DNA of 50,748 bases from Bacteroidaceae bacterium (GTDB lineage: Bacteria; Bacteroidota; Bacteroidia; Bacteroidales; Bacteroidaceae): positions 1-50,748 of the forward strand of contig JAFZIA010000067.1 of the NCBI GenBank assembly GCA_017554605.1, written 5' to 3'. Position 1 is the first letter of the stretch. Each line of letters starts with the position of its first letter. Shown piece by piece: positions 1 through 50,748 of the stretch. The position numbers and the translations under genes were made by a program. A model generated the notes under the pieces. The model was not told where the DNA came from. It saw nothing but the letters and a program-made list of their open reading frames with translations, and ran no database searches.

Positions 1-4696
<4,696 letters not shown>

Positions 4697-4717
4697 TTCA
4701 TTCCGTATAAAAGGTAT

Positions 4718-4761
4718 GAGGGTGACCCAAAAGTACCCAAAAGTACAAAGGGTCATCCTCT
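4718..4761 (+). terminator. Terminator after beta-galactosidase
   Basis: GAGGGTGACCC (4718-4728) pairs with GGGTCATCCTC (4751-4761), an 11-bp stem with one G-U pair and a 22-base loop, followed by a T-rich stretch, 22 bases after the stop codon. Confidence 0.6.
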
Positions 4762-4800
4762 CTTATTTTGTGGTTATTTCACCAGTTTTCTGTAAATCGA

Positions 4801-4855
4801 CAAACAAACAATAGCTATTCCAATGAATTTCAAAGGAATAGCTATTGTTTGTTTG
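4801..4855. repeat. Perfect 21-bp inverted repeat before the IS1182 remnant
   Basis: Positions 4801-4821 are the exact reverse complement of 4835-4855, with a 13-base loop. It lies 60 bases before the transposase fragment. It could be a terminator shielding the element from read-through transcription, or part of the end of the insertion sequence. Confidence 0.8.
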
Positions 4856-4914
4856 GAAAATATTTACTATCTTTATACTAGCACACAAAAAGTTAGCAAC
4901 CAATTCCAAACAGT

Positions 4915-5178
4915 ATGACAAAGGTAATACATAAATCTTACAATCAAAACGATTCTCTCCTACTTCCTCCATCTTTGGGCGAATTAATTTCGATGACTCA
5001 TCCTGTACGTATTGTAAGCGACATTCTTGACAAGTTCGACATCAGTGATATTGAAGCAACTTACAAGAGTGGCGGCAGCAGCAGCTATCATCCCCGTATG
5101 CTTCTGAAAGTAGTGGTGTATGCCTATCTATGTAATGTCTATTCTACCGCACTCTGCTGTTCATTGGACAGGTTGTAA
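4915..5178 (+). pseudogene. IS1182-type transposase, N-terminal fragment
   Basis: The first about 80 residues (KVIHKSYNQNDSLLLPPSLG onward, ending LKVVVYAYLCNVYS) match the DUF772 N-terminal domain of IS1182-family transposases, including PSLGELI and the YHPRMLLKVVVYAY segment. After NVYS the sequence departs from the family and stops seven codons later; a full enzyme would be about 450-550 aa with a DDE domain, and none follows. It is a dead remnant. Bases 5212-5240 downstream carry a piece of the dispersed element also seen at 39354. Exact family assignment rests on remembered family features. Confidence 0.75.
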
Positions 5179-5244
5179 TGCACTACATTCTCACCTGTGA
5201 CATCATACTCGGGTCAATATCTATATCATTACCAAAAATAAAAT

Positions 5245-5817
5245 TCAACAATAAAGAAGAGCATAGCACCGCATCAGCATAAAGTTGGCTACAATCAGCA
5301 GACATATAGCAAGAGTTGTGCCAAGAGTCCAGACAATCTTCTTTTTTTTACCCTCTTTTTTAAAAGCTGCAAAATAATTCAAGTAGCGATCCTTCTTCCA
5401 ATATGTCAAATAACCTATTATCCACGAAGGGACAATTCCAAAGCCAATAACAAGTATCAAGTGCCTTCCTACAATGTCCAATGCATGTGGCCCATAGCAA
5501 ATCACCCCAATATTAATCACCAAATAAATAGGTAAAGCAAACAGCAACAATGCAAGACCTGTCAAATAGTATAGTGTAAACCCCGATGCAGGGTGGTCTA
5601 AGGTCTTATACAACCCACTTCTCGTCCTATCCTTATATTCCTCGAATGAATTAATTCCGTATTGCTTTTTCAAATGTCTCTTCCAGAAAGGCAAGCAATA
5701 CAACGGGCGTTGCACCAATAATTCAACTGCTGCATATATAGGTAATCCGGAGAAATACATCAGATTGTACAACGAGTACAACAACCTGTTCAAGAATTTG
5801 TCTATCTTGTCTTTCAT
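5245..5817 (-). CDS. Membrane protein of unknown function
   Basis: I do not recognise this 190-aa protein. It has about three hydrophobic spans (near residues 78-104, 115-140 and 163-187), separated by basic loops, and a soluble, aromatic N-terminal part with a short amphipathic region (LYSLYNLMYFSGLPIYAAVE). The start is only two bases from the end of the truncated thioredoxin-like gene upstream, and with the TlpA-like gene before that it looks like the last gene of a three-gene transcript. The family of its neighbours suggests an envelope role, but nothing in the sequence proves one. Confidence 0.6.
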   Translation of the reverse strand: MKDKIDKFLNRLLYSLYNLMYFSGLPIYAAVELLVQRPLYCLPFWKRHLKKQYGINSFEEYKDRTRSGLYKTLDHPASGFTLYYLTGLALLLFALPIYLVINIGVICYGPHALDIVGRHLILVIGFGIVPSWIIGYLTYWKKDRYLNYFAAFKKEGKKKKIVWTLGTTLAICLLIVANFMLMRCYALLYC

Positions 5818-5819
5818 TT

Positions 5820-6112
5820 CTATTCTTTCTTCAACGCTTTTATAAGGTTTTCAAGAGCATCAAGGTTACGAGGGTCTGCATTGAGCAGGTTGCCGTTGCG
5901 GTAGATGAGCCTGTAGAGATTGTATCGTTGCCGACAACAACGCCATAGTCGGTATTGAATCTCATCAGACACAGCACCGTACCGTCGGGTGCATTCTTTA
6001 CTTTGCCCTTAATCTCATAGAACCCAGGATTTACAAGGTCGCCATCCTGTGCAATGCCACACAGGGTGGCAAAGGCAACGAATAGGGTTAAAAATAGTTT
6101 TTTCATAACCAT
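5820..6112 (-). pseudogene. TlpA/DUF4369-like thioredoxin protein, internally deleted
   Basis: The N-terminus (MKKLFLTLFVAFATLCGIAQ, signal peptide; ATG at 6112 or 6106) is a sister of the TlpA-like protein just upstream and runs into the start of a DUF4369 domain (GKVKNAPDGTVLCLMRF). After GNDTI the frame changes: the other frame gives YRLIYRNGNLLNADPRNLDA and then LENLIKALKKE and a stop at 5820-5822, which is a typical TlpA C-terminal end. The whole middle, including the CxxC active site, is missing. So this is a deleted and frame-shifted relic. The same C-terminal sequence occurs in the chimeric relic at 8571-8757. Confidence 0.75.
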
Positions 6113-6126
6113 TTTATGCTTACAAA

Positions 6127-7245
6127 TTATAATCTTTCTTTTAGTATCTGTTCTACCTCCTCAGCAGTTGCTCCTATTGCAATAATAGTGCCGTCTCTGT
6201 CAACAAGGAAAACCTCGCCGGCGCCTCTGATACCATAACGTTCCCAAATATTTTCCACACCACGCAGTGCCAACAGGTTGAGCCACGGGTAACCGTCCTT
6301 CTCCACTGCAAGCCTCATATCTTCGCTTTCCAATTCGCTTGCAACTCCAACGATGGTAAATCCTTTATCCTTGTACTTGTTATACAAAGGAATAAAACTC
6401 ATCGACGTCCGTCTGCAAGGACCGCACCACGATGCCCAAAAATCGACAACAGCAATCTTCCCCTCAATCTCTTTTGAAAGGGTGTGTTTTACTCCGTTGA
6501 GGTCGGGAAGAGTAAAATCAATTATTCGTGAGCCTACACGCATATCCAACGATGACACCCAATTACGCAAGTTAATTGCCATATTGTTTGTTGGATATTT
6601 TGCATCATATAAACGCTTGAAAACATCCACGTATGGCTGTTTAGCAGCATCGTCTTTGTTATAAAGCCTTTGCGTTGCTTGGTTGAGCAGATAAAGTCCT
6701 ACCAGGTCCGGGTTGTTCGTGATGTAGTCAAGTTCGTATTCATACATCTCTTTTCTTAACTCTTCGCCTTTCTCCAAATCCTCTTTTACCAATCTCATTG
6801 GTATATAAAACCTCTCTTCAATGCTTCTTTTGTAGGCAAGTAACTCTTTGTTGAGTGGTGTCTGTGAATGCAGTGTAGGATGTGGAGCTTCATCTATTGC
6901 ATAGCCGTAGAATGTAGCATAAACATCTCCCTCCTCGGCAAAGAAATCCAGCGCCATCCAACAACCGTTGTCGTAATCCTCGCAGGCAAACAACTGATAA
7001 AATTCAGGTTCGTCGATATAAATGTCGTGAGAGAAATGCCCATCCTTTACCAAGATGGTATCTACGGGCACTACCCTTGGGTCGCCATCACCAATGATGA
7101 GCAGTATTCGGGTAAAAGTGCTATCCACAACCTCGCCCTCAATGTGACAATGGAGTCCTTTATTGTTGCTTATGCTCTCCTGTGCAAAGCCACACACGGT
7201 GGCAAATGCCATAGTTATGGCGAATAAAAGTTTTGTAGGTTTCAT
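6127..7245 (-). CDS. TlpA-like thiol-disulfide oxidoreductase (DUF4369-type)
   Basis: Extracytoplasmic thioredoxin-fold protein of 372 aa, probably keeping thiols reduced in periplasmic or surface proteins. ATG 7245 is chosen, not the upstream in-frame ATG at 7341, because it begins a signal peptide (MKPTKLLFAITMAFATVCGF, cut at AQ). The N-terminal domain (about 25-120) has the DUF4369 pattern (HCHIEGEVV...ILVKDGHF). A helical middle follows. The C-terminal AhpC/TSA-thioredoxin domain (about 235-372) has the active site WASWCGPCRRT and the conserved cis-Pro region replaced by GIRGAGEVFLVDRDG: the usual Pro before the strand is Gly-Ala-Gly here, which is odd. It heads the transcript with the deleted sister gene and the membrane protein downstream. 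Confidence 0.88.
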   Translation of the reverse strand: MKPTKLLFAITMAFATVCGFAQESISNNKGLHCHIEGEVVDSTFTRILLIIGDGDPRVVPVDTILVKDGHFSHDIYIDEPEFYQLFACEDYDNGCWMALDFFAEEGDVYATFYGYAIDEAPHPTLHSQTPLNKELLAYKRSIEERFYIPMRLVKEDLEKGEELRKEMYEYELDYITNNPDLVGLYLLNQATQRLYNKDDAAKQPYVDVFKRLYDAKYPTNNMAINLRNWVSSLDMRVGSRIIDFTLPDLNGVKHTLSKEIEGKIAVVDFWASWCGPCRRTSMSFIPLYNKYKDKGFTIVGVASELESEDMRLAVEKDGYPWLNLLALRGVENIWERYGIRGAGEVFLVDRDGTIIAIGATAEEVEQILKERL

Positions 7246-7314
7246 ATTGCTTGGTTTTATCACATTTATACCTATAAGACAGATGATTTGCCTATTTGTT
7301 ACAACCTCACAGTA

Positions 7315-7322
7315 CAAAATTA
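7315..7322 (-). promoter_or_regulatory. -7 box upstream of TlpA-like gene
   Basis: On the minus strand the sequence reads TAATTTTG, matching TAnnTTTG, 69 bases before the chosen ATG. This supports the start at 7245. Confidence 0.45.
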
Positions 7323-7450
7323 CGCCATACAATCCATACACTTTGTAATTGTGTCTTATATTTCATCTTACAAATCTTATAATTTAAGCAAATCGTGTAA
7401 GATAGGAGTGTTTGGGCTGTTCAAGTGTCAAAAACTACGTTAAAATCATT

Positions 7451-7458
7451 TATCTTCG
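7451..7458 (+). promoter_or_regulatory. -7 box upstream of membrane regulator
   Basis: TATCTTCG, a common variant of the Bacteroidota -7 box, 32 bases before ATG 7491. Confidence 0.5.
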
Positions 7459-7490
7459 CGGTGTAAACAACTAAACAAACATCAGCATTT

Positions 7491-8564
7491 ATGATTAAAA
7501 GAGTGACACTGTGCAGCATTGCATTCATACTGACATACTGTATAATTTATGCCGTTTCATACAACGGCAAGAAGGAGGAGATTGAACAGAAGATAAACGG
7601 GCTGTTTGCAGCAAATGCACACTCCTTTGCCGATAGTATTCTGGTGAGAGAGGGAATGTATTTTTTCAAAAAAAGTGACAGTGAGAGGTTCAAAGAGGTA
7701 CGCGACCTTAAATTTGAAGATGAGAACGGCTTGATTATTGTGCCGCATAAGTTTATAAGAGATTATGACTTCACCGAATTTCACAGAAGAGGTACAGAAA
7801 CTTTGCTGCTTCATACAAACTCTTTCAACCTCTTTATCGCCGACTCCGTTTGGAACAACATCCTGAAAGCTGCTGGTTTTGATGTAGAAAGTGCGTTGTT
7901 CCTCTCAACAAGAGACCTACGCGATATGTTCCCCGAGGGCGGAGAGATAAACCTCGACATAAAAGCACCTATTGTATCGGCCAAGCATTTGAACGGCAGG
8001 GACTGTTTTGTTACCGACTCCATAGGATTGGGCATACAGAACCAAGCATATCTATTCAGCGAGGTGCATATCCCGGCATATCAGGTAATGAAGAGTGCCA
8101 AATGGTGGGGGCTTGAACTGTGGGTTGCCATTTGCACGGCTATCATCGTGTGGCTCTTTACTTCCAAAGGGAACAAGGAGGAGAAGAACGCTGTAGAAGA
8201 AATAGAGTCCAACGAAAGCACCACCGCCACCACAGTAGATATTCCCTTGACTACAATAGAGGATATAACATACAATTACAACGAAAAGAGCGTTACAAAC
8301 ACAAGAACAGGCGAACAGGTAAAACTCCCCGGCACACAAGCCACCACTTTCGAGATGCTTATAAATGCCGATGACTACATAGCGACAAAGAAAGATATTT
8401 GCCAAAGGCTATGGACTATAAACGAAAAGGATGTGAACAACAGATACAATGCCCTTGCGTGGCGATTGAGGGAAAGCCTCGCCCAAATAAACGGCATAGA
8501 GCTATTGACAATCAAAGACACCGCTTTGCAGCTTGTATTTACCAAGAAGAAAGGTAAGGAGTGA
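7491..8564 (+). CDS. Membrane-spanning one-component winged-helix regulator
   Basis: 357 aa. One membrane span near residues 5-24, an extracytoplasmic domain (about 25-200), a second span near 205-225 (WVAICTAIIVWLFT), then a cytoplasmic tail. The tail (about 260-350) has an OmpR-like winged-helix pattern: a short beta stretch (ITYNYNEKSVTN), KLPGTQATTFEMLINADDYI, a helix pair ending NDVNNRYNALAWRLRESL-type residues (ekDVNNRYNALAWRL), and a final beta hairpin (IELLTIKDTALQLVF). By analogy with ToxR/CadC it would sense something outside the membrane and bind DNA directly, but here the DNA-binding part is C-terminal. It lies between a TlpA-like redox cluster and a beta-barrel gene, both on the other strand, which are plausible targets. 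Function is inferred; the fold call is from pattern only. Confidence 0.65.
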   Translation: MIKRVTLCSIAFILTYCIIYAVSYNGKKEEIEQKINGLFAANAHSFADSILVREGMYFFKKSDSERFKEVRDLKFEDENGLIIVPHKFIRDYDFTEFHRRGTETLLLHTNSFNLFIADSVWNNILKAAGFDVESALFLSTRDLRDMFPEGGEINLDIKAPIVSAKHLNGRDCFVTDSIGLGIQNQAYLFSEVHIPAYQVMKSAKWWGLELWVAICTAIIVWLFTSKGNKEEKNAVEEIESNESTTATTVDIPLTTIEDITYNYNEKSVTNTRTGEQVKLPGTQATTFEMLINADDYIATKKDICQRLWTINEKDVNNRYNALAWRLRESLAQINGIELLTIKDTALQLVFTKKKGKE

Positions 8565-8570
8565 GAAGTT

Positions 8571-8757
8571 TTACAAAACCCCACTTGCAGATACAGGGAA
8601 TATCTCTCTATAAGGAAACTTCTCTGCTCCAATATACAGCGTATCAAACGCATCAAGGTCTCTTGGGTCTGCATTGACATCGAGCAGGTTGCCGTTGCTG
8701 TCGATTAGTCACATACGGTGGCGAGTGAGAGAATGAGGGTTAAAATAAGTCTTTCTC
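8571..8757 (-). pseudogene. Chimeric relic: TlpA-like gene joined to phage terminase tail
   Basis: Read on the minus strand: a decayed signal peptide (RLILTLILSLATVC), then after a large deletion IDSNGNLLDVNADPRDLDA, which matches the C-terminus of the deleted TlpA-like gene at 5820, then without a break FDTLYIGAEKFPYREIFPVS and a stop at 8571-8573. This last part is nearly the same as the terminase relic tail at 13688-13790. The junction is at a GCATC shared by both parents. There is no usable start codon, so it is not an active gene. Confidence 0.7.
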
Positions 8758-8800
8758 GTAATATTCTATGCTTCTATAAGGTTTATTAAAGGCTTATATA

Positions 8801-11629
8801 CTACAAGTTGTATTTAAGCCCCAGCATGATATACGAATCCACTTTATAGTACCTATAATAGTTGATATAATAGTCGTTTATCCTGTAACGCGAGTTGTTC
8901 TTGCTATTGAACACATCGTACCATTCAAGGGTAACCGTGAGGCTGTTGTCCTTGAAGAAGGAACGCTTTAGGCTTATATCCCACACATAGTCGCAATAGT
9001 TCATCTGCGAAAACTCATATCCACGATACCACTGGGCACGGGTATCCGATATAAGCAAAATACCCAATGGCAATTCCACCTGCTGATACGAACCTACCCA
9101 AAGGCTGTAATGAGTATCATTAATATTGCTTTGTATAGAGTTCTGCAACTGTTCCCAAGAATATCCCCCCTGAATGTTTACATTGGTCTTATCCTTGCGA
9201 TATGTGGCTTTAACAGTGACATTACTGTTCACGACATCGGTTGCACTTTCAAGCGACGAGATATTGTCGAGGCTGACGAAACTATGCAAACGGTTGTACC
9301 GTACACTGGCCTGTGGTGCAAGTGTGAAGTAACCTTTCTTGTCAAGTTTTATGTTACTGCTCAGGCGTAATTGCATAGTCTGATTACCATCTACATTCTG
9401 TGGTTTGATTGTGCGGACACCTGTTTCCACATCGTAATGCACAGCACTGCTCATTGCACGGTCCTGAGCCGTAAAGTTGATGTTACCCGATAGAGAAAAT
9501 TCGTTGTCTGGGTTAAAATAACGCATATTCATTGCTGCCGTGTGCGTAAGCGTAGGTTTGAGGCCGGGATTACCACGGCTGACATTCAACGGGTCGGTAT
9601 CATCGGTATAATCGAGCATATTTATAAGGTCGGGGTATTGTTCCTGCACATTGTAGTTGACATCAACATTATAATTGCCGAACGTTTTCTTTGCATAAAG
9701 TGTAGGAGCCACATAGAACAGGTTGCGTACAACAGTTGTATCAATATCCGCACGACGATAATCAAGTTCGGTGCGTTCAGGATGAAACACCACTCCTGCA
9801 GCAAGATTCCAACCATTTTTCGCATAACTCATTTTAAGTTCAACCGAGTGCTTCTGTTCTGTTCTGGTAGAATAGATACTGTTACGCCAATTAATAGTCT
9901 GCAACAACAGATCACTTTCAGGGATTGAACCGAAAGAATAATTGGGGTCGCTCCACACACCGCCCAAAGAATCGAGCTGGTACAACGGCATATCTCCTTT
10001 ATCCCTCTCGTGCATATAACGATAAACCGCAAGCAGTGTGGCACCATCGAACAGCGGTTCGGTATATTGCAGTTTGCCGTCAAGCATAAATCTATTTCTC
10101 TCTTCATCGACATACTGTCTGTTTACAGCACTCCTGCTAATGTTGTAATATCTTATATCGGATACCGAATGACCTTCTCTATCCGCAAATCTCGGAGTAA
10201 AAGAGCCGAAGAAAGAGAGACTACGACCTTTCTTATCGAATTTCCTGATAAGCGATGTAAATATATAGAACACATTTTCATAAGAACGGTTGCTTGACAA
10301 ACGGTTATTACCGGCTGTCGCAAAGCCACTCAATCCGTTATCTTCAAGATTTCCCAACACATCCCTTATGGATGAATATTGCCCAAACTGCGAAGATGCA
10401 AAAATGGCGTTATCCGAACTTTTGCGGTCAAGTATATCATAATAGGCATATTGCAGAATGATATCGGCATACAGTTTGTCCGTTATCTGCCATTTCAGAC
10501 GATTATCCCACTTGGCAGACTTTGTAGCAAACTTCCTGTTTTCGTGAGCGAGGGATATAGACGACTGCTCACCCGGGAGATAGGTCTCGCTGAGGAATTC
10601 CTCATCGTCGTACCTTGTCTTTGCATAATATTCAACATTTGTCCTCAAATCGAAATATCCTGCCTCATCACGCTTCTTACCATTGGTGTATGTGTACTCT
10701 GCAAGGTATTGTTGGGTATGTGGATTTCCTATTTCAATTCCATACATTGCCCTGTTGCCATTATTGAGATTTACGGTAGATAGCTGACGTGATGTTGTCT
10801 CGCCCAAAACAGAAATACGGTCACTCTTGGTGATGCGGCTGGCAAAGCCTCCAAGTTCGTATTGTTCCTTTGTACCTCCACCTGCGTGAATATCACCTAT
10901 CCACTGAGCAAGGAATTCCTCTTTCAACTCCACATCCACAACGGTTTTCTTCTCGCCGTCCTCAACGCCTGTCTTTTCGGTGAATGTACTCTCCTTGTCA
11001 TATACTTTCACTTTCTCAATGGCATCTGCCGGCAGATTATTGAGTGCTATGGCCTTATTTTCACCGAAGAATTCCTGTCCGTTGAGGAGGATTTGGCTTA
11101 TAGGCTTTCCGTGCCAATACAGCTCGTCATTCTCAACCGAAAAGCCGTGTATCTGACTTATGATGTCCTTTAGTGTAGCATCAGGTGTGAGGGTAAGTGC
11201 ATCGGGGTTATAGATAACGGAGTCGCCACGGGTAATCTGCAATGAAGTCCTTCCTTCAATTACAACCGCTTGAAGGCGTATTGTACTATCCTTCAAGACA
11301 ATTGTGCCGAAATCATATTCCTTATCCAACAAGATTCTCTTGGCAACCATTTCGTGCTCTTGGGCTTTGAAACGGAATATATACTCTCCTTTTGGCACGG
11401 ATGCTACAATAAGAAAACTTCCGTCATCGAAACATTTGTTGTCGCTTAGATGCGTTCCGTTGCTTTTCAGCATTTCTACACTGCCCATTCTTAAAGGGAT
11501 TGAATCATAGGAAGAGACCAGGCACCCTTTTACAACCGCATAGTCGTTCTGTGCGGAACATACATCCGCATTCATAAGACAAGCCAACAGAAGCAGACTA
11601 CAAATTAGGGATTTCGTAAGTTTTTTCAT
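8801..11629 (-). CDS. Outer-membrane beta-barrel protein, TonB-dependent receptor-like
   Basis: 942 aa. Signal peptide MKKLTKSLICSLLLLACLMN, ending CSAQ. Residues about 30-100 form a carboxypeptidase-regulatory-like beta-sandwich (KGCLVSSYDSIPLRMGSVEM), as in Bacteroidota TonB-linked proteins. A plug-like domain follows (about 120-215; DSVIYNPDALTLTPDATLKD, LLNGQEFFG). The rest is a long run of alternating aromatic and polar strands typical of the OMP_b-brl_3 group, ending in an aromatic final strand (YIMLGLKYNL). This group lacks a SusD partner, and none is here. It may import or export a peptide or metal; ligand unknown. It faces the membrane regulator across a relic, and no nearby promoter match was convincing (11630-11776 is AT-rich with no gene). 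Confidence 0.85.
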   Translation of the reverse strand: MKKLTKSLICSLLLLACLMNADVCSAQNDYAVVKGCLVSSYDSIPLRMGSVEMLKSNGTHLSDNKCFDDGSFLIVASVPKGEYIFRFKAQEHEMVAKRILLDKEYDFGTIVLKDSTIRLQAVVIEGRTSLQITRGDSVIYNPDALTLTPDATLKDIISQIHGFSVENDELYWHGKPISQILLNGQEFFGENKAIALNNLPADAIEKVKVYDKESTFTEKTGVEDGEKKTVVDVELKEEFLAQWIGDIHAGGGTKEQYELGGFASRITKSDRISVLGETTSRQLSTVNLNNGNRAMYGIEIGNPHTQQYLAEYTYTNGKKRDEAGYFDLRTNVEYYAKTRYDDEEFLSETYLPGEQSSISLAHENRKFATKSAKWDNRLKWQITDKLYADIILQYAYYDILDRKSSDNAIFASSQFGQYSSIRDVLGNLEDNGLSGFATAGNNRLSSNRSYENVFYIFTSLIRKFDKKGRSLSFFGSFTPRFADREGHSVSDIRYYNISRSAVNRQYVDEERNRFMLDGKLQYTEPLFDGATLLAVYRYMHERDKGDMPLYQLDSLGGVWSDPNYSFGSIPESDLLLQTINWRNSIYSTRTEQKHSVELKMSYAKNGWNLAAGVVFHPERTELDYRRADIDTTVVRNLFYVAPTLYAKKTFGNYNVDVNYNVQEQYPDLINMLDYTDDTDPLNVSRGNPGLKPTLTHTAAMNMRYFNPDNEFSLSGNINFTAQDRAMSSAVHYDVETGVRTIKPQNVDGNQTMQLRLSSNIKLDKKGYFTLAPQASVRYNRLHSFVSLDNISSLESATDVVNSNVTVKATYRKDKTNVNIQGGYSWEQLQNSIQSNINDTHYSLWVGSYQQVELPLGILLISDTRAQWYRGYEFSQMNYCDYVWDISLKRSFFKDNSLTVTLEWYDVFNSKNNSRYRINDYYINYYRYYKVDSYIMLGLKYNL

Positions 11630-11776
11630 ATTTTTAAAATAGAAAAAGTATAAGACTTAGTTTTTGTGGATTTGTCGAAATAAAAGTATATGTAAATATT
11701 TGATTTGTGATAGAATTTAGCATTTATGTACATCACATCTCAAACTTGCAACAAATTGATAATCAGATAAATATAC

Positions 11777-11806
11777 AGGGTGTGAGATTCTAAAATCTCA
11801 CACCCT
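11777..11806 (-). terminator. Terminator after TPR regulator
   Basis: AGGGTGTGAGATT (11777-11789) pairs perfectly with AATCTCACACCCT (11794-11806), loop of four. It lies between the stop of the TPR protein (11889) and the barrel gene, and would end the TPR transcript; poly-T is weak. Confidence 0.65.
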
Positions 11807-11888
11807 ATGCTAAAACTTTGTAATTCGTTGATAATTAATATGATACCCTCCCCGTGGGAAAATACTGTTGTGATGCAGAAAATTGAAA

Positions 11889-13598
11889 TTATGGCATTTC
11901 TTGAAGCATTATTTCTGCATTTGGGGTATTTAATCGAATGATTTTATTGCGTAAACGATATTTTCTTGTCAGAATATTACCAGTTGTTTCTCCTACAAAA
12001 ATACTTATACTCTTGGCTGAAAACCCCGCATAGATATAACAAAGTAGCTTGATGTCTCGTTCAGATATACTATGAATCTCCTCCCTGATATGAGACATTA
12101 CATTATTCTTGTATGTATTAACAATTCTTTCTAATTGAGCCATTGTTTTTTTATCATTGGCGAATTTATTGATCTCAGATTTGACCTGTTCATATATACT
12201 TTCTTTTTCCTTGCTACATCCATGCGTTTCATAATACGTGTTGCTTAATTTATCCAAAAGCTCATACTGCTTATGGAACAGTTCTGCAATATGTCCTGAC
12301 ATTTCATGAATTTGAGATATATGCGTTTGTTCGCTTACTGATATGCGTTCTGAAAATTCGGAGATTTTAGCCTCCTTATCTCGTATTGAAACTTGCAACT
12401 CTGAAGCCAGATCCATGTATTTGCTGATTTCTAAATCTTTTTTCAAGAAACGATGTCTCATATACATAAACACTATCAACAAAATCAAGAATACTATTAT
12501 AGACAATGTAACATAAATTTGAAGGTTTTTCTTTAAACGATACGAATTGTATTCTGCTTGATTTTGGAAATAATCTTTTTGAATTGATACTATTGGTTGT
12601 TGCATAGCATAGCGCAGTTCTTCATTCTGAAGATTAATGCCTTTCTCAAAATAGTCTAAAGCCTTGTCTGTATTCCCTATAATTTTCATTATGTTGGCAG
12701 ATTGAAAATACAGAGCTATCGAATCTGATTTATTTTGTGTTCCATTCCACGCTTCTATAAGGTATTTGTCAATTGATTCATAATCTCCTATTTTGGCATT
12801 ATAACTAGCCATAGAAGCTAAACATACAGGAGAGAATAATGAGCTGTTGAATTTTTCATTTAACTCGAATGCTATATTCGTGCACTTCTCGTTCTCGTCA
12901 ATCTCATCATATAAAACAAAAAGATTCTCGTAACAAATTCTCTCTAAATATTCATCATTTAGTGCTTTTGCCATCATCAGCGACTGCGTGAAATACTCCT
13001 CGGCAATGGCTGTGTCGGTAAGATTCCAATAAGCTATACCAATGTCCAATAATGAATATGCCATATGAGAATCGAGTTTTGCCTTGGAATAATGATTATA
13101 TGCAGATTTGTATGCCTCAAGACATTTGTCATAATCATGGGTTATACGGTATATATTACCAATTTGAACATACAAAAGTCCTGAAAGATTTTCATCACCT
13201 AATTTTTCAAGAAGAGCTTCTGCTTCTGTATAAGCGATTATTGCTTTATGAAAATCAGAATTGTTGCACAAGACACGGCCGTAATAGTATAAAGATAAAA
13301 ATCGATACCTGACATTATCCGATTCTTTGTAATATTTTTGGGCTTCACATATAAGCGATAAGTCAGTTTCATCTATATAGTTTTTATCCTTTGCTTGTGT
13401 ATACAGTAGGGCATATCTAGCCCTTTCCTCTTTGCCCTTCAACTCTGAAATATTTATATGCTCTAGTACTGCCAATGCACTATCAGGCCTTTGTACAATA
13501 AAGGTTTCTACCTGCATCAGTGTTTCCCAATGCTTCGAGTGTCTGTTACAAGCCACCAGACAGAGTGCAAGAATGATGATTGATATGTAGTGTCTCAT
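11889..13598 (-). CDS. TPR lipoprotein with membrane span and C-terminal LuxR-like HTH
   Basis: 569 aa. A lipobox (LCLVAC, Cys17) suggests an extracytoplasmic N-terminus. Residues about 40-330 are tetratricopeptide-type helical repeats (for example SGLLYVQIGNIYRITHDYDK, MAYSLLDIGIAYWNL, ALYFQSANIMKIIGNTDKAL). A strong membrane span is at about 357-378 (VTLSIIVFLILLIVFMYM), followed by a coiled coil (about 385-500) and a C-terminal helix-turn-helix-like region (SERDIKLLCYIYAGFSAKSI...GNILTRKYRLRNKI) resembling LuxR-type output domains. This layout is common among Bacteroidota membrane-bound regulators: TPR outside, DNA-binding inside. Targets are unknown; the beta-barrel gene directly downstream is a candidate. 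Base composition is lower in GC than the flanking core genes. Confidence 0.75.
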   Translation of the reverse strand: MRHYISIIILALCLVACNRHSKHWETLMQVETFIVQRPDSALAVLEHINISELKGKEERARYALLYTQAKDKNYIDETDLSLICEAQKYYKESDNVRYRFLSLYYYGRVLCNNSDFHKAIIAYTEAEALLEKLGDENLSGLLYVQIGNIYRITHDYDKCLEAYKSAYNHYSKAKLDSHMAYSLLDIGIAYWNLTDTAIAEEYFTQSLMMAKALNDEYLERICYENLFVLYDEIDENEKCTNIAFELNEKFNSSLFSPVCLASMASYNAKIGDYESIDKYLIEAWNGTQNKSDSIALYFQSANIMKIIGNTDKALDYFEKGINLQNEELRYAMQQPIVSIQKDYFQNQAEYNSYRLKKNLQIYVTLSIIVFLILLIVFMYMRHRFLKKDLEISKYMDLASELQVSIRDKEAKISEFSERISVSEQTHISQIHEMSGHIAELFHKQYELLDKLSNTYYETHGCSKEKESIYEQVKSEINKFANDKKTMAQLERIVNTYKNNVMSHIREEIHSISERDIKLLCYIYAGFSAKSISIFVGETTGNILTRKYRLRNKIIRLNTPNAEIMLQEMP

Positions 13599-13687
13599 AA
13601 AATCCGCTTACAAATGCTTTATAACTGCAAATGTAAGCGAAATTTACAAAAACAGAATAATATGCCTATAAAAGATTCAAAGTACAA

Positions 13688-14862
13688 TTATAGCACCCCA
13701 CTTGCAGAAACAGGGAATATCTTTCGATAAGGAAACTTCTCTGTTCCTATATACAGCGTATCAAACGCATCGGTGCCGTCGGTGCGGTGTTCAAGCAGGT
13801 TCTCTTCCGTTTCGTCCAGCTTCTCACCGCCTTTGTCCTTGCGGAAACCGTTGCGCCCACGAACAACTCCTGCTGTCTGAATGGCAAGGATAAGGTCATC
13901 GTTGTTCTGACGGTTGAAGAACGGCATAAGCCTCTGCTTGCCGGCAAAGCCTTGATTGATTAAAAGGTACTTTTCATCGTGTCGCATAGGATTGCCAAGA
14001 TAGTCATCTTCCACTTGCCAGCCTCGCTTCTCAAATTCGTGGCATACCACCCAATGAAAATCCTGCTCATTGACGGCATAGTTCGCACCAAGTGCTGTGG
14101 TGTGCATAGTAATTGCAGAAGTCCTCAACAAGTGCCGGGATTTTACGCTCAAACTTCACATAAAAGGATTTTATGATGTTGAGCCTGCGACCTTCGGGCT
14201 GTCCTGCGACTATCCAATTTATGTTTGCATTGTAGTCCATACCAATGCAGATAGGTGCAAGGGGATTAACATCGATGTCGCAGAGTGAAGAGTTGAGAGT
14301 GGAAAGATGAGAGTTGAATTGCTCCCCTCCGCCGGCAAACCGGCACCTCCCCTCGCTTACGAGTGGCGGAGCTATAGAATGTTCTGCTTCGAGCGAGGCA
14401 TAATATTCCTGTGCATATTTGTCGAGGTATTCAAAATCGCTGGCGTTGTACTTATGCCCCTCACGCATTGAGGAGTAGAAGCCGTCCTTCGCTATTCCGA
14501 TCCTCTGACAAAGGATAGAGGTTTGAAATGTCTTTGGCGTAAGGTCGCGCTTCATCTGCTTAATGTAGTTCTCGCCCAATAGCTGCAAGTTCTCTATGCT
14601 GCTGTACTCCTTGTAATAGATTGCAACGGAACGCATCTTGTTGAGGTTCGTATCGAGTGTGCGAAGAAAACTCTTCAGATATTTCGGCACAGCCTTGTCC
14701 TCGCTTTTTAATCTACGCACACGCTCCTTTGTCTTCCATATCTCGTATATGCTGGCCTTGATTGTTTCTATCAGCTCTTCGTCCATTTTCTCTTTGTAGT
14801 GCAAGAACCACGAGTCTTTCTGTGTCTGTGGCATATCGCTCAATATCATTATTGAGTGATTG
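13688..14862 (-). pseudogene. Phage terminase large subunit relic
   Basis: Two frames join to give the C-terminal two-thirds of a Bacteroidales phage terminase. The upstream part (14862 to about 14100) has KTFQTSILCQRIGIAKDGFY and the nuclease-domain strand ICIGMDYNANINWIVAGQPE. After NYYAHH the frame is lost; the rest (about 14110 to 13688) continues ALGANYAVNEQDFHWVVCHE, FEKRGWQVEDDYLG, NDDLILAIQTAGVVRGRNGF and the tail DAFDTLYIGTEKFPYRKIF. The N-terminal ATPase domain with Walker motifs is absent, replaced at about 14863 by the rhuM fragment on the other strand. It is dead prophage DNA. A second copy of its tail sits at 8571-8660. Confidence 0.7.
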
Positions 14863-15190
14863 AAGGATTGTAAAGAATTATTTGAAAGAAGATGAACTGA
14901 AAGTTCTTGATAATCTTGTTTCGGGATATTTCGATTTTGCCGAGATACAAGCAATGAAACGTCGTCCTATGTATATGAGTGACTATATACAGCAGCTTGA
15001 CAATATCCTTTCTTCAACAGGTGAGCCTTTATTGACAAGGGCCGGTAAGGTGAGTCATACCGCAGCAATCTCAAAGGCTGAGAGCGAATATCGTAAATAT
15101 GAGTTACGCACCCTCTCACAGGTAGAACAGGCTTACCTGGGTACCATTAGGCAATTAAGCAAAGAGGCGAAGGAAAAGAACAGGAAGTGA
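14863..15190 (+). pseudogene. RhuM C-terminal fragment
   Basis: The 102-residue frame (ATG 14882) and about 20 bases before it match the C-terminal third of the complete RhuM gene at 19083-20084 nearly residue for residue (FDFAEIQAMKRRPMYMSDYI; SSTGEPLLT; ESEYRKYELRTLS). Homology begins abruptly at about 14863 where the terminase relic begins on the other strand. The N-terminal domain is missing. Differences between the copies are few and mostly silent or conservative, so the two share a fairly recent ancestor. Confidence 0.85.
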
Positions 15191-15273
15191 TAGAGATGTA
15201 GAATTATAAGTAACGGATTTATAAAGGGTTTTGACTATTCATATTACAATAAAAAAGAAAACGAATTAGAAAT

Positions 15274-15714
15274 ATGAAAGACCTCAACTATTACATTAAC
15301 TGTTTCTCATCACTGCACACGATGAAGAAATGTGGGAAACCGGCACCGCATAAGGCATTGTTGCTTTTGTCTGTCATAGACCTTGTTGAGCGTGGCGTCA
15401 TAAGCGATTGTCGAGTTCCTTTGTCCGATGCTTTGATTCAACAGTTCAAGAGCAATACAACGAAGTTACTGGGAGAAAGCATACTGTTTCAGCCTAAGAT
15501 ATCGTACCCCTTCTTTCATATGCGTTCAGAGCCATTTTGGGAGTTGGTTTCTCCAAAAGGCGGCAAGGTTGAGGAAGTTCCGAGCTATTCACTTTCAACA
15601 CTGAAGCAACATATAGCCTATGCCAGGAAAGATAGTGATTTATTTGTGAACACTATCTCTGTCATATTTGACTCACGTACGCGCTCAGACGCATTGCCTG
15701 ACCTGATACAGTGA
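15274..15714 (+). pseudogene. ScoMcrA-type sulfur-binding domain, truncated restriction endonuclease
   Basis: The N-terminal pattern YYINCFSSLHTMKKCGKPAP, HKALLLLSVIDLVERGVI and ESILFQPKISYPFFHMRSEP matches the DNA sulfur-binding domain found at the start of ScoMcrA-like HNH endonucleases, which cut phosphorothioate- or otherwise modified DNA. The frame runs to 15714, but from about 15650 the sequence is the antisense of a prs fragment, so the last 20 or so residues are not original and the HNH nuclease domain is missing. An isolated binding domain could still be expressed, but loss of function is more likely. Domain call is from memory of the family. Confidence 0.6.
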
Positions 15715-15960
15715 GAAGCGATTGCGCGAACCGATTTTGCGCCGTTCTCCATCATAAGGTCTGCTGCCTTTGAGATGGTATCTGCAGTATCAACGATGTC
15801 GTCTACAAGAATTACATTCTTGCCCTGTACATCTCCGATAATCTGCATTGTGTCTATAACGTTTGCCTTGGCACGTGTCTTGTGGCAGAGTACGAGGGGT
15901 ACACCGAGGCTTGCCAAAGGCAAACGGCCTATTTGCGACCACCCGAAAAATGCTCGTGTT
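15645..15960 (-). pseudogene. Ribose-phosphate pyrophosphokinase (prs) internal fragment
   Basis: The stretch LGVPLVLCHKTRAKANVIDT, MQIIGDVQGKNVILVDDIVD, TADTISKAADLMMENGAKSV and RAIASHC is the PRPP-binding, C-terminal half of Prs. Further upstream a different frame gives SGGRK, the expected preceding motif, so there is also a frameshift near 15930. Both the N-terminal half and the last about 60 residues are missing. The normal gene must lie elsewhere. It adjoins the truncated sulfur-binding gene at about 15645-15650. From 15960 to 16100 nothing recognisable is present. Confidence 0.8.
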
Positions 15961-16102
15961 CTGGTCGCACGATATAGTGTCGTATAGGCTGATGTGGGCT
16001 CGTTCAAGGCTTCCTGGCACCTTTGATATGTAATTTTCCTTATGGGGTCCGACGTGTCTTGAATGGACTATAAACAACCCTTGATTCAATCCGAATGATA
16101 AC

Positions 16103-16136
16103 AAAAAAGAGAGCCGTTCAAACGAATGACTCTCTG
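16103..16136 (-). terminator. Terminator, minus strand
   Basis: On the minus strand AGAGAGTCATTC and GAACGGCTCTCT form a stem with mismatches and a GTTT loop, followed by TTTTTT. It ends the repressor-like gene transcript (16201). It resembles the terminator at 32783-32812 in sequence and in its distance from the shared 16-bp repeat. Confidence 0.6.
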
Positions 16137-16159
16137 TAAATCTTGTTGAGTTGCAATAA

Positions 16160-16175
16160 ATTACTTGCTTAATGC
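16160..16175. repeat. 16-bp direct repeat, left copy (possible att)
   Basis: ATTACTTGCTTAATGC here and ATTACTTGCTCAATGC at 32834-32849 are direct repeats with one mismatch, 16.7 kb apart. The right copy is the stop codon and last codons of the GGGtGRT gene (ALSK-stop). Both have a similar AGAGAG-type terminator 18-23 bases to the left. Consistent with attL/attR of an element that inserted at the 3' end of that gene, but no integrase is seen between them. Confidence 0.4.
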
Positions 16176-16200
16176 GTTACGATTGTTGTTCTTGGGTTGG

Positions 16201-16860
16201 CTATACAATGCTTCTGCCTAAATATACTATACGGAATATGCGTATGATTTCCGCTTCTTTAATGATAAAATCGGGGTATCTCTCCTCGTTTAATGATCTG
16301 GCAATATACGCGCCGTTCTCTTCGGGGATGAGCTTGCGGATTATGAGGCCGTTGCTTGTGGTGTCTATTGCGTATATTTTACCAGGGATTGGACTCTCTT
16401 CGCCTTTCTTGTATGCAAGCAATGCAATTTTGTCGCCTACTTTGAACGTGGGAAACATTGCGTCGTCCCGTATTATATGCCACATGTCTATTGGAGTGTC
16501 CAGGACTATGACGTGTGATAGTTCCAGGTTGTCATAGTTGTTCTGGACATATTTGAGTATGTCTGTGTCGGGTCTTCCTGCAATGGTTGTGGGCAGTATT
16601 GGTGCGCGGCTCTCGTCCAGAATTGTGGATTTTTGGTTTTCGACGTTTTCTGACAACATTTCTCCTGTGCCGGTAATGAGCCATATCGTATTCAACTCAG
16701 GAAAAGCGTCGTGAATATTCTTGATTATTCTTGCTCCGGGTGTGCCTTTTAGGTTGCTTAAGTACCTTTTTGACATGTTGCAGGCGTTTTCAAATGCATT
16801 CTTGCTGATGCCTTTGTGGTTGATAAATTCTATAATTCGTTCTTTTATAGCGTGTTTCAT
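16201..16860 (-). CDS. Phage-repressor-like protein, HTH plus S24-type domain without catalytic Ser
   Basis: 219 aa. N-terminal helix-turn-helix (about 1-65; IIEFINHKGISKNAFENACN, MSKRYLSNLKG) and a C-terminal LexA/CI-like S24 fold (about 115-219). In active S24 proteases the nucleophile lies in a G-D/N-S-M-x-P motif; here the same place reads RDDAMFPTFKVGD, so Ser is Ala, while a Lys candidate remains in LIIRKLIP. Self-cleavage is therefore not expected, and it should not be induced by RecA in the usual way. It is likely a repressor from a lost prophage or mobile element. The 45 to 150 bases before its start carry repeated ATATTCTTA half-sites that are good candidates for its own operator. 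Confidence 0.75.
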   Translation of the reverse strand: MKHAIKERIIEFINHKGISKNAFENACNMSKRYLSNLKGTPGARIIKNIHDAFPELNTIWLITGTGEMLSENVENQKSTILDESRAPILPTTIAGRPDTDILKYVQNNYDNLELSHVIVLDTPIDMWHIIRDDAMFPTFKVGDKIALLAYKKGEESPIPGKIYAIDTTSNGLIIRKLIPEENGAYIARSLNEERYPDFIIKEAEIIRIFRIVYLGRSIV

Positions 16861-16903
16861 ATTATGTTGTTTGGAATAAGTCTAAATAAATGTTTTGTAT
16901 GTA

Positions 16904-17011
16904 ATATTCTTATCTAATATTCTTATTAGTTAAGAATATCTTCTTATATTTGCGTTGTATTTGAGCATTTTTGTGAGATACTCTTATGCAAATGTAGAAA
17001 AAATATTCTTA
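16904..17011. promoter_or_regulatory. Operator array of ATATTCTTA half-sites
   Basis: ATATTCTTA is at 16904-16912, 16917-16925 and 17003-17011, a one-mismatch copy is at 16978-16986, and its reverse complement TAAGAATAT is at 16931-16939, making a palindrome with 9-bp arms and a 5-base spacer (16917-16939). The array fills the gap between the divergent repressor-like gene and the sigma factor and overlaps the promoter box at 16945. Probable binding sites for the repressor-like protein; inference from position and symmetry. Confidence 0.6.
16945..16952 (+). promoter_or_regulatory. -7 box inside operator region
   Basis: TATATTTG on the plus strand, just after the 23-bp palindrome, which would cover the -33 region. 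It would give a leader of about 200 bases before the ECF sigma gene. Confidence 0.4.
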
Positions 17012-17152
17012 TTTTATATACTATATTAAAAGATTTATGAAAAAAAGTTGTTTGAAAAGGAAGGCATTGCTAAAGTGCCTGTATTTTGTGAGTGTAGGTG
17101 AAGAGGTTTTACGTAAGATTCCCGACGGAGGATTGTGAATTGTTTGACTATT

Positions 17153-17659
17153 ATGAATGCTGCTGCTTTTAGAAGAGATTTGCTTGAGATGCAATCGGAT
17201 TTGCAAAGATTTGCGTTTAAATTGACTGCCGACAAAGAAGAGGCGAATGATTTGTTGCAGGAGACATCTTTGCGCGCCCTTGAAAATATGGAAAAGTATA
17301 CCCCTGATACCAATTTTAAAGGCTGGGTGTATACAATGATGCGTAATATTTTTATAAACAATTACAGGAAAGTTGTGCGCGACCAGACATTTGTGGATTA
17401 TACTGATAATCTGTATAATATTGACAGTACTCAGTTGACCAAGGATTCCATAACCGAGAATGATTATGACCGTAAAGAACTTTATCGTGTATTGAACTCG
17501 TTGCCCGATAATTACAGGATTCCATTTTATATGTTTGTTTCGGGATACAAATATCGTGAGATTGCCGATAAATTGTCATTGCCTTTAGGAACTGTAAAAA
17601 GTAGAATCTTTTTTACAAGGCGTAGCTTGCAGGAGGAGTTGAAAGATTTTCTTTTATAG
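17153..17659 (+). CDS. ECF-family RNA polymerase sigma factor
   Basis: 168 aa from ATG 17153. A GTG at 17135 is in frame and has GGAGG just before it, but only three bases away; homologous proteins start near MNAAAFRRDLLEMQ, so the ATG is preferred. Region 2 (about 10-75) shows FAFKLTADKEEANDLLQETS and FKGWVYTMMRNIFINNYRK. Region 4 (about 115-165) shows NSLPDNYRIPFYMFVSGYKY followed by REIADKLSLPLGTVKSRIFF. No anti-sigma gene adjoins. This compact kind is common in Bacteroidota, usually one of many paralogues. It is transcribed away from the repressor-like gene, through a 200-300 base leader with a small hairpin (AGGCA...TGCCT, about 17061-17080). Confidence 0.88.
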   Translation: MNAAAFRRDLLEMQSDLQRFAFKLTADKEEANDLLQETSLRALENMEKYTPDTNFKGWVYTMMRNIFINNYRKVVRDQTFVDYTDNLYNIDSTQLTKDSITENDYDRKELYRVLNSLPDNYRIPFYMFVSGYKYREIADKLSLPLGTVKSRIFFTRRSLQEELKDFLL

Positions 17660-17689
17660 GAATGTTGTTGGAAGTGTTGATTTCGACAT

Positions 17690-17724
17690 AAATACAGGGA
17701 ACTCACAGTGAGTTCCCTGTATTT
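17690..17724. terminator. Bidirectional terminator between sigma factor and fic
   Basis: AAATACAGGGAACTCA and TGAGTTCCCTGTATTT are perfect 16-bp arms around CAG. It lies between two convergent genes and has A-rich and T-rich flanks for both directions. Confidence 0.8.
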
Positions 17725-17757
17725 ATGGAAAAGGCTGAACACAGATGATTAAGGACA

Positions 17758-18825
17758 TTACTGCGTTATAAATACTCGCCAGCTACCATCTTTTTCGCTA
17801 CGTTCAACGTATTTTTTGGAAATCAGTTGGTCAAGAAGTTTTTGTATTGCGGTTATGCTTATACCGGTCTCTTCTTTCATATCGGCGAGAGTCAGTGTCG
17901 TATAAGTTTGCATTGCGTGTAGTATCCTGGTGTAATTAGGCGTTCGGAAAGTTATTCGTTCTCCGTCGTACCACCACACATTCTCATCTTTCTCACTTAC
18001 AAACAAGACATCATTATAGACCTCTGTGGCTACAAGGTTATTGAAGTACTTCATAAACGGGCGTATATCTGTTATGCAAGCGTGGGCGCCATCACTCGGT
18101 AATGGGCCAACTTTTATGTCTGTTTGGTGCAACGCTTCCAAATACTCACTCTTTTTGCGACTACGGACAACAATCATTGGATAATCGTGACGCGCCAGAA
18201 TAAAGTTTACCATAAGCCTGGCTATACGACCATTGCCGTCCTCAAATGGGTGAATGCGTATATAGCGGTAGTGAAAAAGTGCCGCCAATTCCACCGGTGA
18301 AAGTTTCCCGTCCTTTTCAGCAGCGTTATACCAATCTACCAGGTCTGCCATAAGGCTTGGAGTCTCCTCGGGCGAAGCATACTCAAAACAGTCGCCATAT
18401 CTTGTAATGACACTATTGGGACGTGTCTTGTATTGACCTGCGTGTATCACATAACTGGTTTGAAAACCGCAGGGTAAGTTGCGATATACAGTATAATCTT
18501 CGCGTAGCAGGGTTTTATGCAGTGTTCTTATGAAATTTTGAGTCAAAGGCATATCTTTGATGGCTGCCTCATCTGTCATCATCCGCAAGCCGACATTGCT
18601 TGCAGTCATCTCTTGCACATCACGAACATCAGCTTCACCGATAACCTTGCCAAATAGTAGCAAAATCTCTGTTTGGCCATAAGTGAGTGTGTTGCCTTCA
18701 ATGTGGTTGCTGTTGTAGTTGAAGTCCACGGTAAAGCGACGGCTAAGCCTGTACTTATCCTTCTCCGACAATGGCTGCAAGCTCTGCCAAGCCGCTAACG
18801 CCTTCTTTATATTGAGATACTTCAT
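17758..18825 (-). CDS. Fic family AMP-transferase with N-terminal inhibitory motif and C-terminal winged helix
   Basis: 355 aa. The catalytic Fic motif is complete: HPFEDGNGR (about residues 198-206), within IRIHPFEDGNGRIARLMVNF. The N-terminal helix carries the self-inhibitory pattern S/T-x-x-x-E-G/N as SNHIEGN (about 39-45), which marks class II Fic proteins; the Glu blocks ATP binding until it is displaced. A C-terminal winged-helix part (about 300-355; LADMKEETGISITAIQKLLD) follows, as in many free-standing Fic regulators. It would transfer AMP to a Ser, Thr or Tyr of an unknown protein. A 38-bp palindrome over its promoter suggests that its own winged helix represses it. No antitoxin gene adjoins, as expected for class II. 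Confidence 0.9.
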   Translation of the reverse strand: MKYLNIKKALAAWQSLQPLSEKDKYRLSRRFTVDFNYNSNHIEGNTLTYGQTEILLLFGKVIGEADVRDVQEMTASNVGLRMMTDEAAIKDMPLTQNFIRTLHKTLLREDYTVYRNLPCGFQTSYVIHAGQYKTRPNSVITRYGDCFEYASPEETPSLMADLVDWYNAAEKDGKLSPVELAALFHYRYIRIHPFEDGNGRIARLMVNFILARHDYPMIVVRSRKKSEYLEALHQTDIKVGPLPSDGAHACITDIRPFMKYFNNLVATEVYNDVLFVSEKDENVWWYDGERITFRTPNYTRILHAMQTYTTLTLADMKEETGISITAIQKLLDQLISKKYVERSEKDGSWRVFITQ

Positions 18826-18852
18826 ACAAATACAGGTTTATATTATGTGCTG

Positions 18853-18905
18853 CAAATATAACAAATGTTTTCAAAAAGGTTGTAATGATACAACCTTTTT
18901 GAAAA
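18853..18905 (-). promoter_or_regulatory. fic promoter and 38-bp palindromic operator
   Basis: On the minus strand TATATTTG (18853-18860) is a -7 box 28 bases before the fic ATG. Directly upstream, TTTTCAAAAAGGTTGTA (18868-18884) and its exact reverse complement (18889-18905) are separated by four bases; this covers the -33 region, the usual place for a repressor. Confidence 0.65.
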
Positions 18906-19019
18906 AAATAATTAGGCGTTTTCACAGAATACACCACGTTTTTGTTGATTATTTCACATAATTACGCTTTTCAAAAGCAAATTACAGTTTGGACAATGCT
19001 ATTACAAAAACACAATAAT

Positions 19020-19062
19020 CCCCAGGACTACCTAATTATACAGGCGGTTCTGGGGAGTTTTT
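19020..19062. terminator. Terminator between rhuM and fic promoter
   Basis: CCCCAG (19020-19025) pairs with CTGGGG (19050-19055), with partial pairing inside, followed by TTTTT on the plus strand and preceded by an A-rich stretch that would serve the minus strand rhuM transcript. Confidence 0.45.
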
Positions 19063-19082
19063 ACTATCTATCAGTATGAACT

Positions 19083-20084
19083 TTATTTGCTTTTGTTTTT
19101 TGCCTCTTTGTTTAATTGCCTAATAGTATCCAAGTAGGCCTGTTCCACCGGCGAGAGGGTGCGTAACTCATATTTGCGATATTCGCTTTCGGCCTTTGAA
19201 ATTGCAGCTGTATGACTAACCTTACCGGAACCAGTCAATAAAGGTTCACCTGTCGATGAAAGGATGTTGTCAAGTTGCTGTATATAATCACTCATATACA
19301 TAGGACGACGCTTCATAGCCTGTATCTCGGCGAAATCGAAATATCCCGAAACAAGGTTATTAAGAATCTTCAGTTCATCTTCCTTCAAATAGTTCTTTGC
19401 AATTCTTACATCTGCAAGTGTAGGGTGTTCTCCTTTGAAAGTGGTTAGTCCCATAAATGGTTGCTCGGCATCTGCACGTTCATAAATAACTTCAGCGGCA
19501 GTGTGTCCGTGTGCAGCAAAATGAAGTTTATTCTGTACTATTTTGAAAAATTCTATCGATAGTTCACTACGTGGGTCGTAATCGACAGCTGTAGCATAAA
19601 GGTCAAGCACTTGACGATATATAACTTTTTCCGATGAACGAATATCCCTTATGCGGTCGAGCAATTCTTTCCAATAGGTTCCACCGCCCAACTGTTTCAG
19701 TCGCTCATCGTCCATTGTAAAGCCCTTGATGATATACTCTTTCAATCGCTCAGTAGCCCATTGACGGAAACGGGTTGCAGTAACCGAACGCACACGATAA
19801 CCAAGCGAAAGAATCATATCTAGGTTGTAATGCGGTATCTCTCTTTCAACACTGCGATTACCCTCCAATCGAACCTGTCGGAATTTCCGACAGGTTGCCT
19901 CTTCTGTCAATTCACCATCCTTATAGATGTGCTTGATATGCTCCACGATGTTTGTACGCGATGTTTGATACAAATCGGACATCTGCTGCTGAGTAAGCCA
20001 CATTGTCTCCTCATTATACACCACATCAAGATGCACCTTGCCATCCTCGCTTTGGTAGATTACTATGTTGTTGTTTTCGGTCAT
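19083..20084 (-). CDS. rhuM: RhuM family protein
   Basis: 333 aa, complete length for the RhuM (virulence protein, PF13310) family. Recognisable parts: N-terminal IVIYQSEDGKVHLDVVYNEE, then TMWLTQQQMSDLYQTSRTNI (a helix-turn-helix-like segment), HYNLDMILSLGYRVRS, QWATERLKEYIIKGFTMDDE, LYATAVDYDPRSE, and the C-terminal FDFAEIQAMKRRPMYMSDYI. The biochemical role is not known; genes of this family lie in defence islands, beside type I/III restriction systems or on mobile elements. A C-terminal fragment of a second copy is at 14863-15190. The 205 bases before the start (20085-20289) are AT-rich and hold no gene. Confidence 0.9.
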   Translation of the reverse strand: MTENNNIVIYQSEDGKVHLDVVYNEETMWLTQQQMSDLYQTSRTNIVEHIKHIYKDGELTEEATCRKFRQVRLEGNRSVEREIPHYNLDMILSLGYRVRSVTATRFRQWATERLKEYIIKGFTMDDERLKQLGGGTYWKELLDRIRDIRSSEKVIYRQVLDLYATAVDYDPRSELSIEFFKIVQNKLHFAAHGHTAAEVIYERADAEQPFMGLTTFKGEHPTLADVRIAKNYLKEDELKILNNLVSGYFDFAEIQAMKRRPMYMSDYIQQLDNILSSTGEPLLTGSGKVSHTAAISKAESEYRKYELRTLSPVEQAYLDTIRQLNKEAKNKSK

Positions 20085-20289
20085 TAGCTTTATTTAGTAT
20101 TAAATATAATGGATATTTAATATATTTGCTGTTAGCAAATTTGCTTCAATATTAACATGCAATAAGCTATAAACAAAACTTTGTGCGATATTTTTATCGT
20201 ATGCAGTGATGAAAAGCAGTTAATGCAGTGGTTAAGATTTTTCATACAAAATATTATCTCTATTTAATACAAGCACCATTCAAAATATA

Positions 20290-20730
20290 TTATAAAACAT
20301 TTTTGCTTCTAAGAATTAAGAATATAAGATAAATAATGCTTGTTATAAATGGAATGCCATAAAAAATGAAAAGTGTTTTTGAAAACATCACCTTTATAAA
20401 AGTTTCTGCTTTTACTATTTTTAAATCTAATTCAAAAAGGCCTGTACCATCATCAGAGTTTCTTTTTACCATCCTTTCAGAATACAAATTCCTAAATCTG
20501 CGTTCTCTTTGAAGAAAGTATGTGTCCAAAATCCAGAAACAAATAAATGGAATTCCTGTCGTAAAAATCAACAATATTATGTCACTGAGATTTTCGCCTT
20601 TAGTTATCGCTGTTACTCCTGCAAAAATGCTTAAGGCCCATCCTTTAACAATAAATGAATTGTGCGCCATTCGCTCAATGCATGACTGAATCAATTCAAT
20701 TTCCTTAAAGATTATATCTTTATCAATCAT
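20290..20730 (-). CDS. Small membrane protein coupled to TIR-like gene (candidate effector)
   Basis: 146 aa. N-terminal helix with IELIQSCIERMAHNSFIVKG, then about four hydrophobic spans: 30-45, 50-70 (LSDIILLIFTTGIPFICFWI), and two closely spaced near 112-140 (MFSKTLFIFYGIPFITSIIY, LIFLIL). I recall the R-M-A-x-N-S-F-x-x-K-G-W pattern from a widespread family of small membrane proteins found next to TIR-like genes, but no function is known to me. Its ATG overlaps the stop of the TIR-like gene by four bases (20727-20730), so the two are probably made together. By analogy with other TIR systems it could form a pore when a nucleotide signal is made. That is inference. Confidence 0.65.
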   Translation of the reverse strand: MIDKDIIFKEIELIQSCIERMAHNSFIVKGWALSIFAGVTAITKGENLSDIILLIFTTGIPFICFWILDTYFLQRERRFRNLYSERMVKRNSDDGTGLFELDLKIVKAETFIKVMFSKTLFIFYGIPFITSIIYLIFLILRSKNVL

Positions 20731-21395
20731 ACTTCCTTACATATATTATAGTTGTCTATATTATTTTGTCTATCTATAGCTTTATTTATATAATAATTTG
20801 GATTAATAATAAAAACATCCCATCTAACGGATTCAATGTAAGAACACTCACCTTGATAATGAAATCTACCACAATGAGAGCAATTAAACCCTTTTGGATG
20901 TTTAATATTAAACATATTATCCTGAATTATTTTAAATAATTTATCTGTATGATGAGTTACAACACCACAATCACTTGTTGTCATAAAATAATCATAGCTA
21001 CCATTTCTATCAGGTAAAACTATTGCTAACATTGCATTTGTATGACTCGTTCTATCATTCCTTGTCGTTTCTTTCAAAGAAAAAGAGACCTCCCATGGAA
21101 TCCATTGACTACGCTCACTTCTAAAAGGTTCTTTCATCCCTGGTGAAATAACAAGCAATGTGACAGAACTATCATATATTCTATCCTTGAGTTTTTCCCA
21201 AATTACGTTTTCAGACAAGCTACTTAAATCTTCACCATCAGATTCACCTTTGTAAATATTATCAGTAGCGTCAAAATAATGTTCAAGTTTATCAACATAA
21301 TCCCTTACTGTTGTTGGATTAAAGATTGAACAGCCTGGAAACTGGCTGACATTAGTATCTGCATATTTATAAGATATAAAAATCTTTTTCCCCAT
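20727..21395 (-). CDS. TIR-like (ThsB/DUF1863-type) protein with Cys-rich insert
   Basis: 222 aa. Begins MGKKIFISYKYADTNV, the first strand of the MTH538 TIR-like group that includes ThsB of Thoeris. The second strand SSVTLLVISPGMKEP and the block SQWIPWEVSFSL follow; E102 in WIPWEV is at the place of the catalytic Glu of TIR NADases. An unusual insert NCSHCGRFHYQGEC (C172, C175, H179, C184) could bind zinc. The end VRWDVFIINPNYYINKAIDR is typical of this group. It probably turns NAD into a signal for the partner membrane protein after phage infection (inference). It is 129 bases downstream of res in the same direction and is much richer in A+T than res. Confidence 0.7.
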   Translation of the reverse strand: MGKKIFISYKYADTNVSQFPGCSIFNPTTVRDYVDKLEHYFDATDNIYKGESDGEDLSSLSENVIWEKLKDRIYDSSVTLLVISPGMKEPFRSERSQWIPWEVSFSLKETTRNDRTSHTNAMLAIVLPDRNGSYDYFMTTSDCGVVTHHTDKLFKIIQDNMFNIKHPKGFNCSHCGRFHYQGECSYIESVRWDVFIINPNYYINKAIDRQNNIDNYNICKEV

Positions 21396-21524
21396 AATAG
21401 TTTAATATGTTATATCGTTGTGTTTGTATTTCTATTTTTTAAACCATCAAAAACATCGTATATTCCCCAAAAAAACAGGAGCGATAATCAAAAAATATCC
21501 GTAGTTTAATAGTTTTGTATAAAG

Positions 21525-24500
21525 TTATTTTGTTATCATATCGTACAGTTCGCCAAAACTTCGCACGACATCGTATTTGACATCACTGCCTGAAATAGAA
21601 GAGAAATGTTGCTTTGCACATTCTATCTTTGCTCCCTCGATACCGCTAATGTTACTGCTTTTTACGAGGTATTTTGAGGCACCTTTTGTTTCTGCTACAA
21701 AATAGATGTGCTTAACGACTCCCTCTTTGAACACTATAGCCCAATCGGGGTTGTAATGCCCCATAGGGGTATTGATATAGAAACCGCGAGGGAGCTTGGT
21801 GTAAACCTCTACAATATCATCGCGCCTTTCGAGTTCTTCAGCAAATGGGCGTTCTGTATTCCAACTATCAACGACAACAAGGTCATACAACGACTTTTTG
21901 GACTCAATGGCATTGACTCCCAATTTGCCACGAAGAGTATTTTCAGTAAATATATCGCTGTCAAACCTTTCTTCGAGCTTATGGTATTCAATATGCTTGA
22001 TAACGGCAAGGGCTTTAACCTCGTTAATGATATTGCCTACCTTTATGATAAACTCTTCGGGGTTGAGCCTGAATTGGTGGAATGTGGCAGGCTTAATGCC
22101 TGTCAGTATCTCCACAATAGCACGGCGTGTAAGCCCGGTGCTTTCCACAAGGCGGCCAACAAGGTCGTACTTGACATTGTCGCCTACGGACTCTGTAACG
22201 TGGATAGTACGCACTTTGCCTGCTGTCATAGCCGTACCTGCTTCCAACTCTTCCTTGTCGCGTATATTCTCCAACGAGCCTGTACCTATTACAATGCGTA
22301 TTTCGGTAACATTCAAATTCTCGTCAATCTCCTTTATTGAACCTGCAACAAGTTCGGCTGTGTCAAAATCAACAGTGTAATAAGTGCGTGTGTTGATACG
22401 ACGCCACAATTCTTGGAACTCCTCCTTCTTGAATTTGGCCTCGTCGAAGTGCGCTTCACGGGCGTTCCTTGAATTTTCGGGTTTGAGCAAATCGGGATTA
22501 AATACCTTGTCGAGAATAACGCCTATACTATCTTTTGCATCGTTATAATCTCCAAAGTCGAGCTTGCCCTGCTGTTTGTCATCAAAGTATTTCTGTGTGA
22601 GCTTGCCTTTCTTTACATAGCCATTAGATACAAGTTCTTCGTGTATCTCAACTGCCTGCGAAGTGGAAAGGGTGCGCTTCTCTCCATTGGCGAAAACAAG
22701 TGTCTTGCCGGTAAAGAGTGTTGCTGTAACAACAATGGGGCGTGTGGAAACAGAACGTGCAAGTTCATCTTGCAGACCTTTGGCAAAGTCGTCGTAACTT
22801 TCGCTTGCAATAACGGTGAGTACGTTTGTGTCAAACACGGCACTGCCTAAAACTTCCTCGTCCTGTCGCTCCCCATTTTGATTTACACAAAGGCGCATAC
22901 CTCGGCCAACCTCTTGACGCTTCTTGATTTCGCTATTCGAGGATTTGAGCGTACATATCTGAAACACATTCGGATTATCCCAACCCTCTTTAAGGGCAGA
23001 GTGCGAGAAGATAAAGCGTACTGCCGAGCCTTTCACTCTTGGATTCATTGAAAGCAGGCTTTCTTTATCTTTCATAATAAGTGTGTAAGCATCGACATCG
23101 CCACTATCCGACGTGCCATTTTCAGGCTTCGAGTCAATAAAGTGGCCTTTCTTGTCTCTTGAAAAATAGCCCTGATGTGTTGCCGACACGCTAATTCCTG
23201 CAAGGTATTGGAGATATTTTTCGTCGCCGAATATGGGCTGCATTTCGGAGAGTACGCGAATATACTCTTCTTCAAATATTTCGGCAAACTTGCCATTGAT
23301 TGTGCCACCACCTGTCTCGTAAATGCGGTAGTTCTCCACTTGATCGATGAAAAAGAGAGAAAGCACCTTTATCCCTTTTGCGAACAAGGCACGCTCACGC
23401 TCAAAATGGGTGCGTATTGTTTCCCTTATCTGAATACGGCGTATCAAATCTTCATTCACTGCACCGACAACATCGCCCTCATATAACAATGTGCCATTGA
23501 GGAAACGAACAAAGCCATTAACACCGTCGATACGGTCAATAATGAAATTGTTGTCATATTCAGCAAGTTTGCCACTATTCGGGTAGAGATCGAAGCCCTC
23601 GCCGACCAATTTTGTGATTGGCTTTGTAGATGTTTGTGTCTTGACATCAAACCCTATGCGTGCCTGCGGAGCTGCACCGTTCTTGCCGGGTATAATACTT
23701 TCAAGGTAAACGTAACCGTTTGTTGCGGTAGAACCTTGTTGAGTGATACCCAGCACCTCTATTTTCTTAACGAGCTTTTTGTTAAAAGCGTCTATCGCAT
23801 CGAGGCGGTAGATATGATTGTATAAATCTTCCTTGCGGTGTGTGGCACTATACAGCAGTGTGAAGAGTGGATTAAAGTCCTTCAATCGCTCACGGGTTGC
23901 GTTCTTCTTATCTGCGCCGAGTACGCTCTGTGGCTCGTCGATGATAAGAATAGGATTAGTGGCTGCAATAACATCAATAGGCCTTCTGAAACCGAAATCT
24001 TCCAATTTCGATGTAAAGCGACGAGCATCTGCACCACGAGCATTGAAAGCCTGCGTATTGATAACCATAACGTACATATTGGTGTCGAGCGCATAAGCGT
24101 CAATCTGCGAAAGTTTTTTGCTGTCATAAACGAAATGTTGCAGACGTTTGCCGGAGTACTCCTGTGCGAAGTGATCCTGCATAATTTCGAGGCTCTTTAC
24201 CACACCCTCGCGAATGGCAATGCTCGGTACGACAATTATAAACTTACTCCAGCCATAGAGCTTGTTAAGTTCATACATTGTCTTAATGTAGGTGTAGGTC
24301 TTGCCTGTGCCTGTCTCCATTTCGATAGTGAGATTCAATCCCTCACCTACAAGGTGTGTGATTGGCTCCAACTCCTGCGACATCTGTATTTCGCGAATGT
24401 TCTGCACCAATGAATTTTCATCGGGCATAATAGGCTCATTGCAGATACCCAAAGCGTCAAACGCTTCTTGCTGTTTAGGGCCTTTCTGCTTGCCCTTATC

Positions 24501-24605
24501 AAAGCGGTATGAAAAGCCGTCCGAATATCGCTGACCTATAAATACATCGGTAACAGCACGAGCAGCGTCGCGCTGAAAAGCCTGTTGTTTGAATTTGAGC
24601 TTCAT
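21525..24605 (-). CDS. res: Type III restriction enzyme, Res subunit
   Basis: 1026 aa, the usual length for Res. SF2 helicase motor: Walker A METGTGKTYTYI (96-107), motif II DEPQ (223-226), motif III region LYSATHRKEDLYN, motif V/VI region SHSALKEGWDNPNVFQICTL and EIKKRQEVGRGMRLCVN. The C-terminal endonuclease domain (about 930-1000) has a PD...ExK-type pattern: NPDWAIVF followed by YFVAETKG. With Mod it would translocate on DNA and cut near unmethylated sites. It starts 14 bases after the mod stop, as a downstream gene in a five-gene operon. All key motifs are intact, so it is probably active. Confidence 0.95.
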   Translation of the reverse strand: MKLKFKQQAFQRDAARAVTDVFIGQRYSDGFSYRFDKGKQKGPKQQEAFDALGICNEPIMPDENSLVQNIREIQMSQELEPITHLVGEGLNLTIEMETGTGKTYTYIKTMYELNKLYGWSKFIIVVPSIAIREGVVKSLEIMQDHFAQEYSGKRLQHFVYDSKKLSQIDAYALDTNMYVMVINTQAFNARGADARRFTSKLEDFGFRRPIDVIAATNPILIIDEPQSVLGADKKNATRERLKDFNPLFTLLYSATHRKEDLYNHIYRLDAIDAFNKKLVKKIEVLGITQQGSTATNGYVYLESIIPGKNGAAPQARIGFDVKTQTSTKPITKLVGEGFDLYPNSGKLAEYDNNFIIDRIDGVNGFVRFLNGTLLYEGDVVGAVNEDLIRRIQIRETIRTHFERERALFAKGIKVLSLFFIDQVENYRIYETGGGTINGKFAEIFEEEYIRVLSEMQPIFGDEKYLQYLAGISVSATHQGYFSRDKKGHFIDSKPENGTSDSGDVDAYTLIMKDKESLLSMNPRVKGSAVRFIFSHSALKEGWDNPNVFQICTLKSSNSEIKKRQEVGRGMRLCVNQNGERQDEEVLGSAVFDTNVLTVIASESYDDFAKGLQDELARSVSTRPIVVTATLFTGKTLVFANGEKRTLSTSQAVEIHEELVSNGYVKKGKLTQKYFDDKQQGKLDFGDYNDAKDSIGVILDKVFNPDLLKPENSRNAREAHFDEAKFKKEEFQELWRRINTRTYYTVDFDTAELVAGSIKEIDENLNVTEIRIVIGTGSLENIRDKEELEAGTAMTAGKVRTIHVTESVGDNVKYDLVGRLVESTGLTRRAIVEILTGIKPATFHQFRLNPEEFIIKVGNIINEVKALAVIKHIEYHKLEERFDSDIFTENTLRGKLGVNAIESKKSLYDLVVVDSWNTERPFAEELERRDDIVEVYTKLPRGFYINTPMGHYNPDWAIVFKEGVVKHIYFVAETKGASKYLVKSSNISGIEGAKIECAKQHFSSISGSDVKYDVVRSFGELYDMITK

Positions 24606-24619
24606 AGTATCAACGAATA

Positions 24620-26617
24620 TTAAATTACACGAACCTTATCCCTTACCTGTTCCTCACTCCAGCCACATTTCTGTTTGAAGAGTTCAAACAAGTTCATCTT
24701 AAATGCGGACTCGCTGAAACAACTATCGCGGAACACGACACGAAGCGGTGAGAGTTCTGCAATGGCAGATATTACCTCTTCGTTAATATCTTCGGCAAAG
24801 CAAGCCACAAGGTCGCCGTCGTTCACATTGTGTATTGTTTTTCTGGCAACGGTAAAGTGGCTCAATGGTAACGACAACTGCACACCCCAATCGAGCATAC
24901 AGCCGAAGAGCAGAGAGAGGTCGCTTGTACCGTCCTTTATGTTTTCAATCTGCGAGAACAAATCTTCCTGTTTAAGTTCTGAAGGTGCAAAATAGACATC
25001 GTTCATAAAGCTGTCCTCGCATTTGAACACACGGAAACCTGTATCAAGGTTCGCTGCTTTTTCTCCAGCTTCTTCCTTGATTTTCTTTCCTGCACGACGA
25101 ATACGCTCTTTGCCTAACTCGCAAATATTGAGAGGCTTATTTTGCTGTGATAAGAAATCAATAGCATTTTGAATAATCTCTTTTTGACTTTTTGACGAAG
25201 TCTCTTTCAAAGATTTAAGCAAATCTTCTTGTATTTGAACAAGTATAAATTTATATTTGATATTAGGCTTCTCAAGGGCTAATTTCATAACAGATTCAGC
25301 TGTTGTTGCAGAACCCGAAAAGAAATCAAGTACAATACATTCATCTTCTACAGGTAGAAAATTTGCTAAATATTTAATTAGACTTACAGGCTTGGGAAAA
25401 TTGAAAACCTTTTTATCAAATAATTCTAATTGATATTCACCAGCATTTTCATTTGTATCAACTCCAACTTTACTATTTATCAGATTTGTTGGTACTTCCG
25501 GCGCATATTCTAATTTTTCATATGCAGGACTAAATTTAATCGTAGGTATAGATATTATAGTTCCATTTGCTATTTCATTATCCAAATATGATTGTTGCCA
25601 TTTGAATTTGGCCTTAAGAGAAAACTCTTTTATAAATACCCCGTCTTTAACTTCAGTATCATTTAATAACTCTACATCATATTTATCTGTACCATACATA
25701 CCTGCCGGAATAATTTGGTTTGGAATCTTTGTCCTAACAACATTTGCAGGAAATTTAAGAGTACCTACAGGATTTGGTTGGTTCAACAAACCGTTCGAAC
25801 TTGAAGAATATTTTTGTATACCCAAGAAACGAGAATTATCCCTATTATTTTGATAACAAACAACATACTCAATAATTTGACGGCTTTTCACAGAAAGATT
25901 TTCAGGAGTCTCTGTTTTAGCCCAATTATAAATATCAATAAAATTTTTAGCTCCAAAAACCTCGTCGCAGATATTTTTTAGATTACGAATTTCATTATCA
26001 TCAATAGAAATAAAAATCACTCCATTTCTTGAAAGCAGTGTTCGGGCAACTAAAAGCCTTTCATACATCATAGAACACCACTTTGAATGAAAACGAGAAT
26101 CCGTATCATTATTCTTTCTAAAACAAGTGTTATCTTCATCAACATTACCTGTGGCAAGATTTTCATCAAAAGAAGTCCTACTAAAATCATCTTCATATAC
26201 AAAATCATTACCTGTGTTATATGGTGGGTCGATATAAATCATCTTGATTTTACCCAAGTATGATTTTTGCAGGAGCTTCAGCACCTCTAAATTATCTCCT
26301 TCAATGTAGAGGTTTTCAGTATTATCCCAATCTACACTCTCTTCGGGGCAGGGGCGCAGTGTCTTGTTAATGGAATTTGCTGCCTCACGGCGTGCGGCAT
26401 TTTTGCCCACCCAAGAAAAGCCGTATTCTTCATCTGCACCCTCATAGGCGTTATCGCCCAAGAGTTCACGCAGTGTGGTGAAATTGATTTTGTGTGAGAT
26501 TTTACCTGTCTTCTCGTCGCGCACCTCTGTGAAGCAAGAGGGCATTATTTGATACAGTGCATCGAGGTTGAGTTTACTGCCTGACGCTGATGTGAGTGTC
26601 ATTCTTTCGAGTTCCAT
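24620..26617 (-). CDS. mod: Type III DNA methyltransferase, Mod subunit
   Basis: 665 aa. Adenine-N6 methyltransferase of the beta class: catalytic DPPY in YIDPPYNTGNDFVYED (about 128-143) precedes the AdoMet-binding motif LDFFSGSATTAESVM (about 430-445), and the target-recognition region lies between. N-terminal GENLYIEGDNLEVLKLLQKS-like sequence (NLYIEGDNLEVLKLLQKSYL) is typical. The middle part (about 25150-26200) is clearly richer in A+T than the ends, which fits exchange of the target-recognition domain. Methylates one strand of an unknown site and gives Res its specificity. Nine bases after the DUF4391 gene, 14 before res. Confidence 0.95.
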   Translation of the reverse strand: MELERMTLTSASGSKLNLDALYQIMPSCFTEVRDEKTGKISHKINFTTLRELLGDNAYEGADEEYGFSWVGKNAARREAANSINKTLRPCPEESVDWDNTENLYIEGDNLEVLKLLQKSYLGKIKMIYIDPPYNTGNDFVYEDDFSRTSFDENLATGNVDEDNTCFRKNNDTDSRFHSKWCSMMYERLLVARTLLSRNGVIFISIDDNEIRNLKNICDEVFGAKNFIDIYNWAKTETPENLSVKSRQIIEYVVCYQNNRDNSRFLGIQKYSSSSNGLLNQPNPVGTLKFPANVVRTKIPNQIIPAGMYGTDKYDVELLNDTEVKDGVFIKEFSLKAKFKWQQSYLDNEIANGTIISIPTIKFSPAYEKLEYAPEVPTNLINSKVGVDTNENAGEYQLELFDKKVFNFPKPVSLIKYLANFLPVEDECIVLDFFSGSATTAESVMKLALEKPNIKYKFILVQIQEDLLKSLKETSSKSQKEIIQNAIDFLSQQNKPLNICELGKERIRRAGKKIKEEAGEKAANLDTGFRVFKCEDSFMNDVYFAPSELKQEDLFSQIENIKDGTSDLSLLFGCMLDWGVQLSLPLSHFTVARKTIHNVNDGDLVACFAEDINEEVISAIAELSPLRVVFRDSCFSESAFKMNLFELFKQKCGWSEEQVRDKVRVI

Positions 26618-26626
26618 ATCTTTGTT

Positions 26627-27238
26627 TTATTTAATGTCGTTAAGTTGTTTCTTCAGTCGCTTTATCTCGGCGTTTATTTCTATCTGTTTGTTGTATTGCT
26701 TCTCTTTATTCAGCTTCTGCTGTAAGAGTTGTATCTGCTTTTGGAGTTTCGATTTTTGTTCATCGCTCTTAATCTGCTCTGTAAGGGTGTTGCCCTCTTG
26801 CACGGTGATTGAGCCAATGGTGGCAACGATGTTTTCCCAAACGGCATCGAGGTCAAGGCCTGTAAGCGGAATGTTCAACGTGTCGCACTGTTGCCAATCG
26901 GAGCATATCAGCTTCGTGTGATGAATGGCAAGCTGTGCCTGTTCTTCAAAGTGCAGCACAAAGAGGATTTTCCGGGGTATGAACTTTGCCAAGAGTTCAA
27001 TGTTCTTCGGGGCGTATTCGCGATGCTTCAACGAAACCTCTATCACATAGAAGTCGGCAATTTCTTTCCCGGCCTTTATTGTGGGTATGGTGCTTTCGGC
27101 AACAACGTGGGTGATAAACATACGGCTTATGTCGGCATCGAAACTATCTCGTCGCGATGCTGTCAAGTCGAATTTTTCAAAGACTTTTGTCTTATGAAGT
27201 GGCTTGTTTATTTCGGTTCGTTGCGGTAGGCCGTACAT
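26627..27238 (-). CDS. DUF4391 protein of the type III R-M operon
   Basis: 203 aa. The pattern MYGLPQRTEINKPLHKTKVF, SFDADISRMFITHVVAESTI, FYVIEVSLKHREYAPKNIEL and PRKILFVLHFEEQAQLAIHH is that of the DUF4391 family, which is found with type III-like methylases and helicases. The C-terminal 45 residues are a coiled coil (KSKLQKQIQLLQQKLNKEKQ). Function is not known; an adaptor between the helicase and Mod would fit the coiled coil and the operon position, but that is a guess. Three bases after the upstream gene. Confidence 0.8.
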   Translation of the reverse strand: MYGLPQRTEINKPLHKTKVFEKFDLTASRRDSFDADISRMFITHVVAESTIPTIKAGKEIADFYVIEVSLKHREYAPKNIELLAKFIPRKILFVLHFEEQAQLAIHHTKLICSDWQQCDTLNIPLTGLDLDAVWENIVATIGSITVQEGNTLTEQIKSDEQKSKLQKQIQLLQQKLNKEKQYNKQIEINAEIKRLKKQLNDIK

Positions 27239-27241
27239 TGG

Positions 27242-28069
27242 TTATTGTATTTTTGTCGGTTGGTTTTCCTTGACTGTTACGTTCAAGTTAATTGGCTGTT
27301 TCTCCGGGGTATCGGTAACTTTTACGTTGAGGGTGTCAGGGATTATATCGGGAAACTTATCTTTTGAAATAGACTTTTGTTCTTTGATAGCAGTAGTTAT
27401 TACTTGCACATCATTTGACACCACATTGTCTGAACATTTATCAATACAAATAGGAATAATGATTGCTGCGGCAGCAACCCATATACTTATATTAGTTCGA
27501 CAGATTTGTTGATTATGTCGTCTTTCATCTATTGAAATAAAACCATTGTTTACTAAATCATCTAAGAGTGGCAATGGATATATAACAGACGAATAGTACT
27601 TCCTTATCAGCGTAATGATATCAAGGCGTTCTGTATGATGTAAAAATTCATCATTACCTTCAACTAATACTTTAGTGTTTTTTTCAAACACTCTTGCGCC
27701 TTCAGGTATTACGCAGCCATCTACTGTCTCTATATCATATGTATTGTAATCATAAACAACTTCTCTATATGATATTTTATCATTAGGATGCCTTATACTA
27801 ATTAGTTTATATTCTTCTAATTCATCCAGAAATAGGATAAAGTCAACAATTTCTTGAAATTTTAATTTGACAAAATCCACATCATTTGTCTTTATAGAAA
27901 GTGTAACTTCTTCAAAGCACTTTTGTGATGATGAATTCCATTTAATATAATAACCTGGTGCAATCTCTGCTAAAAGTCTATAGAACCAAAGTCCCTTTAT
28001 ATTATTTCCTTTTTTATAAGAGAGAATTTTTTGCATTATCTCTCTTTCTTTTGGTATAAACTCTCTCAT
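27242..28069 (-). CDS. Unrecognised protein with C-terminal membrane span in R-M operon
   Basis: I do not recognise this 275-aa protein. The first 190 residues are soluble and mixed alpha/beta (FYRLLAEIAPGYYIKWNSSS; VDFILFLDELEEYKLISIRH), with no motif I can name. One hydrophobic span lies at about 197-213 (ISIWVAAAAIIIPICI), then a 60-residue polar tail with Pro and Thr and a repeated LNVKVT/LNVTVK phrase. It is AT-rich compared with the helicase and DUF4391 genes on either side and is packed between them with gaps of 6 and 3 bases. Looks like an added cassette; possibly a membrane-acting effector or anchor of the system. Confidence 0.6.
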   Translation of the reverse strand: MREFIPKEREIMQKILSYKKGNNIKGLWFYRLLAEIAPGYYIKWNSSSQKCFEEVTLSIKTNDVDFVKLKFQEIVDFILFLDELEEYKLISIRHPNDKISYREVVYDYNTYDIETVDGCVIPEGARVFEKNTKVLVEGNDEFLHHTERLDIITLIRKYYSSVIYPLPLLDDLVNNGFISIDERRHNQQICRTNISIWVAAAAIIIPICIDKCSDNVVSNDVQVITTAIKEQKSISKDKFPDIIPDTLNVKVTDTPEKQPINLNVTVKENQPTKIQ

Positions 28070-28075
28070 ATTCCC

Positions 28076-31000
28076 CTACTTTATCACCAAAAAACAAATC
28101 AATTCAAAATCATCAAGGCCTTGTATCTCTTCGGTGAAGAGTGTGCCTTGTGTGCCACTCAAAAAGCTGTCGATGTCGCTCTCTTCCTTTACGTTGATAA
28201 TTGAGGATATTGCCTCGCCAAGCAGTGTGGAATAGTGCTTCATATTCCGTCCGTCGCGTGTTATGCGGTTGAACTCACGGCATAGTTCTGTATGCGGTGT
28301 GCTGTGTGGCTTGCAGAGCAGGCGCATACGGTCGAGCATATCTTTCGGGGCAAGGTGGTTGATGATTACCTCGCCGTCATCGCTGATGTAAACCATATAG
28401 AACGGGTGCAATTGATTCTTGTGGTCAATGTTCACTCCGTCGGAACGGTTCTTGAGTATATATATTACTCCGGGTGGTGTGTTCTCTGTCGAGGGCACAA
28501 CGGCGTGGAGTCCAAACGGGGTGTGTTCTACATCGCGGTTGGTACGCATATACTCCAAGAGGTCGAGACGGAATTCATTCAAACCTAAATCCATTATGCT
28601 GACACCGCTGTTCATCTCTTCCAAATCTACCACCTCTTCCTGCAAGCGTTTGAGCTGTGAACGGCGATATTCAAGGTCGCCTTTCTCTTCGTCCGAAAGC
28701 AGGTTGTCATCGCCTGTCGAGGTCATAACAGATACTTTCATTCGTGCCTCTACACGCTCTTTGAGGTTGATATAATCGTCGAGTGTCATATCCGGCCAAT
28801 AGTTCACGAGCTGTATAACATCGTTCTTTGAGCCGATACGGTCAATACGCCCGAAACGCTGGATAATACGCACCGGATTCCAATGAATGTCGTAGTTTAT
28901 GAGGTAGTCGCAATCCTGCAAGTTCTGTCCTTCGGAAATACAGTCTGTACCTATAAGCACATCTATCTCTTCGCTGATGTTCGGGTACAGTGTCGCCTTG
29001 TCCTTTGATATTGGCGAGAAGAGCGTAAGCACGGTATTGAAATCCAACTTTTGGCGGAGCTTCAAGGTGCTTCGTGCCTCTACATCACCTGTTATGAGTG
29101 CCACATTAAGCCCGGTGTTCTGCTTGATACGCTCGGCAAGACAGTCATAAAGATATACGGCTGTGTCGGAGAAGGCTGTAAAGATTATCACCTTCTTGTT
29201 ATTCGCATTTATGGGGTTAGCGAATTTGTTTCGCAAGTCCTCTATGAGCTGTTGCAGTTTGCAGTCGTGTTCAGGGGTGATGTCTTTAAGCATCATTATG
29301 AGCAACTGCAATGTTTCGAGGTCTTGTGCAAGGTAGTGCTTCCACTTTACAAAGTCTAAATCGTCCAAAAGGATTTGCGACTTTTTACCGCCAATGAAAA
29401 CATCGCTCTCCCTGTCGTCCATTTCCAAGCCCTCGGTAAAGTCGTAATCATCAACGGCTGCTCCTGCGCGGTTGCCTGTTCTCTCGGCAACCTCAATCTT
29501 ATCTACCACGCCTTTGATAAGTGCCTCTATGCGCGATAGTGTCAAACGGAAGGAGTTTACGGAACTCTCCAAACGTTTGAGCATATTTATTCCCATAAGG
29601 CGACGAATACCCTTTTCGCGTCCTGACATTCCTTTGCCGGCAAAGTTGCGTCCTTCGCTGTCGGTGGATATATATTTATCCCTTGCACTCGGCAAGAGGA
29701 AATCGGAAGGGGTATATATTGCAAGATTGAGATTGTTTATAAGCGTGTAAATCTCGTTATATGTGATAGCAGAATCAAGGTCGGTAAGGTGTGGCCGACG
29801 GGAGATAGGCTTTAACCTCTTGGGGAACTTGCCAATATCGGTAGTATCATAATACTGCTCGATGTGCCGACGACTGCGTGCAATGGTAACAGAGTCGAGT
29901 ACTTCAAAGAAATCGAAATCGAGTTCTTGGAGCAGCTTTGCTGTGGTGCGGTGCTCTGCCGGTATGCGTGTCCAGCGGTTATACGCTGCCTGTGCCTGTC
30001 GGAATATATCGTCAATGCTACGCGATGTGTTCAGCAGGGAGTCGATATTTGCGCTGTCGCCCTCGTATGCAAGTTGCAGTTGGTTTTTAAGGTCGTTGAA
30101 GCGGTTGTTTACGGGAGTGGCCGAAAGCATAAGCACTTTGGTCTTTACTCCGTTGCGTATAACGCGGTTGAGCAGGCGCAGGTAACGGTTCTCGCGTTGG
30201 TCGCCGTCATCTGTTGTAGCGGTCTTGCCACCGTTACGGAAATTGTGGCTCTCGTCGATAACGACAAGGTCATAATTGCCCCAATTTATCTTGTCAAGGT
30301 CGTACCCGTTGGAAACACCGTGTTCACGCGATAGGTCGGTATGAAAAAGGACATCGTAACGCAAACGGTCTTTTGCCAATGGGTTGTTTATGTAGTTGCT
30401 GCGGTATGTAGTCCAGTTGTCATAGAGTTTCTTGGGGCAAAGTACAAGCACATTGCGGTTACGGCTCTCATAATACTTCACTACCGAAAGTGCGGTGAAT
30501 GTCTTTCCCAAACCTACGCTGTCGGCAAGAATACAGCCGTTGTACTTCTCCAATTTGTTGATTATGGCAAGTGAGGCATCGCGCTGAAAATTGTATAGCT
30601 TGTTCCATATAACGCTGTCCTTGAAGCCTGTTGCCTCGTTAGGCAGTACATCTTCGGAAATATCTTCCAAAAACTCGTGGAATATATTGTAGAGTGCCAC
30701 GAAATAGAGAAAATCGGGGGCATTCTCTTTGTATGCGTTGGTGATGTTCTCTATTACTTCGTCTGTAACGACCTGCAATTTGCCGGTGTCGTGCCATAAC
30801 TGCTCGAAGAGGGTTAGATATTGTTGCGAGTATGGAGCATCGAGCTTGTTTATCATCGTATAGGCATTATCGCCTCGCTCACAGCCAAGTTCTACTGTTG
30901 TAAAGCCGTTCAACGGCATATAGGACTTGTCATCGACATTGGCAAAGCCCATCATATTCTCACCTGTCCTGTTGGACTTGAAACAGGCTTTCTTCTTTAT

Positions 31001-31321
31001 CCACTCGGCGCACTCTTTGGCAACGGCACGCTGGGTAAGTTCATTGCGGAGCTTTACTTCAAACTCGGAGCCGTAAAGATTGCGTTCACGGTTGAGACGC
31101 GGAATGTAGAATTCACGCTTCTGCTTGCTTGCCTTTTCGGTGGTAAAGGTGGGAGAGGTAAATACAAAACGTAACTCTTCAATATCTTTGAGCTGCTCTT
31201 TCAATTCTTGAAAAGCATAGATAGAGAAGCAGGAAGCTGCGATAGAGAGTTTACTGCCCTCGCGCAACTCAACAACTAAATCTTCTTTTAGTGTTTTGTG
31301 TATATTGTCGATTACATCCAT
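28076..31321 (-). CDS. SNF2-type helicase with PLD-like N-terminus
   Basis: 1081 aa. The N-terminal 215 residues (KLSIAASCFSIYAFQELKEQ, LRFVFTSPTFTTEK, YGSEFEVKLRNELTQRAVAK) match the degenerate phospholipase-D-like domain found at the front of such helicases; the HKD motif itself is not preserved. The SF2/SNF2 motor follows: Walker A ILADSVGLGKTFTA (about 262-275), DESH (about 354-357), LSATPVNNRFNDL, a long helical insert, ITGDVEARSTL, IGTDCISEGQNLQDCDYLIN and QRFGRIDRIGS (about 823). First gene of the operon, with a -7 box 30 bases upstream. It likely remodels or moves along DNA during defence. Not part of the basic Mod/Res enzyme, so the operon is an extended type III system. Confidence 0.88.
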   Translation of the reverse strand: MDVIDNIHKTLKEDLVVELREGSKLSIAASCFSIYAFQELKEQLKDIEELRFVFTSPTFTTEKASKQKREFYIPRLNRERNLYGSEFEVKLRNELTQRAVAKECAEWIKKKACFKSNRTGENMMGFANVDDKSYMPLNGFTTVELGCERGDNAYTMINKLDAPYSQQYLTLFEQLWHDTGKLQVVTDEVIENITNAYKENAPDFLYFVALYNIFHEFLEDISEDVLPNEATGFKDSVIWNKLYNFQRDASLAIINKLEKYNGCILADSVGLGKTFTALSVVKYYESRNRNVLVLCPKKLYDNWTTYRSNYINNPLAKDRLRYDVLFHTDLSREHGVSNGYDLDKINWGNYDLVVIDESHNFRNGGKTATTDDGDQRENRYLRLLNRVIRNGVKTKVLMLSATPVNNRFNDLKNQLQLAYEGDSANIDSLLNTSRSIDDIFRQAQAAYNRWTRIPAEHRTTAKLLQELDFDFFEVLDSVTIARSRRHIEQYYDTTDIGKFPKRLKPISRRPHLTDLDSAITYNEIYTLINNLNLAIYTPSDFLLPSARDKYISTDSEGRNFAGKGMSGREKGIRRLMGINMLKRLESSVNSFRLTLSRIEALIKGVVDKIEVAERTGNRAGAAVDDYDFTEGLEMDDRESDVFIGGKKSQILLDDLDFVKWKHYLAQDLETLQLLIMMLKDITPEHDCKLQQLIEDLRNKFANPINANNKKVIIFTAFSDTAVYLYDCLAERIKQNTGLNVALITGDVEARSTLKLRQKLDFNTVLTLFSPISKDKATLYPNISEEIDVLIGTDCISEGQNLQDCDYLINYDIHWNPVRIIQRFGRIDRIGSKNDVIQLVNYWPDMTLDDYINLKERVEARMKVSVMTSTGDDNLLSDEEKGDLEYRRSQLKRLQEEVVDLEEMNSGVSIMDLGLNEFRLDLLEYMRTNRDVEHTPFGLHAVVPSTENTPPGVIYILKNRSDGVNIDHKNQLHPFYMVYISDDGEVIINHLAPKDMLDRMRLLCKPHSTPHTELCREFNRITRDGRNMKHYSTLLGEAISSIINVKEESDIDSFLSGTQGTLFTEEIQGLDDFELICFLVIK

Positions 31322-31350
31322 AGTAACATTTTGCTTACCTACATTAAATG

Positions 31351-31358
31351 CAAAAATA
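31351..31358 (-). promoter_or_regulatory. -7 box of the R-M operon
   Basis: Minus strand TATTTTTG, 29 bases before the helicase ATG. The operon would include helicase, unknown protein, DUF4391, mod, res and possibly the TIR/membrane pair. Confidence 0.5.
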
Positions 31359-31509
31359 ATTAAAATTATTTTATTCCTACATCAAAGGTCAAAATTATAA
31401 AAAAGAAATATATCATAGTTGCATTTCTCTCGCACTTCTCTCGCCCAAATTAACAAAACGCAGCCAACTCCCGCCCAAACCCTAATAGGTGAAATATAGT
31501 ATTTGATTT

Positions 31510-31845
31510 ATGTTGATTAAAACATTGTATAACCTGTTTTGTGGTTCAAAGTCACAAGATGGGCGTTCGGATAATGCTTCTCCGGATGTTATCGAAGAAA
31601 AAGAAAGCAAAGTAATTATACCTAAGAAATTCAGAGATGATATTCAGCGACTTATAAGTTATTGTGGAGTCAAGCTAAAAAGCGGAATCTGTATTGAAAT
31701 TGAACTGGGTGAATTGCTAGAGGTTTTGCCAAGAGAACGCCGGAGGAAAGATGCTTACGACAAATTGGTGAAGTTCCTGGCAGATGAGATGAATATTAAA
31801 TTAACGATTAAAAGTAGGAATTATGGCAACAGAAAAAACTATTAA
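31510..31845 (+). CDS. Small basic protein of unknown function
   Basis: 111 aa, not recognised. Starts MLIKTLYNLFCGSKSQDGRS and has a charged core (IIPKKFRDDIQRLISYCGVK, KDAYDKLVKFLADEMNIKLT) that looks mostly helical. Its end overlaps the start of the next, frame-shifted gene by 23 bases in another frame, so the two were probably a coupled pair. It is AT-rich and divergent from the R-M operon, and marks the edge of the island. It may be a phage or mobile-element gene. Confidence 0.5.
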   Translation: MLIKTLYNLFCGSKSQDGRSDNASPDVIEEKESKVIIPKKFRDDIQRLISYCGVKLKSGICIEIELGELLEVLPRERRRKDAYDKLVKFLADEMNIKLTIKSRNYGNRKNY

Positions 31846-32541
31846 AGGAAAGAGAAACCGTTATTACAAAGACGGCTATATCTGGGTTAGTGCAGACGGC
31901 ACAATGGCGGCTGCTAAACTGAAAAACGGCTCTTGGAAATATTTTGATATAAAACAGACGCTAATGAAGAAAAGTATGTAGATACGGGGTATAAGGTGCT
32001 TTACATAAAAAAGGCTGTGTTCACTTGTTTCTGCTATTGTGATGACCCGAATAAAACTCAAATTTGGTATAGAGATGGTAATCCTGCCAATCTGAATTTT
32101 ACTAACCTTGTCGCAAGGTTACCGAGAACATACCATACGTCCGCACCAACATTTAAGCTCATAAATGGACTTACTATTGCAAATGGTGGTGAAGTTCTTA
32201 AGAATGGGGTTAAGGTGCCAATGTGTGATTGTATTGGCGACACAGATACAGATCTTATGCGATGTATTGACCCTTATGTCTCAAATCCAGAAGGACGGGG
32301 TAAGTTATGGATGGACGATTTGATGGCTGCTGCGGGTTATGTTGCCGGTGAGAAATACAACTTTAGTAACCCTGTTATTCTCCACAAAGACAATGACCCT
32401 ATGAATTTTCACAATGATAATCTTGAATATGTAGAGGCTACTGATACTCGATACAAAAAATACCAGAAGAGGGTTGAGGAGTGGAAGCACAAACGTAATG
32501 TGGAACTTATTAAATTAATACCTAACTTTGTCTATGCTTAA
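31823..32541 (+). pseudogene. HNH-type endonuclease-like gene with a frameshift
   Basis: The first 52 codons (MATEKTIKGKRNRYYKDGYI...) stop at 31981; the next frame, open from before 31996, continues NEEKYVDTGYKVLYIKKAVF and runs to 32541. Adding one base to the AAAA at 31951-31954 joins them into one protein of about 239 aa. The C-terminal block NPVILHKDNDPMNFHNDNLE resembles the HNH fold of phage and homing endonucleases (H-x-x-x-D...N). A C-rich part (CFCYCDD) may bind metal. Either a decayed gene or a sequencing error in a homopolymer; a working gene expressed by slippage is less likely. Confidence in the HNH call is moderate. Confidence 0.55.
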
Positions 32542-32611
32542 AATATGGTCGAAAGGGGGTGAATTTATTATTTAACAACGATTTATGTCAATTTTCTGGA
32601 CGGTGTCAAAT

Positions 32612-32695
32612 ACCGTCGCAAAACCGTCGCAAAATATCCGATTTTGCGGCATTTTTAGAGTTAAAATAAGGGTAAATCAACTTATACCGTCGCAA
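32612..32695. repeat. Three copies of ACCGTCGCAA in the island-edge gap
   Basis: ACCGTCGCAA is at 32612-32621, 32623-32632 and 32686-32695, between the HNH-like relic and the terminator of the GGGtGRT gene. No gene is supported here. It may be part of an integration region. Confidence 0.5.
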
Positions 32696-32782
32696 GAAAA
32701 ATCTTGGACTTTGAATGCCGTTTCTGTTAGGGTAGTGGCGTTGATGTTTATAAGTCGATTGCATTGAAAAAGGGAATAAAAA

Positions 32783-32812
32783 AGAGAGTCACCCTAAAAA
32801 GGATAACTCTCT
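32783..32812 (-). terminator. Terminator of the GGGtGRT operon
   Basis: On the minus strand AGAGAGTTATCC and GGGTGACTCTCT form a 12-bp stem with G-U pairs around TTTTTA, followed by TTTTTTATT, 22 bases after the stop. Confidence 0.8.
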
Positions 32813-32833
32813 AATCTATTCTAAATCAAGAAT

Positions 32834-32849
32834 ATTACTTGCTCAATGC
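32834..32849. repeat. 16-bp direct repeat, right copy (possible att)
   Basis: ATTACTTGCTCAATGC covers the last codons and stop of the GGGtGRT gene; the left copy is at 16160-16175. Confidence 0.4.
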
Positions 32850-33845
32850 AGCGGAGATATCAACTGCGATAGCAACGGTAGCACCTACCATGGGGTTGTT
32901 ACCGATACCGAGGAAGCCCATCATCTCAACGTGTGCGGGAACCGAAGAAGAACCTGCGAACTGAGCGTCTGAGTGCATACGGCCCATTGTGTCTGTCATA
33001 CCGTATGAAGCGGGACCTGCAGCCATGTTGTCGGGGTGGAGTGTACGGCCTGTACCACCACCTGAAGCTACTGAGAAGTAGTTCTGGCCTGCGAGTACGC
33101 GCTCCTTCTTGTATGTACCTGCAACGGGGTGCTGGAAGCGTGTGGGGTTGGTTGAGTTACCTGTGATAGATACGTCAACACCCTCTTTCCACATAATGGC
33201 AACACCTTCGCGTACATCGTCGGCACCGTAGCAACGTACCTTGGCGCGGGGACCGTCGCTGTAAGCTACCTCGCGAACAACCTTCAATTCGCCTGTGAAG
33301 TAGTCGAACTCGGTCTGAACGTATGTAAATCCGTTGATACGTGAGATGATCTGAGCTGCGTCCTTACCCAAACCGTTGAGGATACAACGGAGGGGCTCCT
33401 TACGTACCTTGTCTGCCTTTGCTGCAATCTTGATTGCACCCTCGGCTGCTGCGAATGACTCGTGACCTGCAAGGAATGCGAAGCACTTTGTCTCCTCGCG
33501 CAACAGACGTGCTGCAAGGTTACCGTGGCCGATACCTACCTTACGGTCGTCGGCTACTGAACCGGGGATACAGAATGCCTGCAAACCAAGACCGATAGCC
33601 TCGGCTGCGTCAGCTGCGTTCTTGCAACCCTTCTTCAATGCGATAGCTGCACCTACTACGTATGCCCACTTTGCGTTCTCGAAACAGATGGGCTGTGTCT
33701 CCTCACAAATCTTGTAAGGGTCGATGCCGTACTGCTCGCAAATCTCGTTAGCCTCTTCGATGCTGGCGATACCGTTCTCGTTCAAAACAGCAAGGATCTG
33801 CTTGATACGACGGTCTTGACTTTCAAATTTAACTGGTCTTATCAT
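32835..33845 (-). CDS. GGGtGRT family protein
   Basis: 336 aa, full length for the family (PF14057), named for its motif, seen here as ASGGGTGRTLHPDN (about 265-278), followed by GMTDTMGRMHSDAQFAGSSS. Other conserved blocks: CFENAKWAYVVGAAIALKKG, IPGSVADDRKVGIGHGNLAA, EGVDVSITGNSTNPTRF. No biochemical function is known to me. Several conserved Cys residues (CEQYGIDPYKICEETQPIC, C-terminal half KVRCYG) could ligate a cluster, fitting the NifU-like scaffold encoded 12 bases upstream. Strong, conservative codon use suggests high expression. Cytoplasmic; no signal peptide. Confidence 0.92.
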   Translation of the reverse strand: MIRPVKFESQDRRIKQILAVLNENGIASIEEANEICEQYGIDPYKICEETQPICFENAKWAYVVGAAIALKKGCKNAADAAEAIGLGLQAFCIPGSVADDRKVGIGHGNLAARLLREETKCFAFLAGHESFAAAEGAIKIAAKADKVRKEPLRCILNGLGKDAAQIISRINGFTYVQTEFDYFTGELKVVREVAYSDGPRAKVRCYGADDVREGVAIMWKEGVDVSITGNSTNPTRFQHPVAGTYKKERVLAGQNYFSVASGGGTGRTLHPDNMAAGPASYGMTDTMGRMHSDAQFAGSSSVPAHVEMMGFLGIGNNPMVGATVAIAVDISAALSK

Positions 33846-33857
33846 AGCTTGTCCTCC

Positions 33858-34559
33858 TTATTCTTTACGTGGGTCGATATACTTAACTGCACCTGCCTCC
33901 TCAGAGAAGCGACCGTATGTCTTGGTGAGCTTCTTCACTGCCTCGTTGGCATCTGTGCCTTTCTTAATCTCTTCCATCAACTGGCCCAAGTTTACGAACT
34001 CGTAACCGCAAATCTCGTCGTTCTTGTCGAGTGCGAGGCGTGTGATGTAACCCTCGGCCATCTCAAGGTAACGGGGACCCTTGGCGAGTGTGCCGTAAAG
34101 TGTACCTGTCTGGCTGCGAAGACCCTTGCCGAGGTCCTCGAGGCCTGCGCCTACGATAAGTCCGCCCTCTGAGAAAGCCGACTGGCTGCGACCGTAAACG
34201 ATCTGCAGGAATAACTCGCGCATTGCTGTGTTGATAGCATCGCATACAAGGTCGGTGTTGAGAGCCTCGAGAATTGTCTTACCAGGGAGAATCTCCGATG
34301 CCATAGCAGCAGAGTGTGTCATACCCGAGCAACCGATTGTCTCTACAAGTGCCTCCTGGATAACGCCGTTCTTGACGTTGAGAGAGAGCTTACAAGCACC
34401 CTGCTGGGGAGCGCACCAACCAATACCGTGTGTAAAGCCTGAAATGTCTGCAATCTCCTTGGCCTTTACCCATTTGCCCTCCTCGGGAATAGGTGCGGGA
34501 CCGTGATTGGGACCTTTTTTCACTACACACATGTTTTCTACTTCGTGTGAATAAACCAT
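33858..34559 (-). CDS. NifU/IscU-like iron-sulfur scaffold homologue
   Basis: 233 aa. The segment GWCAPQQGACKLSLNVKNGV...ALVETIGCSGMTHSAAMASE...ILPGKTILEALNTDLVCDAI keeps the NifU_N layout, with Cys at the places of the cluster-ligating residues (C in GWCAPQQGAC, C in IGCSGMT, C in LVCDA). The C-terminal 100 residues are not NifU-like. It always seems to accompany a GGGtGRT gene, with which it forms an operon here (12 bases). It may load an Fe-S cluster into that protein (inference). Preceded by a -7 box at 34605-34612. Confidence 0.85.
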   Translation of the reverse strand: MVYSHEVENMCVVKKGPNHGPAPIPEEGKWVKAKEIADISGFTHGIGWCAPQQGACKLSLNVKNGVIQEALVETIGCSGMTHSAAMASEILPGKTILEALNTDLVCDAINTAMRELFLQIVYGRSQSAFSEGGLIVGAGLEDLGKGLRSQTGTLYGTLAKGPRYLEMAEGYITRLALDKNDEICGYEFVNLGQLMEEIKKGTDANEAVKKLTKTYGRFSEEAGAVKYIDPRKE

Positions 34560-34604
34560 AATTGTATGTTTTAGTTGTGAAACTGGTTTTGTGTTTTCAA
34601 TTCG

Positions 34605-34612
34605 CGAAGATA
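34605..34612 (-). promoter_or_regulatory. -7 box of NifU-like/GGGtGRT operon
   Basis: Minus strand TATCTTCG, 45 bases before the NifU-like ATG. Confidence 0.5.
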
Positions 34613-34739
34613 TAAATTTTTATTTTTATTTTCAAAGGATATGGACGAAATAAATGCGTGCATTTTAAATTTATGCTAAAATTTCATTTTCCTGCGCTCT
34701 TTATTATTATATTATGTATGTCGTTTGGTTTTTTGTTGC

Positions 34740-34747
34740 TATCTTTG
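34740..34747 (+). promoter_or_regulatory. -7 box of NigD-like/smpB operon
   Basis: TATCTTTG on the plus strand, 110 bases before the lipoprotein ATG. Between the divergent starts (34560-34857) nothing else is evident. Confidence 0.5.
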
Positions 34748-34857
34748 CAAATACCTGCGAAGTTACACTGCACTCGCTGTGACGTGTGGACGTGCGCTTG
34801 TGCCGTGCGGTTTTTCTTTGCCGGGATATTAATGTAGATTAAATAAATTTTAGCAGT

Positions 34858-35580
34858 ATGAAAAGGATATTGTCTGTTTTTTCTGTTGTAGCAGCAGTGC
34901 TGGCTATGATGTGTACAGCATCGTGTGACGAGGCTACAAACTATACAAAAGGTTATCGGGACGGAATTTATAAGGTGTGGGGACACACTGTGACTCCCGA
35001 GTTGGAAGATACGTCGTACGTTGTGGGTGATGTCAGCAGTTATGGACTCAAGAATGGCGACCGTGCATTGCTACGTGTGAAATATTTTATCGACAATGTT
35101 TTTGGTCCTTCAAAGGCAAAATGGGAGGTTGAAAAGGTTTATGAGGTTATTGAGCCCCGTGCCATTACTGCGGGCGACGATATTGCCGAGGGCGACTACC
35201 GGTCGTGCATATTGGGTCTTGCCAATCTTCTCTACTATGGTCCTGCTTGGGCTTGGGACGGATTGCAGAACATTAACATAGCATACGAATGTGACGGCAC
35301 GGAGCCCGAGTTCCGTATGGTTGCACCCCAGGCGAATGGCGACACCCTGTGTCTCTCGCTCGTGTCGCGCATAAACAGCGGCGACGAACGCTATGTCAAG
35401 CTCCTCTCTTTCGACCTGAACAGTGCCTATCCCTTGCTCGGCAGCGAGGAGAGAAATGCGATAAGCCGATACGACAGCATTTATACAAAGATTAAGCTGC
35501 GTTGGTACGATCCTGACGAGGAGGCACCCGTCGATGCAGACATCATTGGCGGCAAGCTTAAGAATCCGTTCAAGGACTGA
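34858..35580 (+). CDS. NigD-like lipoprotein
   Basis: 240 aa. Lipoprotein signal MKRILSVFSVVAAVLAMMCT with lipobox TASC (Cys23). The mature part is beta-rich, with a first barrel-like domain (GDRALLRVKYFIDNVFG...WEVEKVYEVIEPRAIT) and a second sandwich domain (LQNINIAYECDGTEPEFRMV, DTLCLSLVSRINSGDERYVK). Length and two-domain layout match the NigD-like lipoproteins of Bacteroidota, named from a bacteriocin locus but of unproven function. It is 39 bases before smpB and may share its transcript. Confidence 0.6.
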   Translation: MKRILSVFSVVAAVLAMMCTASCDEATNYTKGYRDGIYKVWGHTVTPELEDTSYVVGDVSSYGLKNGDRALLRVKYFIDNVFGPSKAKWEVEKVYEVIEPRAITAGDDIAEGDYRSCILGLANLLYYGPAWAWDGLQNINIAYECDGTEPEFRMVAPQANGDTLCLSLVSRINSGDERYVKLLSFDLNSAYPLLGSEERNAISRYDSIYTKIKLRWYDPDEEAPVDADIIGGKLKNPFKD

Positions 35581-35619
35581 GTGGAAACTACAGCGTTCCT
35601 TTCACTAACAATCAATTAG

Positions 35620-36081
35620 ATGGAAAAGAGAAAATCAAACGTAAATATAAAGAACAAACGCGCGACGTTCGATTATATAATAAGCGACACCTACACTGCG
35701 GGAATGGTGCTCACGGGTACCGAGATTAAGTCGATTCGTGAGTCGCGTGCGAGCCTTGTGGATACCTACTGCACATTCATAAACAACGAGCTGTGGGTAA
35801 AGAATATGCACGTTGCCGAGTATTTCTACGGCTCGTACAACAACCACTCCACACGTCGCGACCGCAAACTGCTGCTTGAGCGCAAGGAGCTGCGCAAGCT
35901 GATGCAGATAGCAAAAGTGCCTGGCTTTACGATTGTGCCGGTGCGCCTGTTCATCAACGAGCGGGGGCTTGCGAAACTGGTCATCGGCGTTGCGCGAGGC
36001 AAGCGTGAATACGACAAGCGCGAGAGCCTCAAGGAACGCGACGACAAACGGGAGATGGACCGTATAAGAAGAGCGTACTGA
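35620..36081 (+). CDS. smpB: SsrA-binding protein SmpB
   Basis: 153 aa, usual length. Binds tmRNA and delivers it to stalled ribosomes for trans-translation. Family blocks: [60 protein letters not shown], and the basic C-terminal tail [20 protein letters not shown] that inserts in the mRNA channel. Second gene after the NigD-like lipoprotein. The tmRNA gene itself is not in this window. Confidence 0.97.
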
Positions 36082-36152
36082 TGCAAGATGAAAGGTGCGG
36101 GAGGGTGGGAGGCTGCTGCTCGCCCTTTGTTTGTTGTATACAATGGAGTTGC

Positions 36153-36188
36153 GGTGCGTACGGCATTATGATGCTGTTTCGGCGCACC
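36153..36188 (+). promoter_or_regulatory. Nested hairpin between smpB and metH
   Basis: GGTGCG (36153-36158) pairs with CGCACC (36183-36188) around an inner GCAT/ATGC stem. There is no T-run. It may end the smpB transcript or be a leader structure of metH; no known riboswitch core is recognised. Confidence 0.3.
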
Positions 36189-36220
36189 ATTTGTGTTAAG
36201 AAGAAAAAGCATAATAGATA

Positions 36221-38995
36221 ATGGATATAAGAGAAGCTTTAAAGAACAGGATACTTGTGCTCGATGGTGCAATGGGTACAATGATACAGAAATACTCACT
36301 CACCGAGGAGGACTTCCGAGGCGAGAGATTCGCTTCGCACCCCGTGCCACTTAAAGGAAATAATGATATTCTTGTGCTCACCCGTCCCGACATCATACAG
36401 GAGGTACACGAGAAATATCTTATTGCAGGAGCAGACATCATAGAGACAAGCACATTCAATGCAAATGCAATATCGCAGGCCGAGTATGGCTGCGAGGCGC
36501 TGTGCGACGAACTCAACCGCAAGGCCGTGGAACTGGCACGTACGGTGGCCGACAAATATTCGACCAAGGAAAAACCCCGATACGTGGTAGCATCGGTGGG
36601 CCCCACGAGCCGCACCTGCTCCATAAGCCCCGATGTGGAGAATCCAGCATTGCGCAACCTTACGTTTGACGAGCTCAAGGAGGCATACATCGGGCAGATG
36701 ACAGCGCTCATTGAGAGTGGGGTGGATGCGCTCCTGTGCGAGACGATATTTGACACGCTCAATGCGAAGGCGGCGCTCTACGCGGCTGGCGAGGCTATGA
36801 AAATCTGCGGAAAGGAAGTGCCCGTAATGCTCTCCCTTACCGTTGCCGATGCTGCCGGACGCACCCTCTCGGGACAGACGATAGAGGCATTCATCGCATC
36901 TGTGATGAGCCCCAATATCCTGTCGGTGGGATTGAACTGCTCGTTCGGCGCAGAGCAGATGAAGCCTTTCATAAAGCGCATATCCGATATTGCGCCGTTC
37001 TATGTGAGTGCCTATCCCAATGCCGGTCTTCCCAATGCGCTGGGCGGTTACGACCAGACTCCCGCGCAGATGGCCGAGTGTGTTAAGGAATATATCGACG
37101 AAGGACTTGTGAATATAATAGGTGGCTGCTGCGGAACAACAAACGAATATATAGCCGAGTTCCCGCGCCTTGTCGAGGGACGTACACCGCGCCGTCCAGT
37201 CGCTTATCCTGCCGACCTGTGGCTCTCGGGCTTGGAGCGTCTTGTTGTCAACCGTTCTATGAATTTCATAAACATAGGAGAGCGTTGCAACGTGGCCGGC
37301 TCGCGCAAGTTCCTGCGCCTGATAAATGAGAAGAAATATACCGAGGCGCTCAAGATTGCGCGTGCGCAGGTTGAGGACGGTGCGCAGATACTTGATATAA
37401 ATATGGACGACGGACTCCTTGAGACAAAGGAGGAGATGGTGAACTTCCTTAATCTGCTGGGCAGCGAGCCCGAGATTGCGCGTGTTCCCGTGATGGTCGA
37501 CTCCTCTGATTGGGGGGTTATACGTGCAGGACTAAAGTGTTTGCAGGGTAGGGCCATCGTAAATTCAATATCGCTGAAAGAGGGCGAGGAGGTATTCCTC
37601 CAGCGTGCAGCCGAGGCCCAGCGTCTGGGTGCTGCGGTTGTTGTAATGGCATTTGACGAGGAGGGTCAGGCTACTACCTTTGAGCGCAAGATTGAGGTGT
37701 GCCAAAGAGCGTATACACTGCTAACAGGGAAACTCGGATACCGTCCCTGTGAGATAATCTTCGACCCCAATATCCTTGCAGTTGCAACGGGTATCGAGGA
37801 GCACGCGGCCTACGGAGTGGATTTTATTCGCGCCTGTCGATGGATAAGCGAGAACCTCAAGGGAACACACATAAGCGGCGGAGTGAGCAATCTCTCATTC
37901 TCGTTCCGTGGAAATAATTATGTACGCGAGGCATTGCACGCGGTGTTCCTCTACCACGCAATTGAGGCTGGAATGGATATGGGAATAGTTAATCCGCAGA
38001 CATCGGTGCAGTACGAGGATATTCCCCTCGAGCTGCGCGGTGTAATGGAAGATGTAATCCTCAATCGTCGCGCTGATGCAACGGAGCGCCTAATTGCCAT
38101 TGCCGGGCAACTGAAAGATAAGGACACGCAGACGGCGCATCACAGCGACGAGTCGTGGCGCGAGGGGACAGTTGAGGAACGCCTGAAAAATGCGCTGCTC
38201 AAGGGCATAGACGATTGGTTGCAGCACGACCTTGCTGAGGCGGTAGAGAAATACTCGACAGCTGTTGGCGTGATTAGTGGCCCGCTTATGGACGGAATGG
38301 GCTACGTGGGTGAACTTTTCGGAGCGGGAAAACTGTTTCTTCCCCAGGTGGTAAAGACTGCACGTACAATGAAGCAGGCTGTATCCATTCTGCAACCGTT
38401 AATAGAACAGCAGAACAGCGAGCGTAGCGCGTCGGCCGGAAAAATACTCATAGCAACAGTAAAGGGCGACGTGCACGACATTGGCAAGAATATCGCTGGA
38501 GTGGTGATGGGTTGCAACGGATACGAGATAATAGACCTTGGGGTGATGGTGCCCCCCGAAAAGATAGTACTCGAGGCAAAAGAGAACTGTGTGGATATTG
38601 TTATCCTGAGCGGACTCATAACTCCCTCGCTCGACGAGATGGTAACCGTGGCGCAGTCGCTCAAGGCGGCTGGAATAAGCATTCCTTTGCTCATAGCAGG
38701 AGCAACGACAAGCCCTATGCACACTGCGCTCAAGATTGCGCCAGTGTACGATGGAGTGGTAGTGCACGTTAAGGACGTGTCGCAGAATGTTCTTGTAGCT
38801 GCTGAGCTACTGAATGGTGCGGCACGGCGCGATGCCTTTATAGCTTCGGTGCGTGAGCAACAACAGCAACTACGCAACCAGGCGGCACAGCGCACGCAAC
38901 AGCAGTTGCGAAGCCTCGATGAGGCGCGCAGCAACAAGCTAAACTTGTTCGACGCTCCTCACGCCGATGGTTGCAGTTGCGGACATTGTAAGTAA
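36221..38995 (+). CDS. metH: Cobalamin-dependent methionine synthase lacking the reactivation domain
   Basis: 924 aa; the E. coli enzyme is about 1227. Transfers methyl from methyl-tetrahydrofolate to homocysteine through methylcobalamin. Domains: homocysteine/zinc (1-310) with ligands in GLNCSFGAEQM and IIGGCCGTTNEY; pterin-binding (about 330-610; FINIGERCNVAGSRKFLRLI, ILDINMDDGLL); cobalamin cap (about 650-735); B12-binding with the axial-His motif DVHDIGKNI (about 749) and GLITPSLDEM. It ends in a Gln-rich linker and then DAPHADGCSCGHCK, exactly where the AdoMet-binding reactivation domain should start. That domain is not encoded in the 430 bases after it. Either a separate gene elsewhere or a different reducing partner must reactivate it. 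Confidence 0.95.
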   Translation: MDIREALKNRILVLDGAMGTMIQKYSLTEEDFRGERFASHPVPLKGNNDILVLTRPDIIQEVHEKYLIAGADIIETSTFNANAISQAEYGCEALCDELNRKAVELARTVADKYSTKEKPRYVVASVGPTSRTCSISPDVENPALRNLTFDELKEAYIGQMTALIESGVDALLCETIFDTLNAKAALYAAGEAMKICGKEVPVMLSLTVADAAGRTLSGQTIEAFIASVMSPNILSVGLNCSFGAEQMKPFIKRISDIAPFYVSAYPNAGLPNALGGYDQTPAQMAECVKEYIDEGLVNIIGGCCGTTNEYIAEFPRLVEGRTPRRPVAYPADLWLSGLERLVVNRSMNFINIGERCNVAGSRKFLRLINEKKYTEALKIARAQVEDGAQILDINMDDGLLETKEEMVNFLNLLGSEPEIARVPVMVDSSDWGVIRAGLKCLQGRAIVNSISLKEGEEVFLQRAAEAQRLGAAVVVMAFDEEGQATTFERKIEVCQRAYTLLTGKLGYRPCEIIFDPNILAVATGIEEHAAYGVDFIRACRWISENLKGTHISGGVSNLSFSFRGNNYVREALHAVFLYHAIEAGMDMGIVNPQTSVQYEDIPLELRGVMEDVILNRRADATERLIAIAGQLKDKDTQTAHHSDESWREGTVEERLKNALLKGIDDWLQHDLAEAVEKYSTAVGVISGPLMDGMGYVGELFGAGKLFLPQVVKTARTMKQAVSILQPLIEQQNSERSASAGKILIATVKGDVHDIGKNIAGVVMGCNGYEIIDLGVMVPPEKIVLEAKENCVDIVILSGLITPSLDEMVTVAQSLKAAGISIPLLIAGATTSPMHTALKIAPVYDGVVVHVKDVSQNVLVAAELLNGAARRDAFIASVREQQQQLRNQAAQRTQQQLRSLDEARSNKLNLFDAPHADGCSCGHCK

Positions 38996-39432
38996 AAGAG
39001 GGGCAGGGTGCGTAGATTAAGGATAATGCAAGTGTGAAAAATAATGAAGCATACGTTTTTTTTGATATGAAGAACGGCAGAATGACCTGTGTGTATAAGA
39101 AAATAAGAAAATATTTTTAGAAATTTAATAAACTTCTTAATCTGCTTCTAATAATTTTTGTAATTTTGCAAAAGTTTTTGTGAGGTTGCTAAAAACTTTA
39201 GCAACAATATAGCAGTTGACCCAAATATCATTTGTCATTTTTCGGGCAAGCCCTCAACAACACGTCTGAGCAAAGCGAAGTATCTCTTTTTTTACGTGAT
39301 TTTGAGATCCTTCACTTCCGTTCAGGATGACAAGTCCGCGAAGAAAGTGAGCTGCGGGTCAACATCTATATTATTACCAAAACTTTTTTTAGAAAATTAA
39401 ACAGCTTCTGAATATTAAGAAAATAAACAGTT
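38996..39432 (+). other. Intergenic region with promoter-like box and dispersed repeat
   Basis: No gene is supported in these 437 bases. At 39161-39168 TAATTTTG is a -7-like box after a variant of the AAATTTAAACAGCTTCTTAA element. A second copy of the element (39354-39409, TATTATTACCAAAACTTTTT then AGAAAATTAAACAGCTTCTG) lies just before the DedA gene. Either could start its transcript. GTGAAAAATAATG (39035-39047) resembles the paired motif before fucI. Confidence 0.5.
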
Positions 39433-40074
39433 ATGGAATCAGTTGCATTTATACAGTGGTGTCTCGACCACCTGAACTATTGGACTATTACGTTGCTGAT
39501 GGCGATTGAAAGCTCGTTCATTCCCTTCCCGTCGGAGGTGGTTGTTCCCCCTGCGGCATATAAATCGGCAGTATCCAACGAGATGAATGTCTTTCTTGTG
39601 GTGCTCTTTGCTACCATAGGAGCAAACATCGGTGCGCTCGTAAACTACTACCTTGCAAAGTGGTTGGGTCGTCCCATCATATATAAGTTTGCGAACAGCC
39701 GCATAGGCCATATGTGTCTTATCGACGAGGCCAAGGTACAGAAGGCCGAGCAATATTTCGAGGAACGCGGAGCGCTCTCTACATTCATCGGCCGACTTAT
39801 TCCCGCCGTGCGCCAGCTCATTTCCATTCCCGCGGGACTCGCGCGTATGAAGCTTGGTACATTCCTGCTTTACACCACTCTTGGTGCCGGAATCTGGAAT
39901 GCCATTCTTGTTGCGATAGGCTACTACCTTTCTACCGTTCCCGGCATCGAGACCGAGGAGCAGTTGCTTGCAAAGGTTACTGAGTATAGCCACGAGCTGG
40001 GATATTTCTTCATTGCGGTAGGCGCGTTCATTGTGGCTTATCTTGTGTATCAGGGTATGCGCAAAGGAAAATGA
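39433..40074 (+). CDS. DedA family membrane protein
   Basis: 213 aa, integral inner-membrane protein of the DedA/VTT (SNARE-associated) family, now linked to lipid-carrier flipping in the envelope. Family signatures: ESSFIPFPSEVVVPPAAYKS (N-terminal re-entrant loop) and FIGRLIPAVRQLISIPAGLA with the conserved Arg pair, followed by GAGIWNAILVAIGYYL. About five hydrophobic spans. ATG 39433 directly precedes the first amphipathic helix. Monocistronic, ended by a strong hairpin. Confidence 0.93.
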   Translation: MESVAFIQWCLDHLNYWTITLLMAIESSFIPFPSEVVVPPAAYKSAVSNEMNVFLVVLFATIGANIGALVNYYLAKWLGRPIIYKFANSRIGHMCLIDEAKVQKAEQYFEERGALSTFIGRLIPAVRQLISIPAGLARMKLGTFLLYTTLGAGIWNAILVAIGYYLSTVPGIETEEQLLAKVTEYSHELGYFFIAVGAFIVAYLVYQGMRKGK

Positions 40075-40082
40075 TTGACGGC

Positions 40083-40126
40083 ATAAATGTTTGAAGGGGG
40101 CAACAAAGCCCCCTTCAAACATTTAT
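40083..40126 (+). terminator. Terminator after DedA gene
   Basis: AAATGTTTGAAGGGGGC and its exact complement arm GCCCCCTTCAAACATTT are separated by AACAAA, an uninterrupted 17-bp (extended 19-bp) stem starting 9 bases after the stop. Confidence 0.85.
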
Positions 40127-40230
40127 ATGGAAACAGCCGGCGGTGCTTATACGCAGCTCCAGTGGCTGCCCCTCGGCCGGTAAATGATAATTTTTCGCAT
40201 AAAAAAGCAACAAGTAACGAATTTATTTAC

Positions 40231-40238
40231 TATCTTCG
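40231..40238 (+). promoter_or_regulatory. -7 box of fba
   Basis: TATCTTCG, 52 bases before the ATG of the aldolase. Confidence 0.5.
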
Positions 40239-40290
40239 CAACACTTATTGAAGATAATTAATTCTTTTTTTACTTTTAAAAGTATAAATT

Positions 40291-41292
40291 ATGGTAAATT
40301 ACAAACAGTTAGGTCTTGTAAACACTAAGGATATGTTTGCAAGAGCAATGGAGGGTGGCTACGCTATCCCCGCGTTCAACTTCAACAACATGGAGCAGTT
40401 GCAGGCTATCATTATGGCTGCAGTTGAGACAAAGTCTCCCGTTATCCTCCAGGTATCAAGCGGTGCTCGTAAGTATGCTAACCAGACTCTTCTCCGTTAT
40501 ATGGCTGAGGGTGCTGTCGAGTATGCTAAGGAGTTGGGTTGCGCTAATCCCGAGATAGTTCTTCACCTCGACCACGGTAACTCATTCGAGCTCTGCAAGT
40601 CTTGCATCGATATGGGTTTCTCATCGGTTATGATCGACGGTTCACACCTTCCCTATGAGGAGAATGTGGCTCTTACAAAGAAGGTTGTAGAGTACGCTCA
40701 TCAGTATGGTGTAACAGTAGAGGGTGAGCTTGGTATCCTTGCAGGTGTTGAGGACGATGTTGTTGCTGAGCATCACACTTATACACGTCCCGAGGAGGTT
40801 GTTGACTTCGTTACAAAGACAGGTTGCGACAGCTTGGCTATCTCTATCGGTACTTCACACGGTGCAAACAAGTTCAAGCCCGAGCAGTGCACACGCAACG
40901 CTGACGGTATCCTCGTTCCTCCTCCCTTGGCATTCGACGTACTCGAGGGCTGTATGAAGGAGCTTCCCGGATTCCCCATCGTTCTCCACGGTTCTTCTTC
41001 GGTTCCCCAGGACGAGGTTGCTACAATCAACAAGTACGGCGGTGCATTGAAGGACGCTATCGGTATCCCCGAGGAGGAGCTTCGTAAGGCTGCTTCACTT
41101 GCTGTTTGCAAGATCAACATCGACAGCGACAGCCGTCTTGCAATGACTGCTGCTATCCGTGAGGTATTTGCTACCAACCCCGCTGAGTTCGACCCCAGAA
41201 AGTATCTTGGTCCCGCTCGCGACAATATGAAGAAGCAGTACATTCACAAGATTGTTAATGTTCTTGGTTCAGACAACAAGCTTGCAGAATAA
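40291..41292 (+). CDS. fba: Class II fructose-bisphosphate aldolase
   Basis: 333 aa. Zinc-dependent cleavage of fructose-1,6-bisphosphate to dihydroxyacetone phosphate and glyceraldehyde-3-phosphate, and the reverse in gluconeogenesis. Motifs: AIPAFNFNNMEQLQAI at the N-terminus, zinc-binding VLHLDHGNSFELC and VEGELGILAGVEDDV, ISIGTSHGANKF, and the phosphate-binding VLHGSSSVPQDE plus NIDSDSRLAMTAAIRE. Very strong codon bias fits a highly expressed glycolytic gene. It is monocistronic between a promoter box and a hairpin. Confidence 0.97.
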   Translation: MVNYKQLGLVNTKDMFARAMEGGYAIPAFNFNNMEQLQAIIMAAVETKSPVILQVSSGARKYANQTLLRYMAEGAVEYAKELGCANPEIVLHLDHGNSFELCKSCIDMGFSSVMIDGSHLPYEENVALTKKVVEYAHQYGVTVEGELGILAGVEDDVVAEHHTYTRPEEVVDFVTKTGCDSLAISIGTSHGANKFKPEQCTRNADGILVPPPLAFDVLEGCMKELPGFPIVLHGSSSVPQDEVATINKYGGALKDAIGIPEEELRKAASLAVCKINIDSDSRLAMTAAIREVFATNPAEFDPRKYLGPARDNMKKQYIHKIVNVLGSDNKLAE

Positions 41293-41312
41293 TTCTGTTT
41301 ACTTTATTGAAT

Positions 41313-41356
41313 AACAAACGGCGGCAATGCATTTATGTGTTGCCGTTGTTTATTTA
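41313..41356 (+). terminator. Terminator after fba
   Basis: AACAAACGGCGGCAA (41313-41327) pairs imperfectly with TTGCCGTTGTT (41340-41350), followed by TATTT. Confidence 0.55.
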
Positions 41357-41559
41357 GTAGGATACTGTAAATTGGTAATTTTAGGCTCAAAAGAAATTTA
41401 ATGTGAATAATATTAGAAGTTTACATTAAATCATATTTACAGCTTTATACCTTGTTGCAATTTCCTGTCGCCTATTGTTATTTTTACGCCCTTTTCGTCG
41501 GTATACAATCTTTTGCAACATTAATATATCTTTTTTGGCAAATTTAAACATCTTCTTGT

Positions 41560-41567
41560 TATTTTTG
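41560..41567 (+). promoter_or_regulatory. -7-like box before the DUF559 repeat array
   Basis: TATTTTTG follows AAATTTAAACATCTTCTTGT, a variant of the dispersed element. It would transcribe into the first palindromic unit and the DUF559 gene, with a long structured leader. Confidence 0.35.
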
Positions 41568-41592
41568 CATTTGGCTATGAAAATACATACTT

Positions 41593-41841
41593 CGAACTCC
41601 TCAGTCACTTCGTGACAGCTCCTCTTTCGCAAAGAGGAGCTCCTAAGTTTTTTATTTGAATGTTGCTTTAATTTTTAGTGTTAATTATTGAAATATAGTA
41701 ATCAGCTGCTATTCCGTTAATAGAGGAGCTCCTAAGTTTTTTTTATTTGAGTGCTGCTTGAAAATAAAACGTAAATAATAGAATTAAAAGTATATAGTGC
41801 TCCTCTTGCGAAGAGGAGCTCCGCGGAGCGGTGAGGAGTAG
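41593..41841 (+). repeat. Palindromic repeat unit 1 of the DUF559 locus
   Basis: About 249 bp. The left end has a GTCAC/GTGAC hairpin in CAGTCACTTCGTGACAG and then a hairpin of GCTCCTCTTT/AAAGAGGAGC. The right end has GCTCCTCTT/AAGAGGAGC and GCTCCGCGGAGC, then GGTGAGGAGTAGA, so the two ends are imperfect inverted copies of each other. Inside, CTCCTAAGTTTTTT plus about 20 more bases occurs twice. Near-identical copies at 42360 and 42692. Confidence 0.85.
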
Positions 41842-41919
41842 ATGAGATATGTGCGTAGGCTTTTATTTAAGTCAAGTTGCTATGCAGTAAAAGTGTTCGG
41901 TGTAGAAGTAAAAACAAAA
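41842..41919 (+). repeat. 78-bp leader of the DUF559 gene, repeated at 42612-42689
   Basis: ATGAGATATGTGCG through GTAAAAACAAAA is found after unit 1, where it leads into the DUF559 coding region, and after unit 2, where unit 3 follows at once. The two copies differ by one base. It contains an in-frame ATG (41842), but the gene body is missing in the second copy. Confidence 0.85.
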
Positions 41920-41925
41920 AACAGA

Positions 41926-42294
41926 ATGTCTAACAAAGCAGAAATAAATAAAAAGGAACTAAAAGATATAAGGCGTAAGTTGCGTAATAACCCTACACCT
42001 GCTGAGTCTGCTTTATGGGTTCATCTTAAAGCAAAGAGATTTTATGGCACACATTGGCGCCGTCAATTTTCTGTAGGTAATTATGTTCTTGATTTTTACT
42101 GTCCTTTTTCAAAATTATGTATTGAGTTAGACGGTAAGGAGCATTTTACTATTCAAGGAGATACGTACGATTATGATAGGACTGAATTTCTAAATTCTAA
42201 AGGGATAAAGGTAGTACGTTTCGAGAATCGAGAAATTTGGGAAAATATTGAACGTGTATTAGAGACTATAAAGCTTAGTCTTAATATAGAATAA
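41926..42294 (+). CDS. DUF559 (Vsr-like) endonuclease
   Basis: 122 aa from ATG 41926. An in-frame ATG at 41842 lies in the repeated leader, which also occurs without the gene, so the shorter start (MSNKAEINKKEL) is preferred. Family pattern: LRNNPTPAESALWVHLKAKR, GTHWRRQFSVGNYVLDFYC, the PD-(D/E)xK-type catalytic strand LCIELDGKEHF, YDYDRTEFLNSKGIKVVRFE and NREIWENIERVLE. It is related to very-short-patch repair nucleases. Being flanked by three palindromic units makes a role in moving or maintaining those palindromes possible. AT-rich relative to neighbouring core genes. Confidence 0.88.
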   Translation: MSNKAEINKKELKDIRRKLRNNPTPAESALWVHLKAKRFYGTHWRRQFSVGNYVLDFYCPFSKLCIELDGKEHFTIQGDTYDYDRTEFLNSKGIKVVRFENREIWENIERVLETIKLSLNIE

Positions 42295-42359
42295 TTATTC
42301 TTAAGTCAATATTTACGACTTATTTTATAAATGTTCGAACTCCTTATTTTTGCTCTTCT

Positions 42360-42611
42360 CGAACTCCTCAGTCACTTCGTGACAGCTCCTCTTTCGCAAA
42401 GAGGAGCACCTAAGTTTCTTTTTATTTGAGTGTTGCTTTAATTTCTAGTGTTAATGATTGAAATATAGTAATCAGCTGCTATTCCGTTAATAGAGGAGCG
42501 CCTAAGTTTTTTTATTTGAGTGCTGCTTGAAAATAAAAACGTAAATAATAGAATTAAAAGTATATAGTGCTCCTCTTGCGAAGAGGAGCTCCGCGGAGCG
42601 GTGAGGAGTAG
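42360..42611 (+). repeat. Palindromic repeat unit 2 of the DUF559 locus
   Basis: About 252 bp, near-identical to unit 1 (41593-41841). A short false start of the left end (TTCGAACTCC) lies at 42334. Followed by the 78-bp leader copy with no gene. Confidence 0.85.
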
Positions 42612-42691
42612 ATGAGATATGTGCGTAGGCTTTTATTTAAGTCAAGTTGTTATGCAGTAAAAGTGTTCGGTGTAGAAGTAAAAACAAAACT

Positions 42692-42940
42692 CGAACTCCT
42701 CAGTCACTTCGTGACAGCTCCTCTTTCGCAAAGAGGATCGCCTAAGTTTTTATTTGGATGTTGCTTTAATTTCTAGTGTTAATGATTGAAATATAGTAAT
42801 CAGCTGCTATCCCGTTAATAGAGGAGCACCTAAGTTTTTTTTATTTGAGTGTTGCTTGAACATTAAACGTAAATAATAGAATTAAAAGTATATAGTGCTC
42901 CTCTTGCGAAGAGGAGCTCCGCGGAGCGGTGAGGAGTAGA
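42692..42940 (+). repeat. Palindromic repeat unit 3 of the DUF559 locus
   Basis: About 249 bp, near-identical to units 1 and 2; starts 332 bases after unit 2. Followed by a variant of the dispersed AT-rich element (42971-43010). Confidence 0.85.
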
Positions 42941-42970
42941 TGACAAAACATTACAGAAACCCTTGGTTAA

Positions 42971-43010
42971 CTACTATATTATTACAAAAATTTAAAACAG
43001 TTTCTTAATT
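42971..43010 (+). repeat. Dispersed AT-rich element before BASS gene
   Basis: CTATATTATTACAAAAATTT then AAAACAGTTTCTTAATTT, a variant of the element at 39354-39409, in the same direction as the next gene. Confidence 0.55.
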
Positions 43011-43110
43011 TGCTGCTTGTACAGTTCGTTGGAGTAGAAACCCTGGAGTAGAAGCGGGAACGTGTAATTTCTCTACGCGCTATGGCGATTGCAATGTCGG
43101 CTATTTGTAG

Positions 43111-43118
43111 TAACTTTG
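43111..43118 (+). promoter_or_regulatory. -7 box of BASS transporter gene
   Basis: TAACTTTG, 19 bases before the ATG; TTGC at 43089-43092 is at a reasonable -33 spacing. Confidence 0.55.
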
Positions 43119-43137
43119 CACATCGCAAAAAGAAAAT

Positions 43138-44076
43138 ATGAAAAAGATATGTAATTTCATTACCCGTAATATGGGTGTTTTAGTGCTTGCGGCAGCACTT
43201 TTCTCACTGTTCTTTCCACAGTTGCTCGGTGCTGTAAGTACCAAGGCAATTAACCCTCTGCTTGGGGTCATAATGTTCGGAATGGGGCTTACACTGTCGG
43301 CCGAGGATTTCAAGGTCGTGTTCCGTCGCCCTAAGGATATGCTCATAGGGTGTCTTGCGCAATTCACCATAATGCCGCTGCTTGCGTGGTTGCTGGTGCG
43401 TATGTTCGCGCTTTCCGAGGGGCTTGCCATTGGTGTAATCCTTGTAGGGTGCTGTCCTGGTGGCACTGCTTCTAATGTAATCACCTATTTGGCAAAGGGC
43501 GACCTTGCGCTCTCCGTAGGTATGACAACCGTGTCGACAATATTGGCACCGCTGCTCACTCCCTTGCTTGTGTGGGTGTTTGCGGGTACGCTCACGCAGG
43601 TAGACGCACCGGCAATGCTTTTGAGCATTGTGTATGTGGTCATTGCTCCCATTGTGTGTGGGTTGCTTTGCCAAAAGTATCTTCCGCGACTCACAAAGAG
43701 CGTTGTCGACTATCTGCCGTCCTTCTCGTCGCTGATGATTATGTTTGTGGTGGGGATAATAATCTCACACAATGCCGAGAAACTGCTTGCGGGGGGATTG
43801 ATGATAATTATTGTTGTAGCTCTGCATAATTTGGGAGGGCTTCTTATTGGTTATCTTGTTGGGCGGATATTGCGTCTGCCGCGCGCAAAATGCACGGCGA
43901 TAAGCATTGAGGTTGGAATGCAGAATTCGGGATTGGCGTCGAGCCTGGCGGTGATGCACTTTGCCGTTTTTCCTCTTGCAGCTATTCCCGGGGCTATATT
44001 CAGTGTGTGGCACAATATCAGTGGTTCTATTGTTGCGCGTCTCTTTTCAAGGAGATTGGAGGGAAAAAGCTGTTAG
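43138..44076 (+). CDS. Bile acid:sodium symporter (BASS) family transporter
   Basis: 312 aa, about nine to ten membrane spans. SBF-family signatures: INPLLGVIMFGMGLTLSAED, LVGCCPGGTASNVITYLAKG, and GMQNSGLASSLAVMHFA, which hold the crossover and sodium sites. It imports an organic anion with Na+. Bile acid, pantoate, sulfonate and 2-keto acid substrates are known in the family; the sequence does not say which. Single gene, ended by a hairpin shared with the convergent fuc operon. Confidence 0.92.
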   Translation: MKKICNFITRNMGVLVLAAALFSLFFPQLLGAVSTKAINPLLGVIMFGMGLTLSAEDFKVVFRRPKDMLIGCLAQFTIMPLLAWLLVRMFALSEGLAIGVILVGCCPGGTASNVITYLAKGDLALSVGMTTVSTILAPLLTPLLVWVFAGTLTQVDAPAMLLSIVYVVIAPIVCGLLCQKYLPRLTKSVVDYLPSFSSLMIMFVVGIIISHNAEKLLAGGLMIIIVVALHNLGGLLIGYLVGRILRLPRAKCTAISIEVGMQNSGLASSLAVMHFAVFPLAAIPGAIFSVWHNISGSIVARLFSRRLEGKSC

Positions 44077-44137
44077 TGTTTGATGCCGGGTTGCCGAAAT
44101 TCAGTGTAGACAACTCCTTAGGTCTGTTATTTGAATA

Positions 44138-44184
44138 TTTCGGCGGAGCATTCTTTTTGTACAATAATGCTCCGCCGATTTTGT
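44138..44184. terminator. Bidirectional terminator between BASS gene and fuc operon
   Basis: CGGCGGAGCATT (44141-44152) pairs with AATGCTCCGCCG (44166-44177), followed by TTTTGTTTTTT on the plus strand. Confidence 0.8.
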
Positions 44185-44208
44185 TTTTTACAGGTATCCG
44201 TCTGTCTT

Positions 44209-45627
44209 TTATTTTGGTAGAAACAGCTTGGGCTCAAAGCTGCGTGTCATAATCTCTTTAATCTGCGCGCTGTCTTTTATGTCGCCCATTGTTTGTGCCT
44301 GCATAAGTATGTTGCCTATTGCCGTTGCCTCCACCGGGCCTGCCGATACGGGTAGTCCCGTTGCGTTGGCGGTGAGCTGGTTGAGCAGTGTATTGCGGCA
44401 GCCGCCACCCATAATATACAGCTTTTCTATCGGGGCGGGCGTCAGTCTGTTCATCTGTTCTATGGCTGTGCGGTAGCGTTGGGCAAGCGACTGTGTTATG
44501 CAGCGCATAAATTCTCCTTTTGTATGTGGAACGGGCATATTGTTCCTGCTGCAATAATCCTGTATAGTCTGTTCCATACTTGCAGGGTTGGCGAATATCG
44601 GGTCGTCCACTGGGATTATACTTTCAATGTCCGATGTTGTTGCCTCGGCTATCATTGCGTCGTAGCTGCACTCCTCGCCGCGTTTCGTCCACTCGGCAAT
44701 GAGGCGCTGCAATATCCACAGTCCTGTGATATTTTGCAGGAAGCGTATCTTCCCCTCGGCGCTGCCTTCGTTCGTAAAGCCGCTTGTGCGTGCCTCTTCG
44801 CTCAGAATGGGTTCGTCGGTGAGCGTGCCGAGCAGCGACCACGTGCCCGAGCTCAAAAAGGCGCAGTTCTTCTCGTTGCAGGGTAGGGCATACACCGCGC
44901 TTGCCGTGTCGTGCGAGCAGACGGCTATAACAGCAACCTTGCCCAGTCCCGTTGCTGCTGCAATGTCGCTTTTGAGCTTGCCGCGTACCGTTCCTGGCAT
45001 TATTATTTCGCCGAAGAGCTCTCGGGACAGACTGGCCTTGTCGATAATATCCCACGACCAATTGCGTTCGCGTGCGTCCAGCAGCTCCGAGGTCGATGCT
45101 ATGCTGTATTCGTTGTTTGCGTTGCCTGTGAGAAAGTAGGAGAAGAGGTCGGGCATAAACAGCAGACGGTTGGCGGTCGCGAGTTGCGGGTCGCCTTCCT
45201 TTTTCATACTTATGAGCTGAAAGAGGGTATTAATTTCCATTACCTGCGTGCCTGTTGTTGCATAGTGGCTGCTACGCTCCACGGGTGTAGTCAGGAACTC
45301 GTCGGGAAGTCCCTTTGTACGTTCGTCGCGGTAGCACACGGGGTTGCCCATCAGATTGCCGTTCTTGTCTATAAATCCAAAGTCCACACCCCACGTGTCA
45401 ATACCTATGCTCTTTACCTTGTACCCTTTGTCGGCTGCTGCCCTAAGTCCGTCGACCATCTCCTGGAACAGTGCCGGAAAGTCCCAATACAGCCGCTTGC
45501 CAATCTTTATCTGCCGGTTGGCAAAGCGGTGCACCTCGTCTATTTGCAGTTTGCCGTTGCGCAGTGTGCCTGCAATGACACGTCCGCTGCCGGCACCAAA
45601 GTCCACTGCCAGATATGTACCACTCAT
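44209..45627 (-). CDS. fucK: L-fuculokinase (rhamnulokinase-like FGGY kinase)
   Basis: 472 aa. FGGY carbohydrate kinase: N-terminal ATP-site AVDFGAGSGRVIAG, sugar-binding SIGIDTWGVDFGFIDKNG, NPVCYRDERTKG, hinge GTWSLLGTLTDEP, and adenosine motif IMGGGCRNTLLNQLTANATG. Sequence alone resembles rhamnulokinase, but it is translated with FucA and lies in one operon with FucI, so it most likely phosphorylates L-fuculose. Its ATG overlaps the fucA stop (TAATG at 45625-45629), which suggests translational coupling. Rhamnulose activity is the alternative. Confidence 0.85.
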   Translation of the reverse strand: MSGTYLAVDFGAGSGRVIAGTLRNGKLQIDEVHRFANRQIKIGKRLYWDFPALFQEMVDGLRAAADKGYKVKSIGIDTWGVDFGFIDKNGNLMGNPVCYRDERTKGLPDEFLTTPVERSSHYATTGTQVMEINTLFQLISMKKEGDPQLATANRLLFMPDLFSYFLTGNANNEYSIASTSELLDARERNWSWDIIDKASLSRELFGEIIMPGTVRGKLKSDIAAATGLGKVAVIAVCSHDTASAVYALPCNEKNCAFLSSGTWSLLGTLTDEPILSEEARTSGFTNEGSAEGKIRFLQNITGLWILQRLIAEWTKRGEECSYDAMIAEATTSDIESIIPVDDPIFANPASMEQTIQDYCSRNNMPVPHTKGEFMRCITQSLAQRYRTAIEQMNRLTPAPIEKLYIMGGGCRNTLLNQLTANATGLPVSAGPVEATAIGNILMQAQTMGDIKDSAQIKEIMTRSFEPKLFLPK

Positions 45628-46265
45628 TACTTACTTTTTTTACCAAGAACGTAAACCTCAAGGTCGTCAATCTCTTCGGGGGTGAGTACGCTGTAGTCCC
45701 CGCCGCTCTGTACTATTATGCGGCACGCCATTTCGAAGAATGTGGCACGCTCAAACACTTGGTCGAAACTCGTTCCGCACACCACTTGCCCGTGGTTGGT
45801 AAGCAAAATGGAGTTGTGCTCCAGCATTGCCTCCACTACTGCTGCTGCAAGCTCGGGCGAGCCGGGGCGGTAGTAGGGTACAACGGGAATCTCCTTTCCC
45901 ACGTGGCAGGGAATCTCGGCTGTCACATTGAAGTTGGTGGGCTTGTTCTTCATACAGGCAACGGCCGTTGCATACTCCGACTGGAAATGCAGCACCACAT
46001 TCACATCGGGACGTGCACGCAGTATTCCCAGGTGGAAAGTACTTTCCATAGACGGTTTTACACCGTTTACTGGAGTACCCGTTTCAATGTTGCATATTGA
46101 TACTTTCTCCTCTTTAAGGTTGGGGACCCACGAGCCTGTTCCCGAGATAAGTGCCTCCTCGCCTATGCGCCACGAGAGGTTGCCGCTGCTGCAAAGCATA
46201 AGTTTCTCGTTGCCGTAGCGGTGGGCCTGTGCTATAAATTCGTTTATCTGTTCTTTTGTTATCAT
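45627..46265 (-). CDS. fucA: L-fuculose-1-phosphate aldolase (class II aldolase)
   Basis: 212 aa from ATG 46265; an in-frame ATG at 46304 is less likely because homologues start MITKEQINEFI. Splits fuculose-1-phosphate to dihydroxyacetone phosphate and lactaldehyde. Zinc-site map against E. coli FucA: Glu in MESTFH, His in VVLHFQ, His in LLTNHGQVV; the fourth ligand, a second His in the H-x-H motif, is Gln here. GTGSWVP is the phosphate loop area. Middle gene of the fuc operon. Confidence 0.85.
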   Translation of the reverse strand: MITKEQINEFIAQAHRYGNEKLMLCSSGNLSWRIGEEALISGTGSWVPNLKEEKVSICNIETGTPVNGVKPSMESTFHLGILRARPDVNVVLHFQSEYATAVACMKNKPTNFNVTAEIPCHVGKEIPVVPYYRPGSPELAAAVVEAMLEHNSILLTNHGQVVCGTSFDQVFERATFFEMACRIIVQSGGDYSVLTPEEIDDLEVYVLGKKSK

Positions 46266-46329
46266 AGTCTCTTGAATATTTGGAGCGGTGCACACAGGGC
46301 GCACCGCTTTTGGTTATTTACAAATTCTG

Positions 46330-48105
46330 TTACTTGTATATTGGTCCATAGTTTTGGCAAGCACGATAGTCGGCACCCTCCTTGTCCATTCCGAATGCGT
46401 TCCACGCTGCGGGACGGAATATTTTCTCCTCGGGTACATTGTGCATACATACGGGTATGCGCAGCATCGATGCAAGTGTGATTAGGTCGGCTCCAATGTG
46501 TCCGTAGCTTATCGCTCCGTGGTTGGCGCCCCAGTTGTTCATCACCGAGTAGACGTCCTTGAACGGTGCTTTTGTCTCGTCGAGGCGGGGTACGAACCAG
46601 GTGGTGGGCCAGGTGGGGTCGGTACGCATATTAAGCACGTCGTGAATCTCGGGCTCAATGTCGGCTGTCCAGCCTTCGGCAATCTGAAGCACTGGGCCAA
46701 GCCCCTTTATCAAGTTAAGACGGCTCATTGTGACGGGCATTCCGCCTTTTGAAAGGAAGTTCGACGAGAAGCCGCCGCCTCTGAAATAGTCGCGGTCGGC
46801 GGGCATCCAGTTTGTGTTCTTGAGACACTCTTCCACGTCTTTCTCGGTCATTTCCCAAGCAGGCTTCATACAGGGCTCGCCAGCATCGTTGGTACTTGCT
46901 CCAGTAGCGTCGAGTGTCGTTGCACCCGAGTTTATGAGGTGAATCATACCTCCCGCTGCAAGGCCTGTCAGCTCCTTGCCTGTAACGCGTTTCACAGCCT
47001 CGGGACTCCAGTAGGTGCGTACATCGGAGAACATCTGTCCGCAGCCTGTGAGAAGCTTGCCGAAGAGCATTGCAACACCGTTGCAGGCGTCGTTTTCAGT
47101 TGCGAGCACGTAGGCCTCGCGTATGCCGTTCCAGTCGAATGTGCTGCACAGTAGCGCCTCGGTAAAGTCGCCGTTGGGCTTCCAGTCGGTCCACTGGCGC
47201 TGTCCCTGGAATCCTGCTGCAATGGCGTTGTGTCCTATTGCTTCCTCCTTGTACCCGAGCTCGCGCAGACGGGGGTTGCCCAGCATAAGGTCGCGCACTA
47301 TTATTGTCATCTTTACAACAAATTCCCAGTCGGCGTCCTTGCCGGCGCGGTCTTTCTGCTTTTCGGGGCGGTTCTTGTCCCAACCTTCCTTTACCTTGCA
47401 GTATTTCTCGGTCCACGCCATTGCCTTGGCATACTCCTCGTGGTCGTATATGCCTTCGTCCATTCGGCGCAGTATTTCTGTCTCGTCGACACTCTCGTTG
47501 CGCATTCCAAGATACTCCTGGAAGAAATTCTGGTCAACGATACTGCCTGCAATGCCCATACACTGGCTGCCGATAGAGAGATAGCTTTCGCCGCGCATCG
47601 TTGCCACTGCCACTGCCGCGCGCGCCCAGCGCAGAATCTTCTCGGCTACGTCCTCGGGTATGCTGTTGTCGGTAATGTCCTGCACGTCGTGTCCGTAGAT
47701 ACCGAATGCAGGCAATCCCTTCTGTGCGTGCCCAGCAAGCACTGCTGCCAGATATACTGCACCGGGACGCTCTGTGCCGTTGAAGCCCCATACTGCCTTT
47801 GGCCAGTGGGGGTGCATATCCATTGTCTCGCTGCCGTAGCACCAGCACGATGTGACGGAGATTGTCGCTCCCACGCCCTCGCGCTCGAATTTTGCCTGGC
47901 AGGCTGCCGTCTCGGCCACGCGGCCTATCGTGCCGTCGGCAATGACGCACTCTACGGGGCTGCCGTCGGGGTGTCTGAGGTTGCCCGATATTAATTCTGC
48001 AACTGCTTTTGCAAGGTTCATTGTCTTTTCTTCGAGGCTCTCGCGTACTCCGCCTTGCCGTCCGTCAATTGTGGGACGGATACCTATCTTGGGATTCTTG
48101 CTCAT
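46330..48105 (-). CDS. fucI: L-fucose isomerase
   Basis: 591 aa from ATG 48105, the same length as E. coli FucI; an in-frame ATG at 48192 would only add a basic leader across the promoter region. Converts L-fucose to L-fuculose. Start [20 protein letters not shown], and the Mn-site strand FVLATEND-type sequence here [20 protein letters not shown] plus [14 protein letters not shown]-like [20 protein letters not shown] are family hallmarks. First gene of fucI-fucA-fucK; no FucP permease or FucR is in the window. Two direct copies of CGTGAAAAATAAT upstream are candidate regulator sites. Confidence 0.95.
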
Positions 48106-48168
48106 AGTGGTTGTTTTTTTAGATGTTTTCCGGTTATTGGGGTTTTGTTTCAGTATGTATGCGAAATT

Positions 48169-48213
48169 CGTGAAAAATAATGTTACAAACAACTCTCTTG
48201 CGTGAAAAATAAT
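48169..48213 (-). promoter_or_regulatory. Direct repeats upstream of fucI
   Basis: CGTGAAAAATAAT is at 48169-48181 and 48201-48213, exactly 32 bases apart, about three helical turns. On the minus strand each ends TTATTTTTCACG, close to the TAnnTTTG box, so they could be promoter or regulator sites for the fuc operon. Confidence 0.45.
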
Positions 48214-48303
48214 TAAAAAGTTTTTTTTGGGGGGCGAATGCCGATGCTTAAATAAAATTTTAAACTGTTTCTTACAACTGTTTCCGGAACGGGAGGAAAT
48301 GCG

Positions 48304-48311
48304 TATCTTCG
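48304..48311 (+). promoter_or_regulatory. -7 box of EamA transporter gene
   Basis: TATCTTCG, 23 bases before the ATG. A variant of the dispersed element (AAAATTTTAAACTGTTTCTT) is at 48254-48273. Confidence 0.5.
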
Positions 48312-48334
48312 CGCCCGATTAAAAGATTGACACA

Positions 48335-49255
48335 ATGACGGAACATAGAACATCTGTATTCGAGCGCCCCTTGTGGGTGATGTTTTTTGCACTAACAGCC
48401 GCAGTAGCGTGGGGCTGGGCCTATCCGCTTATAAAATTGGGATTCGGCGAGTTTGGGATAACATCGTCAATGACGGCCGCCAAGATGCTCTTTGCCGGTA
48501 TAAGATTTTCTCTTGCGGGTGGTGCGGTGCTGCTCATTGCACGGCTCACCAAGCGCAGCTTCAAGGTCGACGGCAAGGGCGGGTGGCTGTATATACTGCT
48601 ATTCTCGCTGCTCAATACCGCCTTGCACTATTTGTTCTTTTACATAGGACTCTCCAACAGCGCCGGGGCAAGGGCTGCCATACTCAACTCCCTGGGTACG
48701 TTTATGCTTGTGCTTCTTGCTTGCATCTTCTTCAAGAGCGACAGGCTCACAGTGCGCAAGATTGTCGGTTGTGCGGTGGGCTTCATTGGTATTATGGCAC
48801 TTAATATAGGTGGTGCCGAGAGTGGTGGCCTCACATTTATGGGCGACGGAATGATTGTGCTCAATGCCTTGTGCTCGGCTTTTGCGGGACTTATGACCCG
48901 CGGGTTGGGACGCAGGGTAGATGTTTTTGTGGGCACAGGCTACAGCCTTGCCATAGGTGGTGTGCTGCTGGTTGTGCCGTCGCTGTTTATGGGTGGGGCG
49001 TTGCCTGCGGTAACCGCTTGGGGCGTGGCCATATTGTGTATGCTCATCACAATCTCGGCTATGTGCTTTGCGCTGTACAACAAGCTGCTCACCTGCAACC
49101 CTGTGGGTAAGGTTGCAATATACAATTCCCTTATCCCGGTGGTGGGGGCTGTAACCTCGTCTCTCTGTCTCAGTGAGCCTTTCTATTGGAAGTATGCTGT
49201 TGCGGCACTGTTGGCTATGCTTGGCATTTATATGATAAACAGCGAGAAGAAATAG
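48335..49255 (+). CDS. EamA (DMT) family transporter
   Basis: 306 aa, ten hydrophobic spans in two EamA repeats. Hallmarks: AAVAWGWAYPLIKLGFGEFG at the start of repeat one, LNTALHYLFFYIGLSNSAGA and RAAILNSLGTFMLVLLACIF, and in repeat two AIYNSLIPVVGAVTSSLCLS with EPFYWKYAVAALL. Drug/metabolite transporters export amino acids, sugars or toxins; substrate unknown. It is divergent from fucI and could be involved in sugar or lactaldehyde-product export, but nothing beyond position suggests this. Confidence 0.9.
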   Translation: MTEHRTSVFERPLWVMFFALTAAVAWGWAYPLIKLGFGEFGITSSMTAAKMLFAGIRFSLAGGAVLLIARLTKRSFKVDGKGGWLYILLFSLLNTALHYLFFYIGLSNSAGARAAILNSLGTFMLVLLACIFFKSDRLTVRKIVGCAVGFIGIMALNIGGAESGGLTFMGDGMIVLNALCSAFAGLMTRGLGRRVDVFVGTGYSLAIGGVLLVVPSLFMGGALPAVTAWGVAILCMLITISAMCFALYNKLLTCNPVGKVAIYNSLIPVVGAVTSSLCLSEPFYWKYAVAALLAMLGIYMINSEKK

Positions 49256-49282
49256 GCTCGGGGACGAATCTCCCTTTACCGG

Positions 49283-50209
49283 TTATTGCAATGTGCTCAG
49301 ATACAGCAGCAGCCTCTCGGGCTGAGCGTCTTTGAGCACTACTTTTTTCTCCTTATTAATAAGGTATATGCTTGGCATTGCCCTGAGTTCGTATATGCGC
49401 CGGCTCTTTATCTCCTCTTTCCTGTCGAACGCAGGCAGCCACCCTTGCGGGTGATTGTGCTTGTTCTCTTCCCACAGGGCGGCGTCTCCCTCGGTGTATA
49501 TCATCAGTGGTTGCAGTATTCCTTTTTGTATGAGGGACATTACGGTGCCGTTGCTTGCAATGTGCTGTAGTATCTCTTTGCAGTTCTCGCAGTCGTAGTC
49601 GTGGAAAAAGAGCAGGGTGTATTGTGCGTCGATGCTGTGCATACTTTGCTTCTTGCGGTTGTGTGTCTCGTAGCAGAAATCGGAGGCGGTGTCTCCTGGA
49701 TTGTTCTTTTGCGCCACTTGCAGGCGGTGGCTGTACTGTGTGCGCTCTTCGTCGGTGAGAGCGCCGTACTCCAGTGCGCTCTGTGCAAAGGGTGCGTAGA
49801 GCGCCTCGTTGAGCAGGGGTGACGAAACGTTGTAGAGGTAGAAGCTCGCCATTTGCTGGAAGGTGTCAAAATAGAGCCTGTTGCCGGTTGTCTTCTCTAC
49901 GAATCTTCTTATCTCCTCCTTGGCCTGTTCCGAGGGAATGTGGTTCAGGAGCTCAATGTACTTTAGGAAATTGTTGCTCAGCGTGTACTCGTCGTTCATC
50001 AGTGTGGAGTCGCTGGTGTTCAGATTGTCCCAGAAATGAGCCGTGAGGTACAATGCGCGTTCTTTCGGTTGCGTAATGCTGTCGGGGAGCGAGGGCAGGG
50101 TAAAGCCCTTCTCTTTTTTCTGTACTGTTCCGTTGCTGTTCTCCTGCTGCTGTCCGTTGCAGCAGATGAAAAGCAGTATAGTGGTGAGTGTGAAAATGTA
50201 TAGTCTCAT
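49283..50209 (-). CDS. DUF5106-type thioredoxin-like lipoprotein
   Basis: 308 aa. Lipoprotein signal MRLYIFTLTTILLFICC with the Cys pair as lipobox. N-terminal DUF5106 part (about 40-190; ERALYLTAHFWDNLNTSDST, EEIRRFVEKTTGNRLYFDTF, LLNEALYAPFAQSALEYGAL) and a C-terminal thioredoxin-like part (about 195-308; YTLLFFHDYDCENCKEILQH with a CENC active site, and AMPSIYLINKEKKVVLKDA with the cis-Pro). Possibly reduces or isomerises envelope disulfides. It is convergent with the EamA gene, with only 27 bases between stops. Confidence 0.82.
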   Translation of the reverse strand: MRLYIFTLTTILLFICCNGQQQENSNGTVQKKEKGFTLPSLPDSITQPKERALYLTAHFWDNLNTSDSTLMNDEYTLSNNFLKYIELLNHIPSEQAKEEIRRFVEKTTGNRLYFDTFQQMASFYLYNVSSPLLNEALYAPFAQSALEYGALTDEERTQYSHRLQVAQKNNPGDTASDFCYETHNRKKQSMHSIDAQYTLLFFHDYDCENCKEILQHIASNGTVMSLIQKGILQPLMIYTEGDAALWEENKHNHPQGWLPAFDRKEEIKSRRIYELRAMPSIYLINKEKKVVLKDAQPERLLLYLSTLQ

Positions 50210-50252
50210 TGTTTATTGTTGGTTGTTCTTTATCCAGGCATTCGGCCTTTTG

Positions 50253-50260
50253 CAAAGATA
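50253..50260 (-). promoter_or_regulatory. -7 box of DUF5106 gene
   Basis: Minus strand TATCTTTG, 43 bases before the ATG. Confidence 0.5.
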
Positions 50261-50352
50261 GGAGCTTTCTTGCATACGGACTCCAATATACTCATTAATA
50301 TTTTCCTAACCCAATAAAACTTCCGTAAAGTGAAAAAATGTTGCATAAATTT

Positions 50353-50408
50353 AGAAGCTGTTTAAATTTCTAAAAAAAGTTATTATTATATTGGAAGCCG
50401 TTATTTCG
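50353..50408 (-). repeat. Dispersed AT-rich element, inverted copy of left-edge repeat
   Basis: Reverse complement of 86-140 with one extra T: about 55 bases match, from CGAAATAACGGCTTCC to AAACAGCTTCT. It is oriented towards the DUF5106 gene, as the other copies are towards their genes. Confidence 0.85.
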
Positions 50409-50424
50409 CCTCAGCAGAAATTCA

Positions 50425-50748
50425 GTGTGGCCAAATTACATTCTTTAGTGGAATGACCCAATATTTTTATCTGTTACAACAGGTAATTCCCAGACCAACT
50501 GCACGCCGAAAAAAGTAGGGCAAAGGAAATATTACAATGAGAGAATAGGGTTCAGTAGAAAAAAGGTGTGGGCAATTCACATTGAATGACTAATATTTTT
50601 CATCTATTGCAACAGGTAAATCTTAGACCAACTGCACGCCGAAAAGAAATTTAATTGCGGGTAGGCTGTTTTAAGGAAACAGTGCGAGGTATGTTTAACC
50701 GCTAGTTAGACGCGCGTAGCGTGGCTAACTGAGGGCGATCCGCAGCAC
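50425..50748. repeat. Degenerate tandem repeat and hairpin at the right edge
   Basis: GTGTGG...AGACCAACTGCACGCCGAAAA occurs at about 50425-50513 and again at 50566-50646 (period 133-141). At 50703-50731 AGTTAG and CTAACT arms with inner CGC/GCG form a hairpin like the CGTAGC palindrome at the left edge. No coding sequence is supported from 50210 to 50748. Confidence 0.7.

Follow-up and report, generated by a model that had tools for sequence, protein, structure and literature searches.

The stretch of DNA analysed here, referred to as the window, comprises 50,748 nucleotides from a Bacteroidaceae bacterium (contig JAFZIA010000067.1). Its positions 41593-42940 hold a tandem array of three near-identical units of ~250 bp together with one DUF559 nuclease gene, located between units 1 and 2 as the preliminary description had claimed. 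The array is made of the following features:

41593..41841, + strand: unit 1, with left end at 41593-41641, inner part of ~155 bp and inverted right end at ~41798-41841
41842..41919, + strand: leader copy 1, 78 bp, 77/78 identical to leader copy 2
41926..42294, + strand: DUF559 nuclease gene (PF04480, 2.6e-31), 122 aa from the probable start
42360..42611, + strand: unit 2, right closure of the gene-bearing copy and opening of the gene-less copy
42612..42689, + strand: leader copy 2, 78 bp, without gene body
42692..42940, + strand: unit 3

Ungapped comparison within the 197-nt repeat family gives 90% and 96% identity of the other two copies to unit 1. The left ends of the units are spaced by 767 (unit 1 to 2) and 332 (unit 2 to 3), which agrees with the steps reported earlier, and the 78-bp leader noticed behind units 1 and 2 is indeed there: after unit 1 it runs into the DUF559 gene, after unit 2 into unit 3. 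This leader was not found in the 17 other stretches of the genome that were examined, nor in L106, L071 and L113. Gain and loss of the gene body between the units are not polarisable from 8 congeners; the fbaA side of the window's site was matched in 7/8 of them, and no empty allele was found because synteny breaks beyond that side. Besides, the assembly is metagenome-derived (a MAG with 140 contigs), and near-identical repeats may be misassembled.

Each unit opens with a left end made of the box CTCCTC, a small hairpin GTCACTTCGTGAC and a main hairpin GCTCCTCTTtcgcAAAGAGGAGC, and closes with an inverted right end carrying a different small hairpin, CCGCTCCGCGG. The inversion previously proposed for the two ends of a unit therefore holds for the box and the main hairpin but not for the small hairpin, which varies in sequence while keeping its pairing (GTCACTTCGTGAC, CCGCTCCGCGG, GCCCTGCGGGC). 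Read by eye, left ends begin with GAACTCCTC and right ends terminate with GAGGAGTAG, without a common tag. The three ends tested each fold better than 200/200 dinucleotide shuffles (z of -5.0, -3.7 and -5.6), and an Rfam search of 41000-43500 returned no family at gathering score.

The DUF559 gene starts probably at 41926, as read from the sequence, and stops at 42294, thereby coding for 122 aa; the listed ORF of 150 aa is longer since it takes in the leader. The protein matches PF04480 (DUF559 / YcjD family) with 108.2 bits against a curated cut-off of 20.6, and DUF559 and MTES_1575 are the only Pfam matches at the locus, so that a RAYT/HUH element, whose domain is missing from the Pfam scan, was rejected. 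Six residues of the domain (E17, D46, E57, D59, H63 and D72) are invariant in an alignment of 121 rows, which took in 37 of the 80 named loci from other groups (the best 80 of 571 relatives). A profile built from 11 relatives matches PDB 3hrl (7e-31) and a mobile intron protein, PDB 3r3p (1.8e-4). The latter belongs to the I-Bth0305I-type homing endonucleases. YcjD was earlier placed among the PD-(D/E)XK nucleases, with Vsr as a profile match (PMC1189080), and in Caulobacter without a cytosine methylase a DNA-damage response was reported to require the DUF559 protein VsrA (PMC12907096). Phages and plasmids were rejected as main carriers: the window protein has matches in only 3/50,697 phage and 39/72,556 plasmid records, each of them with <60% identity.

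The window genome has a single DUF559 gene, whereas the unit is matched 30 times in it, including 27 matches on 17 other contigs; solo, gene-less units, for which the preliminary description had proposed a search, are thus present elsewhere in the genome. With a pattern allowing a few mismatches, 37 end motifs were found in the window and the 17 other stretches. The same description had held that units found equally often far from DUF559 genes would speak against its reading: most units of this genome are indeed far from its one gene, a situation that is compatible with non-autonomous copies without proving them. Within the genus, unit matches are frequent in G000 (30) and in G101 (29, including fbaA and a DUF559 gene), both of which hold window-clade genes. 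G046 has a window-clade gene and no such repeats; the search gave no match in G020, G067, G085, G130 and G144, and one weak match in G116. As side observations made by eye, relatives of the unit at L022 (2690-3160) have their box separated from the hairpin by additional palindromes (TTTGCCTTCGGCGAATTTTGG...), while both hairpins are missing from a unit at L012.

At the level of the family Bacteroidaceae, DUF559 is patchy, being found in 49/151 genomes with up to 8 copies per genome. All 86 hits of >=85 bits were studied, 85 of them with sufficient flank (L087, with a short flank, was dropped); two cut loci with wrong gene coordinates (L047 and L048) were kept in the flank, motif and end-matching counts and left out of the gene tree. 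The latter, obtained by a quick method from few columns, has 84 rows and two starred clades, one of 14 rows with the window protein and one, the sister clade, of the 70 others. When the upstream flank was compared with the reverse complement of the downstream flank, 70/85 loci beat 99% of the controls (320 intervals from the same stretches), with medians of 47 for the loci and 20 for the controls. This contradicts the possibility, raised earlier as an objection, that DUF559 homologues would usually have no palindromes nearby.

A common grammar describes the ends of the loci: first comes a pyrimidine box, next a linker or an additional hairpin, and last a hairpin in which the 5' arm tends to mirror the box. 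Among 83 ends with an asymmetric arm, the arm fits the box better as a mirror in 56, better as a direct repeat in 15, and equally in 12; shuffled boxes gave a mean of 21.8 mirror-better ends and a maximum of 31. Counted by locus, the figures are 30 mirror, 9 direct and 4 ties, the hairpins in this test having been chosen by script, with some poor choices. Such mirroring, a trait in common with the E. coli BoxC/triplex motifs that the preliminary description had not noted, suits a DNA triplex better than a plain stem. The window ends have the box and the hairpin, with a hairpin as second loop; their box core CTCCTC is itself mirror-symmetric, which makes mirror and direct repeat indistinguishable there.

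A strict box-linker-hairpin finder recovered the motif at both flanks in 57/85 family loci and at >=1 flank in 71/85, against 0/325 and 21/325 controls, respectively. Once a hairpin was allowed in the linker, the motif was found at both flanks in 61/71 and at >=1 flank in 71/71 sister-clade loci, compared to 5/14 and 9/14 in the window clade and 2/340 and 28/340 in controls, so that it is missing at one or both flanks in 9/14 window-clade loci. On the control intervals of the flank and motif tests, chance was rejected as the source of the repeats. In addition, within 10 genomes having three or more loci, the left end was best matched, or matched in a tie, by its own right end in 38/44 loci, where 10 were expected.

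A covariance model made from 21 ends has matches in 43/151 genomes: 25/32 with a sister-clade gene as against 18/119 without. Excluding the 12 training genomes leaves 13/20 against 18/119 (p 9e-6). The counts per genome are lower bounds, since at most about 44 candidates were scored in each. Their mean is higher with the gene in 9/10 genera and lower in the tenth, g3, where 2 matches occur with the gene and, without it, 28 (G149) or 0 (the seven other genomes). Of the 20 genomes with >=20 matches, 5 have no sister-clade gene, and 7/32 genomes with such a gene have no match. Many of the matches are convergent pairs. Of 19 places that were read, at least 7 lie inside one long ORF (L228, L232, L234, L236, L240, L241 and L244), ABC-F-, LytTR-, HflX- and methylase-like hosts being recognised by eye among them; the remaining ones are intergenic or unclear.

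The family elements are ~0.5 kb long, and those of the sister clade (465-745 bp) are built into coding DNA, a point not raised in the preliminary description. In a test of ORF continuity covering 68/86 loci (repeat score >=28, long flanks), 56/57 sister-clade elements run rightward into a same-strand ORF of >=80 codons and 40/57 are reached by such an ORF at their left edge, compared to 0/11 at either edge for the window clade; the window's own units are intergenic. Pfam scanning of 10 proteins reveals that the element splits Radical_SAM in a MiaB-like protein (L059), SpoIID in two genera (L036 and L054, both at profile position 49), a DegT aminotransferase (L102) and an AAA/UvrD_C_2 helicase (L086), and that Guanylate_kin, YgbB and Iso_dh proteins occur as fusions with other elements. 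The further host names used here (argG, argC, korA/B, galK, HflX, ABC-F and LytTR) were given by eye from translations.

Many insertions share their site, 44/86 loci falling into 12 groups with shared flanks. The largest, argG|argC, gathers 9 loci from 7 genus codes and two different gene sub-lineages. Site labels change 18 times along the gene tree (mean of 31.9 after shuffling, 0/200 as low) and genus labels 25 times over the same rows. The argC gene is present in 149/151 genomes; among 30 argC loci read, the right end of the element stands at its start in 6 and not in 24. At L101, the ATG of argC overlaps with the stop codon of DUF559 and a new N-terminus is encoded by the right end, and in G122 a gene-less pair of ends of 66 bp lies in frame inside argC. 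As a side observation, argC still begins in the right end of the element at L121 (G127), where DUF559 is reduced to a fragment (profile 71-108).

Empty and filled alleles, which the preliminary description had suggested looking for, were found in relatives and not at the window's own site. The L097 site is filled in G092 and empty in G150, G122, G075, G108 and G033, with one end and a gene remnant in G056, a gap of 83 bp in G005 and an ambiguous picture in G136. The L094 site is filled in G063 and empty in G113, with other contents in G014, G127 and G081, and was not found in G042, G098 and G141. Both filled sites are without host bases that are present in the empty alleles, and inspection of these two sites by eye gave no evident target-site duplication. 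Gene copies at the same site are 88-100% identical between related species; apart from one tandem pair with 87% identity, no close copies were found at different sites, the next best reaching 75%. This low identity implies that the gene rarely changes site, or did so long ago. Recent transposition as the sole mechanism was accordingly rejected, and homing combined with slow jumps fits better.

Two side observations concern other small genes. One operon junction in g15 (galactokinase-like | nucleotidyltransferase-like, by eye) differs in content among species (L255, L256, L257, L258 and L262): it may carry a DUF559 element, a gene for 23S_rRNA_IVP accompanied by inverted AATTGAGAATTG repeats, a gene for PDDEXK_3 accompanied by inverted TCACACAGAAATCACAGAA repeats, a gene-free stretch of ~195 bp, or nothing. 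Across the genomes of the family, inverted arrays of short repeats, for example AGGAGTTAAAGGAGTTAG, border the genes for 23S_rRNA_IVP (PF05635; L395-L424, 30 loci). With 3/30 loci too short, 24/27 tested lie above the 99% level, which was borrowed from the DUF559 family controls since no controls of their own survived; these loci may represent another type of small gene bordered by repeats.

Beyond the family, the best 80 of 571 relatives, taken from one scan, include Bacteroidota, Acidobacteria, delta-proteobacterial groups, Nitrospirota and Uhrbacteria. Five of these 80 named loci had short flanks and were dropped; 49/75 have inverted flank repeats above the 99% level of 450 controls and 26/75 fail. 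The association of the nuclease with palindromes, proposed earlier as involving another enzyme class than RAYT, is therefore real and widespread. For the strict motif, 70 of the 80 entered and 69 were tested, with both flanks in 5/69 and >=1 flank in 24/69, against 0/420 and 9/420 controls. A common end form among these best 80 is CCACCCC-TAA-CCCCTCCTT..AAGGAGGGG. The exact pattern CCACCCC-N3-CCCCTCCTT..AAGGAGGGG occurs in only 10/247 genomes of the phylum, 9/10 of which have DUF559, compared to 102/247 overall (p 0.002). The CACTTCGTGA palindromes that the preliminary description had mentioned beside DUF559 genes of other bacteria are also found, for instance at L111.

In Escherichia coli, ycjD (1351407-1351760) is a DUF559 gene (1.4e-49), and the sequence CCCTCGCCCCTCTGGGGAGAGGGTTAGGGTGAGGGG, about 170 bp downstream, is letter for letter TM no. 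9 (1351239-1351204; PMC4666352, Table 1), i.e., a member of the old BoxC/PIT elements. This proximity suggests the nuclease as the missing partner of an orphan repeat. No second end was found upstream of ycjD, and its flanks score 20, which is the control median. According to PMC4666352, TM sites are far more variable than controls and act as instability hot spots through a mechanism called unclear, the authors found no mobility genes around them, earlier work cited there saw no promoter or terminator activity of PIT/TM, and triplex formation of an oligonucleotide is published for TM_ECO only. Copies of the TM no. 9 stretch were found in 5375/5426 genomes (median 16, maximum 29 places), and ycjD in 3365/5426. 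In a spread listing of E. coli rows, the median number of places is 19 for the 37 rows that include the ycjD-side stretch and 10 for the 22 that do not, a comparison that is confounded by lineage, takes coverage as a proxy for ycjD status and excludes one 231-kb record of 60. In other lineages the position of ycjD is occupied by eefRABCD, and the presence of ycjD there was read by the authors as eef loss (PMC12817139). In E. coli K-12, the interval separating ycjD from TM no. 9 contains, by eye, an apparent second copy of the ycjD 3' end (GAGACGGTGCTGGAGAATATTCGGCAAGG; L263, near 5230-5400). Among viral contigs, at least 120 stretches contain the exact 21-mer CCCTCACCCTAACCCTCTCCC (L272-L391).

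In the light of these data, the DUF559 gene and the surrounding inverted, hairpin-rich, triplex-type ends can be read as one selfish element that spreads by cutting and repair, a reading to which we give a probability of about 0.5. It starts from the anatomy of the loci, the association seen across the family and other phyla, the gene-less double-ended copies, the matching ends, the recurrent and empty sites and the in-frame position of the sister-clade elements. The Vsr/I-Bth0305I-like nuclease would recognise or cut the triplex-type ends or the empty site, and host repair would then copy the element or its ends into the break in a homing-like manner, whereby host bases are lost and no target duplication is evident. 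Copies without the gene, such as units 2-3, the in-frame solo pairs of relatives and the BoxC/TM repeats of E. coli, would be non-autonomous derivatives, able in this scheme to spread through the genome. The sister-clade element may be retained because it has captured part of its neighbour: its right end supplies the start of the host gene that follows, which would make the element hard to lose. The mobile character proposed in the preliminary description is thus in line with the association, the gene-less copies and the empty and filled sites, but mobility itself is not borne out by close copies at different sites beyond the tandem pair.

Among the other explanations, the one closest to this scheme assumes homing only, DUF559 spreading between alleles at fixed conserved sites while palindromes are borders and gene-less copies decayed, immobile remnants. 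The contrast between same-site identities and different-site ones, the partial clustering of site labels on the gene tree and the relation to I-Bth0305I (PDB 3r3p) are all expected from it. Nevertheless, two gene sub-lineages occupy argG|argC, double-ended gene-less copies are numerous and dispersed, and one end type is met at unrelated sites; homing alone is therefore held to be unlikely. It is less probable again that unstable triplex-type repeats simply collect insertions, DUF559 being one of several small genes that landed there without a role in the spread. The instability of TM sites in E. coli (PMC4666352) and the operon junction holding a DUF559, 23S_rRNA_IVP or PDDEXK_3 gene according to the species would fit such a view, yet the two latter genes carry their own, different inverted repeats, triplex-type ends accompany DUF559 in many loci and phyla, and copies of the ends are commoner in genomes with the gene.

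That last excess also counts against DUF559 being a Vsr-like host enzyme which removes or tidies hairpin or triplex DNA and whose gene stays near its substrate for regulation. The profile relation of YcjD to Vsr (PMC1189080) and the DNA-damage context in which VsrA acts in Caulobacter (PMC12907096) would suit a repair enzyme, but a patchy gene with several copies in some genomes and insertions inside host genes do not, and we consider this role improbable. Finally, the ends might act in RNA, as mRNA processing or terminator stems resembling those of excised 23S rRNA intervening sequences. They are strong hairpins, and nearly all tested sister-clade elements run into the next same-strand ORF; however, mirroring between box and arm prevails (56 ends vs 15), and the earlier work cited in PMC4666352 saw neither promoter nor terminator activity, making this the least credible of the explanations and a very improbable one.

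Compared to known systems, the selfish element proposed here shares with BoxC/PIT/TM_ECO repeats the succession of box, linker and hairpin with mirror symmetry, as well as inverted pairs; those repeats are described as orphan, always intergenic in E. coli MG1655 and without enzyme or mobility gene (PMC4666352), whereas the present ends go together with DUF559 genes and, at sister-clade loci, stand in frame in genes. With REP/REPIN-RAYT systems it has in common one enzyme gene between inverted palindromes and many dispersed gene-less pairs (PMC3733652), but the enzyme is a PD-(D/E)XK nuclease instead of a HUH transposase, and the GTAG/CGTC tag grammar is absent. Rickettsia palindromic elements also consist of palindromic DNA in frame inside protein genes, as do the sister-clade elements and solo pairs here; they are ~150 bp long, of other sequence and with no enzyme known (PMC10969869), and the intergenic window units, with 0/11 window-clade loci in frame, depart from them. 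The likeness to I-Bth0305I-type homing endonucleases lies in the related nuclease domain (1.8e-4), the fixed sites in conserved genes and, for sister-clade loci and not the window's site, occupied and empty alleles of one site; in contrast, no intron or intein was seen, and the element has palindromic ends of its own and gene-less copies. Unlike an insertion sequence or MITE, it left no evident target-site duplication at the two sites inspected by eye.

A search of the open-access literature found no paper joining DUF559 or ycjD with these repeats, although an earlier description may exist. What appears new is the combination of this enzyme with these ends, for which no described kind was found, BoxC repeats and the nuclease prediction for YcjD each being already known. 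Described in E. coli as early as the 1990s, BoxC/PIT/TM repeats are not known to have a function or a mobiliser. More tentatively, at somewhat less than even odds, DUF559 nucleases could be the enzymes behind BoxC/PIT/triplex repeats across bacteria, forming a transposase-less mobile class in which a nuclease of ~120 aa, set between inverted triplex-forming ends, would enter genes in frame or capture the start of the next gene, thereby becoming hard to lose, and would seed gene-less copies. PMC3733652 asks whether untagged palindromes pair with specific binding proteins; with a candidate enzyme named in E. coli K-12, this question and that of the BoxC mobiliser become directly testable. If the proposal is true, it would define a class of elements whose enzyme is a repair-type nuclease, and would explain the in-frame palindromic insertions in conserved proteins.
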